Positions 1 to 64,000 of a stretch of 64,000 nt of DNA are shown here, in pieces. A program made the position numbers and the translations under genes. Location of the stretch: assembly GCA_937872175.1 (NCBI GenBank), contig CALMPI010000050.1, forward strand, positions 1 to 64,000. The letters run 5' to 3'. This stretch comes from an uncultured Flavobacteriales bacterium (GTDB lineage Bacteria; Bacteroidota; Bacteroidia; Flavobacteriales_F; PHOS-HE28). The notes beneath the pieces are model-generated. The model had not been told where the DNA came from. It saw only the letters and a program-made list of their open reading frames with translations, and ran no database searches. The stretch's first letter is position 1; each line of letters opens with the position of its first letter.

Positions 1-107
1 AGCAGGGGCAGGGGCAGGAGCAGGGGCAGGGGCGGGGGCAGGGGCAGGAGCCGGGGCAGGAGCAAGGGCAGGAGCAGGGGCAGGGGCAAGGGCAGGAGCA
101 GGAGCAT
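1..107. repeat. GGGGCA/GGAGCA hexamer microsatellite
   Basis: The first 107 bases are a degenerate tandem array of the hexamers GGGGCA, GGAGCA and GGGGCG, interrupted rarely (CAAGGG, GCCGGG). On the minus strand it would read as Leu/Pro codons after an ATG at 107, or as Ala/Pro in another frame. The array runs off the left edge. The same hexamer type occurs inside dapB (60132-60197), where it is translated as Ala-Pro. Bases 108-170 hold nothing I recognise. Confidence 0.85.
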
Positions 108-170
108 GCAGGGGCGATGCGGCCGGAGGCCTGCGGCTGGTGGCTGGAGGCCTGTGTGGAAAGCTCCTGC

Positions 171-701
171 TCAGTCCTCGGCGGCGCGGCCGAGACGGTC
201 GTCCAGCACGGCGCGCAGGTCGTTCAGCAGGGCGGCCTTGTAGGGGTCGGCCTCGGTAGCGGAGGCGTTGCGCAGGCGCGTCACCGAGGTGCGGGCCGCC
301 CGCTCGGGCCACAGCTCCTGGTTCTCCACCACGGTGAGGCACTCGAAGCACTCTTCCGACGTGCCGCTGATGGCCACGCCCACGAGCACCTCCAGGTGGT
401 CGCGCACGTCGAGCCCGGCGTTCCACAGGGCCGACAGCACCGCCGGGCGCACGCCCGCCAGCGTGGGCTCGTCCAGCGCCGCAATGAGCTCCGCAGCCGC
501 ACCGGGAACCTTCACCTGGTTCAACAGGCTGGTGATGCGCTGGCGCACGCCCTGGTCCCGCGCGCCGGCAAGGGCATGCAGCAGAGGGCGGATGGCGCGC
601 ACATCGCCGCGGGACTCCACGGCCGCGAGGGCCCCGAGCACCTTCGCATCGTCGGCGCTCAGCAGCGCGGCGAACACCGCTTCCATCGCAGGCTTCGACA
701 T
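171..701 (-). CDS. HEAT-repeat-like helical protein
   Basis: A protein of about 176 residues built from alpha-helical repeats of roughly 30 residues, with helices such as VRAIRPLLHAL, AAAELIAALDE and LAGVRPAVLSAL. This is typical of HEAT-type scaffolds that bind partner proteins. No catalytic motif, signal peptide or membrane segment is visible, so it should be cytoplasmic. The ATG at 701 lies 4 nt beyond the stop of the desaturase gene, so the two are probably co-transcribed and translationally coupled; the frame stays open upstream but with out-of-character composition. The functional link to the desaturase is unknown. Confidence 0.75.
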   Translation of the reverse strand: MSKPAMEAVFAALLSADDAKVLGALAAVESRGDVRAIRPLLHALAGARDQGVRQRITSLLNQVKVPGAAAELIAALDEPTLAGVRPAVLSALWNAGLDVRDHLEVLVGVAISGTSEECFECLTVVENQELWPERAARTSVTRLRNASATEADPYKAALLNDLRAVLDDRLGRAAED

Positions 702-705
702 GGTG

Positions 706-1848
706 CTAGGCGGCCACCAGCTGGCTCGCGAAGGGGATGGGGCGTGTGCGGCCCCGCAGCATCTCGGCCACCTCGGCATCCGTGCGGTAGCGCCCGTGCA
801 GGTCCACATAATGCTTCGCCAGCAGGTCGTAGCGCTTGGCCATCAGCCAGAAGAAGACGTGCAGGAAGTGGATGCCGTCGAACACGATCGCATCCCGCTC
901 CGCATACTGCGCCAGCGTTTTCTGGAAGTACGTGGGATGCTCCGTCCAGTGCATGCTGGGCTTGATGTGGTGGCTGATGTGGTATCCATCGTTCCAGCAC
1001 TTGTGGTTGTACTTCGTGTTGATGCAGGTGATGCTGTTCCAGTAGCTGTTGGCGGGGTCCTCGGCGCGCAGGAAGGCGTGCTGCGCCCAGTTGCCCATCA
1101 TGGCCACCATGCGGAACAGCACGAAGGGGATGATGAAGACCACCACCGTGGCGGGCCAGTTCACGAAGCAGAGGGCCGTGCAGAAGGCGATGAAGAGCAG
1201 CTCGCCCCGCACCGCACGGTACAGCAGTCGCTTGCGCTTCTTCATGAAGAAGTAGGCCGCCAGGTGGTAGATGCCTGCGAAGAGGAAGCGGCCGAAGTAG
1301 TGGGAGAACCCGCGGACGGAGTCGCGGCGGTACGGCATGGTGGTGCTGTCGTCGTCCTCGAGGTTGTTCTCCGCATGGTGCATGCCCACGTGGTGCGCGA
1401 AGTAGGTCTCCGGCGAGTGACCGAAGAAGGGCGCCAGCACCCAGGGGATGTAGTGGTTGAGGAACTCGTATTCCTTCTTGAAGAGCGGCCGGTGGCTGGT
1501 GCAGTGCAGCATCAGGCCGAAGGGGCCCTTGAACGTGACGTTGTTGACGTACTGGTAGGCCACCGCCACCAGCACCCACCACCAACCCGTGACGAAGGGC
1601 AGGTACAGCAGCACGCCCAGGGGGATCAGCGAGAAGGTGATCTTCAGCGAGAGGTGGATGAAGGGGAGGTCCCGCTCATCGCGGATGTAGCGCAGGAAGA
1701 AGCGGTCCAGGGCGTTCCAGGACGCCGGTGCGGTGTACGTGGGGTCGGTGATCGGTCCAAGCTTGACCATCGGACCCGGCAGGCCGCTGGTGCGGTGCGC
1801 CGGAGCGTCGCGAAGGTCGGCATCGAAGGGCGTGCGCCCAAATGACAA
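706..1848 (-). CDS. membrane fatty acid desaturase family protein
   Basis: A 380-residue integral membrane di-iron enzyme of the fatty acid desaturase/hydroxylase superfamily. The histidine clusters are visible: HHVGMHH at about residues 152-158, WAQH near 256, and YHISHH with H300 in the last cluster. Hydrophobic segments lie at about 70-105, 185-205 and 218-250. The family inserts double bonds or hydroxyls into acyl chains or related lipids using O2; the substrate cannot be told from sequence. First gene of a two-gene unit with the HEAT protein. No TAnnTTTG promoter is obvious before the ATG. The internal Met27 is a possible alternative start. Confidence 0.85.
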   Translation of the reverse strand: MSFGRTPFDADLRDAPAHRTSGLPGPMVKLGPITDPTYTAPASWNALDRFFLRYIRDERDLPFIHLSLKITFSLIPLGVLLYLPFVTGWWWVLVAVAYQYVNNVTFKGPFGLMLHCTSHRPLFKKEYEFLNHYIPWVLAPFFGHSPETYFAHHVGMHHAENNLEDDDSTTMPYRRDSVRGFSHYFGRFLFAGIYHLAAYFFMKKRKRLLYRAVRGELLFIAFCTALCFVNWPATVVVFIIPFVLFRMVAMMGNWAQHAFLRAEDPANSYWNSITCINTKYNHKCWNDGYHISHHIKPSMHWTEHPTYFQKTLAQYAERDAIVFDGIHFLHVFFWLMAKRYDLLAKHYVDLHGRYRTDAEVAEMLRGRTRPIPFASQLVAA

Positions 1849-1870
1849 CGCGCAGGCGGGCCTTGGAATG

Positions 1871-1900
1871 GAAAAGCCCCCATCGTCTGGGGCCTTTCTT
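1871..1900 (-). terminator. Rho-independent terminator
   Basis: An AAGGCCCC/GGGGGCTT hairpin with a 7-nt loop, followed on the minus strand by CTTTTCC, 20 nt after the stop of the outer membrane protein gene ending at 1920. On the plus strand the same stem ends in CTTTCTT, so it may work in both directions. Confidence 0.8.
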
Positions 1901-1919
1901 CACACGGTCGAGGGCGCGG

Positions 1920-2939
1920 TCACAGGCTGACGAAGCTGCGGCGGCCCGGCTTGCGCTTGAACTTGTAGCTCACTTCCACGCTGAAGTAGCTGATGCCGTC
2001 GGGCAGCTGCGGATTGCCACGCGGGCTGGTCTTCGGGTCGATGGTGCCGATCGTGCCCCAGCCCGTGGGGTCGCTGATGTAGCGCGCGAGCTCCTGCCTG
2101 GACGGGTCGCCGGGATAGGTCTGGTCGATCTCGTTCCACGTCGCATACCGGTCGCTCACGTCGTCCAGTTTGTCGGTGAAGAAGCTGATGTACGAGAACT
2201 CCAGGCCCAGGGAGATCTTGCGGGTGATCATGTAGCGCATGCCCATGCCCATGGGCACGCCGATGTGCCAGGGGCTCGTGCGCTCCAACGTGGTGCCTTC
2301 GCCGGCCGCGCTGTTGCCCTCGGTCACCCAGCTGTACAGGTCGGTCTCGTAAGTACCGTCCTGCTGGATGATCTGCGCCTGGTCCTCCGGGGTGTCGCGC
2401 GGCGCGTTGCGGATGGTGCCGTCCTCCCAATAGTGGTAGCGGTTGGCGATGTCCTGCGCCCCGTTGAACAGGTCGGCCTTCGGACGCCCGTAATACACGC
2501 CCACGCCGATGTAGAAGAAGGCGAAGAAGCGCTGCTTGAACAGGGGCTTGTACGGCTCGCGGTAGGCGTTCAGCACCAGGTGGGTGCTCAATCCGTACAG
2601 GTCCGTGCGGAAGTTGAGCCCGCGGCGGTAGTTGCGCAGGTCGATCCCGCTCATGCCGCCCACCGGATCGGCCTCGTTGTAGCCCACGCGGTTCCAGCTG
2701 AACCGCGCTTCCGTGGTGATGGCCCGGGTGACGTACCGCTTCTTGTTGTTGAGGAAATCGCGCACGGTGATGGCCATGCCCGGACGCGTGCTGCCCCATT
2801 GCACCGCGCCCTCCTCGTTGCCCAGGTCGCCGTAGTAGTTGGTGATGCCTTGGGACACGCCCACCTCCACGCTGCGCTGTGCGCTGATGGGGACGGACAC
2901 GGCAAGGAGAAGACCGAGCAGGGTAGGGTTCCGTGTCAT
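1920..2939 (-). CDS. DUF6089-like outer membrane beta-barrel protein
   Basis: A 339-residue exported protein. The N-terminal signal peptide ends at about residue 20 (PISAQ). After it comes the family-typical start EVGVSQGITNYYGDLG, then alternating amphipathic strands and a C-terminal strand YFSVEVSYKFKRK, as expected for an outer membrane barrel. Members of this Bacteroidota family are annotated DUF6089; the biochemical role is unknown. It has its own promoter candidate at 2959-2966 and a strong terminator downstream, so it is probably monocistronic. Confidence 0.75.
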   Translation of the reverse strand: MTRNPTLLGLLLAVSVPISAQRSVEVGVSQGITNYYGDLGNEEGAVQWGSTRPGMAITVRDFLNNKKRYVTRAITTEARFSWNRVGYNEADPVGGMSGIDLRNYRRGLNFRTDLYGLSTHLVLNAYREPYKPLFKQRFFAFFYIGVGVYYGRPKADLFNGAQDIANRYHYWEDGTIRNAPRDTPEDQAQIIQQDGTYETDLYSWVTEGNSAAGEGTTLERTSPWHIGVPMGMGMRYMITRKISLGLEFSYISFFTDKLDDVSDRYATWNEIDQTYPGDPSRQELARYISDPTGWGTIGTIDPKTSPRGNPQLPDGISYFSVEVSYKFKRKPGRRSFVSL

Positions 2940-2958
2940 GCCGGACGGATAGGGTGCA

Positions 2959-2966
2959 CCAAGTTA
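2959..2966 (-). promoter_or_regulatory. -7 promoter element (TAACTTGG)
   Basis: TAACTTGG on the minus strand, 19 nt before the ATG at 2939. It resembles the Bacteroidota TAnnTTTG element with T replaced by G at position 7, a variant seen repeatedly in this window. No clear -33 TTG element. Confidence 0.45.
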
Positions 2967-3014
2967 CATGGATTAGACGGGATCCCCGGCCGGGGTTGCC
3001 TGCCTGTGAAGAAC

Positions 3015-3683
3015 CTATCGCGGGCCGAAGAGGGCCGTGCCGATGCGCACCAGGGTGCTGCCCGCTGCCTGGGCCAGCTCGGCATCGCCGCTCATGCCCA
3101 TGCTCAACGTGTCGAAAAGGCCTGGCGACCGGGCGTCGCCACCGGCCACCGCGTCGAACAGCCGTTTGAGGCCCTCGAACTCACCGCGCACCTGGTCGCG
3201 GTCGTCCGTGTTGCTGGCCATGCCCATCAGCCCGCGCACCCGCAGGTGCGGCCATGCGGACCACGGCCAGCTCCGTACCGCTTCGTGCAGTTCGTCCGGT
3301 GACAGCCCGTGCTTGGTCTCTTCCTGTGCGACGTGCACCTGCAGCAGGATGTCGATGGTGCGGCCCACGGCGGCCGCGCGCTTGTCGATCTCCTCCGCCA
3401 GCCGCGCACTGTCCACCCCGTGGATCAGGTGCACCACGGGCACCACGTGCTTCACGTTGCTCCGCTGCAGGTGGCCGATGAAGTGCCATCGGATGTCGCC
3501 CGGCAGCTGCGGGGCCTTCTCGCGCAGTTCCTGGGGGTAGTTCTCACCGAAGTCGCGCTGCCCCAGCTCATAGAGGGCCCGGATCTCGTCCACCGTGCGC
3601 GTCTTGCTCACGGCCACCAGCGTCACTCCGGGCCGCAGGCCGGCCTTCACGGCGTGGAAGCGTTCGGCAAGGGTGGGGGCCAT
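3015..3683 (-). CDS. yggS: YggS family PLP homeostasis protein
   Basis: A 222-residue alanine racemase-fold protein of the YggS/PLPBP family, which binds pyridoxal phosphate and buffers its supply; it has no known catalytic activity. The PLP lysine is K27 in LVAVSKTR. Other family signatures are GENYPQELREK, WHFIGHLQRSN, VHGVDS-like IHGVDSARLA, GLMGM and LSMGMSGD with the terminal VRIGTALFG. Length is normal. It is last in the serC-serA-DUF1015-yggS operon, 9 nt after DUF1015, which fits since SerC is PLP-dependent. Confidence 0.93.
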   Translation of the reverse strand: MAPTLAERFHAVKAGLRPGVTLVAVSKTRTVDEIRALYELGQRDFGENYPQELREKAPQLPGDIRWHFIGHLQRSNVKHVVPVVHLIHGVDSARLAEEIDKRAAAVGRTIDILLQVHVAQEETKHGLSPDELHEAVRSWPWSAWPHLRVRGLMGMASNTDDRDQVRGEFEGLKRLFDAVAGGDARSPGLFDTLSMGMSGDAELAQAAGSTLVRIGTALFGPR

Positions 3684-3692
3684 GGACCGGGA

Positions 3693-4910
3693 TCAGACGT
3701 CCTCCAGGGAGTACACGGTGAGGCCGCTGCGGAGCTTCGGCTCGATGTAGGTGCTCTTGGGCGGCATGGTGCCGCCGCTGTCGGCCACGGCCTTCAGTTC
3801 CTCGAAGCTCACCGGCTGCAGATGGAACGCGGCCTCCATGGTACCGCCGTCCACCAGCTGTTCGAGCTCGGCGGTGCCGTGCGTGCCCGGCACAAAGTGG
3901 ATGTGCTGGTCGGTACGGAGGTCGTGGATGCCCAGGATGGGGCCGAGGACCAGCTCGCTCAGCCGCGCGGGGTCCAGGTGGTCGGCCGGTGCGGCCCCGG
4001 GGGGCGCGGGCGGCAGGTGCAGCGCATGCCAGCCGAGCTTGGTCCGCACGCAGACGATCCCGTGAGCGGTGCCGGGGCCGTCCACGCGTTCCACCCGACC
4101 CACCTGCTTCAGGGCCTGCAGGAAGGCTTCGGGGCTCAGGCCGTTCAAGGTGGTCACCGCCCGGTCGAAGTTGAAGAGGTGCAGGTGGGTGTGCGGCAGC
4201 ACATAGGCCAGGCACCAGGCCTTGGGGTCCACGTCGGTGGCGCCGCTCTGCTCGGCCAGCCGCGCGCTGCTGGCCAGGCGATGGTGGCCATCGGCGATGT
4301 ACAGGGCCGGCAGCGTGGCGAAGAGCTCCTGCACGGCGTGTCGCCAGGTGGGGTCGGCCACGGCCCACATGCGGTGACGTACGCCGTCGCCCGTCACAAA
4401 GTCGCTGTCCGGTGTTGTGCGCGTGATGGGCGACAGCAGGTACTCCAGCCCGCCATCGTCGGGAGCGGCCAGCAGCACGGGTTCGGCATTGATGCCGGTG
4501 GCGTCGAGGTAGTCGGTGAACAAGGCCTCGCGGGCGGTGAGGGTCTGCTCGTGCACCTTGATGAGGCCCTGCCGGTAGTCGGCCACGCTCACACCGGCGA
4601 TGAGTCCCAGGGAGGCCACGCCCCGGTTGGTCTGCTCGTACACGTAGAGGCAGGGCTCGGCATCGCGGCGCAGGTAGCCCAGGTCGCAGAAGGCCTTGAA
4701 CTTGAGCTGCACCCGGCGGTGGCGCTCGGCCCGGGGCAGGTGCGCGTCGCGGCCCTGATCGGGGTGGATGACGTGCAGGAAGGTGTAGGGGTTCCCGTCC
4801 AGCTTGGCCGCCAGCTGGTCGGGCGAGTAGGCCACATAGCTCCGGCTGCCCACGCGGTGCGCCTTCTCGGGGATGGGCCGCCAGGCCCGGAACGGACGCA
4901 GATGCAGCAT
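3693..4910 (-). CDS. DUF1015 family protein
   Basis: A 405-residue cytoplasmic protein of the DUF1015 family, recognised from FRAWRPIPEKAHRVGSRSY at the start, NPYTFLHVIHPD, YVYEQTNRG, IADGHHRLASS and a late GGTMPPKSTYIEPKLRSGL. The last motif is usual near the C-terminus. The biochemical function is not established. In Bacteroidota the gene commonly sits beside serA and serC, as here, which suggests a link to phosphoserine or glycerate metabolism. The ATG at 4910, 4 nt after the serA stop, is preferred to an in-frame ATG 7 codons upstream that lies inside serA. Confidence 0.9.
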   Translation of the reverse strand: MLHLRPFRAWRPIPEKAHRVGSRSYVAYSPDQLAAKLDGNPYTFLHVIHPDQGRDAHLPRAERHRRVQLKFKAFCDLGYLRRDAEPCLYVYEQTNRGVASLGLIAGVSVADYRQGLIKVHEQTLTAREALFTDYLDATGINAEPVLLAAPDDGGLEYLLSPITRTTPDSDFVTGDGVRHRMWAVADPTWRHAVQELFATLPALYIADGHHRLASSARLAEQSGATDVDPKAWCLAYVLPHTHLHLFNFDRAVTTLNGLSPEAFLQALKQVGRVERVDGPGTAHGIVCVRTKLGWHALHLPPAPPGAAPADHLDPARLSELVLGPILGIHDLRTDQHIHFVPGTHGTAELEQLVDGGTMEAAFHLQPVSFEELKAVADSGGTMPPKSTYIEPKLRSGLTVYSLEDV

Positions 4911-4914
4911 GGCC

Positions 4915-5883
4915 TCAGGCGACCTGCACACTGTCCCGCCAATGCAGGATCAGCTCGGCCAGCTCGGCGCCCACGCGTCCCTGGGCCTCGGCGGTGGCGG
5001 CGCCGATGTGCGGGCTCAAGCTGAACCGGGGTTCGTGCAGCAGGTCCTCCCGCGGCTCGGGCTCGTTGGTGAACACGTCCAGCGCGGCGCCCCGCACACG
5101 GCCCTCCCTCACCGCCGCCAGCAGGGCATCCTCGTCCACGCTTCCGCCCCGGGCGGTGTTCACGATCACCACGCCGGGCTTCACCCGCGCCAGTTCCGTG
5201 GCGCCCAACACCGGCTGTCCGTCCTTCTGGGCCGGCACATGGAGGCTGATCGCATCGGACTGGGCCAGCAGCTCGTCCATCGTCACCATCTTCACCGGCA
5301 CCCGCAGGGTCTGCCCACCGATCTCCATCTCGATGGCCTCCACCGTGGACCGATTGTCCACGTAGATCACCCGCATGCCGCAGCCCAGGGCGTAGCGGGC
5401 CGTCCACTGACCGATGCGGCCGAACCCGACGATGCCCAGCGTGCGGCCCCGCACTTCACCGCCCTTCTCACAGGCCTTCTTCAGCTCCTTGAACCGCTCG
5501 CGGCCCTCGGTCGGCATGCGCCGGTTGCCCTCGTGCAGGTTGCGCATCAATCCGAAGAGGTGCGCCATCACCAGCTCGGCCACAGAGATGGACGAGGATG
5601 CCGGCGTGTTGATCACCGGGATGCCCTTGGCCTTCGCGTGCGCCACGTCGATGTTGTCCAGTCCCACTCCGCCGCGTCCGATGAGCTTCAGCCCCGGACA
5701 GGCGTCGATGAGGTCCTGCCGCACCTTGGTGGCGCTGCGGACGAGCAGCACGTCCACCTTCTCCTCATTGAGGTAGGTGCGCAACCGGTCCTGGGGAACG
5801 TGGTCGGTGGTGACGGTGAAGCCTTCCTCCTGAAGGCGGCTCTTGGCGGCGGTGTCGATGCCGTCGTTGGCGTGGATGCGCAT
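4915..5883 (-). CDS. serA: D-3-phosphoglycerate dehydrogenase
   Basis: A 322-residue D-isomer-specific 2-hydroxyacid dehydrogenase that oxidises 3-phosphoglycerate with NAD, the first step of serine synthesis. The NAD-binding glycine motif is GIVGFGRIG. Catalytic elements are the Arg of VNTARGG, the Glu of FTNEPEPRED and the His of LSPHIGAAT. It is the short form without a C-terminal ACT domain, so classical serine feedback through ACT is not expected. ATG at 5883, 5 nt after the serC stop, starts MRIHANDGID; an extension further upstream would lie inside serC. Confidence 0.93.
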   Translation of the reverse strand: MRIHANDGIDTAAKSRLQEEGFTVTTDHVPQDRLRTYLNEEKVDVLLVRSATKVRQDLIDACPGLKLIGRGGVGLDNIDVAHAKAKGIPVINTPASSSISVAELVMAHLFGLMRNLHEGNRRMPTEGRERFKELKKACEKGGEVRGRTLGIVGFGRIGQWTARYALGCGMRVIYVDNRSTVEAIEMEIGGQTLRVPVKMVTMDELLAQSDAISLHVPAQKDGQPVLGATELARVKPGVVIVNTARGGSVDEDALLAAVREGRVRGAALDVFTNEPEPREDLLHEPRFSLSPHIGAATAEAQGRVGAELAELILHWRDSVQVA

Positions 5884-5888
5884 GTTCG

Positions 5889-6980
5889 TTATCCGTTCTT
5901 CTTCGCGAAATGGTCCATCACGTCCACCAGCACCTGCACGCTCTCGATCGGGAGCGCGTTGTACATGCTGGCGCGGTAGCCGCCCACGCTGCGATGCCCG
6001 CGCAGGCCGCTGATGCCCGCCTCCTTCCACAGCGCGTCGAACGCGGCCTCTTGCGACGGGTCGCCCAGCACGAACGTGGCGTTCATCATGCTGCGGTCCT
6101 CCACGGCCGTGGTGCCCTTGAACACCGGGGCCAGACGGTCGATGGCGCCGTACAGCAGGCCGGCCTTGGCGGCGTTGCGGCGCTCGATCCCGGCCACACC
6201 GCCCATCTTCTTCATCCACTCCAGGGTGAGCATGCTCACGTACACGGCGTACACCGGCGGGGTGTTGTACATGCTCTCCTTCGCCCCGTGGTTCTTCAGG
6301 TCGAGCATGGGGCTCAGCTTGCGGCCCGTGTGGCCGAGCTGTCCGGGGTCGAAGAGGTACACCGTGGCACCCGCCGGGCCCATGTTCTTCTGCGCACCGC
6401 CATAGATGAGGGCGAAGTCGGCCACGTTCACCGGCCGGCTGAAGATGTCGCTGCTCATGTCGCAGATCAACGGCACGGGGCTCTTCGGGAACTGCTTGAA
6501 CTGCGTGCCGAAGATGGTGTTGTTGCTGGTGAAGTGGAGGTGGTCCACGTCAGCCGGAACCTCGAAGCCCTTGGGGATGTAGCTGAAGTTCTTGTCCTCG
6601 CTGCTGGCCACCACCACCGTGTCGCCCACCAGCTTGCTCTCCTTGATGGCGCGCGAAGCCCACTCGCCGGTGTTGATGTAGGCCGCCTTGCCGCCCACCT
6701 TCATGTAGTTGAGCGGCACCATGTGGAAGCCAAGGCTGGCACCCCCGCCCAGGAACACGACCTGATAGTGGTCGGGCGCGCCGAGCAACTCCTTCACCAG
6801 CGCCTGTGCCTTGGCCATCACGGCCTCGAAGGGCTTGCTGCGGTGGCTGATCTCCAGGATGCTGAGCCCGCTGCCCTCGAAGTCGAGCACGGCCTGGGCG
6901 GCCTGTTCGAAGACCTCCTGCGGTAGGATGCAGGGGCCTGCGCTGTAGTTGTGGACCTTGGGTGTCACAGTGGTCTTCAT
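5889..6980 (-). CDS. serC: phosphoserine aminotransferase
   Basis: A 363-residue class V PLP aminotransferase that converts 3-phosphohydroxypyruvate and glutamate to phosphoserine. It begins with the family signature VHNYSAGPCILP. The PLP lysine is in IYGGAQKNMGPAG, and the conserved phosphate-binding region GLRGHRSVGGYRASMYNA lies near the C-terminus. Length is normal. First gene of the serine operon; the promoter candidate TAGCTTCG is at 7001-7008, 20 nt upstream. Confidence 0.95.
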   Translation of the reverse strand: MKTTVTPKVHNYSAGPCILPQEVFEQAAQAVLDFEGSGLSILEISHRSKPFEAVMAKAQALVKELLGAPDHYQVVFLGGGASLGFHMVPLNYMKVGGKAAYINTGEWASRAIKESKLVGDTVVVASSEDKNFSYIPKGFEVPADVDHLHFTSNNTIFGTQFKQFPKSPVPLICDMSSDIFSRPVNVADFALIYGGAQKNMGPAGATVYLFDPGQLGHTGRKLSPMLDLKNHGAKESMYNTPPVYAVYVSMLTLEWMKKMGGVAGIERRNAAKAGLLYGAIDRLAPVFKGTTAVEDRSMMNATFVLGDPSQEAAFDALWKEAGISGLRGHRSVGGYRASMYNALPIESVQVLVDVMDHFAKKNG

Positions 6981-7000
6981 GCGGTTCGGGGTCGGCGCCG

Positions 7001-7008
7001 CGAAGCTA
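7001..7008 (-). promoter_or_regulatory. -7 promoter element for the serine operon (TAGCTTCG)
   Basis: TAGCTTCG on the minus strand, 20 nt before the serC ATG at 6980. It is a TTCG variant of the Bacteroidota TAnnTTTG element. Confidence 0.5.
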
Positions 7009-7046
7009 GGGCCGCGCGGAGGAAACGCGACGGTCGCGCACGATCC

Positions 7047-8606
7047 TCACCACCGGACCACGCGCTCCAGCCAGCGCTGCCGTTCCCTGCTCAGCTCCAG
7101 CACGTAGAGCCCCGGAGGCAGATCGCCCAGATCCACGCGCAGCACCAGCTCGCCAGAGCCCGTCCTCAGCGTGGTCGAGCGCACAAGGCGTCCGCAAGCG
7201 TCCATCACCCGGAGCCCGGTCGGGGCAGGGCTTCCCGTCGGGAAGGTGATGTGCACCATCCCCGAGGTGGGGTTGGGGAAGACCGTCGGACCTGATGGTG
7301 CGGCCATCCGATCCCCGGTGCCCACCAACAGCGTGCTGTCCATCAGGATGTGCTCATCCCCGGGCCGATGGTCCGCCCAGATGAAGTAGCAGAGGAACAT
7401 CTCATCCTCCGTGGTGGGCCCCCGATACACGTTCTGCGGCGGGTTGTTCGGATTATCCGGATTGAAGATCGTGTTGTCGTACACACCCTCGCTCATCAGC
7501 ACGGTGCCCGCTGGGAGCACCTGCACGTGCTGGAAGGTGTAGTACATCTGCCAGTGGAAGTTCCATTGGGGGATGTCGACCAGGGGGATCGTATCGCCAC
7601 CAGGGATCACCGCCCACACCTTGTAGGATTTCCCCAAGCGGTGCATGTGGGGGCAGATCGAGAGGTACGACCGGTCGTTCGGCAGGGTCCTGACCTGGTG
7701 AAAGGTGCGGACGGTGTTCGCCGGGATCTCCAGCGGCCCATCGATCAGCACTGGTGGGGAATCGTTCAGGGTCCAGCCCACATGCACTGGCCGCACCGGT
7801 CCGGAACCTGTCGCGAAGCGCAGGTTCATCACCGTGCTGTCGGTGAGCCCGGCGCCGCCAGGTCCGTAATGGATCTCGATCACCAGGTCCGCTCCTGGCG
7901 GGATCGGGATGCCCCAATCGGGCGGGTACCGTAAGGGATTCCCGCCCGGCTGCCACGCGTTCATGTAGTAGCTGTACGTGGGCGATCCGGTGCTGGAGTT
8001 GAACCCCGGCAGGGGATCCTGGGCGTCCAGGGCCGCACTGGCACCGGTCGCGTCGTAGGAGATGTCCGCATGATGGACGATGGCATCGAGCCCGGGCATC
8101 ACTTCGATCCCGTTCACGTACACCGTGTCGGGAAAGTTGGTCGGTATGGCGAACCAGCGGTATTCGTCGCTGCTGTACTGCAGCGTATAGGGCTCGATCG
8201 CGACCACGTGGTGGATGGTGTCAAGGAGGGAACCACCGGGGGCGAAGACAGGAGGGTCGGGTTCAAGCAGGGGGTCACCGAAGGGGGCCCCGAACGCGAC
8301 CCAGTCCACGACGGCATCGATCTCCGCCTGCGTCAGCACGTTCTCGCCGGCGAAGTGCCGATACGCCGGATCGGCCGGCCAGGGCGGCATGTGCCGCGAG
8401 GTGACCGCCTGGGCGACCACGTTCCCGTTGTCGACCACGTCGCTGTAGCTCATGAGCGGGAACGGCCCGATCCCGCCGTCGTGATGGCAGGAGGTGCAGC
8501 GGGTGTAGATGATATTCGCGACATCCGGGCTCCACACGGGGTCCTGCGCATTGCCGATCACGCCGGCGAAGAGCAGGGGGGGGAGGGCTCCAGTGCGCCA
8601 CTGCAT
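7047..8606 (-). CDS. secreted copper type II monooxygenase-like protein with CxxCH motif and T9SS sorting domain
   Basis: A 519-residue exported protein with a signal peptide of about 21 residues (ending GNAQ). A single haem-binding CTSCHH motif lies near residue 37 in a cytochrome-c-like stretch. A region like the ascorbate-dependent peptidylglycine/dopamine hydroxylase fold follows, with candidate copper ligands in IVHHADISY, VIEIHYGPGG, CPHMHRLGKSY and a late TEDEMFLCYF, preceded by VYDNTIFNPDNP. A T9SS type A sorting domain (FPNPTSGMVHITFP to RWLERVVRW) ends the protein. It should act at the cell surface or outside; the substrate is unknown. ATG at 8606 lies 5 nt after TACCTTCG, so the message may be nearly leaderless. 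Confidence 0.82.
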   Translation of the reverse strand: MQWRTGALPPLLFAGVIGNAQDPVWSPDVANIIYTRCTSCHHDGGIGPFPLMSYSDVVDNGNVVAQAVTSRHMPPWPADPAYRHFAGENVLTQAEIDAVVDWVAFGAPFGDPLLEPDPPVFAPGGSLLDTIHHVVAIEPYTLQYSSDEYRWFAIPTNFPDTVYVNGIEVMPGLDAIVHHADISYDATGASAALDAQDPLPGFNSSTGSPTYSYYMNAWQPGGNPLRYPPDWGIPIPPGADLVIEIHYGPGGAGLTDSTVMNLRFATGSGPVRPVHVGWTLNDSPPVLIDGPLEIPANTVRTFHQVRTLPNDRSYLSICPHMHRLGKSYKVWAVIPGGDTIPLVDIPQWNFHWQMYYTFQHVQVLPAGTVLMSEGVYDNTIFNPDNPNNPPQNVYRGPTTEDEMFLCYFIWADHRPGDEHILMDSTLLVGTGDRMAAPSGPTVFPNPTSGMVHITFPTGSPAPTGLRVMDACGRLVRSTTLRTGSGELVLRVDLGDLPPGLYVLELSRERQRWLERVVRW

Positions 8607-8611
8607 GCACC

Positions 8612-8619
8612 CGAAGGTA
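8612..8619 (-). promoter_or_regulatory. -7 promoter element (TACCTTCG), leaderless type
   Basis: TACCTTCG on the minus strand with only 5 nt to the ATG at 8606. Transcription would start at or next to the start codon if the usual spacing holds. Confidence 0.5.
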
Positions 8620-8629
8620 ACGGCGCGCG

Positions 8630-9550
8630 TCAGAACTTCGAGCGCCCTTCCTTCGGCGGGGCGTTCCAAGGCCGCGCCATGTCCAGGTCGCGCGCGTCCA
8701 CGTCGCGCTGGAACCGCCAGAGCCCCTTCTCCCACAGGTAGGCGTCGTAGCTCAGGTCCGGACCGCGGAAGGCGGCGTCATTCCCCAGGTCGGGCCGCGT
8801 GGGGCTCAGGTGGTCGAACACGATGCGCTCGGCGCGTGGATCGCGCTTCAGGCTCATGGTGGCCTGGGCCGCATAGGCGAACACGCGCCGCTGCGGCTTG
8901 ATCCGCCGACCACCGCCCGCCGCAGGTTCCTCAGCGGTGAACAGCGGGGCCCCGAAGCGGGGCTTGCCTCCGCGGAAGGTGAGCACCTCGATCACCTTGC
9001 GGGTCTCCACCCGGCTGTGGCCTTTCCATCCCAACAGGGTGTACCAGGTGCGGCCGCCCTGCTTCACCGGCACCACCTCGTAGTACAGCGCCCCGTACCA
9101 GTTCTCCGGCCCCAGCTCGGTGGACTCCGGGGCGGCGATCCGCTCGGTCATGTCGCGCAGTTCGTACACGGCCCGGCGACGGCCGTCGCTCACCAGCAGG
9201 AGCCCCTCGTACCGATGGGTGCCGTCCGGACGGGCCAGGTTCCAGGTGAAGAGCCTGAACCGCCCATCCGCCGCGTCCACCGCGGTGATGGGGATGCCGG
9301 CGAAGGTGCGGTCGAAGGCGTCCGGGGCCTCCAGCACCGGCCGCAGCACCGCCTTCACCCGGGCGCTGATGCTGTCCTGTGCGGCCTCCGTGCGGGCATC
9401 ACCCAGCGCCTTGATCTCGGCGGTGAGCGCTCCGGGCCAGCCGTCATGGCCCAAGCCGTCCTGCCCCTGTCCGACAAGGGACCACAGGCCCAGGATCACG
9501 GGCAGCAGGGCGCGGAGGGAACGGGACATCGTGCGCAGAACGGCCGTCAT
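8630..9550 (-). CDS. exported protein of unknown function
   Basis: About 306 residues with an N-terminal signal sequence (hydrophobic LLPVILGLWSLV ending QGQ). The body has no motif I can name. Recognisable stretches are RLFTWNLARPDG, LGPENWYGALYYEV, WYTLLGWKGHS and a C-terminal IVFDHLSPTRPDL. I know similar proteins only as hypothetical periplasmic proteins in Bacteroidota. ATG at 9550 was chosen; an ATG at 9529 keeps the whole signal peptide and is equally possible. TACTTTGC just upstream resembles a -7 element. The stop at 8630 is 24 nt before the start of the monooxygenase gene. Confidence 0.65.
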   Translation of the reverse strand: MTAVLRTMSRSLRALLPVILGLWSLVGQGQDGLGHDGWPGALTAEIKALGDARTEAAQDSISARVKAVLRPVLEAPDAFDRTFAGIPITAVDAADGRFRLFTWNLARPDGTHRYEGLLLVSDGRRRAVYELRDMTERIAAPESTELGPENWYGALYYEVVPVKQGGRTWYTLLGWKGHSRVETRKVIEVLTFRGGKPRFGAPLFTAEEPAAGGGRRIKPQRRVFAYAAQATMSLKRDPRAERIVFDHLSPTRPDLGNDAAFRGPDLSYDAYLWEKGLWRFQRDVDARDLDMARPWNAPPKEGRSKF

Positions 9551-9569
9551 GCGCAGCAAAGTACGCGGC

Positions 9570-9917
9570 TCAAAGGTGCAGGAAGGCCTTCTTGGCCAGC
9601 AGCTGCTCGGCGCTCTCCCGGTGGTCGGGGTCGTCCACGCAGCAGTCCACCGGGCACACGGCGGCGCATTGCGGCTCATCGTGGAAGCCCTGGCACTCCG
9701 TGCACTTGTCCGTGACGATGTAGTACACGTCCATGGCCTTGGGCGTGTTGGCCGCATCCGCATCGTAGCTGTTGCCCATGGGGGTGGTCTGCGCACCATG
9801 CAGGCTGGTGCCGTCGCTGAGCCGCCACTCCGCCCCGCCTTCGTAGATGGCGTTGTTGGGGCACTCCGGTTCGCATGCACCGCAGTTGATGCATTCGTCG
9901 GTGATCATGATGGCCAT
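9570..9917 (-). CDS. 4Fe-4S dicluster ferredoxin
   Basis: A 115-residue electron carrier with two 4Fe-4S cluster motifs: [12 protein letters not shown] near the N-terminus, and [21 protein letters not shown] separated by an insertion of roughly 50 residues. This is the Bacteroidota form of bacterial dicluster ferredoxin. It is divergent from the acyl-CoA reductase gene and shares a 36-bp promoter region with it, a pairing common in this phylum. The redox partner is not evident from sequence. Confidence 0.92.
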
Positions 9918-9927
9918 GGCGGTGGGC

Positions 9928-9935
9928 TACTTTTG
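9928..9935 (+). promoter_or_regulatory. -7 promoter element for acyl-CoA reductase (TACTTTTG)
   Basis: An exact TAnnTTTG match, 18 nt before the GTG at 9954. It overlaps the transcribed start of the divergent ferredoxin unit. Confidence 0.65.
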
Positions 9936-9941
9936 GGCGCG

Positions 9942-9949
9942 CAAATATA
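9942..9949 (-). promoter_or_regulatory. -7 promoter element for ferredoxin gene (TATATTTG)
   Basis: An exact TAnnTTTG match on the minus strand, 24 nt before the ATG at 9917. It lies downstream of the opposing promoter's -7 box, so the two divergent promoters overlap head to head. Confidence 0.65.
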
Positions 9950-9953
9950 GCCG

Positions 9954-11045
9954 GTGCACAAGGCAGCAGGGGATGAACAGCGGGGCGGCAGGGAGGCCCT
10001 GGACCGGGTGGTGGCCGCGTGGGCCCAGTTGGGCCGGGTGTTCGCCCTTCTGGCGGAGGATGCCCCCTGGCCCGGACACGCGTGCGGTCTCAACACCGCC
10101 GAGTACGATGCGCTGCGGTCCGCGTTCGCACGGGCCCATCAGCAGAACGGCTGGTTCACCCCGGAGGAAGTGCGCCATGCGGCCGGCGGCATCGCCCATC
10201 TGCTCGAACGGACCGCGCTGGACCGCTGGCTGGCCGGCTATCCAGCGCTGCTGCAACCTCGCTCCCCACGCACCGTGGGGCTGATCCTGGCCGGCAATGT
10301 GCCCTTCGTCGGCCTGCACGACCTGCTCTGCGTCACGCTCGCCGGGCACCGGGCCCGGGTGAAGGTGAGCGGCCAGGACGCGGGCCTCACGCGGGCCACC
10401 AGCGACGCGCTGATCACCCTGTGCCCCGAGCTCGCCGCGGCCGTGGCCTTCTCCGAGGAACGCCTGGGACCCGTGGATGCGGTGATCGCCACGGGGAGCA
10501 CCAACACGGCGCGCTACTTCGACCATTACTTCGGCCATCTGCCGCGCATCGTGCGCAAGGGCCGCGTAAGCGTCGCGGTGCTCGACGGCAGCGAAACCGA
10601 GGCGGAGCTCGACGCGCTGGGCGAGGATGTCTTCCGCTACTTCGGCCTGGGCTGCCGCAACGTCAGCAAGGTCTTCGCGCCGGCGGACTTTGACACGGAC
10701 CGCCTGTTCAAGGCCTTCTACCGCTGGCGCGACATCGCCCACCACGCCAAGTACGCCAACAACCTCGACTACCACCGGGCCCTGTGGTTGCTGGACCGGG
10801 AGCCCTTCCTGGAGAACGGCTTCCTGTTGCTGCGCGAGACCGCTGCGCTGGCCAGCCCGGTGGCGGTGCTGCACCTGGAGCGGTACGTGGACCGCAGCGC
10901 GCTGGATGGACGGCTGCGCGACCTGGCCGATCAGGTGCAGTGCGTCGTGGGCCATGGCGCGGTGCCCTTCGGCCAGGCACAGCGGCCCGGCCCGGCGGAC
11001 CATGCCGATGGCGTGGACACCATGGCCTTCCTGCTGGCGCTGTGA
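9954..11045 (+). CDS. acyl-CoA reductase (LuxC-like)
   Basis: A 363-residue member of the acyl-CoA reductase/LuxC family, related to aldehyde dehydrogenases, that reduces activated acyl groups to aldehydes with NAD(P)H. Seen: the nucleotide-binding-like segment VGLILAGNVPFVGLHD, the ATGSTNTARYF loop, and the catalytic cysteine in FGLGCRNVSKVF. Length is typical of the Bacteroidota subfamily. The start is GTG at 9954; a nearby ATG is out of frame. It is followed by a 12-bp hairpin at 11055-11084. Confidence 0.88.
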   Translation: MHKAAGDEQRGGREALDRVVAAWAQLGRVFALLAEDAPWPGHACGLNTAEYDALRSAFARAHQQNGWFTPEEVRHAAGGIAHLLERTALDRWLAGYPALLQPRSPRTVGLILAGNVPFVGLHDLLCVTLAGHRARVKVSGQDAGLTRATSDALITLCPELAAAVAFSEERLGPVDAVIATGSTNTARYFDHYFGHLPRIVRKGRVSVAVLDGSETEAELDALGEDVFRYFGLGCRNVSKVFAPADFDTDRLFKAFYRWRDIAHHAKYANNLDYHRALWLLDREPFLENGFLLLRETAALASPVAVLHLERYVDRSALDGRLRDLADQVQCVVGHGAVPFGQAQRPGPADHADGVDTMAFLLAL

Positions 11046-11054
11046 GCGCAAATG

Positions 11055-11084
11055 GAACAGGCCCGCGCGGAGGCGGACCTGTTC
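11055..11084. terminator. hairpin between acyl-CoA reductase gene and tRNA-Ala
   Basis: A 12-bp stem (GAACAGGCCCGC with GCGGACCTGTTC, one G-T pair) and a 6-nt loop, between two convergent transcription units. It probably terminates both. There is no strong U tract. Confidence 0.65.
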
Positions 11085-11089
11085 ACCGG

Positions 11090-11163
11090 TGGAGCTGAAG
11101 GGAGTCGAACCCTCGACCTCGTCATTGCGAACGACGCGCTCTGGCCAGCTGAGCTACAGCCCC
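11090..11163 (-). tRNA. tRNA-Ala (anticodon CGC)
   Basis: A full cloverleaf on the minus strand. The acceptor stem GGGGCTG/CAGCTCC contains the G3-U70 pair that identifies tRNA-Ala. It has the D arm GCTC..GAGC, the anticodon loop TTCGCAA giving anticodon CGC (reads GCG), and a T arm with GGTTCGACTCC. The discriminator is A and the next bases are CC then G, so the CCA end is not fully encoded. Confidence 0.95.
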
Positions 11164-11205
11164 GGGGGGCTGCGAATTTCGCAGATCTTTCGTTCCCCGC
11201 ACCGG

Positions 11206-11213
11206 TACCTTTG
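11206..11213 (+). promoter_or_regulatory. -7 promoter element (TACCTTTG), leaderless type
   Basis: An exact TAnnTTTG match with 4 nt to the ATG at 11218, implying a leaderless or near-leaderless message. Confidence 0.6.
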
Positions 11214-11217
11214 CGCC

Positions 11218-12249
11218 ATGCGTCGTGCCGCCGCCCTCCTCGCCCTCATCGGCCCGTGGGCCGTCGCCATCGCCCAACCGCCTCCGGGCTATTACGACCC
11301 GGCTCAAGGCCTTTCCGGGCCCGCGCTCCGCACGGCCCTGGCCGGCATCATCGACGGACATACGGTGCTCTCCAACGCCGACCTGTGGAACGCCTTTGAG
11401 ACCACGGACGACCGGCCTGACGGGTTCGTGTGGGACATCTACAGCGACGTGCCGGGCGGCACCCCACCCTACCTGTACACCTTCGGCAGCGACCAGTGCG
11501 GCACCTACAACAGCGAGGGCGATTGCTACAACCGGGAGCACACCATGCCGCAGAGCTGGTTCGGGAGCGGAGCGCCCATGGACACCGATCTGCACCACAT
11601 CATGCCCACGGACGGCTGGGTGAACCAGCAGCGCGGCAATCTGCCGTACGGGGAGGTGGGCGCCACCGACTGGACCGGTCAGAACGGTACCCGGGTCGGG
11701 GAGAGCAGCTGGCCGGGCTACACCGGAACGGTCTGCGAACCCATCGACGCCTACAAGGGGGATGTGGCCCGCATGTACTTCTACATGATGACCCGGTATG
11801 CGTCCCAGGTGGGCGGATGGAGCTCCCCCATGCTCCAGGGCGGCGACCTCAGCCCCTGGGCCGAGAGCCTCCTGCTGGCCTGGCACGCCGCCGACCCGGT
11901 GAGCGCGAAGGAGGTGGACCGGAACAACGCGATCTACGCCCTGCAGGGGAACCGCAACCCCTTCATCGACAACCCGGTCTGGGTATCGAGCCTGTGGGGG
12001 CCTATGGCCTCGCTCACAGCATCCGACCCTGAGCTTGATCTCTCTGTGGTTCAGTCGATCGGGTGGCTTCAGTTGAAGCGAAGATCCATGGAGGTTTGGC
12101 AGGTCCGGTTGTTGGATCCGGCGGGTCGCACCCTGGTCGAACGGTCGTGGTCCACCACCGAACTGGATCTGGCGCTGCCGCCGACCGGTCCGCTGATCCT
12201 GGAGGTGCGTTCGCCGCGTGGCCGCCAGGTGCGGCGCCTGATGCCCTAG
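11218..12249 (+). CDS. secreted endonuclease I (EndA/NucM family)
   Basis: A 343-residue exported nuclease of the endonuclease I family (beta-beta-alpha-Me fold), which degrades DNA and RNA outside the cell. The signal peptide ends at about residue 20 (AIAQ). Family signatures are CYNREHTMPQSWF, TDLHHIMPTDGWVN with NLPYGEV, IDAYKGDVARMYFYM, and NNAIYALQGNRNPFIDNP. About 80 extra C-terminal residues (VWQVRLLDPAGRTLVE to RQVRRLMP) look like a T9SS type A sorting domain, so surface or extracellular delivery is likely. Confidence 0.92.
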   Translation: MRRAAALLALIGPWAVAIAQPPPGYYDPAQGLSGPALRTALAGIIDGHTVLSNADLWNAFETTDDRPDGFVWDIYSDVPGGTPPYLYTFGSDQCGTYNSEGDCYNREHTMPQSWFGSGAPMDTDLHHIMPTDGWVNQQRGNLPYGEVGATDWTGQNGTRVGESSWPGYTGTVCEPIDAYKGDVARMYFYMMTRYASQVGGWSSPMLQGGDLSPWAESLLLAWHAADPVSAKEVDRNNAIYALQGNRNPFIDNPVWVSSLWGPMASLTASDPELDLSVVQSIGWLQLKRRSMEVWQVRLLDPAGRTLVERSWSTTELDLALPPTGPLILEVRSPRGRQVRRLMP

Positions 12250-12256
12250 GCCGCGA

Positions 12257-13825
12257 TCAGGCCTTCCGTGTACGACGAGGGCGCGGTGCGTCGGATGGCC
12301 GGGCCTTGCGCGGTGCCGGTCCGCCGGGCCGCGGCTTCACCGTAGCGTGCTGCCGGGCCAGGAGCGTGACCTCCTTCTCGGAGAGGTGGCGCCAATGCCC
12401 ACGGGGCAGCTCCTTCTTGGTGAGGCCGGCGAACATCACGCGGTCCAGCTTCACCACCTCATAGCCGAGCGCCTCGAACATGCGGCGGACCACGCGATTG
12501 CGGCCCATGTGCAGCTTGAGGCCCACTTCCCGTTTGCCGCTGTCCTCCACGAAGCTGGCCTCCACGGCATGGGCCGGTCCATCGTCCAGGTGCACCCCGG
12601 ACACCAGCTGTTCCAGATCGGCCTTCGTCATCGCCTTGTCCAAGGTGGCGTGGTAGATCTTCTCCGCGCCGTGGCTCGGATGCGTCAGCCGCTTGGCCAG
12701 GTCGCCGTCGTTCGTGAGCAAAAGCACCCCGGTGGTGTTGCGGTCCAGCCGCCCCACGGGGTACAGGCGCTCGGGGCATGCCGCCGCCACCAGGTTCATC
12801 ACGGTGCGCCGCTCCTGCGGGTCGTCCGTGGTGGTGATGAAGTCCTTCGGCTTGTTCAGCAGCACATACCGCTTCTGCTCCATGCTGAGCCGCTGCCCAC
12901 CGAAGTGCACCTTGTCCTCCGGCCTCACCTTGGTGCCCAGTTCGGTCACCACCTTCCCGTTCACCGTCACGGCGCCGGAGGTGATGAGCTCATCGGCCTC
13001 CCGGCGGCTGCCCACTCCGGCCTGGGCCAGATAGCGGTTCAACCGGACCAGGCCCTCATTGGCGGGGTTGGGCAGGGCGAAGCGGTTGCTGCGCTCGCCC
13101 TTGCGGAACGGCTTGCGGGCCTCCGGATCCTTGGCCGACACGCGGCTCACCGGCGGGCGGCGGTCGTCACCGTCCCGCTCGTTCCATCCCCGGCCGCGAC
13201 CGCCGTCCCGGGATGGTCTTCCGCTGCGGGGCGCTGACCGGCGGTCGTCGCGATCGCGCTCAGGGCGCGGCGCTGCACCGCGCGAGGGGCGTGATGGGCG
13301 ATCCTCCCGGTCGAAGCGGGATGAGCGTTCGCCGCGGCCTGCGCCACCCCGGTGGCTGCGGCCTTCGCCCGTGGGGCCTTCCGTCCGTGGCCCGCTGGAC
13401 CGCGTGGATCGGCGATCGGGCCGGTCGTTCTGCGGGCGTTCGCCGCTGCCACCGCGCCGTGGTCCGCGCTCGTCGTCACGCCAGGCCGGTCGCCCTGCTG
13501 CGGGCCGCGGTCGGGATGCGCCCCGCGAGGGACCATCGCTCCGTTGGTCGCGGCCCCCCCGGTCGGATGCTGGGCCCCGCCGGGTGCCGGCGGAGCGTTC
13601 GTCCCCACGCCACGGGCGCTGGCCCCGCTCCTCCCGGTCACCCCGGGGTCGGTCACCACCTCCGCGGCGCTCCGTGGAGCTGCCGCGTCCAGTACCGCGC
13701 GGGGGGCGGTCGTCGGAGCGCGTGCTCCGGCGTGGTCCCGGATCCTTGTCGCTGCGGTCGTCGCGGCGCCCAGGGCGCGCGTCATCGGGCCGGCCACGGC
13801 GCGGGCCCTTCGTCGGTCTCTTCAT
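12257..13825 (-). CDS. RsuA/RluB-family pseudouridine synthase with long Arg/Gly/Asp-rich N-terminal tail
   Basis: A 522-residue enzyme that isomerises uridine in rRNA. About 215 N-terminal residues are low complexity, dominated by Arg, Gly, Asp, Pro and Ser, and presumably disordered. Then comes an S4 RNA-binding domain (VRLNRYLAQAGVGSRREADE) and the catalytic domain with the nucleophilic Asp in YPVGRLDRNTTGVLLLTNDG, then KIYHATLDK and GRNRVVRRMFEALGY. A short basic tail follows. Start ATG 13825 overlaps the end of yraN by 44 nt; no later Met precedes the S4 domain. The tail probably contacts RNA (inference). Confidence 0.9.
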   Translation of the reverse strand: MKRPTKGPRRGRPDDARPGRRDDRSDKDPGPRRSTRSDDRPPRGTGRGSSTERRGGGDRPRGDREERGQRPWRGDERSAGTRRGPASDRGGRDQRSDGPSRGASRPRPAAGRPAWRDDERGPRRGGSGERPQNDRPDRRSTRSSGPRTEGPTGEGRSHRGGAGRGERSSRFDREDRPSRPSRGAAPRPERDRDDRRSAPRSGRPSRDGGRGRGWNERDGDDRRPPVSRVSAKDPEARKPFRKGERSNRFALPNPANEGLVRLNRYLAQAGVGSRREADELITSGAVTVNGKVVTELGTKVRPEDKVHFGGQRLSMEQKRYVLLNKPKDFITTTDDPQERRTVMNLVAAACPERLYPVGRLDRNTTGVLLLTNDGDLAKRLTHPSHGAEKIYHATLDKAMTKADLEQLVSGVHLDDGPAHAVEASFVEDSGKREVGLKLHMGRNRVVRRMFEALGYEVVKLDRVMFAGLTKKELPRGHWRHLSEKEVTLLARQHATVKPRPGGPAPRKARPSDAPRPRRTRKA

Positions 13826-14186
13826 CGGGGGTGGGGTAGAAGGCGTCCTCCAGGTGTTCGATGCGGGGGGCGGCGCCGTCCATCCACACCGTGATGATGT
13901 CGAAGCGCACCGCGATGTCCTCGCCGAGGGCGTCAAGATAGGCTTCCGCCGCGCGGTACAGCCTGCGCTGCTTCGCCGGTCCCACCGCATCCGCCGGTCC
14001 ATCGTACCGGTCGCTGCGGCGGGTCTTCACCTCCACGATCACCAGCGTGGCACCGGTGCGGGCCACGATATCGACCTCCAGCCGGCCATGCCGCCAGTTG
14101 CGGGCCTCGATGCGGTAGCCGCGCTCCTGCAGCCACTGGCACGCGGCTTGCTCGCCCTCGGCCCCTGTGCGCAGGTGTGTCGCCAT
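13782..14186 (-). CDS. yraN: YraN / UPF0102 family nuclease-fold protein
   Basis: A 134-residue protein of the YraN/UPF0102 family, which has a PD-(D/E)XK-like fold. Seen: GAEGEQAACQWLQERGY, LEVDIVART and VIVEVKTRRS, the last two carrying the acidic residues and Lys of the nuclease core. The family role is not settled. Length is normal. Its 3' end overlaps the pseudouridine synthase gene by 44 nt, indicating an operon. Confidence 0.9.
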   Translation of the reverse strand: MATHLRTGAEGEQAACQWLQERGYRIEARNWRHGRLEVDIVARTGATLVIVEVKTRRSDRYDGPADAVGPAKQRRLYRAAEAYLDALGEDIAVRFDIITVWMDGAAPRIEHLEDAFYPTPDEETDEGPAPWPAR

Positions 14187-14292
14187 CAGTAACCGCTCGT
14201 TGTGCGTAACCTACCCCGGGGGCCCTCGTTGAAGGGGTTGAAATTCGGAGATCTTCGCTCCTCCGGGAGCCTCACTTGGACAACCGATCGCC

Positions 14293-14931
14293 ATGAAAAC
14301 CTACGTACGTCCCCTTGCCCTGCTGGCCCTGGCCGCCGCTCCGCTCTTCGCTGCGGCCCAAGCCTTTGAAGGGGTGGTGGAGTTCACCAAGACCACCGGA
14401 CCCGTGGTCACCTCCTACAAGTATTTCGTCAAGGGCGATCATGTCCGCATCGAGGAGATCAACGCCCGCGGCGAGGTGCAGGGCATCATGCTGGTGGACA
14501 ACCGCGACAAGACCGTGGTGGCCCTCAGCCTGGACCGCAAGCTGTACATGGACGTGCCCAACATGCGGCTGCCCAAGGATGTGGAGACCAGCGTGGAGAA
14601 GTCCGGCGAAATGAAGGACCTGGCCGGCTACAAGTGTGAGAAGTGGGTGGTGAAGGGCCCCAAGGAGGACCGCGTCATCACCTACTGGGTGGCCGCCGAC
14701 GAGTTCAACTTCTTCGTGCCGATGCTGGAGACCCTCAACCGCAAGGAGGAATCCGCCCTCTTCTTCCTGGACGTTCCGGGCAACAAAGGCCTCTTCCCCA
14801 TGCTGGCCGTGGAGAACAAGATGGATGGTGCCGAGGTGAGCCGCCTGGAGGTGACCAAGGTGACCAAGGGCGCGCAGAAGCCCGGCCTGTTCGAGATCCC
14901 GCCCGGGTTCAACAAGTTCGAGCGGAATTAG
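14293..14931 (+). CDS. DUF4412-like periplasmic protein
   Basis: A 212-residue exported protein with signal peptide MKTYVRPLALLALAAAPLFA. The body is beta-rich: FEGVVEFTKTTGPVVTSYKYFVKGDHVRIEE, then LVDNRDKTVVAL, AGYKCEKWVV and VTKGAQKPGLFEIPPGF at the end. This pattern matches DUF4412-type proteins of Bacteroidota, thought to sit in the periplasm or outer membrane; the function is unknown. Monocistronic, with a terminator at 14965-15000. Confidence 0.72.
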   Translation: MKTYVRPLALLALAAAPLFAAAQAFEGVVEFTKTTGPVVTSYKYFVKGDHVRIEEINARGEVQGIMLVDNRDKTVVALSLDRKLYMDVPNMRLPKDVETSVEKSGEMKDLAGYKCEKWVVKGPKEDRVITYWVAADEFNFFVPMLETLNRKEESALFFLDVPGNKGLFPMLAVENKMDGAEVSRLEVTKVTKGAQKPGLFEIPPGFNKFERN

Positions 14932-14964
14932 TCGGCAACGCGCCAACATCGTGGACCCGCACAG

Positions 14965-15000
14965 GTAGCGTCGACCCACCCGGTCGACCTACTCGTTTTT
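14965..15000 (+). terminator. Rho-independent terminator
   Basis: Stem GTAG-GTCGACC / GGTCGAC-CTAC with one mismatch, followed by CTCGTTTTT. It lies 34 nt after the stop at 14931 of the DUF4412 gene. Confidence 0.8.
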
Positions 15001-15016
15001 GTGCCCTGGGAGAATC

Positions 15017-15056
15017 GACCAGGGTCCGGCGGCGACGAAGCGATCAGACCCTGGTC
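15017..15056. repeat. inverted repeat spanning the ldcA stop codon
   Basis: GACCAGGGTC and GACCCTGGTC, a perfect 10-bp stem with a 20-nt loop. The second arm is the last coding bases of ldcA. It may act as a termination or mRNA-stability hairpin for the minus-strand unit; no U tract follows. Confidence 0.55.
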
Positions 15057-16012
15057 GGAACGTCGTAGGTAAGCGTTGCCGCATCTTCGGTCACAGTGAG
15101 CCGTGCGGGCAGGCCGAAGATCAAGGCCCGGTTGTCGTCGATGTGGCCGGCGGGGAAGCCGAAGCACACGGGGTAGCGGGTGTGGCCCAAGGCATCGACG
15201 ATGATCCGTTCCGCGGCCTTGCCGAAGGGGTCGTCCGGGTTCTTGTCATGCATGTCGCTCATGCCCCCCACGATCAGCCCGATCAGGTCCTTGAACCAGC
15301 CCGCCAGCCGCAGGTTCTGCACCATGCGGTCCATGTGGTACAGCAGCTCGTCGAGGTCCTCGATGAACAGGATCTTGCCGCGCGGGTCGATGTCGTACGG
15401 CGTGCCGCGCAGGGCGTAGAGCAGGGAGAGGTTGCCGCCGACCAACACGCCTTCGCACTGGCCGACGCGCGGAGTGGCGAGTATCGAGTGTCGAGTGGCG
15501 AGTGGGGGTCCGTCAGGACCCGTCACTCGCCACTCGCCACTCGCCACTCCGTACATCTCCCCGAAGAGCGCGGCCCGTAGCGTCTCTCTGCATTCCTCCG
15601 TCTTCCCCCCGATGTGGAACGGCATCTGCGCGTGCAGGCTGGCGATGCCGATGTTGTGCAGCGCGTTGTGCAGCACCGTGATGTCGCTGAAGCCCACGAT
15701 CCACTTGGGATCACGGCGCATGGCGCTCAGGTCGAGGTGGTCGAGCAGGTGCACGGTTCCGTAGCCGCCGCGGGCGCACCAGATGGCGCGGACGGCGTGG
15801 TCATCGAGCGCGGCCTGCAGGTCGGCGGCGCGTTCCTCGGCGGTGCCGGCCTGCTGGAAGTGCTTCCGGCCGATGCCCGCGCCCAGCTTCACCCTCAGGC
15901 CCCAACTCTCGGCCAGCGCGATGCCGTCGCGCAACTCCTCCACGGTGATGGCACGGGCCGTGGGGATGATGGCGATGGTGTCGCCGGGGCGGAGGGCGGG
16001 CGGAACGATCAT
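15044..16012 (-). CDS. ldcA: LD-carboxypeptidase (S66 family) with an in-frame palindromic insertion
   Basis: A 322-residue S66 serine peptidase that removes the terminal D-Ala from peptidoglycan tetrapeptides. The nucleophilic Ser lies in VGFSDITVLH, the Glu in FIEDLDELLYH and the His in PAGHIDDNRA. Between the two halves of the enzyme, about 25 residues (GVASGEWRVT to HSILATPR) are encoded by an 80-nt inverted-repeat element at 15471-15550. Start ATG 16012 overlaps the DUF2442 stop (ATGA), so translation is probably coupled. A diverged copy of the first 29 codons lies at 16590-16678. Confidence 0.92.
   Translation of the reverse strand: MIVPPALRPGDTIAIIPTARAITVEELRDGIALAESWGLRVKLGAGIGRKHFQQAGTAEERAADLQAALDDHAVRAIWCARGGYGTVHLLDHLDLSAMRRDPKWIVGFSDITVLHNALHNIGIASLHAQMPFHIGGKTEECRETLRAALFGEMYGVASGEWRVTGPDGPPLATRHSILATPRVGQCEGVLVGGNLSLLYALRGTPYDIDPRGKILFIEDLDELLYHMDRMVQNLRLAGWFKDLIGLIVGGMSDMHDKNPDDPFGKAAERIIVDALGHTRYPVCFGFPAGHIDDNRALIFGLPARLTVTEDAATLTYDVPTRV
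15471..15550. repeat. REP-like inverted array inside ldcA
   Basis: Heptamers of the GTGGCGA type (also GTATCGA, GTGTCGA) run toward a central GGTCC-GTCA-GGACC hairpin and are mirrored on the other side as CACTCGC repeats. About 80 nt in all, near-palindromic, and the frame is kept through ldcA. Confidence 0.85.
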
Positions 16013-16260
16013 CCAGCCTTGAGCTGCTGCTCGATCGACCCCAGATAGAGCGTATCGGGGCACAGGTCTGCGCCGTTGGCCCAGGTGACGGTGCCCAAGG
16101 AAGCGACGGCCGTGTTGAAAATGGCGGGATCCTGCAGCTCAGCGAAGATACCGGTGCCGAGGTAGGGCGTCATGTCGAACAACCGCACCTGCCCGTCGGT
16201 GAAATGCAGTTCCAGCCGATGCTTGGCGAGGGGTTTCACCTTGTCCACACGCGGGTTCAT
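16009..16260 (-). CDS. DUF2442 family protein
   Basis: An 83-residue protein of the DUF2442 family. Family features are VDKVKPLAKHRLELHFTDGQ, VRLFDMTPYLG, a mid-protein FAELQDPAIFN, and WANGADLCPDTLYLGS. DUF2442 is very often encoded beside DUF4160, as here; the pair has been regarded as a possible toxin-antitoxin-like or regulatory module, without firm function. ATG at 16260 was chosen; a GTG at 16269 that overlaps the DUF4160 stop (GTGA) is the alternative. Its stop overlaps the start of ldcA. Confidence 0.88.
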   Translation of the reverse strand: MNPRVDKVKPLAKHRLELHFTDGQVRLFDMTPYLGTGIFAELQDPAIFNTAVASLGTVTWANGADLCPDTLYLGSIEQQLKAG

Positions 16261-16265
16261 GGAGT

Positions 16266-16535
16266 TCACTTCAAGGGTTCGATCGGGAATACGCGCTGGC
16301 CGGTCACGGCAAGCTGCCAGTTGGCCATCAACTCGTCCTGATGCAGTTCGACCCAGGCCTCGACGAGCTTGATCTTGCCTTTCGGCAGCTCTCCACCGAT
16401 CAACAGCCCGTCCGGCAGACGGAAAACGGCCTCAGCTTCCCCATACCTCACATAGATGTGTGGGAAGTGGTGCTGCTTCGTATCCAGGTAATACATGGCC
16501 ACGATGAGGCCATAGAACATGGAGATGACCGGCAT
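16266..16535 (-). CDS. DUF4160 family protein
   Basis: An 89-residue DUF4160 protein. The family start PVISMFYGLIVAMYYLD is followed by HHFPHIYVRYGEAEAVF, with the usual conserved histidines, and by KLVEAWVELHQDELMANW near the end. It is the upstream partner of DUF2442 (5 nt apart). ATG 16535 lies 5 nt after TATCTTTG, so the pair has its own, probably leaderless, promoter. Function unknown; pairs of this kind are frequent in mobile cassettes and genomic islands. Confidence 0.9.
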   Translation of the reverse strand: MPVISMFYGLIVAMYYLDTKQHHFPHIYVRYGEAEAVFRLPDGLLIGGELPKGKIKLVEAWVELHQDELMANWQLAVTGQRVFPIEPLK

Positions 16536-16540
16536 CCCCA

Positions 16541-16548
16541 CAAAGATA
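16541..16548 (-). promoter_or_regulatory. -7 promoter element for DUF4160-DUF2442-ldcA (TATCTTTG)
   Basis: An exact TAnnTTTG match, 5 nt before the ATG at 16535. Since ldcA is coupled to DUF2442 by an ATGA overlap, this promoter probably drives ldcA as well. Confidence 0.6.
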
Positions 16549-16589
16549 ACCCCTGGCCCACGCTGGTGATCCAGCCCCGGACAGCGGAC

Positions 16590-16678
16590 CGCAGTTCCTC
16601 CACGGTGATGGCGCGCGCGGTGGGGATGATGGCGATGGTGTCGCCGGACTTCAGCGGAGCGGGAACGAGAAAGGACAT
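16590..16678 (-). pseudogene. remnant of an ldcA 5' end
   Basis: Starting at ATG 16678, this encodes MSFLVPAPLKSGDTIAI and then IPTARAITVEELR. It matches the start of the intact LdcA (PPALRPGDTIAIIPTARA) almost residue for residue for 29 codons, after which homology stops abruptly at 16590. Nucleotides are similar but not identical to 15930-16012. The DUF4160/DUF2442 pair lies exactly between the two copies. Confidence 0.88.
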
Positions 16679-16742
16679 GGGGCGAAGGTCAGCAGTAGCG
16701 GGCACACCCGGTGTTAAGGGCCTGCATATCAGTCAAGACCGC

Positions 16743-16868
16743 CAATAACGGGCCTGCGTTTGCCGCAGGCCGCCTGCCGTGATCTTGTTCCTGGACGAAG
16801 TATTCAACCCTTCAACGGGAGTTGGCAACGGGACGAGGGCAGTTTGCGGCAAGAGCATGTTAGAGGCG
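16743..16868 (-). repeat. candidate attC-like recombination site 2
   Basis: On the minus strand it opens with CGCCTCTAAC 11 nt after the stop of the recombinase-HEPN gene. It contains complementary inner arms TTGCCGCA/TGCGGCAA (16845-16852 and 16760-16767) and ends near GTTATTG. At about 126 bp it is close in length to site 1. Inner arms and right end are less convincing than in site 1. The hairpin GGCCTGCG..CGCAGGCC (16751-16771) lies inside. Confidence 0.45.
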
Positions 16869-16879
16869 CAACAGGCATC

Positions 16880-18184
16880 TTATCGGGCAAATACTAATGA
16901 AAGCAAGTCGGAAAGGAATGAAGCTGCCTTCAAACCATCCGGACGATATTTACTTGGGTGTCCACATGAATTCCTGAGGTCAAGATGATTGGTTAGTATG
17001 TCCTTCTCTGATTTGTCATATATATCAAGATCTTTGGCTATTAAGAGAGTGGTTCTGTCCTTTATATAACTGAAGTCTTCTTCACTGTTTATTTGTCTTG
17101 AATTGGGTTCATGCTTAATCCTTGCATTATTTGTTGCAGATTTTCCTCGTGCTAGACATTTCCGCCGAATATTTAGTATGGCTGCTGTCCACGCAAATAT
17201 TATACCTGCTCGAACAGCTCTATTCTCAATGCATCGTAACGCTTCAATGAGGTAATCTCTCTCATCTTTGTTCTTAATCTTTTCAATAGCTTTAATTAAA
17301 TGTTTTGCGTCTGTGGTCTGGTGTGAATTTTCAAAGGCTGAAAGTTGGTCCAGGGGGCTGTGCTCGACTGATTTCTTTCCAATGGCATCAAGCTTTGAAT
17401 AGATGACCAACGTTGTACCGTGGTCAATGCCTAAATGTTCAAGGATGCGTATGAGCGGCACACCTTGTGCATGCAAGTGCATCGCATATGAGTATTTCAA
17501 TGACCTGAATGTTAACTTTCTATGAATGCCGGCTTTGGATAGTTTGTCCACAAGAATCTTGTTTAACGTAGTCTCTCTATAAGGCTTATTGGGCTGGGAT
17601 CCCTCGAAAACAAACTTAATTGGTTTATACTTCTTTAGGTATTCCTTGAGAAGTGGCTTTGCGCCCTTCGCAAGAGGTGCATTTCGTTTTAGTTTCCCTT
17701 TTGCGTCTCGAACTTTGATTTGGGACCTTTCAAAGTCCAGGTCAGATATTTTCAAGTTCTTCAACTGGCTGACCTCTAATCCTGCCGAGTAGGCCACAGT
17801 CAACATGGCCCTGTGCTTGATATTCTTAGTTGCATCCAGAAGGGCTAAAACTTCTTCCTCCTTTAAGAAATCTCGCTCAACGTTTTGTACTTTGGGCCTG
17901 ACAACAGTGTCAAATGGATAGTTTCTTTTCCAAATACGATTGTATAGAAGAACAAGAGAGTTTAATGCTATGTTGATTGAAGATGGAGAGAACTTGTTCG
18001 CCCTAATGTGATGGGTTACGAATTCATGAATCTCGTCGAATGTCAGTTTTTTAATATCCTTACCAGGATAGTAGTCCATGAGTTTCATTACCCATGAGGT
18101 ATACAAGGGAATCGTTCTGCCGGATAGATCGAAACGATTCATCTCGACTGCTAGAAACTTGCGTGCCGATTCTTTGTCAGTCAT
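16880..18184 (-). CDS. degenerate tyrosine recombinase fused to a C-terminal HEPN domain
   Basis: 434 residues. Residues 1-100 resemble the SAM-like core-binding domain and 105-280 the catalytic fold of XerC/D-type tyrosine recombinases (AYSAGLEVSQLKNLKISDLD; FRSLKYSYAMHLHAQGV; IYSKL). Catalytic positions are largely lost: E137 for the first Arg, R227 for His, K230 for the second Arg and I253 for His/Trp; only Tyr262 and a basic hairpin remain. Residues 295-434 resemble a HEPN domain, with YLIEALRCIENRAVRAGIIF and then the RNase-type Rx4H motif R404-NSCG-H409, followed by PSKYRPDGL. Strand cleavage is unlikely; RNA cleavage or binding is plausible. Codon use and AT content differ from neighbours. 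It is the sole gene of its cassette. Confidence 0.8.
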   Translation of the reverse strand: MTDKESARKFLAVEMNRFDLSGRTIPLYTSWVMKLMDYYPGKDIKKLTFDEIHEFVTHHIRANKFSPSSINIALNSLVLLYNRIWKRNYPFDTVVRPKVQNVERDFLKEEEVLALLDATKNIKHRAMLTVAYSAGLEVSQLKNLKISDLDFERSQIKVRDAKGKLKRNAPLAKGAKPLLKEYLKKYKPIKFVFEGSQPNKPYRETTLNKILVDKLSKAGIHRKLTFRSLKYSYAMHLHAQGVPLIRILEHLGIDHGTTLVIYSKLDAIGKKSVEHSPLDQLSAFENSHQTTDAKHLIKAIEKIKNKDERDYLIEALRCIENRAVRAGIIFAWTAAILNIRRKCLARGKSATNNARIKHEPNSRQINSEEDFSYIKDRTTLLIAKDLDIYDKSEKDILTNHLDLRNSCGHPSKYRPDGLKAASFLSDLLSLVFAR

Positions 18185-18201
18185 GATAATTCATTATTCG
18201 C

Positions 18202-18329
18202 CTCTAACGGTGCGCCTAAAAGTATTGCGTTTTGAAACTACTGAGTTTTCGAGATACGGTAACACAGCAGAACGAAACTTAGACTGACTGACGTACCGTC
18301 CCACGCAATAGTTTTAGGCAGTGTTGGCA
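18202..18329 (-). repeat. candidate attC-like recombination site 1
   Basis: On the minus strand: outer box TGCCAAC, 3-nt spacer, inner arm 18319-18304 (GCCTAAAACTATTGCG), 74-nt centre, inner arm 18229-18214 (CGCAATACTTTTAGGC), 5-nt spacer, outer box GTTAGAG. The inner arms are complementary over 16 bp with one mismatch. The centre holds a further pair, ACGGTA/TACCGT. About 128 bp, palindromic overall, between two single-gene units, like an integron attC. Confidence 0.6.
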
Positions 18330-18347
18330 AACGTGGTTTCTTTCTTT

Positions 18348-18908
18348 TTACCAGTCGCTGTTGTCTTTTTCAAGTCCACCATTGGCTACAGCAGCTTCAA
18401 TGTCGACAAGCATTTGGGTCAGTTTCTCATTTGCGTCTTCATACATGGCTTGAGTTTGCTTGTCAGCTTTGGCCAGTCCTTCTTTTTTAAACCCTTCTTC
18501 TAATGTGGAAGTTCTTGGGAACTGTCCTTGAGTGTTAACCACATTGTAGCTCAACATGAAATTGTCAATTACAACTTTAAAGCGGCCTTCTTTGACAAAC
18601 ACATTGAATTTGAAGTTCAGGAATACGTTAGTGTAGCCCAACCAACCCACTTGGTCATTCAAAACTATGTTTCCCGTAGCATTCAAAGCTTCTTTGTTCT
18701 CATCATCCAGATTAACGGCATTGTCGCCAGACTTGAGGGTACGAACTACCCAAGATTTGGCTCTGTCATATATGTCAGCCTGTGACAGCCCTTCGGCCTG
18801 TATAACCTTCTCGTATTTAAATTTTCCAGTTTCCTCGTCTTTGGGTATGGTTTGTCCAAAAGCTGTTACGGACACGAATAGGGCCAAACTGATTAGTAAT
18901 TGTTTCAT
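18348..18908 (-). CDS. DUF4468 domain exported protein
   Basis: A 186-residue exported protein with signal peptide MKQLLISLALFVSVTAFGQ. The DUF4468 domain (TBP-like fold) covers about residues 25-130: FKYEKVIQAEGLSQADIYDRAKSW is followed by GNIVLNDQVGWL and FKVVIDNFMLSYN. A charged helical tail follows. Family function is unknown; members are common in Bacteroidota. The gene is AT-rich, lies alone between inverted boxes GTTGGCAAAC(A/G)TGG, and seems to be a gene cassette. No TAnnTTTG element is clear upstream. Confidence 0.8.
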   Translation of the reverse strand: MKQLLISLALFVSVTAFGQTIPKDEETGKFKYEKVIQAEGLSQADIYDRAKSWVVRTLKSGDNAVNLDDENKEALNATGNIVLNDQVGWLGYTNVFLNFKFNVFVKEGRFKVVIDNFMLSYNVVNTQGQFPRTSTLEEGFKKEGLAKADKQTQAMYEDANEKLTQMLVDIEAAVANGGLEKDNSDW

Positions 18909-18946
18909 CGTTTCAGGTTTATTGTGTGGTTAATTGATTACGGTTC

Positions 18947-18960
18947 CATGTTTGCCAACT
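18947..18960 (-). repeat. outer cassette box upstream of DUF4468 gene
   Basis: CCATGTTTGCCAAC on the plus strand, the inverse complement (one mismatch) of GTTGGCAAACGTGG at 18323-18336. Just beyond it lies a short hairpin ATGCGAA..TTCGCAT. The rest of 18961-19125 shows nothing else I recognise. Confidence 0.6.
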
Positions 18961-19125
18961 GTGGAAATGCGAACCTGTTTCGCATATCACCCCCCAAATG
19001 GGTGGATATACGCAACTGCTCCGCTGGCTTGGTCCGTTCGTCCCCGATGCGGTCATCCCTGCCAAGGTAAGGGTGCTGTTCGGCCTCCGCCAAGCCCGCC
19101 GCCTATGCCACCCGGGGCGCTTCGG

Positions 19126-19133
19126 TACTTTCG
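19126..19133 (+). promoter_or_regulatory. -7 promoter element for metG (TACTTTCG)
   Basis: TACTTTCG, 21 nt before the GTG at 19155; a TTCG variant of TAnnTTTG. Confidence 0.5.
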
Positions 19134-19154
19134 CGGTCCGAAGCGCAAGACCCC

Positions 19155-21257
19155 GTGAAGGAACCCGCCCGCCACACCATCACCGCCGCCCTGCCCTACG
19201 CCAACGGGCCGCTCCACATCGGCCACATCGCCGGGGCCTACCTCCCCGCCGACATCCACGTGCGCAACCTGCGGCAGCGCGGCAAGGAGGTGCTCTTCAT
19301 CTGCGGCAGCGACGAGCACGGCGCCGCCATCACCATCCGCGCCATGAAGGAGGGCACCACGCCCCGCGCCATCGTGGATACCTACCACGCGCTGATGGGC
19401 CGGGCCTTCCAGGACTTCGGCATCCACTTCGACATCTACGACCGCACCAGCAGCGACCTGCACCGCGAGACATCCCAGGGCTTCTTCCTGAAGCTGCTGG
19501 AGAACGGCGCCTTCACGGTGCAGGAGGAGCAGCAGTACTACGACGAGGAGGCGAAGCAGTTCCTGGCCGACCGGTACATCATGGGCACCTGCCCCAGCTG
19601 CGGCAACCCTGATGCCTACGGCGACCAGTGCGAGAAGTGCGGCAGCGCCCTCAGCCCCAAGGACCTGATCGACCCGCGCAGCACCCTCAGCGGCGCCAAG
19701 CCCGTGCTGAAGCCCACGCAGCACTGGTACCTGAAGATGGACGAGGCCCAGCAGTGGGTGGACACCTGGATCAACACGGGCGTGCTCGACGGCGCGCCCC
19801 ACCACGACCCCAGGGAGTGGAAGGCGAGCGTGCTGGGCCAGTGCAACAGCTGGCTGAAGGACGGCCTGCGCCCCCGCGCCATGACGCGCGACCTCGACTG
19901 GGGTGTCCCGGTGCCGCTGCCCGACGCAGAAGGCAAGGTGCTCTACGTGTGGCTCGATGCGCCCATCGGCTACATCAGCGCCACCAAGCGCTGGGCCTTG
20001 GAACACGGCCAGGACTGGGAGCAATGGTGGAAGGCGGATGACACGCGTCTGATCCACTTCATCGGCAAGGACAACATCGTCTTCCACGCCATCATCTTCC
20101 CCATCCTGCTGAAGCTGCACGGGGGCTACGTGCTGCCGCAGAACGTGCCGGCCAACGAGTTCCTCAACCTCGAAGGAAGGAAGATCAGCACCAGCCGCAA
20201 CTGGGCCGTGTGGCTGCACGAATACCTGGAGCGCTGGCCGGGGCGACAGGACGAGCTGCGCTACTGCCTGGCCACCATCATCCCCGAGCAGAAGGACAGC
20301 GAGTTCACCTGGAAGGACTTCCAGGACAAGAACAACAACGAGCTCGTGGCCATCATCGGCAACTTCGTACAGCGCGTGTTCGTGCTCTGCCACAAGTACT
20401 ACGACGGCAAGGCGCCCGCGGCCGGGGAGAAGCTCGACCAGGATGTGGCCTTGTGGAGCGCGGTGCACGGCAGCGTGGAAGAGGTCGCCCGCCACATCGA
20501 CGGTTTCCGGTTGCGCGATGCGCTGAGCAGTGCCATGAACGTGGCCCGCGCCGGCAACAAGTACCTCAGCGACAGCGAGCCCTGGAAGCTGGAGAAGACC
20601 GATCCGGAGCGCACGCGCAGCATCCTGTCGAACAGCCTCAACGTGGCAGCGGTGCTCAGCATCGTGCTGGAGCCTTTCCTGCCGCACACCACCGCCAGGC
20701 TGCGCCGCATGCTGGGCATCGGTGCGCTGCCGTGGAGCGAGGCCTTCCGCAGCGACCTCATCGGCGCGGGGCAGGAGCTGGGCAAGCCGGAGCACCTCTT
20801 CAAGCCCATCACCGATGCGGAGATCCAGCCGGAGATCGAGCGCCTGCATGCGACCGAGGGTGCAACAGGCGTCCCGCCTGTTGTGCCAGCACCGTCAACA
20901 GGCGGGACGCCTGGTGCACCTTCAAAGCCGAACATCAACTTCGACGACTTCGCCAAGCTCGACCTGCGGGTGGGCACCATCGTGGCGGCCGAGCGCGTGC
21001 CCAAAGCCGACAAGCTGTTGAAGCTGGCCATCGACATCGGTGAGGCGCAACCGCGCACCGTGGTCAGCGGCATCGCCATGCACTACGCACCGGAGCAGCT
21101 ACCGGGCCAGCAGGTGGTGCTGGTGGCCAATCTGGAGCCGCGAAAGATGCGCGGCGTGGAAAGCCAGGGCATGGTGCTGATGGCCGAGGATGCCGACGGC
21201 AAGCTGGTGTTCGTGCAGCCGAAGGAGGTGATGGGGGCGGGGGCGGAGGTGCGGTGA
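19155..21257 (+). CDS. metG: methionyl-tRNA synthetase with C-terminal tRNA-binding domain
   Basis: A 700-residue class I aminoacyl-tRNA synthetase that charges tRNA-Met. Seen: HIGH in NGPLHIGHIAG, a zinc-binding knuckle CPSCG..CEKCG near residues 140-160, KISTS in place of KMSKS, the anticodon-binding helical domain, and a C-terminal EMAP/Trbp111-type domain (LDLRVGTIVAAERV to the end). The linker between them carries about 25 residues of Thr/Pro/Gly/Val encoded by two 21-nt palindromes (20863-20916). Start is GTG at 19155, before KEPARHTITAALPYANG. Confidence 0.96.
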   Translation: MKEPARHTITAALPYANGPLHIGHIAGAYLPADIHVRNLRQRGKEVLFICGSDEHGAAITIRAMKEGTTPRAIVDTYHALMGRAFQDFGIHFDIYDRTSSDLHRETSQGFFLKLLENGAFTVQEEQQYYDEEAKQFLADRYIMGTCPSCGNPDAYGDQCEKCGSALSPKDLIDPRSTLSGAKPVLKPTQHWYLKMDEAQQWVDTWINTGVLDGAPHHDPREWKASVLGQCNSWLKDGLRPRAMTRDLDWGVPVPLPDAEGKVLYVWLDAPIGYISATKRWALEHGQDWEQWWKADDTRLIHFIGKDNIVFHAIIFPILLKLHGGYVLPQNVPANEFLNLEGRKISTSRNWAVWLHEYLERWPGRQDELRYCLATIIPEQKDSEFTWKDFQDKNNNELVAIIGNFVQRVFVLCHKYYDGKAPAAGEKLDQDVALWSAVHGSVEEVARHIDGFRLRDALSSAMNVARAGNKYLSDSEPWKLEKTDPERTRSILSNSLNVAAVLSIVLEPFLPHTTARLRRMLGIGALPWSEAFRSDLIGAGQELGKPEHLFKPITDAEIQPEIERLHATEGATGVPPVVPAPSTGGTPGAPSKPNINFDDFAKLDLRVGTIVAAERVPKADKLLKLAIDIGEAQPRTVVSGIAMHYAPEQLPGQQVVLVANLEPRKMRGVESQGMVLMAEDADGKLVFVQPKEVMGAGAEVR
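20863..20916. repeat. paired 21-nt palindromes inside metG
   Basis: CAACAGGCG-TCC-CGCCTGTTG (20863-20883) and CAACAGGCG-GGA-CGCCTGGTG (20896-20916). Each is a palindrome and the two are inverted copies of one another, separated by 12 nt. They encode VPPVVPAPSTGGTPGA-type linker residues, in frame. Confidence 0.88.
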
Positions 21258-21280
21258 CCAGTGAGCCCTAACTTTCACTC

Positions 21281-21553
21281 ATGGCGACAGAAAAGATCAA
21301 GCTGGATATCGTGAAGCGAGTGCTCGCTTTGAAGGACGAGACGGCTTTGGTGAACCTGCACGATTACCTGGCTGCAGAGCCAGCGGCCCCTTGGGGCGAT
21401 CTTCCGAAGGAGGTTCGTGCTTCGTTGGAGCGGAGCCTTGAGCAACTGGATCGAGGAGAGGGCCGGTCGCACGAGGACGTCATGGCAAACGCAAGGTCAT
21501 GGTCACAAGCGTCCGGTGGTCGCCGGAAGCCGAGGCGCGTTCCCTCCAAGTGA
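21281..21553 (+). CDS. antitoxin-like protein of a RelE/ParE-type module
   Basis: A 90-residue protein with helical N-terminus (KIKLDIVKRVLALKDETALVN), then LPKEVRASLERSLEQLDRGEGRSHEDVM and a basic tail. The middle matches the short helical proteins usually paired with RelE/ParE toxins (a later helix EVRASLERSLEQ, a conserved H-E-D-V-M). It overlaps the toxin reading frame by 55 nt, as TA operons often do. Toxin neutralisation and autoregulation are inferred from context only. It starts 23 nt after metG. Confidence 0.7.
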   Translation: MATEKIKLDIVKRVLALKDETALVNLHDYLAAEPAAPWGDLPKEVRASLERSLEQLDRGEGRSHEDVMANARSWSQASGGRRKPRRVPSK

Positions 21554-21798
21554 TCGCCTATCTCCGATCGGAATGGTCCGATCGGGAGGCTGAGCGGTTC
21601 ATTCAGAGGGCCGATGCCACGGTGCGTATGCTGATGCGATTCCCCGGCTTGTCGCGCTAGGGCCGCAAAGGCACCCGGGAGATCTTGATCACCAGGCACA
21701 ATATCCTATGCTTCCGTGTGAAGGGGTCGGAACTGCAGGTCGTGGGGTTCTGGGACACCCGTCAGCATCCAGGACGGCGTTCCATCGGTCGGGTCTGA
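21499..21798 (+). pseudogene. ParE/RelE-family toxin interrupted by an in-frame TAG
   Basis: Reading from ATG 21499: MVTSVRWSPEAEARSLQVIA, then RFIQRADATVRMLMRFPGLSR, then TAG at 21658-21660. The same frame goes on with GRKGTREILITRHNILCFRV and VVGFWDTRQHPGRR to TGA at 21796-21798. The first part is the N-terminal helices of a RelE/ParE toxin and the second its beta-sheet and C-terminal Arg-bearing strand. Without the amber codon the protein would be about 99 residues, the normal length. The toxin is therefore probably inactivated, leaving an orphan antitoxin. Confidence 0.82.
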
Positions 21799-21809
21799 CC
21801 CGTTCCGCG

Positions 21810-22664
21810 CTACAGCGCCGCGATGATCAGCAGTTCCTTGCCGTCCTCCCGTGCGCCCACCCGCTGCGAGCGCTGGTCCCAGGCGGCCAGCTCCTCGGTG
21901 CTGTAGGTCCAGTCGCCGGTGAGGATCAGGTGGGGCACGTCGCGGAAGAGGTGGCGCGCGAACGGGATGTCCAGGTAGTTGGGGTGCAACGAGCCCCAGT
22001 TCACGTGGAAGAGGCCCGGTTCCCGCCGCCGGTAGGCGTCGCTTCCGTTGGGGCAGAACGCCATGAACAGCCCCCCGGGCACCAGGTGGTCCCTGCTGAA
22101 CGCGACCAGATCGGGGATGGAGGCCAGGTGTTCGATGACGTGCGAACTGCTGATGACGTCGTAGCGACCGTTCACAGCGGCAGGGTCGCTGTGGATGGTG
22201 ACGCCGAGGGTGCGCTGGCCGAAGGCGGCGCGGGGGCGGCTCAGTTCAAAGCCCTCGGCATCGAGCCCGGCACGGCGCATCTTGAACACGTGATAGCCCC
22301 AGCTGCAGCCGTAATCCAGCACGCGCCCACCGGCCGGCCGGAGCGCCTTGATGTAGGGGGAGATGTCGCGCAGGTCGGGGAAGCCTTCGGCCTTGAGCCT
22401 CTCCATGGCCGCCGCATCGGGCAGCTTGGTGATCATGTGGGTGTCCACCGTGTACTCCTTCTGGTAGAAGCGCTCCAACCAGGCCGGATCATCCTTGGGA
22501 TGACGGTGTCGCAGGTGGCACTGCCGGCATTCCAGCAGCCAGGTGACGATGTACTTGTGGTCCACCACCTGCAGGTCCGTACCGCCGCAACAGGGGCAGC
22601 GCCGCGGCTGGCCCACGTTCAGCGCCGATCGGAGCCAGTAGGCGGCCTTCAGCTTCAGGCTCAT
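21810..22664 (-). CDS. class I SAM-dependent methyltransferase with N-terminal zinc ribbon
   Basis: A 284-residue cytoplasmic methyltransferase. A four-cysteine zinc ribbon (CPCCGG, then CRQC) lies at residues 23-50. The Rossmann SAM-binding motif is GRVLDYGCSWGYHVFKM; the following acidic strand and the SSSHVIEHLASIPDL motif correspond to motifs II-III. Such ribbon methyltransferases often act on sugars or polyketide-like products. Last of a three-gene minus-strand cluster with a 2OG oxygenase and a TylF-like methyltransferase. Substrate unknown. Confidence 0.85.
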   Translation of the reverse strand: MSLKLKAAYWLRSALNVGQPRRCPCCGGTDLQVVDHKYIVTWLLECRQCHLRHRHPKDDPAWLERFYQKEYTVDTHMITKLPDAAAMERLKAEGFPDLRDISPYIKALRPAGGRVLDYGCSWGYHVFKMRRAGLDAEGFELSRPRAAFGQRTLGVTIHSDPAAVNGRYDVISSSHVIEHLASIPDLVAFSRDHLVPGGLFMAFCPNGSDAYRRREPGLFHVNWGSLHPNYLDIPFARHLFRDVPHLILTGDWTYSTEELAAWDQRSQRVGAREDGKELLIIAAL

Positions 22665-22704
22665 GGGTGCGAAGGCGATGGTGCCGGAGGAGGTCCGAAC
22701 GCCC

Positions 22705-23484
22705 TCACTGCTTGTTGATGCGTTCCAGGAAGGCCTTGACCCCGCTGCTGAAGCGCTTCACCTGCCCGCCCACGCCTTCGGTGTTCACGTACACCGTGTT
22801 GTGCTCGGCGGCGACCTCCCCCTCGGGCCGTGTGGCCGTGTAGTAGTAGGTGGCGAGGCTCTTGCGGTTCACGCCGGGCGGCGTCCGCAGCGGCTTGGGA
22901 TGGCCGTGGAAGCTGATCTCGTTGGTCTCGAACATGGCGCAGCGGTTGAACAGCGGCGCCACCTTGCCGAGCAACCGCTTCTCACTGCCGGTGAGGTCCC
23001 AGAGCTCGAGGTGGCCTTCGTACTCGTCCTTCCAGTCCTTGTTCATGTACACCAGCACGTTCAGCCGGCGGTGGTGCTTGGTGTCGGGGTGGAAGTTGTA
23101 GTCCACGTGCACGTTGAGGAAGGCCCCGGTGATGCTCTGGTGCAGGCCGCCCCCGAAGAGCTTGGGGTCGCCCTCCAGCCCCTCGATGCCGCTGATCTCC
23201 TCCAGCCAGCCCAGCAGCTCCGGGCTGTTGAGCTCCTGAAAGGCCCGGTCCATCACGCTGCCCGGTTCGAAGACGGTCTTGCTGAACTTGTTCTTCTGGT
23301 CGATGTAAGTGGTGCCATCCCAGGTGCCCTCGCCGATCGCGGGGTAGCTGTTGTACACCTCCTCGGCCTTGTCGGGCTTGAAGAAGCCCTCGAACATGGT
23401 CCAGTGGAAGGGGCGTTGGGAGCGGAACGCGGTGCGGATCTCGTCGGTGCGGGCCCGCAGGCGCTCCATGTCGATGAATTCCAT
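22705..23484 (-). CDS. 2-oxoglutarate/Fe(II)-dependent oxygenase
   Basis: A 259-residue non-haem iron dioxygenase of the prolyl-4-hydroxylase-like group. The iron ligands are visible as H126-V-D128 (NVHVDYN) and a distal His in ISFHGHPKPL (H193 or H195), with R207 (NRKSLATYYY) placed to bind 2-oxoglutarate. It hydroxylates an unknown substrate, perhaps a sugar or peptide, given methyltransferases on both sides. The ATG at 23484 is 17 nt after TACCTTCG. Confidence 0.88.
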   Translation of the reverse strand: MEFIDMERLRARTDEIRTAFRSQRPFHWTMFEGFFKPDKAEEVYNSYPAIGEGTWDGTTYIDQKNKFSKTVFEPGSVMDRAFQELNSPELLGWLEEISGIEGLEGDPKLFGGGLHQSITGAFLNVHVDYNFHPDTKHHRRLNVLVYMNKDWKDEYEGHLELWDLTGSEKRLLGKVAPLFNRCAMFETNEISFHGHPKPLRTPPGVNRKSLATYYYTATRPEGEVAAEHNTVYVNTEGVGGQVKRFSSGVKAFLERINKQ

Positions 23485-23501
23485 GGTGGTCGCTGGTCGG
23501 T

Positions 23502-23509
23502 CGAAGGTA
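23502..23509 (-). promoter_or_regulatory. -7 promoter element (TACCTTCG)
   Basis: TACCTTCG on the minus strand, 17 nt before the ATG at 23484, in the 36-nt gap after the TylF-like gene. Confidence 0.45.
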
Positions 23510-23520
23510 ACGGTGCGCGC

Positions 23521-24255
23521 TCACACCACGAGCAGGGCCACCTGGTAGTAGTTGTTCACGGCTCCGAGCAGTTCGGTGCGCACGTACCACGAGGCCTGAA
23601 AGGCCTGAAGGGCCGCGAACTCGTGGTTCGGCACATTGAACTCGTCGAAGAGCAGGACATCGCCCGCGCGCAGATGCGGCCCCAGGGCGGTAAGTACGAA
23701 GAGGGTGGAGGAGTAGAGGTCGGCGTCCAGATGGATCACCTTGCGGCGGCCGTCCGCGAAGGGGGCCGAGCGCAGGAAGGGGAGCAGCGTGTCCTGAAAG
23801 AGGCCCTTGTGGAACCTCCCGCGCGGGTCCTCCAGCACGGGCACGGTGGCGGCCATGTCGCCCTTGGCGAACGCGCCCCACTGCTCGGGCAGGCCCTCGA
23901 AGGTGTCGAAACCGTGGAAGCGGCTGTCGGCATGCGTTGCGTGAGCGAGCCACCAGCGGAACGAGCGCCCGTCGAAGACCCCGAACTCCAGATAGTCGAT
24001 GGGAGCTTCATGCAGGCCCGACCGCCGGATGACATGGGCATGAAGCTGCTCGCGTTTGGCATGCACGCGGCTGAAGGTGTGGAAGTCGTTCATCACCTCC
24101 GGGCCCTTGCGCTGGCGCGCGATCCATGCGGAGAGCGCCAGGGTGTTGGCCGCGAAGCGGAAGGGATGCACCGACCAGCCCAGCCAGGCATGCGGCCGCA
24201 GGAGCAGCAGGAGGCCCTTGGCGTGGATGTGGAGCCGGATGAGGGCGTTGCGCAT
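23521..24255 (-). CDS. TylF/MycF-like O-methyltransferase
   Basis: A 244-residue SAM-dependent methyltransferase of the TylF/macrocin O-methyltransferase type. Signatures: IDYLEFGVFDGRSFRWWL (SAM-binding loop), FHGFDTFEGLPEQWG, KVIHLDADLYSSTLFVL with the metal-binding Asp residues, and DVLLFDEFNVPNHEF. It probably methylates a sugar or glycan component together with the two downstream genes. The ATG at 24255 was chosen; an upstream TTG at 24282 would fall in the terminator of the neighbouring gene. Confidence 0.85.
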   Translation of the reverse strand: MRNALIRLHIHAKGLLLLLRPHAWLGWSVHPFRFAANTLALSAWIARQRKGPEVMNDFHTFSRVHAKREQLHAHVIRRSGLHEAPIDYLEFGVFDGRSFRWWLAHATHADSRFHGFDTFEGLPEQWGAFAKGDMAATVPVLEDPRGRFHKGLFQDTLLPFLRSAPFADGRRKVIHLDADLYSSTLFVLTALGPHLRAGDVLLFDEFNVPNHEFAALQAFQASWYVRTELLGAVNNYYQVALLVV

Positions 24256-24282
24256 GGAGCGTGGGCCGGCAAGGATACGCAA

Positions 24283-24314
24283 CGGCCCCGCCTCCCGGAC
24301 GGGAAGCGGGGCCG
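24283..24314 (-). terminator. terminator after the subtilase gene
   Basis: A perfect CGGCCCCG/CGGGGCCG stem extended by an inner TTCCCGTCCGGGA hairpin, 18 nt after the protease stop at 24332. The U tract is weak (GTTGCG). Confidence 0.65.
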
Positions 24315-24331
24315 CGGGAGGGGGGCAGGGA

Positions 24332-25876
24332 TCAGAGCGCCAGTGCGCAGTTCACCGCGGCGGCCGCGTTGATGTTGCCGTAGCCCTTGCTGCCGCTGGG
24401 GCTGTTGGCGAACTGGGCCGTGGCCTTCAGGCAGGCGAGCACCTGGTCGCGCGAGGCGGTGGGCCGGGCGCTCCACACCAGGGCGGCGATGCCCGCGGCC
24501 GTGGCCGTGGCACTGCTGCTGCCACCGATGTAGGTGGGCGTGCCGCCCGTGGGCGGCAGGGAGAGCGAGTTGCGGCTGCTGCTGCTGTTCCGCTCCATGC
24601 AAATGGTGAGGTCGATCTGCGAGCCGTCGTGGCAGCTGGCGCACTTGCTGCCGTTCTCCTTCACCCCGGTCACCGCCACGCAATTGCTGTAGGCCGCCGG
24701 GTAGATCACGCCCCACCAGCTGGTCCAGCTGAAGCTGGTGCCGCCTGCGGCGAAGACCAGCTTGCCCTGGCCGTGGGCGTAGTTGACGCCATCCCGAAGG
24801 ACGCTGTAGCTGAACGGTGTGCCGATGCTCATGCTGATCACCCGCACGGCCGCATCGCCGCCCAGGGCCACCAGCGCGTTCTTCACGGCGGTGCGTTCGC
24901 TGCTCTTGTCCAGCACGACGTCCTCGCTCGCGCGCACGAAGCGCAGGTTGCTCTTGTAGGCCACGCCCGTGGTGGCGCCACCGGCGTTGCGCGGCCCCAC
25001 GGCCTGCCCGGCCATGCTGGTGCCGTGCGAGCAGCTCGTATAGGCCGAGCTGCCCAGCGTGGCGGAAGCGGTGAAGGTGCGGCCCACGTTGCTCTCACCG
25101 TCGTTGAACGCGCCGCCCACGTAGCTCTGCGCCGAACTGAGGCCCGCATCGATCACGCCCACGGTGATGCCCAGGCCCTGCGCCGTGTTCCAGGCCGCGG
25201 GGATGGTGTGGTTGTTGAAGTTCCAGGGCAACCGCGCGTTGGGCGTGATGGTGGTGACGTCGGCGGCGTTGAGCGCGGTGGTGCTGGGGCTGCATCCGCT
25301 GGTGCTGCGGTCGGCCACCGCCGGCCAGTAGTCCAACGGCTCCACATAGCGCACGTTGCGCAGGTTGGCCAGCATGGTCAGCACCCGGGCATCGGTGATG
25401 CGCAGGGTGAGGATGGGCAGCACCGGGTCGTCCTCCACCAGGATGTCGCGCAGGTCGAGCGGATCGCGGCGGCCTTCGTTGAGCATGCCCAGGACGCGCT
25501 CCAGCAGGGCGTCATGCACCGCGCGCCATTCGGCCGAGCGGATGTCGATGCGATGGAGCTGCTCCTCCACGCCCGTGGCGTTGGCGGGCTGGTACCCGAT
25601 GCTCACGCTATGGTCGTTGTACTGGGTGGCGCTCCACAAGGTGCGCAGGTCCACCATGTCCCAGCGGAAGTCGTTGCGGGACTCCAGGATGCCGATGATG
25701 GTGCGGTCCAGGGCCTCCTGGTCGAGCGGGGGGCCTTGCGGTGGGGTGTGCGGTTGCGCGCGTTCAACGAGCACGGGGCCCTGTTGCAGGTCCTGGGGGC
25801 CGGCGGCGGGTTCGCGTTGGCAGGCGGCCAGCAGCAGCGCGCCGGCGAGGATCGGAAGGGGGGATGGGATGCGCAT
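24332..25876 (-). CDS. subtilisin-like serine protease lipoprotein (S8)
   Basis: A 514-residue exported lipoprotein: lipobox LLLAAC with Cys at about residue 19, then a Pro/Gln-rich linker and a prodomain-like region (residues 50-190). The S8 catalytic domain has Asp in GVIDAGLSS, His in SCSHGTSMAGQ and Ser in GGSSSATATAAGIAALVW. The oxyanion region is ISMSIGTPFS. A C-terminal GYGNINAAAAV stretch is typical of S8 enzymes. It probably sits on the outer membrane. Flanked by its own terminator; TAGCTTTT upstream is a weak promoter candidate. Confidence 0.92.
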   Translation of the reverse strand: MRIPSPLPILAGALLLAACQREPAAGPQDLQQGPVLVERAQPHTPPQGPPLDQEALDRTIIGILESRNDFRWDMVDLRTLWSATQYNDHSVSIGYQPANATGVEEQLHRIDIRSAEWRAVHDALLERVLGMLNEGRRDPLDLRDILVEDDPVLPILTLRITDARVLTMLANLRNVRYVEPLDYWPAVADRSTSGCSPSTTALNAADVTTITPNARLPWNFNNHTIPAAWNTAQGLGITVGVIDAGLSSAQSYVGGAFNDGESNVGRTFTASATLGSSAYTSCSHGTSMAGQAVGPRNAGGATTGVAYKSNLRFVRASEDVVLDKSSERTAVKNALVALGGDAAVRVISMSIGTPFSYSVLRDGVNYAHGQGKLVFAAGGTSFSWTSWWGVIYPAAYSNCVAVTGVKENGSKCASCHDGSQIDLTICMERNSSSSRNSLSLPPTGGTPTYIGGSSSATATAAGIAALVWSARPTASRDQVLACLKATAQFANSPSGSKGYGNINAAAAVNCALAL

Positions 25877-25939
25877 GGTGGGGTCTTGCTGGCGAAAAGC
25901 TACACGGCTTTTTCATACCACCGGGCTATCCAACAACGA

Positions 25940-25964
25940 CAAGGGGGACACACGGTCCCCCTTG
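25940..25964 (-). terminator. terminator of the thrS-infC-rpmI-rplT operon
   Basis: A 10-bp perfect stem CAAGGGGGAC/GTCCCCCTTG with a 5-nt loop, about 33 nt after the rplT stop, followed on the minus strand by TCGTTGTTGG. Confidence 0.7.
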
Positions 25965-25996
25965 CGAACGGCGCCCGGAACGGGCGGGCCGTCGGT

Positions 25997-26341
25997 TCAC
26001 TTCACCTTCTGCACGATGGCCTTGAAGGCGTCAGCATCGCTGAACGCGATCTCGGCCAGGGCCTTGCGGTCCAGGTCGATGCTGGCCTTCTTCAGGCCCG
26101 CCATGAAGACGCTGTAGCTGGTGCCATGGAGGCGGCACGCGGCATTGATGCGCTGGATCCAGAGGGCACGGAAATCACGCTTCTTGATGCGTCGACCGGA
26201 GTAGGCGTGGGTGAGGCCCTTCTCCACGCTGTTCTTGGCGACGGTGTAGACGTTCTTGCGGCGGCCGAAGCTGCCTTTGGCCAGCTTGAGGACCTTCTTG
26301 CGCTTGGTGCGGCTGGCGACCTTGTTCTTACTGCGGGGCAT
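25997..26341 (-). CDS. rplT: 50S ribosomal protein L20
   Basis: A 114-residue ribosomal protein that binds 23S rRNA early in 50S assembly. It starts [26 protein letters not shown]-like and carries the conserved [19 protein letters not shown] segment. Length normal. Last gene of the classical infC-rpmI-rplT operon. In other bacteria L20 represses its own operon; no leader structure was identified here. Confidence 0.97.
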
Positions 26342-26446
26342 GTTGCCTTGGGTTTTCGGGCGTGGGCGGAACGCGCTGTCGGCGCTCGCTTGCGGGCTCC
26401 ACGTCCTGGTTAACGCTACCTGTTCGACCCGGTGCGGGAGGGTCCC

Positions 26447-26638
26447 TTACTTGAGCAGTTCGAGGATGTTCTTCTCGTCACGCTTGTGCACCACGGCCAT
26501 CTTGGCGAGGTTGCGCTTGCGCTTCTTGTGCTTCTTGGTAAGGATGTGGTTGTGGAACGCGTGCTTGCGTTTCACCTTGCCGGTGCCGGTGAGCTTGAAC
26601 CGCTTCTTGGCGCCGGACTTGGTCTTCATCTTGGGCAT
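26447..26638 (-). CDS. rpmI: 50S ribosomal protein L35
   Basis: A 63-residue, highly basic protein with the family start [20 protein letters not shown] and the [16 protein letters not shown] core. Normal length. It lies between infC (77 nt) and rplT (105 nt). Confidence 0.97.
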
Positions 26639-26715
26639 GGCCTCTCTGCGTTGATGATCGACGGTCGGGTGATCGGGGTTGATGAGTGGAAAAGCATGGC
26701 GATGTCGACCTCGCC

Positions 26716-27342
26716 TTATTTCTTCTTCTTGGGAATGAGGAACATGATCATGCGCTTGCCCTCCAGCTTGGGCATGCTCTCCACCAGGCCCACGTCCTCC
26801 AGTTCCTGAGCGAACTTGAGCAGCAGGATCTCGCCGCGCTCCTTGAACACGATGGTGCGGCCGCGGAAGAACACGAAGGCCTTCACCTTGTGGCCTTCCT
26901 GCAGGAACTTCCGGGCGTGGTTGGTCTTGAAGTTCAGGTCATGGTCGTCGGTGTTGGGTCCGAACCGGATCTCCTTCATCTCGACGGTGGCCTGCTTGGC
27001 CTTGATCTCCTTCTGCTTCTTCTTGAGGTCGTACAGGAACTTCTTGTAGTCCGTGATGCGGCACACCGGAGGCACGGCCGTGGGGCTGATCTCCACCAGG
27101 TCCAGGCCCAGGTCCTCGGCCATGCGCAGCGCCACGTTGAACGGATACACCCCCTGCTCGATGTTCTCGCCCACCACACGCACTTCGCTCACCCCGTAGA
27201 TGCGCGAGTTGATGCGATGGGGATCCTCCTTGACCACACGGCCACGGAAGGGACGACGCGACCCGCCTCCGGGGCGCGGTCCGCTGGGACGATTGAAGGG
27301 TGGTCCTGCCACGAAGGGGATGTTGGTTCCTGTTGCGTTCAC
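26716..27342 (-). CDS. infC: translation initiation factor IF-3
   Basis: A 208-residue initiation factor that controls start-codon selection on the 30S subunit. N-domain: [20 protein letters not shown] and [16 protein letters not shown]-domain: [20 protein letters not shown] and [14 protein letters not shown] Gly/Arg/Pro-rich tail of about 36 residues precedes the N-domain. The GTG start at 27342 overlaps the thrS stop (GTGA), so translation is coupled. A non-ATG start is notable because IF-3 itself discriminates against non-canonical starts, which gives autoregulation in other bacteria. Confidence 0.95.
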
Positions 27343-29282
27343 AAGCCGCCAAGCTGCTCCCGCACCCGTTCGTTCACCAGGTCGGCGAAGGACCCGGCGC
27401 TCATGGCGCCCAGGTCGCCCCGGCCTTGTTCCCTTACGGACACGGTGCCTTCGGCGGCTTCCTTTTCACCGAGGATGAGCATGAACGGGAATTTGGCCAG
27501 CTCCGCATCGCGGATCTTGCGACCGATCTTCTCGCTGCGCTCGTCAACGGCGGCGCGAATATCGGAATCTTTCAGATCCCCAGCGACTTGCCGCGCCAGG
27601 TCGAGGTACTTGTCGCTGATGGGCAGCACGATGGCCTGTTCGGGGGTGAGCCAGAGCGGGAAGCGGCCGGCGGTGTGCTCGATCACCACGGCCACAAAGC
27701 GCTCCAGGCTGCCGAAGGGCGCCCGGTGGATCATCACCGGCCGGTGGCGCTGGTTGTCGGCCCCCACGTATTCCAGCTCGAAGCGCTCCGGCAGGTTGTA
27801 GTCCACCTGGATGGTGCCCAGCTGCCATTTGCGGCCCAGGGCGTCCTTCACCATGAAGTCCAGCTTGGGGCCGTAGAAGGCCGCCTCGCCGTACTCCACC
27901 ACCGTCCTCAGCCCCCGCTCGGCGGCCGCATCGATGATGGCCTGCTCGGCCTTGGTCCAGTTCTCGTCCGAACCGATGTACTTGCTGCGGTCCTCCTTGT
28001 CGCGCAGACTGACCTGTGCCTCGTAGTCCGTCAGATCCAAGGCCTTGAACACCTTCAGCACCAGGTCGATCACCTTCATGAACTCCTCCTTCACCTGGTC
28101 CGGCCGACAGAAGAGGTGGGCGTCGTCCTGTGTGAAGCCGCGCACGCGCGTGAGGCCGTGCAGTTCGCCGCTCTGCTCGTAGCGGTACACCGTGCCGAAC
28201 TCGGCGTAGCGGATCGGCAGGTCCTTGTAGCTGCGTGGGCGGCTCTTGTAGATCTCGCAGTGGTGCGGGCAGTTCATCGGCTTCAGGAAGAACTCCTCGC
28301 CCTCGTGCGGGGTCTGGATCGGCTTGAAGCTGTCCTTGCCGTACTTCTCGTAGTGGCCGCTGGTGACGTAGAGGTCCTTGTGCGCGATGTGCGGGGTGGC
28401 CACCTGCTCGTAACCGCTCTTCTCCTGGGCCGCCTTCATGAAGTTGACCAGCCGCTCGCGCAGGGCGGCGCCCTTGGGCAGCCACAGGGGCAGGCCGGGC
28501 CCCACCTTCTCGCTGAAGGTGAAGAGGTCCAGCTCCTTGCCCAGCTTGCGGTGGTCGCGCTTCTTCGCCTCCTCCAGCAGCGCCAGGTGCTCGTCGAGCT
28601 CCTTCTGCTTGGGGAAGGTGATGGCGTATACGCGGGTGAGCTGCTTGCGCTTCTCGTCGCCGCGCCAGTAGGCGCCCGCCACGCTCATCACCTTGGCCGC
28701 CTTGATGAACGAGGTGTCCGGGATGTGCGGCCCGCGGCACAGGTCGGTGAAGCCGCCCTGTGTGTAGAAGGTGATCTCGCCATCATTGAGGCCCTCGAGC
28801 AGCTCCAGCTTGTATTCGTCGTCCTTCTCCTTGAAGTAGGCGATGGCGTCGGCCTTGCCCACTTCCTTGCGTTGGTACACGCTCTTCTTCGCGGCGAGCT
28901 CCTTCATTCTGGCCTCGATGGCCGCGAAGTCGCCCTCGCCGATGACGCGCTCGCCCAGGTCGATGTCGTAGTAGAAGCCCTGCTCGATGGGCGGGCCGAT
29001 GCCGAACTTGGTGCCGGGGTACAACGCCTCGATGGCTTCGGCCATCAGGTGGGCGCTGCTGTGCCACATCGTGGCCTTGCCCTCGGGGTCGTTCCAGGTG
29101 AGCAGCTGCAGGGTGCAGTCTCCCGGCAGCGGCCGGTTCGCGTCGCGCACCTCGCCGTTCACTTTCGCGGCCAGCACATTGCGCGCGAGGCCTTCACTGA
29201 TGCTCTTGGCCACGTCCATGGCGCTGACGCCGTGGTCATAGCTCCGGACCGAGCCGTCCGGAAGGGTGACGTTGATGCTCAT
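27339..29282 (-). CDS. thrS: threonyl-tRNA synthetase
   Basis: A 647-residue class II synthetase. Domains in order: TGS ([20 protein letters not shown]), editing domain with [17 protein letters not shown], and the catalytic core with class II motifs, including zinc ligands in [14 protein letters not shown] and later histidines. Then [17 protein letters not shown] and a C-terminal anticodon-binding domain. First gene of the translation operon, with promoter candidate TATCTTCG at 29328-29335 and a leader of about 40 nt. Confidence 0.97.
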
Positions 29283-29327
29283 GGCGTCGTTCCGGCCACC
29301 CTACGAGCGGTGGTCGCGAAAGGGCCG

Positions 29328-29335
29328 CGAAGATA
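29328..29335 (-). promoter_or_regulatory. -7 promoter element for thrS operon (TATCTTCG)
   Basis: TATCTTCG on the minus strand, 45 nt before the thrS ATG at 29282. Confidence 0.5.
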
Positions 29336-29362
29336 ACGGACACGCACGCGCCGCCGACGCGC

Positions 29363-30076
29363 TCAAAGGCAATGGATGATCAGCAGCTCGTCCAGCGAGG
29401 CGTCGCCCAGTTCGCGGGCCTTGACGATGTCCACGCAGGCCTCCTCGGCGCGCCCCAAGGCGATCAGCGCATGGGCCCTGCCACCATAAGCCTTCACGAG
29501 CGTGGGGTCGAGCGACAGGGCGTGGGCCAGATCGGCCACGGCCGCCTCGTGCTCGCCCAAGCTGCTGCGCACCAGCCCGCGATTGCACCAGGCCTTGGCG
29601 TCGGTCGGGGCCAGGCGGACCAGTTCGTCATAGTGGATCAGGGCCGCCTCGCGCTCGCCCTGGGCCACCAGCACCTGCCCCCACGTGTAGCGCGCGTGCA
29701 GGCCGATGGCATGGTCCGGAGCGGCCTCGAGAATGGCGCGCAGGTCGGCTTCGGCCTGCTCGAAGCGTTCGGCCTGCACATAGGCCTCGGCGCGTCGCAA
29801 GCGGATGTTCAGGTCGTTCGGTTCCAACAGCAGCGCCCGGTCCAGGTCGTGCAGGGCGCCCGTCCGGTCGCCCAGGGCCTCGCGGCTCAGTCCGCGGTAG
29901 TACCACGCGCGGGCATGCTCCGGACGCTGGGCGATCACCCCGGTGAAGATGTCCACGGCGGCCCGGTGCTCCTGGTGCCGCACCGCGGCGAGCCCGTCCA
30001 TGAACGGGTCCGCGGCGTCCTGGCCGGTGATGGTCGTGGAGACCGCGACGGCGATGGCGAACAGGGTGGTGCGCAT
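29363..30076 (-). CDS. exported TPR-repeat protein
   Basis: A 237-residue protein with a signal peptide ending near residue 19 (TITGQ), then five or six tetratricopeptide repeats, for example ARAWYYRGLSREALGDRTGA, AKAWCNRGLVRSSLGEHEA and VKAYGGRAHALIALGRAEEA. TPRs mediate protein-protein contacts. A periplasmic scaffold is likely; the partner is unknown. Monocistronic. Confidence 0.82.
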   Translation of the reverse strand: MRTTLFAIAVAVSTTITGQDAADPFMDGLAAVRHQEHRAAVDIFTGVIAQRPEHARAWYYRGLSREALGDRTGALHDLDRALLLEPNDLNIRLRRAEAYVQAERFEQAEADLRAILEAAPDHAIGLHARYTWGQVLVAQGEREAALIHYDELVRLAPTDAKAWCNRGLVRSSLGEHEAAVADLAHALSLDPTLVKAYGGRAHALIALGRAEEACVDIVKARELGDASLDELLIIHCL

Positions 30077-30177
30077 GGCCCCCTTGAACGGGATCCGCAG
30101 GGCCGGGGTTCAGGCCGTTCACGCCGGGCCGTGGATAGATCGGCTCCAGGGCCGGCCCGCGCCGCTGATGGCGCCGG

Positions 30178-30185
30178 TAAGTTCG
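30178..30185 (+). promoter_or_regulatory. -7 promoter element (TAAGTTCG)
   Basis: TAAGTTCG, 17 nt before the DoxX-family ATG at 30203. Confidence 0.4.
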
Positions 30186-30202
30186 CCCCCACATTCACCT
30201 CC

Positions 30203-30601
30203 ATGCTGCTCAACAGTGAACCCCTGGGAGAGGACTTCGGCGTGCTTCTGTTGCGCGTCACCGCTGGCGGCGGCATGTTCTGGTTGCACGGCTGGCCGAA
30301 GCTGATGCACTTCAGCGAGCGCATGGACAGCTTCGCCGACCCCTTCGGGATCGGGTCGGCCGCTTCCCTGGTGCTCATCGTGTTCGCCGAGGTGCTGTGC
30401 TCGGCCCTTGTGGTGGTGGGCCTTTGGACCCGAGCCGCGCTGATCCCCCTGCTGATCGCCATGGGGGTGGTGGTGTTCATGATCGATGCGGGCGAGCCAC
30501 TGAAGGAGCGCGAACTGGCGCTCTTCTACCTGTTGTCCTTCGCCACCCTTCTGTTCACCGGCAGCGGGCGGTTCAGCATCGACCGCATCAAGTTCCAGTA
30601 G
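30203..30601 (+). CDS. DoxX family membrane protein
   Basis: A 132-residue inner membrane protein with four hydrophobic helices. DoxX family features: RVTAGGGMFWLHGWPKLMHF near the start, FGIGSAASLVLIVFAEVLC, VVGLWTRAALIPLLIAMG and LSFATLLFTGSGRFSID at the end. Members are quinone- or redox-linked membrane proteins of mostly unknown role. The 3' end overlaps the convergent AI-2E transporter gene by 14 nt. Confidence 0.85.
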   Translation: MLLNSEPLGEDFGVLLLRVTAGGGMFWLHGWPKLMHFSERMDSFADPFGIGSAASLVLIVFAEVLCSALVVVGLWTRAALIPLLIAMGVVVFMIDAGEPLKERELALFYLLSFATLLFTGSGRFSIDRIKFQ

Positions 30602-31646
30602 CGCGGTCGCCGGCCGGGGCACGTCCGTTCGGCACGCCCCCGAACCACCGGCGCACGGGGAGCAGGGCGGGCACATCCTCGGCCACGAGGACACCCAGCG
30701 ACACCAGGGGCAGCAGCAGGATCATGCCGGCCACGCCCCAGAGCGCCCCACCGGCGAAGATCACCACCAGGCTCGCCAGTGTGCTGAGGCCAAGACGTTC
30801 GCCCACGACCTTGGGGAAGATGAGGTTGGCCTCCAGGTATTGCACCACACCCAGCACGGTGATCACCCCGATGGGCATCCACAGCGATCCAGTGGTGGTG
30901 TACGCCAGCGCGATGGGCAGCAACGAACTGAACAGGATGCCCACGTAGGGGATCATGGTCATGATGGCGGTGAGCAGCCCGAAGAGAACGGCGTAAGGCA
31001 CGCCGAGCGCCAGGAAGCCGACGCTGTTGAGCACCCCCACGATGAGGTAGACCCGCACCATGCCGCTGATGAAACGGGCATAGGTGGTGACCGCCTTGGC
31101 CAGGATGTCCGGCACGCGGGGCGCCAGGTCAGCAGGTACGGAGGCGGCCAGTGCCGCGACGAAATGACGTCGGTTGTAGAGCAGCAGGGCGGTGTACACC
31201 GGGATGATGAACGCGTTGAAGGCCATGCCGAACAGGCCGTTGAGGAGGCTTCCGAGGACGGCCGGGATGCGGCCCGGCAGGGCGGTGGTGAACGAATACC
31301 ACCAGGCTTCGTGGTGGCGCTCCATCAGCGCATGCACCCATCGGTCGAGCCGCTCCCACACAGAGCCATCCGCCGCCGGAAGCCGGTCCATGAACAGGCT
31401 CACCTGCCAGGCGAGCAGACCGAGCAAGGCGCCCACAAGGATCAGGATGAGCAGCAGCGCCGTGCCGATGGCGAGGCTCCGGGGCCACCCGCGGCGTTCC
31501 AGCCCGGCCACCATGGGGTGCAGTACCAGGGCCAGCAGCAGGGCGTAGAGGAGGGGGATGAGCACCGGTGCGCCCCACACCAGCAGGAGCAACAGCGCCA
31601 CGGCCTGAACGGGCCAGGTCCTCAAGCCACCGCCGGTCCGTTCCAT
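30588..31646 (-). CDS. AI-2E family (PerM-like) transporter
   Basis: A 352-residue polytopic inner membrane protein with about eight hydrophobic helices. Family hallmarks: LIPLLYALLLALVLHPMVAGLERRG near the N-terminus and ITVLGVVQYLEANLIFPKVVGERLGLSTL in the C-terminal half. Members export small molecules such as autoinducer-2 or act as ion antiporters; specificity cannot be read here. ATG 31646 is 4 nt after TACCTTGG, so the message is probably leaderless. Confidence 0.88.
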   Translation of the reverse strand: MERTGGGLRTWPVQAVALLLLLVWGAPVLIPLLYALLLALVLHPMVAGLERRGWPRSLAIGTALLLILILVGALLGLLAWQVSLFMDRLPAADGSVWERLDRWVHALMERHHEAWWYSFTTALPGRIPAVLGSLLNGLFGMAFNAFIIPVYTALLLYNRRHFVAALAASVPADLAPRVPDILAKAVTTYARFISGMVRVYLIVGVLNSVGFLALGVPYAVLFGLLTAIMTMIPYVGILFSSLLPIALAYTTTGSLWMPIGVITVLGVVQYLEANLIFPKVVGERLGLSTLASLVVIFAGGALWGVAGMILLLPLVSLGVLVAEDVPALLPVRRWFGGVPNGRAPAGDRATGT

Positions 31647-31650
31647 GTGT

Positions 31651-31658
31651 CCAAGGTA
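31651..31658 (-). promoter_or_regulatory. -7 promoter element (TACCTTGG), leaderless type
   Basis: TACCTTGG on the minus strand, 4 nt before the ATG at 31646. Confidence 0.45.
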
Positions 31659-31664
31659 ACCCGC

Positions 31665-32438
31665 TCAAGGCATGCCGCCACTGGCGCGGGTCACCCACAG
31701 GATGGCGATGGCCATGCCGACGATCACCACCAGCATGTACCCGGTGCCGGCCGCCATCACCGCCCGCAGGAAGATGAACCGGCCCGCCTTTCCCTGGAAC
31801 AGCTGCATGAAGCCCCACGTGTAGAGCCCGGCATAGCTCAGCATCAGGAACGGGGCGGCCAGCAGGGCGCCCTTGATCCCGAAGAGGGCGAGCAACGGGA
31901 ACTGCAGCACGCTCACCACGTACCGCTGCCCGGCCAGGAAACTGTTGGCCACCAGGTGCTCGGCATACGTGCGCCCCGCCTTGCGGAAATAGACCCAGGA
32001 GGCGCCCGAGATCAGCGGCAGGCTGGCGAGTTCCAGCAGGGCGTAGTGCTTGTTGAAGAAGTCGAGCATCGCCAGGGCCTGGGGCGGTATGCGACCGCCC
32101 CCCGGCAGACCGGCCAGCATGCTGGGGGTGAACCAGGTGGAGAGGAAACTGTACACGCCGGCGGTGATCACCACGAAGGCCAGCGGCTTGAAGTGGCGCA
32201 CCCGTTTCCCATCCAGGAACTCACGGATGCTGTGCCCCGGCCGGGTGAACAGCTCCCGCAGCGTGAACAGGATGCCCCGGTCCACATGGAACAGGCCATG
32301 TTGCAGTTCATGCCACAGGTAGTGCCCATCGATCCGCTGCGTGTCGGTGCGCTGGCCGCAGGAAGGGCAGAACGCCTGCGCGACGGGGTGGCCGCAGTTG
32401 GCGCAGGTGCCGCGCCGTGCCGTGGAGCGCGCGGCCAT
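31665..32438 (-). CDS. DUF3667 membrane protein with N-terminal zinc ribbon
   Basis: A 257-residue protein. A cysteine knuckle CANCGHPV..FCPSCGQRT (residues 12-31) is followed by the DUF3667 segment HELQHGLFHVDRGILFTLRELFTRPG and HSIREFLDGKRVRHFKPLAFV, then four or five transmembrane helices. Common in Bacteroidota and of unknown function. It starts 4 nt after the alpha-oxoamine synthase stop, so the two are co-transcribed. Confidence 0.87.
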   Translation of the reverse strand: MAARSTARRGTCANCGHPVAQAFCPSCGQRTDTQRIDGHYLWHELQHGLFHVDRGILFTLRELFTRPGHSIREFLDGKRVRHFKPLAFVVITAGVYSFLSTWFTPSMLAGLPGGGRIPPQALAMLDFFNKHYALLELASLPLISGASWVYFRKAGRTYAEHLVANSFLAGQRYVVSVLQFPLLALFGIKGALLAAPFLMLSYAGLYTWGFMQLFQGKAGRFIFLRAVMAAGTGYMLVVIVGMAIAILWVTRASGGMP

Positions 32439-32442
32439 GTGC

Positions 32443-33693
32443 TCAGGCCTTCATGTCGGCCACCTTCTCGCCGCGGTACGCGCCCACTTCCAGCTTCTTC
32501 TTCACCTCGCGGAAGCTGGTGATGGTGCGCTCCACATCCTCCATGCTGTGCACGGCGGTGGGGATCAGGCGCAGGAGGATCACGTCCTTCGGCACCACGG
32601 GGTACACCACGATGCTGCAGAAGATGCCGTGGTTCTCGCGCAGGTCGAGCACCACGTTGGTGGCCTCGGGGATGCTGCCCTTCATCATCACGGGGGTCAC
32701 GCAGCTGTTGGTGACGCCGATGTCCAGGCCGGCCTCCTTCAGGCCGCTCTGCAGGGCACGGGTGATGGTCCAGAGCTTCTCGGCGAGCTCGGGCCGCGTG
32801 CGGATCATCTCCAGCCGCTTCAGCGCCCCGATGACGATGGGCATGGGCAGGCTCTTGGCGAAGGTCTGGCTGCGCATGTTGTAGCGCAGGTACATGATCA
32901 CGTCCTCGGGCCCGCTCACGAAGGCGCCGATGGTGGCCATGGCCTTGGCGAAGGTGCCGAAGTACACGTCCACGCCGTCCTGCACCCCCTGGGCATCGGC
33001 CGTGCCGCGCCCGTCGCGGCCCATCATGCCGAAGCCGTGCGCGTCGTCCACGAAGAGGCGGAAGTTGTACTTCGCCTTGCGCGCCACGATCTCCTTCAGC
33101 TTGCCCTGGTCGCCCGCCATGCCGAACACGCCCTCGGTCATCACCATGATCCCGCCGCCGGTCTCCTTGGTCACCTTGGCGGCCTTCTCCAGCATGTTGT
33201 CCAGGCTGGCCATGTCGTTGTGCTGGAACACGAAGCGCTTGCCCATGTGCAGGCGGGCGCCATCGATCATGCAGGCGTGGCACTCGCTGTCGTACACCAG
33301 CACATCATGGCGGGAGAGGAGGGCCTCGATGGCGCTCATGCAACCCTGGTAGCCGTAGTTGAGCAGGAAGGTGTCCTCCTTGTCCATGAAGGCGCTCAGC
33401 TCATCCTCCAGTTGTTCATGGTACCTGGTCTGCCCGCTCATCATGCGGGCGCCCATCGGGTAGGCCATGCCCCATTGCGCGGCCGCCTCCGCGTCCACCT
33501 TGCGCACTTCCGGGTGGTTGGCCAGGCCCAGGTAGTTGTTCAGGCTCCACACGAGCACCGGCTTGCCCCGGAAGGTCATGTGCGCACCCAGCTCGCCCTC
33601 GAGCTTGGGGAAACTGAAGTAGCCGTGGCTGTCCTTGGCGTGGCGGCCGATGGGGCCGAGGTCCTTGCGGATCTTGTCGAAGATGTCGTTCAT
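32443..33693 (-). CDS. alpha-oxoamine synthase family PLP enzyme
   Basis: A 416-residue PLP enzyme that condenses an amino acid with an acyl-CoA, in the group of serine palmitoyltransferase, glycine C-acetyltransferase and 8-amino-7-oxononanoate synthase. Seen: VLVWSLNNYLGLANHPEV, ARMMSGQTRYHEQLEDEL, DSECHACMIDG, RLFVDDAHGFGMMGRDGRG and the PLP lysine in FGTFAKAMATIGAF. A role in sphingolipid- or sulfonolipid-type base synthesis is plausible for this phylum but is inference; no other biotin or sphingolipid gene is adjacent. Promoter TACTTTTG at 33717-33724. Confidence 0.85.
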   Translation of the reverse strand: MNDIFDKIRKDLGPIGRHAKDSHGYFSFPKLEGELGAHMTFRGKPVLVWSLNNYLGLANHPEVRKVDAEAAAQWGMAYPMGARMMSGQTRYHEQLEDELSAFMDKEDTFLLNYGYQGCMSAIEALLSRHDVLVYDSECHACMIDGARLHMGKRFVFQHNDMASLDNMLEKAAKVTKETGGGIMVMTEGVFGMAGDQGKLKEIVARKAKYNFRLFVDDAHGFGMMGRDGRGTADAQGVQDGVDVYFGTFAKAMATIGAFVSGPEDVIMYLRYNMRSQTFAKSLPMPIVIGALKRLEMIRTRPELAEKLWTITRALQSGLKEAGLDIGVTNSCVTPVMMKGSIPEATNVVLDLRENHGIFCSIVVYPVVPKDVILLRLIPTAVHSMEDVERTITSFREVKKKLEVGAYRGEKVADMKA

Positions 33694-33716
33694 GGGTGGG
33701 CGGATGTTCGCCGGGC

Positions 33717-33724
33717 CAAAAGTA
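33717..33724 (-). promoter_or_regulatory. -7 promoter element (TACTTTTG)
   Basis: An exact TAnnTTTG match on the minus strand, 23 nt before the ATG at 33693. Confidence 0.6.
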
Positions 33725-33803
33725 TCAATGCCCCCTGCATGCCTGGGGATGCCCCGCCGGGCGCGGGCGGAACGTGTTCCGGCCAGGCCGGTGCGCGGCC
33801 GAC

Positions 33804-33811
33804 TATCTTTG
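33804..33811 (+). promoter_or_regulatory. -7 promoter element for the bamD operon (TATCTTTG)
   Basis: An exact TAnnTTTG match, 18 nt before the TTG at 33830. Confidence 0.6.
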
Positions 33812-33829
33812 CCGCCTTTTCCGCACGAA

Positions 33830-34660
33830 TTGTCCAGCTCACGGTCCTTTCTCACCCCCCTGTGCGCCGCCGTGATGGTGGTGGCCGTGCTGGCGGGCTG
33901 TGGCAAGTTCAACAAGGCCCTCAAGAGCACCGACCTTGACCTGAAGCTGCGCACCGCGCAGGAGTTCCACGACAAGGGACAGTTCGAGAAGGCGCTCCCG
34001 CTGCTGGAGGAACTGGTGTCGCTCACGCGCGGATCGTCCATGAGCGAGCGGGTGAACTACCTGCACGCCAAGAGCTATTTCGGGCTGAAGGACTACACCA
34101 TGTCCGGTTATTACCTGAACAACTTCACCCGCACGTTCCCCACCAGCCAGTACGCGGAGGAGTGCGCCTTCCTGACGGCCTACTGCTACTACAAGAACTC
34201 GCCCAGCTACGAGCTGGATCAGACCGATACCCGTTCGGCGATCGATGCGCTGCAGCTGTTCCTGATCCGCTACCCCGCATCGGGCTTGAAGGACAGTTGC
34301 AACACGCTGATCGATGTGTTGAGGAACAAGCTGGAGGTGAAGGACTTCGAGGGCCTGAAGCAGTACCACAAGCTGCGCAACTACCAGGCCGCCGGGGTGG
34401 CCGCCGAGCAATTCCTGCGCACCTGGCCCAACAGCCGCTTCCGCGAGGACGCCCTGTACCTGGCCGCCGAGAGCGCCGTGCTCCTGGCCGAGAACAGCAT
34501 CGAGAGCAAGCGGGAGGAGCGGTTGCGCGTGGCGATCAAGACTTGTGATACCTTCGCGGACGCTTTTCCCGAGGCCAGCCGCACCGCTGCGGTGAAACGG
34601 ATGGCCGATACCTGCCGATCGAAGCTGAACGTTCCTCCGCAATCCGCACCGACCCCATGA
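33830..34660 (+). CDS. bamD: outer membrane assembly lipoprotein BamD
   Basis: A 276-residue lipoprotein of the BamD/YfiO family, part of the complex that inserts beta-barrel proteins into the outer membrane. The lipobox VLAGC gives the acylated Cys at about residue 24. TPR-like helices follow: EFHDKGQFEKALPLLEEL, YLHAKSYFGLKDYTMSGYYL and EDALYLAAESAVLLA. No ATG gives a full signal peptide in frame; TTG at 33830 (SSSRSFLTPLCAAVMVVA) is the best start, while ATG 33875 would leave a very short one. It overlaps rpoZ by 4 nt (ATGA). Confidence 0.9.
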   Translation: MSSSRSFLTPLCAAVMVVAVLAGCGKFNKALKSTDLDLKLRTAQEFHDKGQFEKALPLLEELVSLTRGSSMSERVNYLHAKSYFGLKDYTMSGYYLNNFTRTFPTSQYAEECAFLTAYCYYKNSPSYELDQTDTRSAIDALQLFLIRYPASGLKDSCNTLIDVLRNKLEVKDFEGLKQYHKLRNYQAAGVAAEQFLRTWPNSRFREDALYLAAESAVLLAENSIESKREERLRVAIKTCDTFADAFPEASRTAAVKRMADTCRSKLNVPPQSAPTP

Positions 34661-35004
34661 CCCCCAAGCACCAGAACGCCGCCAAGACCACCGTGACCCG
34701 AGACATGGACCAGCTCGACAAGGAGATCGGCAACGTCTACCAGACGGTGGTGATCCTCGGCAAGCGGGCGAACCAGGTGGCCGTGGGCATCAAGGAGGAG
34801 CTCGGCGCCAAGCTGGAGGAGTTCGCCAGCAATGGCGAGAACCTCGAGGAGGTGTACGAGAACCGCGAGCAGATCGAGGTGAGCAAGCACTACGAGAAGA
34901 TGCCGAAGCCTTCGGCCATCGCCGTGCAGGAACTGGTCGAAGGCCGCCTTCACATCCGCCGCCCCGAGGATGGCGATGAGGCGCCGGCACCCGCCAACGC
35001 CTAA
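34657..35004 (+). CDS. rpoZ: RNA polymerase omega/Rpb6-like subunit
   Basis: A 115-residue protein with the Bacteroidota omega pattern: NVYQTVVILGKRANQVAVGIKEEL (the conserved KRA-Q helix), then KMPKPSAIAVQELVEGRLHIR. Omega supports assembly of RNA polymerase. The start ATG overlaps the bamD stop. An acidic Ala/Pro tail ends the protein. Second gene of the bamD-rpoZ-coaBC-porD-recN unit. Confidence 0.88.
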   Translation: MTPKHQNAAKTTVTRDMDQLDKEIGNVYQTVVILGKRANQVAVGIKEELGAKLEEFASNGENLEEVYENREQIEVSKHYEKMPKPSAIAVQELVEGRLHIRRPEDGDEAPAPANA

Positions 35005-35028
35005 GCCGCCCGGCCCCGCCGGCACCCC

Positions 35029-36234
35029 ATGTCCGCCGCGCTGCCTCGCCGCATTCTGCTGGGCGTCACCGGTGGCATCGCCGCCTACAAATCCGCCCTG
35101 CTCGTCCGCGCCCTGGTGAAGGCCGGCGCCGAGGTGCAGGTGGTGATGACGCCTGCGGCGCACGACTTCGTGACCCCGCTCACGCTCAGCACCCTCAGCG
35201 GCCGGCCGGTGCTCACCGACCTGTTCGTGCGCGATGGCAGCGGCCGCTGGAACGACCATGTGCACCTGGCCCGCTGGGCCGACGCCCTGCTGGTGGCCCC
35301 CGCCAGCGCCAACACCCTGGCCAAAATGGCCCACGGGCAGTGTGACAACCTGCTGCTGGCCTGCTTCCTCAGCGCCACCGGCCCGGTGTTCGTGGCCCCG
35401 GCCATGGACCTGGAGATGTGGCGCGACCCGGCCACCGCCCACAACCTGGCCCTGCTGAAGGAACGCGGCGTGCGCACCATCGGTCCGGAGCACGGTGAAC
35501 TGGCCAGCGGGCTGGTGGGCGAGGGGCGCATGACCGAGCCGGATGCCCTGGTGCAGGCCCTGCAGGAGGCCCTGATCGGCGCGTCGCCCTGGGCCGGTCG
35601 CACCGTGCTGGTCACCGCCGGGCCCACCCAGGAGCCCATCGACCCGGTGCGCTACATCGGCAACCGCAGCAGCGGCCGCATGGGCTTCGCCATCGCCGAG
35701 GAGGCCGCACGCCGTGGGGCCCGGGTGCGCCTGGTGACCGGACCCGTGCAGCTCACCACGGCCGTGGCCGGCATCGCCCGCACCGATGTGGGCACCGCCG
35801 CCGAGATGGCCGAGGCCTGCAAGGCCATCGCCCCGCAGGCCGATGTGGTGGTGATGAGCGCCGCCGTGGCCGACTTCCGCCCGGCCGCCCCCGCCGCACG
35901 CAAGGTGAAGAAGAGCGATCCGCTGGACACGCTGGCGCTGGAACCCACCGAGGACATCCTGGCCTGGATCGGGGCCCACCGCCGTCCCGGGCAGCTCATC
36001 GTCGGCTTCGCCCTGGAGACCAACGACGGGGTGGCCCACGCCCGCGGCAAGCTCCAGCGCAAAGGGCTCGACCTGGTGGTGATGAACACCCTGGAGGATC
36101 CCGGCGCCGGCTTCGGCCACCCCACCAACCGCGTTACCTTCATCGCCCCGGATACCGATCCGGAAGCCCTGCCGTTGATGAGCAAGTCCGACGTGGCCCG
36201 CGCCTTGTTCGACCGCCTCGAAGCCCTCCTCTGA
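35029..36234 (+). CDS. coaBC: bifunctional phosphopantothenoylcysteine decarboxylase/synthase
   Basis: A 401-residue enzyme that catalyses two steps of coenzyme A synthesis. N-terminal flavin-dependent CoaC: LLGVTGGIAAYKSALLVRAL, the catalytic His in NDHVHLARWADALLVAPASANT, and the flap cysteine region CDNLLLACFLS. C-terminal CoaB: VLVTAGPTQEPIDPVRYIGN and RSSGRMGFAIAEEA for CTP-binding, and AAVADFRP. It lies 24 nt after rpoZ. Length normal. Confidence 0.96.
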   Translation: MSAALPRRILLGVTGGIAAYKSALLVRALVKAGAEVQVVMTPAAHDFVTPLTLSTLSGRPVLTDLFVRDGSGRWNDHVHLARWADALLVAPASANTLAKMAHGQCDNLLLACFLSATGPVFVAPAMDLEMWRDPATAHNLALLKERGVRTIGPEHGELASGLVGEGRMTEPDALVQALQEALIGASPWAGRTVLVTAGPTQEPIDPVRYIGNRSSGRMGFAIAEEAARRGARVRLVTGPVQLTTAVAGIARTDVGTAAEMAEACKAIAPQADVVVMSAAVADFRPAAPAARKVKKSDPLDTLALEPTEDILAWIGAHRRPGQLIVGFALETNDGVAHARGKLQRKGLDLVVMNTLEDPGAGFGHPTNRVTFIAPDTDPEALPLMSKSDVARALFDRLEALL

Positions 36235-36236
36235 TC

Positions 36237-37145
36237 ATGCGAAGGACCGCCTGCCTCCTGCTCCTGCCCTTGTTCCTGCTCCTGCCCCGGACCTCCGCCG
36301 CGCAGGAGTTCAACTGCTCGGTGAGCGTCATCGCCCCGCAGATCCAGAGCACGCCCAAGCGCATCTGGCAGAGCATGGAGACCGCCATCCGCGAACTGAT
36401 GAACACGCGGCGCTGGACCAACCGCAACTTCACCCAGCAGGAGCGCATCGAGGTCAACATGCTGCTCACCATCAACCAGCAGGAGGGCCTGGACCGGTTC
36501 CAAGGCACCCTGCAGGTGATCTACGCCCGGCCGGTCTACGGCACCGACTACAACAGCCCGGTGATCGACCTGCTGGACAACGACGTGAACTTCAACTTCC
36601 TGGAGAACACGCAGATCGACTTCAGCCCCGATCGGTTCACGAACAACCTGGCCAGCATCCTGGGCTTCTATGCCTACTTCATCCTTGGGGTGGACGCCGA
36701 CACCTTCAGCCCCATGGGCGGCAGCGAGTACTACAACGTGGCGCAGGTGATCGTGAACAACGCGCAGAACGTGTCCGAACCCGGCTGGAAGGCCTTCGAG
36801 GGCACCAAGAACCGCTACTGGCTGCTGGATAACCAGCAACAGGCCGTGTTCCGGCCCTTCCGCCAGTGCCTCTACGACTACCACCGCGAAGGCTTCGATC
36901 GCATGAGCACCGAGATGGACGCTGCGCGCAAGACCATCGCCTCGTCCATCGAGAGCCTGCGCACCGTGCACCAGGCCAAGCCCGCCAGCTACAACCTGCA
37001 GGTGTTCTTCAACGCCAAGGGCAACGAGCTCGTGGATCTGTTCAAACCCGTGCCCGCCCAGGAGAAGACCAAGCTCTTCACCACCCTGCAGATCGTGGAC
37101 CCCGGCAACATCAGCCGGTACCAGAACATGATGAAGGGGAGTTAG
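36237..37145 (+). CDS. porD: PorD-like type IX secretion protein (DUF4835)
   Basis: A 302-residue exported protein. The signal peptide ends at SAAQ (about residue 22), then the DUF4835 start EFNCSVSVIAPQIQ with RIWQSMETAIRELMNTRRWT, IDLLDNDVNFNF, ILGFYAYFILGVDADTFSP and a C-terminal KTKLFTTLQIVDPGNISRY. DUF4835 proteins are annotated as PorD, an outer membrane/periplasmic component of the T9SS. The start is 2 nt after the coaBC stop. The T9SS cargo genes at 39-48 kb fit with it. Confidence 0.87.
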   Translation: MRRTACLLLLPLFLLLPRTSAAQEFNCSVSVIAPQIQSTPKRIWQSMETAIRELMNTRRWTNRNFTQQERIEVNMLLTINQQEGLDRFQGTLQVIYARPVYGTDYNSPVIDLLDNDVNFNFLENTQIDFSPDRFTNNLASILGFYAYFILGVDADTFSPMGGSEYYNVAQVIVNNAQNVSEPGWKAFEGTKNRYWLLDNQQQAVFRPFRQCLYDYHREGFDRMSTEMDAARKTIASSIESLRTVHQAKPASYNLQVFFNAKGNELVDLFKPVPAQEKTKLFTTLQIVDPGNISRYQNMMKGS

Positions 37146-37156
37146 CGCGGGCGTTC

Positions 37157-37260
37157 CATGTGGCCATATGCACATGTGCTCATGTGTTCATTTGAGCATG
37201 TGCCCGTGTGAACATGTGCTCATGTGACCATGTGCTGATGTGAGCATGTGCCCATGTGCT
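37157..37260. repeat. CATGTGNN octamer tandem array upstream of recN
   Basis: Thirteen consecutive 8-bp units of form CATGTGNN with perfect 8-nt phase from 37157 (CATGTGGC) to 37260 (CATGTGCT). Variants are CATATG, CATTTG, CGTGTG and GATGTG. The last two bases vary freely (GC, CA, CT, TT, AG, CC, AA, AC). It fills most of the 175-nt gap between porD and recN. Confidence 0.92.
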
Positions 37261-37284
37261 GATGGACCGGTTGGTGGCCGCGGC

Positions 37285-37292
37285 TATCTTGG
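37285..37292 (+). promoter_or_regulatory. -7 promoter element for recN (TATCTTGG)
   Basis: TATCTTGG, 28 nt before the recN ATG at 37321. The octamer array ends 24 nt upstream, about where a -33 region would lie. Confidence 0.4.
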
Positions 37293-37320
37293 CCGGCCTC
37301 GGATCGACGTACTCCTCGTC

Positions 37321-38973
37321 ATGCTGCACCGCCTGCGCATCACCAACTACCTGCTGATCGACCGGTTGGAGCTGGAGCTCTCGCCCGGGCTCACCATCAT
37401 CACGGGTGAGACGGGCAGCGGCAAGAGCATCCTGATCGGTGCGCTGGGCCTGGCCATGGGCGAACGCGCGGATGCCGGCCTGGCGCGCGACCCCCGGCAG
37501 CGCTGCGTGATCGAACTGGAGGTGGACAGCGCCGCAGCCTGGCTCTCCGCCTGGTGCCAGCAGGCCGGCGTGCCCGTGGAGACGCCGCTGATCATCCGCC
37601 GCCAGCTGGAGCCGGGCGGCCGCAGCCGCGCCTTCGTGAACGACACGCCCGTGCGGCTGGAACAGCTGCGCGAGCTGGGCGAACGCCTCATCCACGTGCA
37701 CAGCCAGCACCACACGCTGCTGCTCAACGACCCGCGCTTCCAGCTCGGCCTGGTGGACCAGGTGGCCGGCCACGCCAAGGCCGTCACCGCCTACCGCGCC
37801 GACCACCGGGCCTGGCGGGCGGTGGAGGAGGAGCTGGCCCGCGCCCGCGCCGAGGAGGAGCGCTCGCGCGCCGAGCTGGACTACCTGGCCTTCCAACTGG
37901 ACGAACTGGACCAGGCGCAGCTGAAGGCGGACGAGCAGGAGGCCCTGGAGGCCGAACTGGACCGCGCCGAGCATGCGGGCGAGCTCCTCGGTGCGCTGCA
38001 GCACGCCGAACGCGCGCTCTCCGGCGAAGGCGGCGTGGTGCCCGCCCTGGCCGCGCTGCGCCAGCACCTGGCCAAGGCCGCCCGCCACGATGCGGGGCTG
38101 GCCACCCTGGTGGATCGGCTGCACAGCGTGGGCATCGAACTGGATGACATCGCCGGCGAGGCCGAGCGCATGACCACCGCCGTGGTGCTGGACCCCGCCC
38201 ACGCCACGCGCCTGCGCGAACGGCTGGACCTGCTGCTGCGCCTGCAGGTGAAGCACCGTGTGAAAGGCACCGAAGAGCTGATCGCCGTGCGCGAGGACCT
38301 GCGCGACCGCCACGGCCGCATCGGCACCCTGGGGGAGCGCATCGCCGCGCTGGAACGCCAGGCGGCCGCCATGCGGCAGCACGTGCGGGAGACCGCCGAA
38401 CGCCTCAGCGCCGCCCGCCGCAAGGCCATGCCGCAGCTCGCCGTGGAGGTGGTGGCCGCCCTGAAGAAGCTCGGCATGCCCCACGCCCGCTTCGCCTTCG
38501 AGCACCACCTCACGGATCCCGGCCCCGACGGCATGGACGCCGTGCACGCCCGCTTCAGCGCCAACAAGGACCGCGCGCCCGAGCCGCTGGAGAAGGTGGC
38601 CAGCGGAGGCGAACTGGGCCGCGTGATGCTGGCCCTGCTGGAGCGCAGCGCCGAAGGGCTCGGCCTGGACTGCCTGGTCTTCGACGAGATCGACACGGGC
38701 GTGAGCGGCGAGGTGGCCGACCGCGTGGGCGAGCTGATGGCCGCCATGGCCCGCCGCCGCCAGGTGATCGCCATCACCCACCTGCCCCAGATCGCCAGCA
38801 AGGCCGATGTGCATCTGCTGGTGCACAAGGACCACGAGGCCGAGGCCGTCACCACCCACATCCGCCCCGTGCCCGCCGACGAACGCGTGGAGGTGCTCGC
38901 CCGCATGCTCAGCGGACGCAAGACCACCAAGGCCGCCCTGGAGAACGCGCGCGAACTGCTGAAGGGGAGGTGA
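37321..38973 (+). CDS. recN: DNA repair protein RecN
   Basis: A 550-residue SMC-like ATPase for double-strand break repair. Walker A is ITGETGSGKSILIGAL near residue 30; a long Ala/Arg/Glu coiled-coil middle (residues 150-370) follows. The ABC signature VASGGELGRVMLALL and Walker B CLVFDEIDTGVSGEVADRVG lie near the C-terminus, then VIAITHLPQIASKAD. Normal length. The ATG at 37321 (MLHRLRITNYLLID) is the family start. Confidence 0.96.
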   Translation: MLHRLRITNYLLIDRLELELSPGLTIITGETGSGKSILIGALGLAMGERADAGLARDPRQRCVIELEVDSAAAWLSAWCQQAGVPVETPLIIRRQLEPGGRSRAFVNDTPVRLEQLRELGERLIHVHSQHHTLLLNDPRFQLGLVDQVAGHAKAVTAYRADHRAWRAVEEELARARAEEERSRAELDYLAFQLDELDQAQLKADEQEALEAELDRAEHAGELLGALQHAERALSGEGGVVPALAALRQHLAKAARHDAGLATLVDRLHSVGIELDDIAGEAERMTTAVVLDPAHATRLRERLDLLLRLQVKHRVKGTEELIAVREDLRDRHGRIGTLGERIAALERQAAAMRQHVRETAERLSAARRKAMPQLAVEVVAALKKLGMPHARFAFEHHLTDPGPDGMDAVHARFSANKDRAPEPLEKVASGGELGRVMLALLERSAEGLGLDCLVFDEIDTGVSGEVADRVGELMAAMARRRQVIAITHLPQIASKADVHLLVHKDHEAEAVTTHIRPVPADERVEVLARMLSGRKTTKAALENARELLKGR

Positions 38974-39071
38974 GGGGGCTCAGTGATGGGTCGGCGGCGG
39001 CCGAGCTACGCATCACTCACCAGCGCGTTCTCCTTGTACACTAGGGTGAACACGGTCGTGAACCCGGTTCC

Positions 39072-40526
39072 TCATCGTCCTCCTGGTCGCAGCACGATCC
39101 GCGCATGCCCGCTGCGGCCGGCCTCGGTGCGCACCCGTACAGCATAGACACCGGCGGCCTGGCCGGTGAGGTCCAGCACGGCGGGTCCACCGGCAACACG
39201 CTGCACCCGCACCACCCGGCCCTGCGCATCCACCACCTGCAAGGAGGCCGGACCGATCGCCTCCGGCAGCTCCACCTGCACCGGACCGGTGCTGGGATTG
39301 GGCACCACCTGGACGGCCAGCGGCTGCTCTACCTCCCGCACCCCCACGTTCAAGCCGTACAGCCGGCTCACGAAGCGCTGCGTGGTGTCGTTCACCGTCC
39401 CATCGTCGTAGCCTGCATAAGCTCCGCAGATGTAATAACCACCGCCGACCGGATCCGGTATCAGGCACTCCACCGAGCTGTACGGGAAGCCCATGTACTC
39501 GTACACGCCGCAACCTGTCCCTGAGAAGTATGTATTCAACAGAACCCCAGAGGTATCCACCAAGGCGATGCCCCCACGCGGTTGATCGTCAATGCTGGTG
39601 AATGCGCCGTACACGATGTGACCAAGGGGCGATACGGATGTGATCCCGCTCCAAGAGAAGAAGCCTCCGTATTGATGATAGCTTGAACGAAGGTGGTTGT
39701 TGAAGGTGGGGTCCAAGGCGCCATCGGGGAACAACCGGATCAAGTGCAGCGTATCCGGGTCGCCGTTCATGAGAAATCGGCCTGTCGCGACGATCTTGTT
39801 ATCCGGTTGCACAAGCAGATCGGAGGCCATGCCCCAGTAGATGCTCGTGTGGAAAGAACTGTCCAAGGCTCCATCGGGATGGACGCGAAAGATGCGCCCT
39901 ACGGGCTGGCCCTCGTAGGTGTTGAGCCAGCCGCTCAGCAGGAATTTACCGTCGGGCAACGGATGGATCAGGTCGATCGTGTTGTCGCACTTGCGGTGGA
40001 TGGCCGTGGTGTCCAGGTATCCGGTGTTGCTGAACCACACCAGGCTGTAGAAGCCCTCGAAGCCTCGGATGCTGTCGCTGAGCACATGCACCCCGGTCAT
40101 CAGCACCCGGCCATCGGGGTACACGTGGTAGTCGCCGCCTTGGCCCGAAGTGAAATAAGGTCCCGTGTTCATTCCGATGAAGGAGGGGTCCTGATGACCA
40201 TCAGGTAGGATCCGGCGGACCGTACTGTTGGCCGCCACATAGAACTGTCCGCCCCACGAGGTCAGTTTGCCACCTCCCAAACTGCTGGCGTAAAATGTGG
40301 GGTCCAGAATACCATCTTGATCGATTCGCACAAGGAGGTGCTCGTTCAATGCGCCCGGGAAGAGCATACGGCCTGAAAGGATCAGCTTACCGTCCTGTTG
40401 GGGCAGGATGGAGTTGACATTGCGTTGAATGATCGGGGTGCGGAACGAGGTGTCCATGTCGAACGGCTGTTGGCCAGTGGCATGGAACACTGCACCCCAG
40501 CACAACAGCAACACCATGTTCCTCAT
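39072..40526 (-). CDS. delta-60 repeat propeller protein with T9SS sorting domain (paralogue C)
   Basis: A 484-residue secreted protein with a signal peptide ending ATGQ. About seven delta-60 repeats form a probable beta-propeller, with units such as VNSILPQQDGKLILSGRM, VYPDGRVLMTGVH, LPDGKFLLSGWLN and LFPDGALDPTFNNHL. A T9SS type A domain follows VGVREVEQPLAVQVVPNPS. Function is unknown; presumably at the cell surface. Its ATG overlaps the stop of the next upstream paralogue (ATGA), so it is the last gene of the T9SS operon. A stretch of about 130 nt (40018-40145) is almost identical to paralogue A. Confidence 0.85.
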   Translation of the reverse strand: MRNMVLLLCWGAVFHATGQQPFDMDTSFRTPIIQRNVNSILPQQDGKLILSGRMLFPGALNEHLLVRIDQDGILDPTFYASSLGGGKLTSWGGQFYVAANSTVRRILPDGHQDPSFIGMNTGPYFTSGQGGDYHVYPDGRVLMTGVHVLSDSIRGFEGFYSLVWFSNTGYLDTTAIHRKCDNTIDLIHPLPDGKFLLSGWLNTYEGQPVGRIFRVHPDGALDSSFHTSIYWGMASDLLVQPDNKIVATGRFLMNGDPDTLHLIRLFPDGALDPTFNNHLRSSYHQYGGFFSWSGITSVSPLGHIVYGAFTSIDDQPRGGIALVDTSGVLLNTYFSGTGCGVYEYMGFPYSSVECLIPDPVGGGYYICGAYAGYDDGTVNDTTQRFVSRLYGLNVGVREVEQPLAVQVVPNPSTGPVQVELPEAIGPASLQVVDAQGRVVRVQRVAGGPAVLDLTGQAAGVYAVRVRTEAGRSGHARIVLRPGGR

Positions 40527-42007
40527 GGTTGCACAATGAGCTGTTGCGTAACAGGTCCGCTGGCTGCGCCCAGCAGCACCACGGCGTAGCTACCGGCCGG
40601 GACCTGTCGGGTATCCCAAAGGAGTTGGCCGGTCGCTGCGCTGATCGCGGCTCGATGCACTTCCCGGCCCATCAGATCACGGATCGAGATGGACGCGTTC
40701 GCAGGTTGCGGCCCCAGATCGTAGCGGACCACTACCCATGTACTGGCCGGATTGGGATGGATCAGCAGCGAAGCACCAGGCTCCTTGACCGGCACCTCCC
40801 GCACCCCCACGTTCAAGCCGTACAGCCGGCTCACGAAGCGCTGCGTGCTGTCGTTGACCGTGCCGTCGTCGTAGCCTACGAACGAGCCGTGGATGTAGTA
40901 GCCCCCATCCGGTGCAGGTACCATGTCGCGTATGCTCCCGTAGGTGAAGTTCATGTACGTGTAGGGGCCACCACCGTTGCCTCCGAGCGCAGTGGACAGG
41001 AGCTGCCCCGTAGTATCGGTGAGCACGAAGCCCCGCCGGACCAAGCCACCCACGCGATCGAAACCGCCGAGCAGCGCTATTCGCCCATCGCCCAAGGGGT
41101 GCACCGCCGTTACCGTGGCGCTCACTCCGTCGAGGGTATCGATCTCGAAGGAGAGGTGATTGTTGAAGGTAGGATCGAGGGTGCCGTTGGGCATCAACCG
41201 GATCAAATGCAGTGTGTCAGGATCACCGGTCATCTGAAACCGACCTGCAGCCAAGATCCGGCCATCATCCAGAAGGTGACATCCATACGCTTGACCCCAA
41301 TAAATGTTGGTGCTGAAACTCGTATCCAAGGCCCCATCGGGATGGACGCGAAAAATGCGACCAGCAGGCTGGCCTTCGTAAGTGGTGAAGATGCCGCTGA
41401 GCAGGAACTTGCCATCGGGCAGGGGATGGATGAAGTCGATGCTGCCATCGCATTTGCGGTGCGTGGCCGTGGTGTCCAGGTATCCGGTGTTGGAGAACCA
41501 CACCAGGCTGTAGAAGCCCTCGAAGCCTCGGATGCTGTCGCTGAGCACATGCACCCCGGTCATCAGCACCCGGCCATCGGGGTACACGTGGTAGTCGCCG
41601 CCTTGGCCAGGACTGAAATACGGGCCGTTCGTCATGAGAATGAAGCTGGGGTCGAGCTCACCAGCCCCATCCATTCTGCGAACGAGCGAGGTCGTACCAA
41701 CATAATAGCCCGACGACCAGGGTGTTATCTTGGTGCCGCCTGGTGCACCAAAGTTCCAACTAGGATCAAGGGATCCATTCGACAACAATCGGGCTAAGGG
41801 CCATTCATCGACCACCCCATTGAACTTCAGGCGACCAGATATCAATAGTCTTCCATCTGGCATGATGGCCATGGAATTCACATTCCGCGATTCCAACGAG
41901 GTGCGGAACGAGGTGTCCAGATCGAAGGGCAGCTGGGCGCTGCCCAGCGTGGCCGCAGAAGCGGCCACGCTGAACAGCACTGCCCGAAGGATCCAGGGGC
42001 GAATCAT
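40523..42007 (-). CDS. delta-60 repeat propeller protein with T9SS sorting domain (paralogue A)
   Basis: A 494-residue paralogue of the neighbouring genes. The signal peptide (RAVLFSVAASAATLGSAQ) and first 28 residues are identical to paralogue B except at the border. Delta-60 units include VNSMAIMPDGRLLISGRL, HVYPDGRVLMTGVHV, LDDGRILAAGRF and LMPNGTLDPTFNNHL. The T9SS type A domain is LLIHPNPASTWVVVRYDL to VTQQLIVQP. The start overlaps the stop of the orphan sorting-domain frame (ATGA). Confidence 0.85.
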   Translation of the reverse strand: MIRPWILRAVLFSVAASAATLGSAQLPFDLDTSFRTSLESRNVNSMAIMPDGRLLISGRLKFNGVVDEWPLARLLSNGSLDPSWNFGAPGGTKITPWSSGYYVGTTSLVRRMDGAGELDPSFILMTNGPYFSPGQGGDYHVYPDGRVLMTGVHVLSDSIRGFEGFYSLVWFSNTGYLDTTATHRKCDGSIDFIHPLPDGKFLLSGIFTTYEGQPAGRIFRVHPDGALDTSFSTNIYWGQAYGCHLLDDGRILAAGRFQMTGDPDTLHLIRLMPNGTLDPTFNNHLSFEIDTLDGVSATVTAVHPLGDGRIALLGGFDRVGGLVRRGFVLTDTTGQLLSTALGGNGGGPYTYMNFTYGSIRDMVPAPDGGYYIHGSFVGYDDGTVNDSTQRFVSRLYGLNVGVREVPVKEPGASLLIHPNPASTWVVVRYDLGPQPANASISIRDLMGREVHRAAISAATGQLLWDTRQVPAGSYAVVLLGAASGPVTQQLIVQP

Positions 42008-42441
42008 TGAATGATGAGCTTTTGTGTGTCCACCTGTTCTCCGTTCACGATGAGCTCAACGCCATAGGCGCCCGCCTGGAGGTGGCGTGCATCGATCAGG
42101 TGCTGACCTTGAAGCTGGGCGAGTCGAACACGAAAGACCTGTCTACCTGTCACGTCCGTGACCATGATCCATGCGTTCTCTGCACTGCCGATGGCATAGT
42201 CCATTGCGACCCAGGCGTTGCTCGGATTTGGGTACACGCTCAGCGTATTCACCGGTGCTTCCTCCGCTGGATCGTATGCGACTTGCAGCATTCGTGGGCC
42301 CAACTCCCCGCCGGTGAGCGGTGCCGCGCACCGGTCGTAGCCGAAGCACAACAGGTTCTGCGCCCAAACGGCAGGCCGGTCCTGCGCTCCGTCCACGAGC
42401 GCCTCCAGCGCGTCCTGTTCGGCCGGTGTAAGCCCGGCCAT
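42004..42441 (-). pseudogene. orphan T9SS sorting domain, duplicated 3' end of the large beta-helix gene
   Basis: An open frame of 145 codons from ATG 42441 (MAGLTPAEQDALEALVDGAQ) to TGA 42004, almost identical in DNA to 43910-44350, the 3' end of the large gene. Differences are a handful of substitutions (for example CF-G-YD versus CF-V-YD). It lacks a signal peptide, so its sorting domain (VYPNPSNAWVAMDY to KLIIQ) could not be used unless fused. It starts 14 nt after the stop of paralogue B. Most likely a duplication remnant that may still be translated by coupling. Confidence 0.8.
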
Positions 42442-42455
42442 GGTGCGTTGGCCGC

Positions 42456-43913
42456 TTACGGCTCCACGATCAGCGTTCGGCTCCATTTGCGGTGGGTTTC
42501 GTCGGTGATCTGGATCACATAGGGCCCGGCGGGCAGGCCGGCGAGGTCCAGGACGGCCTCGGTACCGTTTTGGGCGGAGCGGTGTACCTCGCGACCTGTG
42601 ATGTCGATCAGGCGTAACTGGTAGCTTCCCGGCTTTGCCCACCGCACTGTCGCGTGCGTGTTCGTCGGGTTGGGGAACAACACCAGCTGCAATGGTTCCT
42701 CCACCTCCCGCACCCCCACATCCAAGCCGTACAACCGGCTCACGAAGCGCTGTTGGGGATCGTTGGTGGTGCCGTCGTCGTAGCCGATGTACTGCCCATG
42801 GATATACCAGTTGCCTTGGGCATCCGGTACCATGCCGAATGTGGCATGCCAGTTCACCTCGAGGAAATCGTCATAGTAATTCCCACAACCACTGCCTGAG
42901 AATGGTGAACTAAGCAGTTGCCCATTGGCATCCAGCATGGCAATGCCGCGTCTAGGTTCGCCATCCACCTGGAAAAAGGTTCCGTGTAGGACGATACGTC
43001 CATCAGGTAATAGCGTGTGCCGCAGGTATAGTAAGTTGCCATAGTTCACGTCGGGGGCGTCAAGGTCATTGTTGAACGTCGGATCGAGATCCCCATTGAA
43101 CATCAGGCGCACCATGCGCAGTGTGTCGGGCAGCCCGGTGCGTTTCAAGGAGCCGGACACCAGTATCCTTCCGTCGGGGAGGGTGGTGAAGGCATTGGCC
43201 TCGCCCCAGGTGAAGTCGGTTTGGAAGGTGGTGTCCAGTGCGCCATCCGGGTGTACGCGGAAGATGTGGGGGCAGGGTTGTCCATCGTACTGCGTGATCC
43301 ATCCGCTGCACAGGAACTTGCCATCGGGCTGCTGCTCGATCTCGTAGATGGGCCCATTGGCATTGCGGTGTTGCGCTGTGGTGTCCAGGTGGCCCGTGTT
43401 GGTGAACCAGACCAGTTCGTGCGAGCCCATGAACCCGCGGATGGAATCGGTGAGGATGTGGGAGCCCGTGAACAGTACGCTGCCATCCGGATAGATGTGG
43501 TAGTCTCCGCCTTGGCCACTGGAGAAGTACGGCCCCAGATTGAGATTGATGAATCCCGGATCCAATGCACCACTGGTATCCAGCCGTTGCACCGTCTGGC
43601 CACCCGTCACATAATACTTGCCGTTCCACTCGGTCAGCTTGCCTCCGCCATAGGTATATGGGTACCAGGTTCTGCGCGCCCCGGAGCTGGATAGTTTCAC
43701 TGTGCCTCGATCACCGATATCGCCGCTGAACCTGATCAGACCCGAGAGGAGGAGGTCACCATCCGGAAGAATGGCAATGGAGTTCACATTGCTCTGGGTG
43801 ATCAATGTGCGGAACGAAGTATCCAGCTCGAAGGGCAGCTGGGCGCTGCCCAGCGTGGCCGCAGAAGCGGCCACGCTGAACAGCACTGCCCGAAGGATCC
43901 AGGGGCGAATCAT
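42456..43913 (-). CDS. delta-60 repeat propeller protein with T9SS sorting domain (paralogue B)
   Basis: A 485-residue secreted paralogue. It has the same signal peptide as paralogue A, then repeats such as VNSIAILPDGDLLLSGLI, IYPDGSVLFTGSH, QPDGKFLCSGWIT, LPDGRILVSGSLK and LMFNGDLDPTFNNDL. The linker LYGLDVGVREVEEPLQL leads to the sorting domain (LFPNPTNTHATVRWAKPG to SRTLIVEP). The ATG overlaps the stop of the large beta-helix gene. Function unknown. Confidence 0.85.
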   Translation of the reverse strand: MIRPWILRAVLFSVAASAATLGSAQLPFELDTSFRTLITQSNVNSIAILPDGDLLLSGLIRFSGDIGDRGTVKLSSSGARRTWYPYTYGGGKLTEWNGKYYVTGGQTVQRLDTSGALDPGFINLNLGPYFSSGQGGDYHIYPDGSVLFTGSHILTDSIRGFMGSHELVWFTNTGHLDTTAQHRNANGPIYEIEQQPDGKFLCSGWITQYDGQPCPHIFRVHPDGALDTTFQTDFTWGEANAFTTLPDGRILVSGSLKRTGLPDTLRMVRLMFNGDLDPTFNNDLDAPDVNYGNLLYLRHTLLPDGRIVLHGTFFQVDGEPRRGIAMLDANGQLLSSPFSGSGCGNYYDDFLEVNWHATFGMVPDAQGNWYIHGQYIGYDDGTTNDPQQRFVSRLYGLDVGVREVEEPLQLVLFPNPTNTHATVRWAKPGSYQLRLIDITGREVHRSAQNGTEAVLDLAGLPAGPYVIQITDETHRKWSRTLIVEP

Positions 43914-46900
43914 TGAATGATGAGCTTTTGTGTGTCCACCTGTTCTCCGTTCACGATGAGCTCAACGCCATAGGCGCCCGCCTGGAGGTGGCGTGCATCG
44001 ATCAGGTGCTGACCTTGAAGCTGGGCGAGTCGAACACGAAAGACCTGTCTACCTGTCACGTCCGTGACCATGATCCATGCGTTCTCTGCACTGCCGATGG
44101 CATAGTCCATTGCGACCCAGGCGTTGCTCGGATTTGGGTACACGCTCAGCGTATTCACCGGTGCTTCCTCCGCTGGATCGTATGCGACTTGCAGCATTCG
44201 TGGGCCCAACTCCCCGCCGGTGAGCGGTGCCGCGCACCGGTCGTACACGAAGCACAACAGGTTCCGGGCCCAAACGGCGGGCCGGTCATGCGCTCCGTCC
44301 ACGAGCGCTTCCAGCGCGTCCTGTTCGGCCGGTGTAAGCCCGGCCATGGTGCGGCCGCTGCCCACGATCTGCTGGCAGAACGCGATCATATCCAGCATCC
44401 GCTGGCGCTCCATCACATCCGGTCCGCGCAGTTCGTGTTCCACGGGAATGTTCTCCACCACTGCGTTGGCCGCGGTGTACTGGCCCTGCTGCAGGTAGGT
44501 GAGGGCCTCACTGTAGCGTGCGGCGGGTGTGCGCACCTGCTGCCACGCCCAGCGCAGGCTGTCGGTATCGTCGTGAAGGGTGTCCGCACGGTAGTGCTCC
44601 AGCAGGTCGTGGGCATGCTGGGTCATGCCGGCGTGTGCATGGGCCATGGTGCCGAGCAGGGTGCTGCGGTAGTTCAGCTCCTCCCAACTGGCGTACACCA
44701 TGTTCAGCAGGTAGGCGGGCAGCGGGTGGCCGCTCTCTTCCTGCATCCAAGGCACGAAGCCTTCCTGCTTGGTGGCATCCGGGTTCGCTACCAGTACCTC
44801 CGTCACCATGGCCGCGGGCATCACATTGCGCATCACCATCTCCTTCAGGGCCGTGGTGCTCACAAAGGGGCTCAGCGCCATGAGGTGGTCGCGCAGTTGC
44901 CAGGCGTCCTGCGGCCAGCTGCTCATGATCTCCAGCACCACCTCATCGGTGCTGCCACCGTCCAGCAACTGGTCGTAGAGATAACGGGTGTTGCCATAGG
45001 TCAGTTTCTCCGCCTGCAGCTCGCTCTTTACCTCCTCGGCTTCCATGATCGACCGCACTCCGCGCGGCCGGTAGCTGCGCACAGGACAGGGATCGCCAGG
45101 GGCCGGCGGCAGGGCTTGTTTCGCCACATACCCGATGGTATAGCATAGGGGTTCGTCAGCTGCGGTTTGCCCGTAGAAGTAGTTGAGCAGGGCGTAGGTG
45201 CTGGTGCGCTCGTAATCCCATTCGTCCACCCCGCAGCTTTGGTCGAACACGTTGGCACCGGGCCGGGTGGGCACACCGTTCAGCAGGGGCGGGTGGCCTT
45301 GGAAGGTGCGGATGGAATGGAGCCCTTGTGGACCGGGATCGGAGGTCACCTTCCTATCCCAGAGGTTTACTTGGTTCCCGACGTTGGTGTTGCAGAGCAG
45401 CTGTAGACCCATGAAGTCGCTTTGCCCACCGCTGGTCTCGGCGCAGATGCCCTCGCCGATGAAGGCCCGCTCAAGGCCGGTGGCCGTGTTCCGCCGCACC
45501 ACATCGTTGTGCGCTCCACTGTAGCCGATCACGATGCCTTCGGTCTCCGTATGGTTGCCGGTTTGGGCCAAGGTGTTGTCCTCCACGATGAAGCCGTGGC
45601 TTCGGAAGGAGTAGAGGCCGCGGTGCCGGTCATCCCAGCCGAATTCTAGGGGCAAATTCGTCAAGGCCGTCACCACGCTGTTCCCCAAGGTGAACGCGCT
45701 CCGCGTGACGCGGTAGCCCACCACACCGCTGGCATAGACCCCGCACACGTTCGCATCGAAGGCGGCGCGGTCCACCACGAAGGCGCGGCTGGTGATGCTG
45801 GTGAGCGCGTGGATGCCGTGGTCGAGGCCGGTGAAGGTGCTGGGGTCGTAGCTGCCGGCCGGGCATTCCTGGCCCAGCGGCACGATCGTGTTGCACTTCT
45901 CGCGCACCTCGTAGTGGGCATCGAGGCTGTAGATGCCATAGCCCCGTTCGTGGCTGTTGGTCTCGCCCCGCAGGTTCTCGAAGGTGCAACCCGTGAAGGG
46001 AATGCCGTCCACATGCCACAGGTAGGCGTGGTGCTTGAAGTCGAGCGCCACGGGGTAGCTATTGTCGATGGAGAAGGTGCACTCCCTGAAGCTGCTGCGG
46101 TTGCGCACCGGCACGCCCGTGCCGGGCTGGCTTCCTTGGTAGGGCATGAACTGCACGGCGGTGCGGCAGTTGCGGAAGGTGGTGTTGGTGCAGCGCACCA
46201 CGCCACCGCTGGTGAAGCCGTTGATGGATCCGCCCAGCCGCTCGGCCGTGAGGATGCCCACCTCGGCCTTCCACACCTGGGAGTTGAGCAGCACCAGTTC
46301 GCCCTGGTAGGTGGGATGGGAGCCACCGTACTGATGCTGCGTGATGGTGCCGGTGACCTCGATGCCCTTCCACTGCTCCCCGGGGCACGCGCTGGTGAAG
46401 GTGCAGTTGGTGCAGGTGAGGCTGGCGCCGGGGTCGATGATGAGGGCGCCGTCGGCGCTGAAGGCGAAGGTGAGGTCCTGGGCGGTGATGTGAGCGCCGG
46501 CCGCCAGCCGAAGTTCCTTGTTGAAGAGGATGGGGGCGTAGGTATCGCAGAAGGGATTATCACCCGGTGACCAGGTCGCCGTGCCCGCATCGATCGTCCG
46601 GGAGTCATCCTTGGCGATGAGCAAGGGCCCGCAGCATCCAGGGCTTCGCAGTTCATCGAGATGGGTATCTCCGCGCACCCTGCTGTTCAGCAGGCGGTAT
46701 TCCACGCCGTCGAGAAAGGGGCGCGTGGCGGGCTGTGCGACGCCGATCACCGGGTCGACCCAGTTGGCCGCGTTGGGTTGATCGGGATCCCTGAGGCAGG
46801 CCAGGCGGTGTCCGCCAAGGCCATCGGCCAGCACAGCGTATACCGCCCACCCGTTGCCGTCCGGGGCGATGTTGAGCTCGAGTTCCCCATCGACCGTAGG

Positions 46901-48203
46901 CAGGCTGCCGGGCTGTCCGTTGAGGATCAGCCATTGCACGCCCGACCCAATGCCCAGGTCCAGGTCGATGTATCCGAGATGCGAGGGGGAGGTATTGCTC
47001 GTGGACGATTTCTGGAAGTAGATGTACCTCCCATTGGGCGAGAACTCCAAGCCGCCGCAACGGGGGATGTCGACGAGCGTGCCGTAGGGGTCCGTCGGAG
47101 CAGGCGTGTAGGTCACCGCGTAGTTGTCGATCTGGTACAGCCGGGGCCAGCTCGGATCGGCGATCCGGGGCATGGTCGGGACGGTGTTCTGTATTCCGCT
47201 CAGGTCGAAGCGCCACACGCCGACCGCGACGATATTGATGTCCGGTACCGGGTCAACGAACCGAAGTGCGTGGCTGTACGCCACGACCAGTTCGCTGCCG
47301 TCCTGCTGCACCTCCAGCTCGCCCTTGGCCGATCGGGTCCTGTCGAGCAGGCCGGCCGCGATCACATCCTCGGTGCCCAGGTATCGAGGACCGGTCGGGG
47401 TCCACAGGAGTTTGGTCAGGTGGTCCTCCGAATTGATGACCATCACATGGAGATCGCTGTTCTGCAAGCGCACCACATCCATGTGGATCGCGTCGGAGTA
47501 GCCCTCATCGTCCAGCGGTAGCTCAATGCGATGCAGGTAGAAGCTCTCCGGCGTTCCCATTGTATTGAGCACCTCCTCCACCGGCGTTCCTACGTCCGTG
47601 CTTGTGAACGCAAAGTCATCCAGGTAGGCATCGTCGCTGGGGCCTATGAACCGGCCCATTATGGTGATGTTGTTCGTGGTGTATTCGACCAGGTCCGACG
47701 GTAGCGTCAGGTCCAACACGCCGAAGTCGATGGACATTTCCTGGTTCTGGTTGAACTGGCGTGTGGTGACCACGTAGAACCGGAGGCAGCTTCCGGGCAC
47801 GGGGAAGAACAGGATCTCGCTGGATCCCTTTTCCAGACAGACCTGGCAATCCGCATCGGCCTCGTCGGCGAGGAGTCGACCTTTGCGGTCGTAGATGCGA
47901 CCATCCACGGCAAAGAAGAGCACCTCACCCGCTTCATCCACTTGCACGTTCTGCGAGAACTGGGCCACCTGGCCTTGGAATTCGTAGGCGTTGTCGATGA
48001 GCGGATCATCGCACTGCGGGAGGTTCCGTAGCACCGGGCCGCTCTGTGCAACCGTTCGGAAATCGACCACCTGTCCGCCCATCATCCACAAGGGGTCGAG
48101 GTCCTGTGCATGCAGCCCGCTTACTGCGAGCGGGTCATTGACAAGGGGGGGGGGTAAGCAAAGCCGCCACCAGCGCGGCTTTCAGCGGTAGTGTCCGGTC
48201 CAT
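43910..48203 (-). CDS. large T9SS cargo protein with beta-helix region; signal peptide out of frame by a G10 tract
   Basis: About 1,430 codons. The ATG at 48203 begins MDRTLPLKAALVAALLTPP, a good signal peptide, but the run of ten G (plus strand 48145-48154) puts the frame into a stop at 48135-48137. With nine or twelve bases the frame continues as LVNDPLAVSGLHAQDLDPLW into the long body. Body: N-terminal propeller-like region (to about residue 540), a right-handed beta-helix-like region rich in CTNTTFRNC/TFTGLDHGIHAL motifs (about 540-1000), a helical stretch, and a T9SS type A domain ending KLIIQ. First gene of the operon. Phase variation or a sequencing error are both possible. Confidence 0.8.
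48145..48154 (+). repeat. G10 homopolymer in a signal-peptide codon region
   Basis: Ten consecutive G on the plus strand (C10 in the mRNA sense), about 17 codons into the large T9SS gene, exactly where the reading frame breaks. The remaining sequence to fabI (48204-48432) shows only the weak element TACCTTCC at 48246-48253. Confidence 0.9.
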
Positions 48204-48432
48204 GATCGTTCGGTTGTTGGGTTTGAATGAACTGCGGAGGACGGTGGAAGGTACAACGATAGCGTGACCAGCCCATGCGCTGATCGATCATCCTTCCCAT
48301 TTTCCTGCTCGGATATACCGGTCCGGTCGCTGCGCGCCCCGATCTGCTGCACAGACCTGTCTGCGGGCCGTGCACACATGACCGCACACGCTCCATCCCG
48401 GCCCTCCATCCACCCACTCCCGCCCGAACGGC

Positions 48433-48440
48433 TATTTTCG
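48433..48440 (+). promoter_or_regulatory. -7 promoter element for fabI (TATTTTCG)
   Basis: TATTTTCG, 18 nt before the ATG at 48459; TTCG variant. Confidence 0.45.
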
Positions 48441-48458
48441 ACCCCTCAACCTGTACGC

Positions 48459-49274
48459 ATGGCCTACGGACTCCTCAGCGGCAAGCGCGGCATCATCACC
48501 GGCGCCCTCAACGACCAGAGCATCGCGTGGAAGGTGGCCGAGCTGGCCCACGCCGAAGGCGCGCGCTTCGTGCTCACCAACGCGCCCGTGGCCATGCGCA
48601 TGGGCGAGATCAAGAAGCTGGCCGACACCACCGGCGCCCCGGTGATCCCCGCCGATGCCACCAACGATGCCGACCTGGAGAAGCTCTTCACCGAGAGCGC
48701 CCAGCAGCTCGGCGGCCCGGCCGACTTCGTGCTTCACAGCATCGGCATGAGCCCCAACGTGCGCAAGGGCCGGCCCTACAACGACCTCAACTACGACTGG
48801 TACAAGCAGACCCTGGACGTGAGCGCCATGAGCCTGCACCGCATGTTGCAGGCCGCCGAAAAGGCCGGCGCCCTGGCCGATGGCGGCAGCGTGGTGGCCC
48901 TCACCTACATCGCCGCTCAGCGCGTGTTCCCCGACTACGGTGACATGGCCGATGCCAAGGCCCTGCTGGAGAGCATCACCCGCAGCTGGGGCTACCGCCT
49001 GGGCCGCGAGAAACGCATCCGCGTGAACACCGTGAGCCAGAGCCCCACCATGACCACGGCCGGCAGCGGCATCAAGGGCTTCGACGGCTTCTTCGGCTTC
49101 GCCCAGGCCATGAGCCCGCTGGGCAACGCCCCGGCCGAGGACTGCGCCCGCTTCTGCCTCACCCTCTTCAGCGACCTCACCCGCTACGTCACCATGCAGA
49201 ACCTCTACCACGACGGCGGGTTCAGCACCACCGGCGTCACCCCCGAGGTGATGGCCAAGTTCACCGGCGAGTAG
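48459..49274 (+). CDS. fabI: enoyl-ACP reductase (NADH)
   Basis: A 271-residue short-chain dehydrogenase-type enzyme that reduces enoyl-ACP in the last step of fatty acid elongation. FabI features: GLLSGKRGIITGALNDQSIAW (dinucleotide-binding loop with the FabI-type insertion), VLHSIGMSPN, the active-site YGDMADAK (Tyr-x6-Lys spacing), and RVNTVSQSPTMTTAGSGI. Length normal. The start MAYGLL is preferred; the frame is open upstream without homology. Confidence 0.94.
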   Translation: MAYGLLSGKRGIITGALNDQSIAWKVAELAHAEGARFVLTNAPVAMRMGEIKKLADTTGAPVIPADATNDADLEKLFTESAQQLGGPADFVLHSIGMSPNVRKGRPYNDLNYDWYKQTLDVSAMSLHRMLQAAEKAGALADGGSVVALTYIAAQRVFPDYGDMADAKALLESITRSWGYRLGREKRIRVNTVSQSPTMTTAGSGIKGFDGFFGFAQAMSPLGNAPAEDCARFCLTLFSDLTRYVTMQNLYHDGGFSTTGVTPEVMAKFTGE

Positions 49275-49312
49275 CGCTCGTGCGCCTCGCGGGGTCACCC
49301 AACCAACACCCC

Positions 49313-50779
49313 ATGCGCCTTCCCGTCCGCCTCCTTTCCGCGCTGGCCGGCCTTTCGCTGGCCTTGGCCACAACCGCCCAGACCGAAGGGCCCTCCTTCA
49401 CCGTCACCGGCGCCGGCATCGCCACCACGCTGGCCTCGGACTACCAGAGCATCGGCATCAACCCGGCCAACCTGGGCTGGGACCTGAAGTACGAGGACCC
49501 GCGCTTCGTCTTCGGCCTGCTGGAGGGTGCCTATTCCATCCACACCACGGGCGTTTCGCGCAAGGTGCTGCGGAAGGACATGCTGCGCGACTTCGACCGC
49601 ACCTTCACCGGCAACGAGCAGGCCGCCGCCGCGGACAACTTCGGCCAGGCCGACCTGGCCCTGAACGCCGACATGCGCCTGCTGGGCTTCAGCTTCCTGA
49701 ACGACGACGCGGGCGGCTTCGCCATCAGCATCGGCGACCGGTTCCAGTGGGACAGCTACTACAACGGCACCACCAGCGACCTGCTCTTCCTGGGCCGCCG
49801 CGCACCCTACTTCACCCACCTGGAGCTGGCCGACGGCACGGTGATCGCCAACCGCCCCGACCTGGGGGCGGACACGCTGGCGCTGGTGCGCCGCGGCTTC
49901 GTGGAGCCCGGCGAGGGCCTGCGCATCAGCCAGCTGATGGGCGATACCCGCATGACACTGAGCTGGACGCGGGAGTACGCCTTCTCGTGGGGCCGCCGCC
50001 TGTTCACCACAGGCACGGTGGAGTGGCACGGTGGCATCGGCTTCCGCTACCTGCAGGGCTTCGCGCACATCGACATCGGCGAGAAGGACGGCCGCTGGCA
50101 GGCCTTCAGTGCCTTGAGCCCGGTGTTCGACGTGGACTACGGCACGGCCGCCGCCAGCAATCCGAGCACCGTGGGCGGCAGCGGGCTGCGCAGCGTGGGG
50201 CGCGGCTTCAGTGGCGACGTGGGCATCAGTGCGGTGTACAAGGACCGCCTGAAGGTGGGCGTCGCCGCCACGGGCCTGGGCTCCATGACGTGGGATGGCA
50301 ACGCGTACAGCGCCAAGGACGACACGCTGTACACGCTCGACAGCCCCGGCTTCACCAGCTACAACTTCTTCGACCAGGCCGAGGTGATCACCTCCGAACT
50401 GGGCATCCTCAACTGGGAGGGCCTGGCCGAGAAGCGCGTGGCCACCCCGGGCCTGCTGCGTGTGGGAGCCAGCTACGTGGTGCCCGACAAGGCCGAGGTG
50501 GGCATCGACATGGTGCTGCCGCTGAACGATGTGCCCGGTACCATCGCCAGGCCGCAATTCAGCGTGGGCGGTGAGTACAGCCCGGTGAAGTTCCTCACCC
50601 TGCAGGCCGGCGTGGTCACGGGTGGCAACTACGACACCCGCCTGCCCATGGGCCTGCTCTTCCGCCTGCCCTCGGGCCAGTGGGAGGGCGGTTTCGCCAG
50701 CCGCGACATGCTGTCCTTCTTCAGCCAGGACACGCCCACGGTCTCCCTGGCGATGGGCATCCTGCGGTTCCGCATCTGA
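49313..50779 (+). CDS. DUF5723-like outer membrane protein
   Basis: A 488-residue exported protein. The signal peptide ends ATTAQ. Family-typical features: GIATTLASDYQSIGINPANLGW near the N-terminus, many aromatic beta strands, and a terminal strand VSLAMGILRFRI. DUF5723 proteins are predicted outer membrane barrels of unknown role in Bacteroidota. The ATG at 49313 was chosen. It follows fabI by 38 nt and may be co-transcribed. Confidence 0.78.
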   Translation: MRLPVRLLSALAGLSLALATTAQTEGPSFTVTGAGIATTLASDYQSIGINPANLGWDLKYEDPRFVFGLLEGAYSIHTTGVSRKVLRKDMLRDFDRTFTGNEQAAAADNFGQADLALNADMRLLGFSFLNDDAGGFAISIGDRFQWDSYYNGTTSDLLFLGRRAPYFTHLELADGTVIANRPDLGADTLALVRRGFVEPGEGLRISQLMGDTRMTLSWTREYAFSWGRRLFTTGTVEWHGGIGFRYLQGFAHIDIGEKDGRWQAFSALSPVFDVDYGTAAASNPSTVGGSGLRSVGRGFSGDVGISAVYKDRLKVGVAATGLGSMTWDGNAYSAKDDTLYTLDSPGFTSYNFFDQAEVITSELGILNWEGLAEKRVATPGLLRVGASYVVPDKAEVGIDMVLPLNDVPGTIARPQFSVGGEYSPVKFLTLQAGVVTGGNYDTRLPMGLLFRLPSGQWEGGFASRDMLSFFSQDTPTVSLAMGILRFRI

Positions 50780-50828
50780 GGGGCGCCATAAAGAACCCCA
50801 CGGGGATCGACGGCGGGGCGCCACCGCC

Positions 50829-50836
50829 TATTTTCG
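50829..50836 (+). promoter_or_regulatory. -7 promoter element (TATTTTCG), leaderless type
   Basis: TATTTTCG, 6 nt before the ATG at 50843. Confidence 0.45.
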
Positions 50837-50842
50837 TGCGCC

Positions 50843-53050
50843 ATGCTCCGCCGCATCCTGTCGTTCCTGCTCCCGGGCGCCTTCCTGGCCCTCTCCGTCA
50901 TCGCGTCCGCCCAGAGCGGCAAGGCCTTCTTCAAGGAGGCCGAGGCCTTGCGCGAGTCCCAGCAGCTCAGCGAGGCCGTGGAGAAATACGGGCTGGCCAT
51001 CCAGGTGGATCCGGGCATGATCAAGGCCTACCAGGCCCGGGCCGAGGTGTACGTCCTGCTGGACAAGCCCGAGGAGGCCGCGGCCGACCTGCGGAAGGTG
51101 CACGAGCTGCAACCCGGTGATGCCGGCCATGCCGCCCGCGCCGCCAAGGCCTACCTGGACCTGGGCCGCGCGCAGGAGGCCCTGGAGCTGTGCAACAAGG
51201 CCCTGGCCATCGACCCCAAGAGCATGGAGGCGCTGCAGGCCAAGGTGCGCGTGTGCCTGGCGCTGAACGACCTGGACGGCGCCGCCGCCGCCAGCGACGC
51301 CGCCCTGGCGCAGAAGGGCACCACGGACACCTACTACCTGCACGGCCTGGTGCGCATGGCCCAGCGCGACTACCGCACCGCCGAGACCGATCTGGAGCGC
51401 GTGATCGAGTGGAACTACCTGTACGAGGACGCCTACGTGGCCCTGGCCGAGGTGCAGCTGAAGCTGTACGAGCAGTACACCGGCCCCACCATGCAGCTGC
51501 GCACCCTGGATAAGGCCGTGGAGCGCACCACCACCGCCCTGGAGCTGAACCCGCGCAGCACCGCGGCCCTCTTCACCCGCAGCAAGGCCTACGCCCTGCA
51601 GAAGGAGTACGCCAAGGCCATCGACGACATCAGCAAGGTGATCGCCAACGGCCGCACCGATGCCGAGGTGTACCGCCAACGCGCCCGCTACTACAAGGGC
51701 TACGGCCAGCAGCAGAACGCCGTCAACGATCTCAACCGGGTGCTGCAGGAACAGCCCAGGGACGTGCAGGCCCTGCTGCTGCGCGCCGAGTGCAAGGAGG
51801 CCAACGTGGACCTGGAGGGTGCGCAACGCGACCTGGACCTGGCCGCCAAGGCCCTTCCCGAAGGCATCAACGCCGAAGGTGTCACGGCGCAGGACATCCA
51901 GGAGCGGCGCAAGCGCGTGGCCGATGCGCTCTTCGAGCTCAACCGCGAGGAGGATCCGCCGGTGATCACCCTGGTGGAGCCCAGCCGGACCGGCGAGGTG
52001 GTGCAGGTGAGCAACGCCCTGCGGCAGGTGAAGGTGACCGGACACGTGCGCGACCGCAACCTGTTGAAGGCCATCCGCGTGAACGGCACGGAGGCCGACT
52101 TCGCAAGGGACGAGAAGGATCCGGAGTTCTTCACCAGCATCCCGTTGGCCGCCACCGACGAGCGCCTCACCGTGGAGGCCGAGGACGTGTACGGCAACCT
52201 GGCCACGGTCACCTTGAAGGTGGAGCGCACCGAAGGCGTGGCCCCCGAATTGGTGGTGACCTCACCGGACCCGGGTCCGGACCGCATCATCACCGTGCCC
52301 GCCGACCGCGAGGACCTCTTCATCGAGGGCGTGGCCAGCGATGCGAGCATCATCCGCAGCGTGACGGTGGACGGCATCGTGGCCAGCTATGTGCCGGACA
52401 CCAACCGCACGGAGTTCAGCATCAAGCTGGTGATCGCCGGCAAGGACCGGTTCACCGTGCGGGCCGAGGACCGCTTCGGCAACGCCAGCGAGGTGCTGGT
52501 GCAGCTGCAGCGCAAGGCCGCTCCTGCACCGCGCCCCGTGGAGCCCGCGGTGGTGGCCGACCGGCCCGCCGACAAGCCTGCAGAACGCCCGGCCGACAAG
52601 CCTGCCGGCGGCACCGCCGTGTCCTCCGGCACCACCTGGGTGGTGTACATCGAGAACAGCGAATACCGCAGCTTCCCCGCGCTCCAAGGCCAGGGCGGTG
52701 ATGCGGCCAAGATGCAGAAGGCCTTCGCCAAGTACAACGTGCAGAGGACCATCACCAAGAAGAACCTCTCCAAGCAGCAGCTCGAACGCTTCTTCAGCAC
52801 CGAACTGCGCGACCTGGTGCGCAGCAACAAGGTGAACACCGTGCTGGTGTGGTACGCCGGGCACGGCCGCACCGTGGGCGGCAAGAGCTACTGGATCCCG
52901 GTGGACGCCAAGAAGGATGACATCTACACCTTCTACAACTACGGCCCGCTGAAGAACCTGATCCAGAACTACAGCGAGTCGGTGACCAACACCCTGGTGG
53001 TGAGCGATGCCGCCGGTTCGGAGGCCAGCTTCTACGACCTCACCCGATAG
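50843..53050 (+). CDS. exported TPR protein with truncated, catalytically dead caspase-like domain
   Basis: 735 residues. A signal peptide (ending ASAQ) is followed by about eight TPR repeats (residues 25-360), two beta-sandwich/Ig-like units (ITLVEPSRTGEVVQVSN; LVVTSPDPGPDRIITVP) at 375-570, a Pro/Ala/Lys linker with ADKPAERPADKPAGG, then a C14 caspase-like domain. The His box is intact (LVWYAGHG, H674), but the Cys box reads LVVSDAAGSEASF, with A724 where the nucleophile Cys (DACESG-type in relatives) belongs. The protein ends nine residues later, without the usual remaining 80 or so residues. Probably a pseudoprotease scaffold. The cyclase gene begins 3 nt after its stop. Confidence 0.82.
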   Translation: MLRRILSFLLPGAFLALSVIASAQSGKAFFKEAEALRESQQLSEAVEKYGLAIQVDPGMIKAYQARAEVYVLLDKPEEAAADLRKVHELQPGDAGHAARAAKAYLDLGRAQEALELCNKALAIDPKSMEALQAKVRVCLALNDLDGAAAASDAALAQKGTTDTYYLHGLVRMAQRDYRTAETDLERVIEWNYLYEDAYVALAEVQLKLYEQYTGPTMQLRTLDKAVERTTTALELNPRSTAALFTRSKAYALQKEYAKAIDDISKVIANGRTDAEVYRQRARYYKGYGQQQNAVNDLNRVLQEQPRDVQALLLRAECKEANVDLEGAQRDLDLAAKALPEGINAEGVTAQDIQERRKRVADALFELNREEDPPVITLVEPSRTGEVVQVSNALRQVKVTGHVRDRNLLKAIRVNGTEADFARDEKDPEFFTSIPLAATDERLTVEAEDVYGNLATVTLKVERTEGVAPELVVTSPDPGPDRIITVPADREDLFIEGVASDASIIRSVTVDGIVASYVPDTNRTEFSIKLVIAGKDRFTVRAEDRFGNASEVLVQLQRKAAPAPRPVEPAVVADRPADKPAERPADKPAGGTAVSSGTTWVVYIENSEYRSFPALQGQGGDAAKMQKAFAKYNVQRTITKKNLSKQQLERFFSTELRDLVRSNKVNTVLVWYAGHGRTVGGKSYWIPVDAKKDDIYTFYNYGPLKNLIQNYSESVTNTLVVSDAAGSEASFYDLTR

Positions 53051-53053
53051 CCG

Positions 53054-56000
53054 ATGCGCCGGTTCCTGATCGCCCTGCTGCTCCTGTTCACCGCGCCCCT
53101 GGTGGCGCAGCGCTTCTACTTCGAGCGCCTCGACGTGCAGAACGGCCTGCCCTCCAGCAACGTCTACTGCGTGATGCAGGACAGTTCGGGTCTGGTGTGG
53201 CTCGGCACCGAGGACGGTCTGGTGAGCTTCGATGGCCGTGACCGCGTGGGCATCCATGCACACGGCACCGAGGAGGGCACCGCGCCTAAGGGTGCGCGCT
53301 GCCAGTTGATCGACCGCAACGGTCGCTTTTGGGCCGGCCACACCGGAGGGGGCATTACCGTTCGTACCGGTCGTGCGTTCTCCACGTTGACGTTGCCCGG
53401 CGAGGCCCTCACCTCCGATGTCACCGCCCTGGTGCAGGACGGCGATGGTGCCGTGTGGGTCACCACGATGGGGCAGGGGACCGTGCGCATCAGCGCCATC
53501 AGCGCGGAGGGTGTGCCCACGGTGGACCGCTTCGGCAGCGATCAAGGCCTGCTGGAACATGTCGTGGATGCGGTGCACTTCCGCGATGGCACCCTGGCCT
53601 TCCTGGAGGACGGCGGAACGTTGAAGCGCTGGGACCCCGCCACCAAGCGGTTCGCTTCGCTGGAGTGGAACGGCCTGGAGGACGTGCTCGGCATCAGCGC
53701 CCTGTACGAGGACTCGGACGGCCGGCGCTGGCTGGGCACACAGAGCAGCGGCGCCTTCGTGCTCGATCCCCGTACCGGCCAGGTGGTGAACTACAGCACG
53801 GCCAATGGCCTGCCCAGCGACTTCGTGATGTGCTTCGGGGAGGATGCCACCGGACAGGTGTGGGTGGGCACCTGGGGCGGTGGTGCCGCCGTGATCGGCC
53901 TCAACGGCGTGCGACGCCACTACCATCCCGGCAACGGCCTGGAGAGCCTCTTGATCCGTCGCATCGCCCGCGACCGCGAGGGCAACATGCTCCTCGCCAC
54001 CAGCGACTACGGCCTCAACATCTTCAAGGGCGAGCGCTTCCTCAACCTGCTGGAGCAGGACGGGCTGCTGGACCAGCAGGTGTGGGCCGTGTTGGAGGAC
54101 CGCAGCGGCCGCATCTGGTTCGGCACGGACGGCGGGGTGAGCATCCTGGACCCGCGCGTGCAGGGCACGGGCATGATCAAGAACCTCCAGACGGTGCGCA
54201 CCTCGCGTGTGCGGGTGCTGGCCGAGGATGCCAGCGGGAACGTGTGGGTCGGAACCGAGACCAATGGGCTGGTGGAACTGGACCCCGTGGCCTTCCACCC
54301 TGTGCCGCACCCCGACCTGGACGTGCTGATCCCACGGGGCAAAGTGACGGCCCTGGTCGTGGGCCAGCCGGGAGAGCTCTACATCGGCACCATCACCGGC
54401 CTGCGCCGCTACGCCACCGGGGCGCCGCCGATGGTGTACACCGAGGAGGATGGCGTGCCCACCACCCCCGTCACCGCATTGTACCGCGATGACAAGGGCA
54501 GCATCTGGGTGGGCAGCAAGGACAAGGGGATCACCCGCATCGACAACGGTCGCGCGCAACGCGTCGACCTGGGGAGGGCGTTCTCGCCCACCGCGTTCGT
54601 ACAGGACGCCACCGGCCGCCTTTGGGTCGGTACGAGAAGCCAGGGCCTCATGCTGTTGTCCAACGGTAAGGAGGAGCGGGCCTACACCCAGGTGGACGGC
54701 CTGCTGGACAACACGGTGCGCTCCCTGCTGCGCGATGCCAAGGGCCACCTGTGGATCGGCACGGTGGGCGGGCTCAACAGCTGGCGCCCGGACCAGGAAG
54801 GCTTCCTGTCCTATACCGAACGCTCCGGCTTCATCGGCGTGGAGGCCAAACCCGGCGCGGTCTGCCTCACGCGCGACGGCGACCTGTGGTTCGGTACGGC
54901 ACGCGGGGCCACCCGTGTGGTGCCCGATCAGGGCGATGGAGCACCGACGCCGCCCATCGTGGCCCTGCGCGGCCTCAGCGTCAACCTGGAGGACCGCCCC
55001 TTGGAGCAGGACCTCAGCCTGGGCCACAGCGAGCGCTCCATCCGCATCCACTATGGAACAGTGAGCCTCAGCGACCCCGGTGCCGTGCGCTACAGCACCC
55101 TCCTGGAAGGCCTCGACCCGGATTGGCAGCCCCTGACGGTGGCCACCGAGGCCTTCTTCCCGGCCCTGCCTCCGGGCAGCTACACCTTCCGGGTGAAGAG
55201 CATCAACCGCGCAGGCCTGTGGAGCGAGCCCGCCAGCCTCACCTTCACCGTGCTGCCGCCGTGGTACCGCTCCTGGTGGTTCTACACCGCGCTCACCGCC
55301 TTCATCGCCCTGGTGCTCTTCAGCTGGGTGAAGGTGCGCGAACGGCAGCTCCGCATGCGCAACCAGATCCTGGAGCGCCGCGTGGAGGAACGCACCGAGG
55401 AGGTGCGCGCCCAAAGCCGCGAGATCGAACACCAGAAGGGCCGCATCGAGGACCTGCTGCTCAACATCCTGCCCAAGGAGATCAGCGAGGAGCTCAAGGA
55501 CAAGGGCAAGGCCACCGCCCGCCGACACGACGCCGTCACCGTGCTCTTCACCGACATGAAGGGCTTCACCAAAGCGGCCGAGAAGATGAGCCCCGAGGAG
55601 CTCGTCACCGAGCTGGATGAGTGCTTCATCCACTTCGACGAGATCGTGGGCCGCTACGGCATCGAGAAGATCAAGACCATCGGCGACAGCTACATGTGCG
55701 CCTCCGGTGTGCCCGTGGCCGACCCGCACCATGCGGTGAAGTGCGTGCTGGCCGCCCTGGAGGTGCGCGACCTGATGGACGAGTGGCGCCGCCAGCGCGA
55801 GGCCAGGGGCAAGGTGCCCTGGATCCTCCGCATCGGCGTGCACACGGGGCCCGTGGTGGCCGGCGTGGTGGGCAAGCGCAAGTTCGCCTACGACATCTGG
55901 GGCGACACGGTGAACACCGCCAGCCGCATGGAGAGCAGCGGTGAACCGGGCGAGGTGAACGTCAGCGGCTCCACGTACGCGCTGATCAAGGACCGTTTCG

Positions 56001-56167
56001 AGTGCGTGCACCGCGGGCAGGTCGAGGCCAAGAACAAAGGGGCCATCGACATGTACTTCGTACGCCGCATCAAGGCCGAGCACAGCGCGGACAAGGACGG
56101 CACCCGCCCCAACGAGCGTTTCCTGAAGGAGCTCGGCGTGGCCTCAGCCGTGGAGCAGCTCGCGTAG
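53054..56167 (+). CDS. two-component-type propeller receptor fused to class III adenylate cyclase
   Basis: 1,037 residues. Signal peptide; about 14 Reg_prop propeller repeats with (V/I)W(L/V)GT..GL motifs (residues 20-640); a Y_Y_Y domain (RSIRIHYGTVSLSDPG to LPPGSYTFRVKSINRAG); one transmembrane helix (WFYTALTAFIALVLF); a coiled coil; and a class III cyclase domain (about 825-1010). Catalytic residues: metal Asp D834 (LFTDMKGFT) and D878 (IGDSYM), adenine-specifying K874 and D947 (YDIWGD), and the VNTASRM Asn/Arg. These indicate ATP rather than GTP. Periplasmic sensing with cytoplasmic cAMP output is predicted. The 3' end overlaps the convergent Nudix gene by 24 nt. Confidence 0.9.
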   Translation: MRRFLIALLLLFTAPLVAQRFYFERLDVQNGLPSSNVYCVMQDSSGLVWLGTEDGLVSFDGRDRVGIHAHGTEEGTAPKGARCQLIDRNGRFWAGHTGGGITVRTGRAFSTLTLPGEALTSDVTALVQDGDGAVWVTTMGQGTVRISAISAEGVPTVDRFGSDQGLLEHVVDAVHFRDGTLAFLEDGGTLKRWDPATKRFASLEWNGLEDVLGISALYEDSDGRRWLGTQSSGAFVLDPRTGQVVNYSTANGLPSDFVMCFGEDATGQVWVGTWGGGAAVIGLNGVRRHYHPGNGLESLLIRRIARDREGNMLLATSDYGLNIFKGERFLNLLEQDGLLDQQVWAVLEDRSGRIWFGTDGGVSILDPRVQGTGMIKNLQTVRTSRVRVLAEDASGNVWVGTETNGLVELDPVAFHPVPHPDLDVLIPRGKVTALVVGQPGELYIGTITGLRRYATGAPPMVYTEEDGVPTTPVTALYRDDKGSIWVGSKDKGITRIDNGRAQRVDLGRAFSPTAFVQDATGRLWVGTRSQGLMLLSNGKEERAYTQVDGLLDNTVRSLLRDAKGHLWIGTVGGLNSWRPDQEGFLSYTERSGFIGVEAKPGAVCLTRDGDLWFGTARGATRVVPDQGDGAPTPPIVALRGLSVNLEDRPLEQDLSLGHSERSIRIHYGTVSLSDPGAVRYSTLLEGLDPDWQPLTVATEAFFPALPPGSYTFRVKSINRAGLWSEPASLTFTVLPPWYRSWWFYTALTAFIALVLFSWVKVRERQLRMRNQILERRVEERTEEVRAQSREIEHQKGRIEDLLLNILPKEISEELKDKGKATARRHDAVTVLFTDMKGFTKAAEKMSPEELVTELDECFIHFDEIVGRYGIEKIKTIGDSYMCASGVPVADPHHAVKCVLAALEVRDLMDEWRRQREARGKVPWILRIGVHTGPVVAGVVGKRKFAYDIWGDTVNTASRMESSGEPGEVNVSGSTYALIKDRFECVHRGQVEAKNKGAIDMYFVRRIKAEHSADKDGTRPNERFLKELGVASAVEQLA

Positions 56168-56776
56168 CTCGGCCAGCATCATCGCTGTGGCGCCCCACAC
56201 CACCTGGCCGCCCAGGTCGAAGTAGGGCACGATCGCCTCGCGGCCGAGCACCTGGATGTGCTGGCGCCGTTCCCGGATCACGTCAGGCCGCAGCAGATCG
56301 GCCAGCGGCACCTCCAGCAGCGCCTGCACTTCGCGCGGATCGGGGCGGGTGGGCCCCAGTTCTTCGGCCAGTCCGACGAAGGGGGTCACCAGCGACCGGC
56401 TCGGCGGGATGTACACCTGTGACAGCGGACCCAGCACCCGCAGTTCCCGTGGCGTGGCCCCGGTCTCCTCTTGGAACTCGCGCAGCGCCGTGGCCAGCAG
56501 GTCGGCATCCTCCGCTTCGCGGCGCCCGCCCGGGAAGCTCACCTGCCCGCTGTGGACCCCGGCATACTCGGGCCTGCGCATCAGCAGCAGATGCGGCGCA
56601 CCCAAGGCGGAATAGAGCAGGGCCAGCACGGCGCTTTCCCGCGGGGCGGCGTCCGCGCGTTGCGCGTGGTCCAGGTCCGCGCGGGAGTATCCGCTGCGCG
56701 AAAGGAAGGTCGCATGCCCCGGAAGCGGTCCCCGAAGGGCCGCGGCCAGGCGCTCGTACACCACCTCCAGCGTCAT
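56144..56776 (-). CDS. CoA pyrophosphatase-like Nudix hydrolase
   Basis: A 210-residue Nudix enzyme, probably of the NudL/CoA pyrophosphatase subfamily, which splits CoA to phosphopantetheine and 3',5'-ADP. The Nudix box is GRREAEDADLLATALREFQE followed by ETG, preceded by VHSGQVSFPGG, typical of the subfamily. A further conserved VYIPPSRSLVTPFVG follows. Its ATG overlaps the stop of the upstream lipoprotein gene (ATGA). Confidence 0.88.
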   Translation of the reverse strand: MTLEVVYERLAAALRGPLPGHATFLSRSGYSRADLDHAQRADAAPRESAVLALLYSALGAPHLLLMRRPEYAGVHSGQVSFPGGRREAEDADLLATALREFQEETGATPRELRVLGPLSQVYIPPSRSLVTPFVGLAEELGPTRPDPREVQALLEVPLADLLRPDVIRERRQHIQVLGREAIVPYFDLGGQVVWGATAMMLAELRELLHG

Positions 56777-57246
56777 CGCATCAGGTCCTTCACCAGCGCG
56801 TCCGCCTGCCGCTTGTAGGTGTGGCGCGGTCGGGCGGAGATGGCGCGGGCTCCTTCCAACGCACGGTCATGCTGACCGCTGCACAGCCAGCACAGCACCG
56901 TGTACCACGCCGCCGCCTCGTCGTAGTCGTTGCGCGCCGAAGTTTCGATGAAGTCCAGCTGAAGCTCCGCGTCATAGGGCTTTCCCGCGCCCAGCAGCGC
57001 GCTGGCCAGCAGCATCCGGATCTGCTCCTCGTTGGGGGTGTCCCGCAGTTCGGCCTCCAGCACGGGGATGGCGGATCCGTGGTCGCCGGCGTTGTAGCGC
57101 GCCATGGCGTCGAGCAGCGCGGCGTTGGCGTCGGTGCGTGCCCGGCCGCCGATCAGGTCGGGGAAGGGCTCGTAGTGGCGTGTGCACAGGTCGTCGGGGC
57201 CGGTGCAGCCCACCATCACCAACAGCAGAAAGGCCAGGGAACGCAT
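56773..57246 (-). CDS. small TPR-like lipoprotein
   Basis: 157 residues with a lipobox (LLLVMVGC, Cys14), then TPR-like helices: AALLDAMARYNAGDHGSAIP, VLEAELRDTPNEEQIRMLLA and AWYTVLCWLCSGQHDRALEG. Periplasm-facing, of unknown function. ATG 57246 lies 4 nt after TACCTTCG, so it is probably leaderless. Coupled to the Nudix gene. Confidence 0.75.
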   Translation of the reverse strand: MRSLAFLLLVMVGCTGPDDLCTRHYEPFPDLIGGRARTDANAALLDAMARYNAGDHGSAIPVLEAELRDTPNEEQIRMLLASALLGAGKPYDAELQLDFIETSARNDYDEAAAWYTVLCWLCSGQHDRALEGARAISARPRHTYKRQADALVKDLMR

Positions 57247-57250
57247 GGCG

Positions 57251-57258
57251 CGAAGGTA
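57251..57258 (-). promoter_or_regulatory. -7 promoter element (TACCTTCG), leaderless type
   Basis: TACCTTCG on the minus strand, 4 nt before the ATG at 57246. Confidence 0.5.
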
Positions 57259-57279
57259 CCTCGAGCGGCACGCGAGGCC

Positions 57280-58224
57280 CTACCGGCCAAGGGGCCACCA
57301 CCACCGGTCCCCGCGCAGCTCACTGCGCTCCGCGTCCCACGACAGCAGCACGCGCCTGGCCCGGCCCACCAGGTGGTCCGCAGGCACGAAGCCCCAATGC
57401 CGCGAATCGGCGCTGTTGTGCCGGCTGTCGCCCAGCACGAAGTAGTGGTCGCGGGCGATCACCGCTTTCGCCGCCGGGGTGCCATCGAGCAGGAGTCCAT
57501 CCCGGCCCACCTCCAGCACGTGCCCTTCATGCCTGGTGAGGATGCGGTCGTAGAGCGGCAGCTGTGCGGGTTCGAGGGACACGCTGTCACCGGCCGCCGG
57601 CACACGCAAGGGGCCGTAGGCGTCGCTGCTCCACGGCTGGAAGGGGCTGAAGGGGAAGAGGTGGCGGGCGGGGCGCTGGCTGAGGCCCATCGGCCCGACG
57701 TCGCGGACGCCGCGCACGCGCTCCAGCCGCGCTGCCAGGGCCGGATTCAGCGGAAGCTCGAGGTGCCGCTCGCCGGCGGCGATGAAGGTGCGGGGCAGGC
57801 CGATGGCCGTCGCGATGCTGTCCAGCGAGGTCTCCGGTGCGATGCGCACGAGATAGCGATGGGTCTCACCGGGCCAGGGCGGCAGCGGCCGGCCGTTCAC
57901 CAGCACCAGCCCGGCGCGGATCTCCACGCTATCACCGGGTAGGCCCACCACGCGTTTCACCAGCAGTTGGCGCCGGCGCACCGGTCGGTCGTCCTGCGTG
58001 GGGTCGCGGAACACCAGCACGTCCCCGCGTTCCACGCCGGTCCACACCGGCCAGCGTTGTACCACGAGCACATCGCCGGGAAGCAGCGTGGCGAACATGC
58101 TCGTGCTCTGCACGATCACCCAGCGCAGCACGAACACATGCACCACGGCCAGCAGCAGCAGGGCCTGCACGAAGGCCCGCGTCCAGGGGCTCAGGCCCGT
58201 CCAGCGGTTCCACAGCGCGCGCAT
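57280..58224 (-). CDS. lepB: signal peptidase I (second copy)
   Basis: A 314-residue S26 signal peptidase. One N-terminal transmembrane helix (FVQALLLLAVVHVFVLRWV). Catalytic Ser in VQSTSMFATLLPGD and Lys in LLVKRVVGLPGDSVEI, then box E GDSRHNSADSRHWGFVP. It lies 28 nt after the larger lepB. Tandem LepB genes may divide substrates between them (inference). Confidence 0.9.
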   Translation of the reverse strand: MRALWNRWTGLSPWTRAFVQALLLLAVVHVFVLRWVIVQSTSMFATLLPGDVLVVQRWPVWTGVERGDVLVFRDPTQDDRPVRRRQLLVKRVVGLPGDSVEIRAGLVLVNGRPLPPWPGETHRYLVRIAPETSLDSIATAIGLPRTFIAAGERHLELPLNPALAARLERVRGVRDVGPMGLSQRPARHLFPFSPFQPWSSDAYGPLRVPAAGDSVSLEPAQLPLYDRILTRHEGHVLEVGRDGLLLDGTPAAKAVIARDHYFVLGDSRHNSADSRHWGFVPADHLVGRARRVLLSWDAERSELRGDRWWWPLGR

Positions 58225-58252
58225 CGCCCAAAGCTCGGCGATCGGTCTCGGC

Positions 58253-59812
58253 TCACTCCAACCCGTTGCGCACCACCGTGAAGAGGCGCTTCCACCGGAT
58301 GCCGGTGTACGGGTCCTTGGTGAACCACACCAGCACCGCCTTGCCCACCACGTGGTCGTGCGGCACGAAACCCCAGAACCGTGCGTCCTGCGAGCGGTGG
58401 CGGTTGTCGCCCATCAGCCAGTAGTAGTCCTGGTTGAAGGTGTAGCTGGTGGCCGGAGCGCCGTTGATCAGGATCCGGTCGCCCTCCACGCGCAGGTCGT
58501 TGTGCTCGTACACGCGGATGGCCCGTTCGTACAGCGGCAGGTTCGCCGGGGTGAGCGCGATGGTGGCCCCGGCCTTCGGGATCCACAGCGGGCCGAAGTT
58601 GTCCTCCGTCCAATCGTACGCCGGGTGGTTGGGGAAGTAGGGCAGCTTGTGATAGGGTGAGCTGTAGCCCTTCGGATGGTCCTGCCGGGTCATGCTGGCC
58701 ACGTTGCTGAAGCCGCCCAGCTTGGCGGCGTTGGCCTCGGTGAGCGGGATGCTCACCCCGCCGTTCTCGCCGGGCGACAGGTCGTCCGGGCTGATGTCGT
58801 ACTGCTCCTTCAGCATCCGCTCGTTGAAGCGGTCCTTCAGCACGAACTCGTAGGCGTACTGCGCCATCTCCGGCACATGCTGCTTCACGCCGTTGATGTG
58901 GACCAGGCCGCCGCGCACCTCCACGGTGTCGCCCGCCACGGCCACGCAGCGCTTGATGTAGTTCTCCTTCTTGTCCAGCGGCCGCACCAGAATGCCGCCC
59001 GTGGGCATCTGCCGCACCTGGCCGTCCACCATGTTCAGCATGCGGTAGTTGGGGTCGTGGATCTTCTCGCGGCCGTGGTCGCGCACCAGCTGGTAGTAGC
59101 TCTGGTTCTGGAAGTTCGCCACCACCGTGTCGCCCTCCGGGAAGTTGAACACCACCGCATCACCCCGTTCGGGCCTGCCGAAGCCGGGCAGCCGCCGGTA
59201 GGGCTGGCTGAACCAGGTGACGAAGCTGGGGGTGCTGGCCGTGAGCGGCATGGTGTGGTGCGTGAAGGGGAAGGTGAGCGGGGTCATCGGCATGCGCGGC
59301 CCGTAGCTCAGCTTGCTCACGAACAGGTAGTCGCCCACCAGCAGGCTCTTCTCCATGCTGGGCGTGGGAATGGTGAAGGCCTCGAAGGTGAAGGTGCGGA
59401 AGACCGTGGCCACGATGACGGCGAACAGGATGGCATCGCCCCACTGGCCCAGCAGCCCGCGCTTGCGCTGCGCCACCGGGACCGGGCCCACGTACGCGTG
59501 CTTCGGCGAGAAGGCCAGTTGCGGGATCTTCACCCACGGCAGCAGGGTCATCACCACATGGTCCTTGAAGCCGCGCTCGCCCAGCGTGATGCTCAGGTTC
59601 ACGTTCAGGATCATGAACATCAGCAGGTTCACACCCGGCACCAGGAAGAGGAAGATCCACCACCAGGGCTTGCCGCTCAGCTTCAGCCAGATGAGGATGT
59701 TGTAGCCGGGCACCAGGCCTTCCCAGGCCTTGCGGCCCGCTTTCTGGAAGTACTTCCACAGGCAGCCGAACAGAACGGCGAAGTAGGCGAAGAGGACGAG
59801 GTAGGGGATCAT
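58253..59812 (-). CDS. lepB: signal peptidase I with long N-terminal membrane region
   Basis: A 519-residue S26 peptidase, large for the family. Three N-terminal hydrophobic segments (LVLFAYFAVLFGCLW; WWWIFLFLVPGVNLLMFMIL; AILFAVIVATVFRTF) form a DUF5684-like N-region. The catalytic domain has Ser in IPTPSMEKSLLVGD, Lys in NYIKRCVAVAGDTVEV and box E MGDNRHRSQDARFWGFVP. Insertions of about 100 residues separate the catalytic boxes, as is common in Bacteroidota. The ATG at 59812 was chosen (MIPYLVLFAYF). Same operon as dapB and parAB. Confidence 0.93.
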   Translation of the reverse strand: MIPYLVLFAYFAVLFGCLWKYFQKAGRKAWEGLVPGYNILIWLKLSGKPWWWIFLFLVPGVNLLMFMILNVNLSITLGERGFKDHVVMTLLPWVKIPQLAFSPKHAYVGPVPVAQRKRGLLGQWGDAILFAVIVATVFRTFTFEAFTIPTPSMEKSLLVGDYLFVSKLSYGPRMPMTPLTFPFTHHTMPLTASTPSFVTWFSQPYRRLPGFGRPERGDAVVFNFPEGDTVVANFQNQSYYQLVRDHGREKIHDPNYRMLNMVDGQVRQMPTGGILVRPLDKKENYIKRCVAVAGDTVEVRGGLVHINGVKQHVPEMAQYAYEFVLKDRFNERMLKEQYDISPDDLSPGENGGVSIPLTEANAAKLGGFSNVASMTRQDHPKGYSSPYHKLPYFPNHPAYDWTEDNFGPLWIPKAGATIALTPANLPLYERAIRVYEHNDLRVEGDRILINGAPATSYTFNQDYYWLMGDNRHRSQDARFWGFVPHDHVVGKAVLVWFTKDPYTGIRWKRLFTVVRNGLE

Positions 59813-59894
59813 CAGGCTGCGAAGGTGCGCAACGAACGGCCAGCGGCCATGCACCGGTGGATGAGCGGGTGAGGGGAGGGGCTGAACGGATCGG

Positions 59895-60683
59895 TCACGG
59901 CCGGCCCAGCACGTCATCCATGGTGAACAGGCCGCGCCGCGCGTGGACCGGGTCCGCCAGCCATTCCGCCGCAAGCACTGCGCCCGTGGCGAAGCCGCCC
60001 CGACCAAAGGCCTCATGCGTGATGATGATGCGGTCGTCCGCGCTGGTCCACTGCACGCTGTGCTTGCCGGGCACCTCGCCGGTGCGCTCGCTGTGTATGG
60101 GGACGGTGGCAGGAGCCATGCCTTCGCCGATGGCTACGGCAGGCGAAGCAGGGGCAGGAGCTGTGGCAGGGGCAGCAGAAGGCGCAGGGGCAGGGGCGAG
60201 GGACCATCCCGTATAGCCGGCGTGCTGCAGGTCGATGTCGCGGGCCAGGGTGATGGCCGTGCCGCTGGGCGCGTCCAGCTTATGCACGTGGTGCACCTCG
60301 TCCAGCCGCACCCGGTAGTCGTCGCGGCCGTCCATCAGCCCGGCCAGCAGGCGGTTGATGCGGAAGAAGAGGTTGACGCCGATGCTGAAGTTGCTGGCCC
60401 ACAGCACCGCGCCGCCCTGGGCGTTCACCAGCTCCCGCACCTCCGGCAGGCGGTCGTTCCACCCCGTGGTGCCCACCACCGCCGGCACGCCGGCCTCCAC
60501 GCACAGGCGGATGTTGTCCACGGCGTGCGCAGGCCGGCTGAACTCGATGGCGACATCGCAGCCGGTGGGCGGTGTGCCCGCGTTGGCCGAGCCCACCTTC
60601 AGGGCGATGGCATGGCCGCGGCGCAGGGCGGCCTCTTCGATGGCGCGGCCCATGCGGCCGGTGCCGTAAAGTGCGATCTTCAT
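59895..60683 (-). CDS. dapB: 4-hydroxy-tetrahydrodipicolinate reductase with Ala/Pro microsatellite insertion
   Basis: A 262-residue enzyme of the lysine/diaminopimelate pathway. Dinucleotide-binding MKIALYGTGRMGRAIEE, GTTGW, NFSIGVNLFF and the catalytic DEVHHVHKLDAPSGTA (His and Lys) are intact. Between the catalytic motif and the returning strand VPIHSERTGEVPGKH it carries a low-complexity stretch, residues 163-184 (APAPAPSAAPATAPAPAS), from a GGGGCA-type repeat. Relatives have only a short loop there. The C-terminal GGFATGAVLAAEWLA is normal. Confidence 0.94.
   Translation of the reverse strand: MKIALYGTGRMGRAIEEAALRRGHAIALKVGSANAGTPPTGCDVAIEFSRPAHAVDNIRLCVEAGVPAVVGTTGWNDRLPEVRELVNAQGGAVLWASNFSIGVNLFFRINRLLAGLMDGRDDYRVRLDEVHHVHKLDAPSGTAITLARDIDLQHAGYTGWSLAPAPAPSAAPATAPAPASPAVAIGEGMAPATVPIHSERTGEVPGKHSVQWTSADDRIIITHEAFGRGGFATGAVLAAEWLADPVHARRGLFTMDDVLGRP
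60132..60197. repeat. GGGGCA-type hexamer repeat inside dapB
   Basis: A degenerate hexamer repeat (GCAGGGGCAGGAGCTGTGGC and on) translated as Ala-Pro on the minus strand. It is the same repeat type as at 1-107. Confidence 0.85.
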
Positions 60684-60708
60684 GCGGTGAAGGTCGGGCG
60701 CTTCACGC

Positions 60709-61254
60709 TCACCACCCCACGCACAGCGTCAGTCCCACGGCCCGTTGGGCTGCCAGGTCCAGGCCCGGCCGCAGCTGCAGGCTCAGGTCGTCGCCCACGT
60801 CGAACCGCACGAAGTGCGCGTCCACCGTGGCGTCCACGATGGTGAGCACGTACACCAGGGTGAGGCCCACGTAGCTCAGGTCCATCCAGCGCCGGTAGGT
60901 GTCGGCCACGTCGCGCACGGCCCCGGCGGAGAACTCCCCGTTGAACTCGTCCACCGTGCCCGGGTCCCCGTCCACCAGCGCGATGTAGGCGTCGCGGTAG
61001 CGGTTGTACTCGCGGGTGTTGTTGACGATGAAGTAGGCCGACACGCCGAGCCCCGCGGCCACGATGGGCACCTTCCAGTACTTGCGGTTGTACACCTGGC
61101 CGGCCCCCGGCAGCAGCGCGCTGTAGAGGGCCGCCCTGCCGGGCTTGTGGCGCAGGCGCCAGGAGGGCACGCTGTCCGACGGGGCGGTGTTGCGCTGGGC
61201 GTGCAGCCCGGCGGCCAGGGGAAGAAGGAGCAGCAGCAGCAGGCAGCGGCGCAT
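60709..61254 (-). CDS. DUF5683 family protein
   Basis: A 181-residue exported or membrane protein. The signal peptide ends GLHAQ. The DUF5683 signature follows: KPGRAALYSALLPGAGQVYN, RKYWKVPIVAAGLG, then YFIVNNTREYNRYRDAY and YRRWMDLSYVGLTLVYVLTIVDA. Function unknown. It is conserved beside parB and dapB in Bacteroidota. ATG 61254, 8 nt after the parB stop; a TTG at 61266 is less likely. Confidence 0.87.
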   Translation of the reverse strand: MRRCLLLLLLLPLAAGLHAQRNTAPSDSVPSWRLRHKPGRAALYSALLPGAGQVYNRKYWKVPIVAAGLGVSAYFIVNNTREYNRYRDAYIALVDGDPGTVDEFNGEFSAGAVRDVADTYRRWMDLSYVGLTLVYVLTIVDATVDAHFVRFDVGDDLSLQLRPGLDLAAQRAVGLTLCVGW

Positions 61255-61262
61255 GGCGGGGC

Positions 61263-62168
61263 TCAACTGCCCAGCTTGGCCAGCAGGGACGCCAGTTCGT
61301 CGCCGTTGCGGAAGACGATCTCAATGCGGCCCTTGCCCTGGGCGTTCTGCTTCACGGCAACCTTGGTGCCGAAGCGCTGGCTCAGCTGCCTGGCGGTCTG
61401 CTTGTGCAGGGCACCGCTCAGCTTGGAGGCGCCGCTGGGCACGGGCCCCCGTTTGGCGGTGCGGGCCAGGTCCTCCACCTCGCGCACGCTCAGCTGGCTC
61501 TCCACGATGCGGCGGTACAGGTCCACCTGCTGGTCCGGGTCGCTGAGGGCCAGCAGGGCGCGGGCGTGGCCCATGCCGATCTGCCGCTGGCGGATGCCCA
61601 GCTGCACCTCGGGCGGCAGCTTCAGCAGCCGCAGGTAGTTGGTCACCGTCGTGCGGTCCTTGCCCACCTTTTCGCTGAGCTGCTCCTGGGTGAGCTTCAC
61701 CTCGTCGATGAGGCGCTCGAAGCTGATGGCCACCTCGATGGCGTCCAGGTCCTCGCGCTGGATGTTCTCCACCAGCGCCATCTCCAGCATGGCCTCGTCG
61801 TTGGCGATGCGGATGTAGGCGGGGATCTCGGTGAGGCCGGCGGCCTGGCTGGCGCGGAAGCGGCGCTCGCCGCTGATCAGCTGGTACTTGTCATAACCCA
61901 CCTTGCGCACGGTCACCGGCTGGATCACGCCCAGCTGGCGGATGCTGAGGCTCAGCTCGGTGAGCGCCTCGGGGCTGAAGTGGGTGCGGGGCTGGAAGGG
62001 GTTGGGCTCGATGTGCGCCACGGGGATGGTGGCCACGTGGCCCGTGCTGCGCACCGGTGCACCCGCAGCCACACCGATATCGCTGCTCGAAGGCCGTTCG
62101 GTGAGGTCCGCGCCGCTGTCCTCCAGGAGGGCGCTCAGGCCACGCCCCAGGCCGCGTTTCTTGGTCAT
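61263..62168 (-). CDS. parB: chromosome-partitioning protein ParB
   Basis: A 301-residue ParB/Spo0J-type CTPase that loads on parS sites. N-terminal [15 protein letters not shown] (ParA-contact region), the CTP-binding boxes [18 protein letters not shown] and [14 protein letters not shown] with [13 protein letters not shown], and the helix-turn-helix with [22 protein letters not shown]-terminal dimerisation segment ends the protein. Its ATG overlaps the parA stop. Confidence 0.96.
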
Positions 62169-62980
62169 TGCTCCTCGGGGATGGCGATCACGCGCTCCGA
62201 ACCGGGGATGCGTGTCATGTCGTTCTTCTGCAGGATCTCGCGCGCCAGGTTCAGGTAGTTCACCGCGCCCTTGCTGCTCGCGTCGTGCATGATGATGGTC
62301 TGTCCATGGCTGGGCGCTTCACCCAGGGCCACGTTGCGGTGCACCACCGTGTCGAACACCAGCTGCTGGAAGTGGGTCTTCACTTCCTCCACCACCTGGT
62401 TGGCCAGGCGCAGGCGGCTGTCGTACATCGTCAGCAGCATGCCTTCGATCACGAGCTCCGGGTTCAGGCGCTGCTGCACGATCTTGATGGTGTTCAGCAG
62501 CTTGCCGAGGCCTTCCAGTGCGAAGTATTCGCACTGCACCGGCACGATCACGCTGTCCGCCGCGGTCAGCGCGTTCACGGTCACCAGGCCCAGGCTGGGG
62601 CTGCAGTCGATGATGATCAGGTCGTACTGGTCGCGCAGCGGGTCGAGCACCTTCTTCATCTGGCGCTCCCGCTCGCTCATGTCGATCATCTCGATCTCGG
62701 CGCCCACCAGGTCGATGTGGCCCGGCAGCAGGTCGAGGTTCGGGTTGTCGGTGCCCAACACCACCTCGCTGGCCGGGGTGCCGTTGATGATGCACTCATA
62801 GATGCTGGCCTTCACGTTGCGCGGGTCGAAGCCCACGCCGCTGGTGGCGTTGGCCTGCGGGTCGGCGTCCACCAACAGGGTGCGGCGCTCCAGCACGCCG
62901 AAGCAGGCGGCCAGGTTGATGGCGGTGGTGGTCTTGCCCACGCCGCCTTTCTGGTTCACAATGGCGATGATCTTGGACAT
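62165..62980 (-). CDS. parA: chromosome-partitioning ATPase ParA
   Basis: A 271-residue Walker-type ATPase of the ParA/Soj family. Deviant Walker [16 protein letters not shown] near the N-terminus, [14 protein letters not shown], and [17 protein letters not shown]. It drives segregation of the origin region together with ParB. The start [10 protein letters not shown] at 62980 is the usual one. Length normal. Confidence 0.96.
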
Positions 62981-63131
62981 GGCTGTCGGTCGGCCTGGTT
63001 CAGTGCCCTTCAAGAAAACGTTGGGTCAACGGTTATGGCCGGCGCAAAGAAGGGCAGGGGAGGCTCCCCGTCGATGTTGATAACAAGGCGATTTTTGAAC
63101 AACCTGCTGTCGGCGTGGCGGGGCGTGCCGT

Positions 63132-63494
63132 TCAGCCGTCCTTCCGCTCCAGGTCGTCGAAGTCCACGTCCGTGAACCGGTCGCCGCCTTCGGCCGGCGG
63201 TGTGGCCTCGGGGTCACGCGGCGGTTGGTCGGCCTGGTACTGGCCCGTGGCCCGCAACCGGTCGATCTCGTCGAAGGCGTCGTGCAGGCCATCGAGGAAC
63301 TTGTCGAAGTCCTCCTTGTACAGGAAGATCTTGTGCTTCTCGTAGGTCGCCGTGCCGTCCGGGTTGCTGTGTTTCTTGCTCTCGGTGATGGTGAGGAAGA
63401 GGTCGCGGCCGCGGGTGCTCTTCACATCGAAGAAATACGTGCGCTTGCCGGCCCTCACGGCCTTGGAGTACACATCCTCACGGTCGTCCGCCAT
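63132..63494 (-). CDS. DUF3276 / PUR-alpha-like nucleic-acid-binding protein
   Basis: A 120-residue protein with one PUR-type repeat: VYSKAVRAGKRTYFFDVKST, DLFLTITESKK and KHKIFLYKEDFDKFLDGL. An acidic, Pro-rich tail follows. DUF3276 members of Bacteroidota resemble the PUR-alpha single-stranded nucleic-acid binders (the Borrelia homologue binds DNA and RNA). The ATG at 63494 lies 23 nt after TATCTTTG. Confidence 0.88.
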   Translation of the reverse strand: MADDREDVYSKAVRAGKRTYFFDVKSTRGRDLFLTITESKKHSNPDGTATYEKHKIFLYKEDFDKFLDGLHDAFDEIDRLRATGQYQADQPPRDPEATPPAEGGDRFTDVDFDDLERKDG

Positions 63495-63517
63495 CGCTGG
63501 GTCCGGTTTCGGTCAAC

Positions 63518-63525
63518 CAAAGATA
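63518..63525 (-). promoter_or_regulatory. -7 promoter element (TATCTTTG)
   Basis: An exact TAnnTTTG match on the minus strand, 23 nt before the ATG at 63494. Confidence 0.6.
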
Positions 63526-63556
63526 GAAGGACATCCGGACCGGGCAAGGGGGCGCC

Positions 63557-64000
63557 TCACGCCTCACGCGCCTCCTCCAGCAGCTGCTCCTGATGCAGGC
63601 GGGCATAGATGCCGCCCTTCGCCAGTAGGGTCGCGTGGTCGCCCTCCTCGGTCACCCGACCGTGGTCGAGCACCAGGATGTGGTCCGCATCCTGCACGGC
63701 GCTGATGCGGTGGCTGATCAGGACCGTGGTGCGACCGGTGTCGCGTTGCGCGCGGAGGTCGCGCAGGAAGGCCGCCTCCGTGGCGGTGTCCACGGCGCTC
63801 AACGGGTCGTCCAGGATGAGGATGCGGGGCCTCGTGGCCAGGGCCCTGGCGATGCTCACCCGCTGCTTCTGGCCGCCGCTGAGCGTCACGCCGCGCTCGC
63901 CCAGCAACGTATCGTACCCCTTCGGGAAGCCCGTGATGTTCTCGTGCACCTGGGCCTGCCGGGAGGCCGTGGTGATAAGCGCCTCGTCCGCGCCATCGGC
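63557..64000 (-). CDS. ABC exporter, C-terminal part of ATPase domain (cut by window edge)
   Basis: 148 residues up to the right edge; the gene continues outside. Signature motif [16 protein letters not shown], Walker [14 protein letters not shown], and the switch His in [20 protein letters not shown], followed by [20 protein letters not shown]. The fragment resembles the ATPase half of multidrug/lipid exporters (MdlB/MsbA type), usually preceded by a six-helix membrane domain in the same protein. Substrate unknown. Confidence 0.92.

Follow-up and report, generated by a model that had tools for sequence, protein, structure and literature searches.

We analysed a stretch of 64,000 nucleotides of DNA from an uncultured Flavobacteriales bacterium (contig CALMPI010000050.1 of assembly GCA_937872175.1), here called the window, and studied one gene on its negative strand. 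The gene runs from an ATG at 18184 to a TAA at 16880, exactly the limits given in the original prediction, and its product, hereafter the fusion, consists of a catalytically dead tyrosine recombinase resembling integron integrases followed by a C-terminal HEPN domain (Table 1). The ORF is located in a patch of 40% GC at 17-19 kb, the rest of the window having a GC content of about 66%. Its neighbours are a cassette gene of the DUF4468 family on one side and, past the attC site on the other side, a DhiT/DhiA-like toxin-antitoxin pair. No Rfam family was found between positions 14000 and 20000, and no convincing sigma-70 promoter candidate was present 5' of the fusion gene; one match to the Bacteroidetes-type promoter pattern TTTG/TAnnTTTG (18687-18660) falls within the DUF4468 gene. 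The DhiT/DhiA-like pair (DUF4160/DUF2442; 16009-16541) is placed between an LD-carboxypeptidase gene (15044-16063) and a 79-bp repeat (16590-16668), which is an 81%-identical copy of the 5' end of the LD-carboxypeptidase gene, as if an insertion or duplication had split the start of that gene. A short inverted repeat (CGCATATCACCC / GGGTGGATATACGC, 18980-19020) lies in the interval from the DUF4468 cassette to metG and could be what is left of another attC.

Table 1 Features of the fusion gene and the adjoining cassette in the window
Feature	Position	Strand	Evidence
CDS, 434 aa, catalytically dead integron-integrase-like tyrosine recombinase with C-terminal HEPN	16880..18184	-	Five full-length homologues
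Core-binding (SAM-like) DNA-binding domain, residues 15-89	17918..18142	-	Pfam PF13495 Phage_int_SAM_4, E 1.6e-12
Recombinase catalytic-fold domain, residues 106-265	17390..17869	-	Pfam PF00589 Phage_integrase, E 2.8e-22
HEPN domain, residues 291-434	16883..17314	-	AlphaFold2, Foldseek, hhalign to PD-T7-3-like HEPN
HEPN motif R404-N-S-C-G-H409	16958..16975	-	13 diverse relatives all keep R and H
attC of the fusion cassette, starting with CGCCTCTAAC (16868-16859)	16740..16868	-	Just after the stop; same attC elsewhere
Cassette 5' core site GTTAGAGGCG, end of the preceding attC	18199..18208	-	24 nt before the ATG; complementary ends
attC of the upstream DUF4468 cassette, long imperfect hairpin	18199..18332	-	DNA folding z -2.5 (coding strand), -3.75 (other strand)
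Neighbouring cassette gene, 186 aa, DUF4468	18348..18908	-	Pfam; paired cassette ends 18950-18959 and 18323-18332

A first contig scan with the full-length fusion protein as query gave no match. The search for the same architecture in other genomes, as suggested by the original prediction, yielded five more full-length homologues, all in Bacteroidota: one in another species of the window's genus (G038, 41% identity), one each in G531 and G852, both genomes from a different genus of that class, one in Cecembia lonarensis (Cytophagales) and one in the Bacteroidetes MAG Glo_2. Since five independent full-length homologues exist, the fusion is far from a product of chance. All six ORFs were intact, with 24-69% identity to each other in the recombinase half. 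In a maximum-likelihood tree the six fusions formed one clade (support 100/98), in which the only other row, L060, is a second copy of the Glo_2 fusion record; several branches of the tree were long, so that long-branch joins are possible, and the order inside the clade was not relied on. The fusion is rare, given that among 395 sampled Bacteroidota genomes a close match was found in only one (G531) besides the window's own, and that 2 of the 400 genomes of the G531 genus carried it.

The best curated models for residues 1-285 were those of the integron-integrase/XerA group, to which this region is homologous over most of its length: NF040815 scored 119.9 (cut-off 220) and TIGR02249 scored 106.3 (cut-off 265). 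The fusion therefore reached neither family cut-off, and it differs further from that group in the replacement of the catalytic R, H, R and H and in the additional HEPN domain. The best solved relatives of the recombinase half were IntI4 and XerA. The set R-K-H-R-H/W-Y of active tyrosine recombinases was absent; alignments placed E137, R227, K230 and I253 at the R, H, R and H positions with Y262 retained, bearing out the replacements that had been read from the window protein beforehand. Across the six fusions the catalytic positions R-H-R-H-Y read [ED]-[RK]-K-[IML]-[YF], with K230 invariant. The position of Y262 was occupied by F in three of the six and is thus not strictly constrained. With its catalytic residues gone in every copy, the fusion was ruled out as an active recombinase. 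When 390 Bacteroidota genomes were searched, scores fell from above 400 bits to 227 bits at the next-best recombinases; all 28 of these that were examined had RHRHY intact (altered pocket, 0/28), as had nearly all integron integrases of the window's genus. The same dead recombinase joined to other effectors was not found among the 390 genomes.

That the same new residues are fixed at these positions, in place of a scattered loss, suggests a selected new pocket, in which, at a guess, E137 might make a salt bridge to R227/K230. In the closest pair of fusions dN was 0.23 in the recombinase half and 0.07 in the HEPN half, i.e., low non-synonymous change in both, with dS saturated or near-saturated. 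The recombinase half was the less conserved of the two in all 15 fusion pairs, as expected of a sensor. These data bear on the reading of the gene as a functionless integrase in decay that ended in a HEPN domain by chance, which we regard as extremely improbable: it would account for the lost catalytic residues, but six intact ORFs of such divergence carry the same substitutions, keep K230 and show little non-synonymous change in either half, and these selected homologues refute it in the main. The net charge of the recombinase half (+13 to +19 in the fusions, +12 in the host genome's own IntI) is compatible with DNA binding. The recombinase half probably derives from an integron integrase or XerA-type enzyme that lost catalysis, and it would have been kept for DNA recognition and oligomerisation. 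Its Foldseek matches included MrpR, the master repressor of SP-beta, which has a tyrosine-recombinase fold and binds DNA without recombination activity (PMC10516654). MrpR (PDB 8A0A) and SroF of phi3T (PDB 9RD5) resemble the fusion in that the fold is kept for DNA binding, presumably so in the fusion; MrpR differs in being a repressor without an effector domain, in its lineage and in which residues are replaced.

The C-terminal ~145 residues of the window protein gave no match in Pfam, NCBIfam or PADLOC, and assignment to a known Pfam HEPN family was rejected as none scored above threshold. Folded alone with AlphaFold2 from an alignment of three rows, the C-terminal region gave a helical bundle with a pLDDT of 88.9 and a pTM of 0.86; the model of the full-length protein was poor (pTM 0.37). 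When the HEPN model was compared with Foldseek, the best 14 ranks were all taken by HEPN and HEPN-toxin structures or by a small archaeal protein with a similar fold, at E-values of only 0.2-1, and the fold assignment therefore rests on the consistency of these matches, the motif and the profile comparison (see below). The motif announced as R404-x4-H409 was present as R404-N405-x3-H409 and read RN[SK]CGH in all six fusions; in 13 relatives of various architectures R, H and the P that follows were invariant, and N was kept in all but one. The model placed R404 where a helix ends and H409 where the next loop begins, as described for HEPN domains (PMC3710099), and both residues are needed by HEPN RNases (PMC3710099). 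Neither failure of the region to fold as HEPN nor lack of conservation of R and H, the two findings that would have spoken against the original prediction, was seen, and its central claim, a dead recombinase fold joined to a HEPN domain with an intact RNase motif, is supported by homology and structure prediction. The HEPN half is a predicted RNase.

Profile comparison with hhalign aligned the fusion HEPN with the PD-T7-3-like HEPN (prob 98.6, E 1.1e-15). A profile of 13 HEPN members, PD-T7-3-like rows included, matched the PDB entries 'Dandelion-hepn' (9wx2, 5.5e-13) and 'Dandelion' (4.8e-12), and the profile of the fusions alone did not reach the Dandelion entries in PDB; the link between the fusion HEPN and Dandelion thus runs via intermediate relatives. 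The PADLOC model of PD-T7-3 matched 8 of the 13 members of the HEPN alignment, and five of the six fusions, when compared with the PADLOC models including PD-T7-3, gave no score. By these profile comparisons the fusion HEPN is a remote homologue of the PD-T7-3 HEPN and of the solved 'Dandelion-hepn'. With PD-T7-3 (PADLOC PDLC04108) and Dandelion (PDB 9wx2, 9wxf) it shares the R-N-x3-H-P core and the E and W positions, whereas the arrangement is different: the PD-T7-3-like proteins compared here have the HEPN at the N-terminus, joined to ~300 residues of another domain, and the fusion has it at the C-terminus, behind the recombinase. PD-T7-3 is an experimentally found anti-phage protein of E. 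coli that guards against T-even phages and T7 (Vassallo et al. 2022, PMC9519451), and it has been listed with HEPN PF18735 (PMC10952713). An origin from a phage or plasmid was rejected: the HEPN half matched no phage, viral contigs scanned with the HEPN alignment and with the recombinase alignment contained no relative, and the plasmid matches of the HEPN half were distant PD-T7-3-like ones in Streptomyces only.

Other relatives of this HEPN were found in different settings. HEPN domains of the same group form the C-terminus of ~255-aa proteins at L042:1483-2841 and L046:1489-2840, where each gene is preceded by a ~195-aa gene without a known family, possibly an undescribed two-gene system. 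A further relative of 275 aa (L045:289-2776) adjoins a homologue of type II restriction enzymes and a 155-aa gene.

The ends of the fusion gene were inspected for cassette sites. An integron cassette is recognised by core sites with complementary ends (GTT... and ...AAC) on either side of the gene and by an attC behind it. The sequence CGCCTCTAAC, located 12-21 nt past the stop codon, is the complement of GTTAGAGGCG, and a 10-bp pair of this kind occurred in none of 2000 shuffles. Matched ends were also present around the fusion genes of G038 (GTTGTCGCAA/TTGCGACAAC, 3/2000 shuffles), Cecembia (GTTACCGCC/GGCGGTAAC, 3/2000 shuffles) and G852 (GTTATGCACA/TGTGCATAAC). Pairs of at least 9 bp were found in only 10 of the 195 ORFs scanned; four were fusions, and the other six were the adjoining DUF4468 gene, the cassette that follows the integrase of the window's genome, the gene next to the Cecembia fusion, the cassette at C20 and two ORFs near the G531 copy. 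The Glo_2 and G531 copies had no clear cassette ends. The guess that the gene is cassette-borne was therefore well placed: at least four of the six copies (window, G038, Cecembia and G852) are integron cassettes. The attC of the fusion gene is found again in the window's genome, at C20, and 3' of the G038 fusion gene; the fusion's own site folded no better than shuffles (z about -1), and its two homologues gave z values of -4.9 and -4.3. The active integrase of the window's genome is on another contig, C18, so the array in the window is a cassette cluster away from its integrase; in G038 the fusion gene lies 5.3 kb downstream of the integrase. As a separate observation, the Glo_2 fusion gene is located between direct repeats of ~130 bp of unknown kind (L050:4660-4790 and 6325-6450).

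The cassette state of four copies, together with a recombinase half closest to integrases that act on attC/attI, would fit a self-controlled addiction cassette, in which the dead recombinase binds the promoter or junction of its own cassette and either represses expression or holds the HEPN toxin in check, the toxin is freed once the cassette is lost, and the main role is stability of the array or cassette. MrpR, which binds phage sites, offers a precedent; HEPN cassettes have been proposed to encode RNases induced by stress, and toxin RNases of other kinds are frequent in integron cassettes (PMC3710099). We nevertheless consider this account unlikely, as no separate antitoxin gene was seen in the fusion cassette, a single-protein device would have to release its toxin in an unusual way, those HEPN relatives whose function has been tested are phage-defence effectors and two of the copies are not clearly cassettes. 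A role in regulating the integron is very unlikely. Here the fusion would compete for attC/attI or form mixed tetramers with the active integrase, and the HEPN would be a dimerisation module or an mRNA-cleaving one that limits shuffling. Such a decoy has no need of an intact RNase motif; although the recombinase half keeps its positive charge and belongs to the same group as the host's active integrase, which in G038 lies 5.3 kb upstream, the two genes are on different contigs in the window's genome, and the G531 and Glo_2 copies are again without clear cassette ends.

Defence genes accompany some of the copies: the G038 array holds a restriction-modification pair (a C5 methylase and an EcoO109I-like nuclease), and the cassette adjoining the Cecembia fusion is PDC-S22 (PADLOC 1.9e-126). 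These neighbours and the remote homology to the PD-T7-3 HEPN strengthen the proposal of a defence function made in the original prediction; the neighbourhood in the window, which is not a classic defence island, and the absence of a PADLOC score for the five fusions compared speak against it. The self-contained control put forward in the original prediction is an inference. The reading we prefer, and hold with moderate confidence, is that of a cassette-borne, one-gene defence protein, probably of the abortive-infection type, in which the dead integrase would serve as DNA-binding control of a HEPN RNase. HEPN RNases act as dimers. An integron cassette would supply a one-protein, defence-type effector with a HEPN of the PD-T7-3/Dandelion group, and at rest the fusion would keep the active sites of its HEPN domains blocked or away from each other. 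The recombinase module might be engaged by DNA that is foreign or being rearranged, by a DNA hairpin or by a phage factor, upon which the HEPN domains would pair and cut cellular or phage RNA, and growth or phage production would stop. A more specific version, in which a domesticated integrase with its fixed acidic/basic pocket senses recombination DNA and fires the HEPN RNase as a guard against incoming integrating elements, seems quite unlikely; the DNA so sensed might, with the same reserve, be attC-like hairpins, phage attachment sites or integrase-DNA complexes.

HEPN cassettes (PMC3710099), PD-T7-3 and dead recombinase regulators are each already known. The integron-cassette HEPN family of Anantharaman et al. 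2013 (PDB 3jrt; PMC3710099) resembles the fusion in that a HEPN is borne on an integron cassette; the table passage on this family lists no recombinase fusion, and the HEPN profiles used here gave no match to 3jrt at E-values up to 10. A literature search, with most subscription journals and preprints outside its reach, found no description of a recombinase-HEPN fusion. We know of no immune nuclease whose sensor is a dead tyrosine recombinase. Automatic annotation would probably label the fusion genes as integrases, because they match recombinase profiles and neither Pfam nor NCBIfam recognises the HEPN half, and effectors so labelled would be hidden among the commonest genes of mobile elements. 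If the proposed function holds, the fusion would represent a new kind of sensor for HEPN immunity and show how cassettes can capture the enzyme of their integron, it would allow a simple one-gene test of RNase gating by a DNA-binding module, and the integrons of Bacteroidota would join the places where defence genes move as cassettes. The integron integrases of the window's genus (L034:3180-4535 and L033:4219-5385) face the same way as their cassettes; they are extended at the N-terminus by about 120-175 aa and seemingly lack the insert of roughly 40 aa of IntI4.
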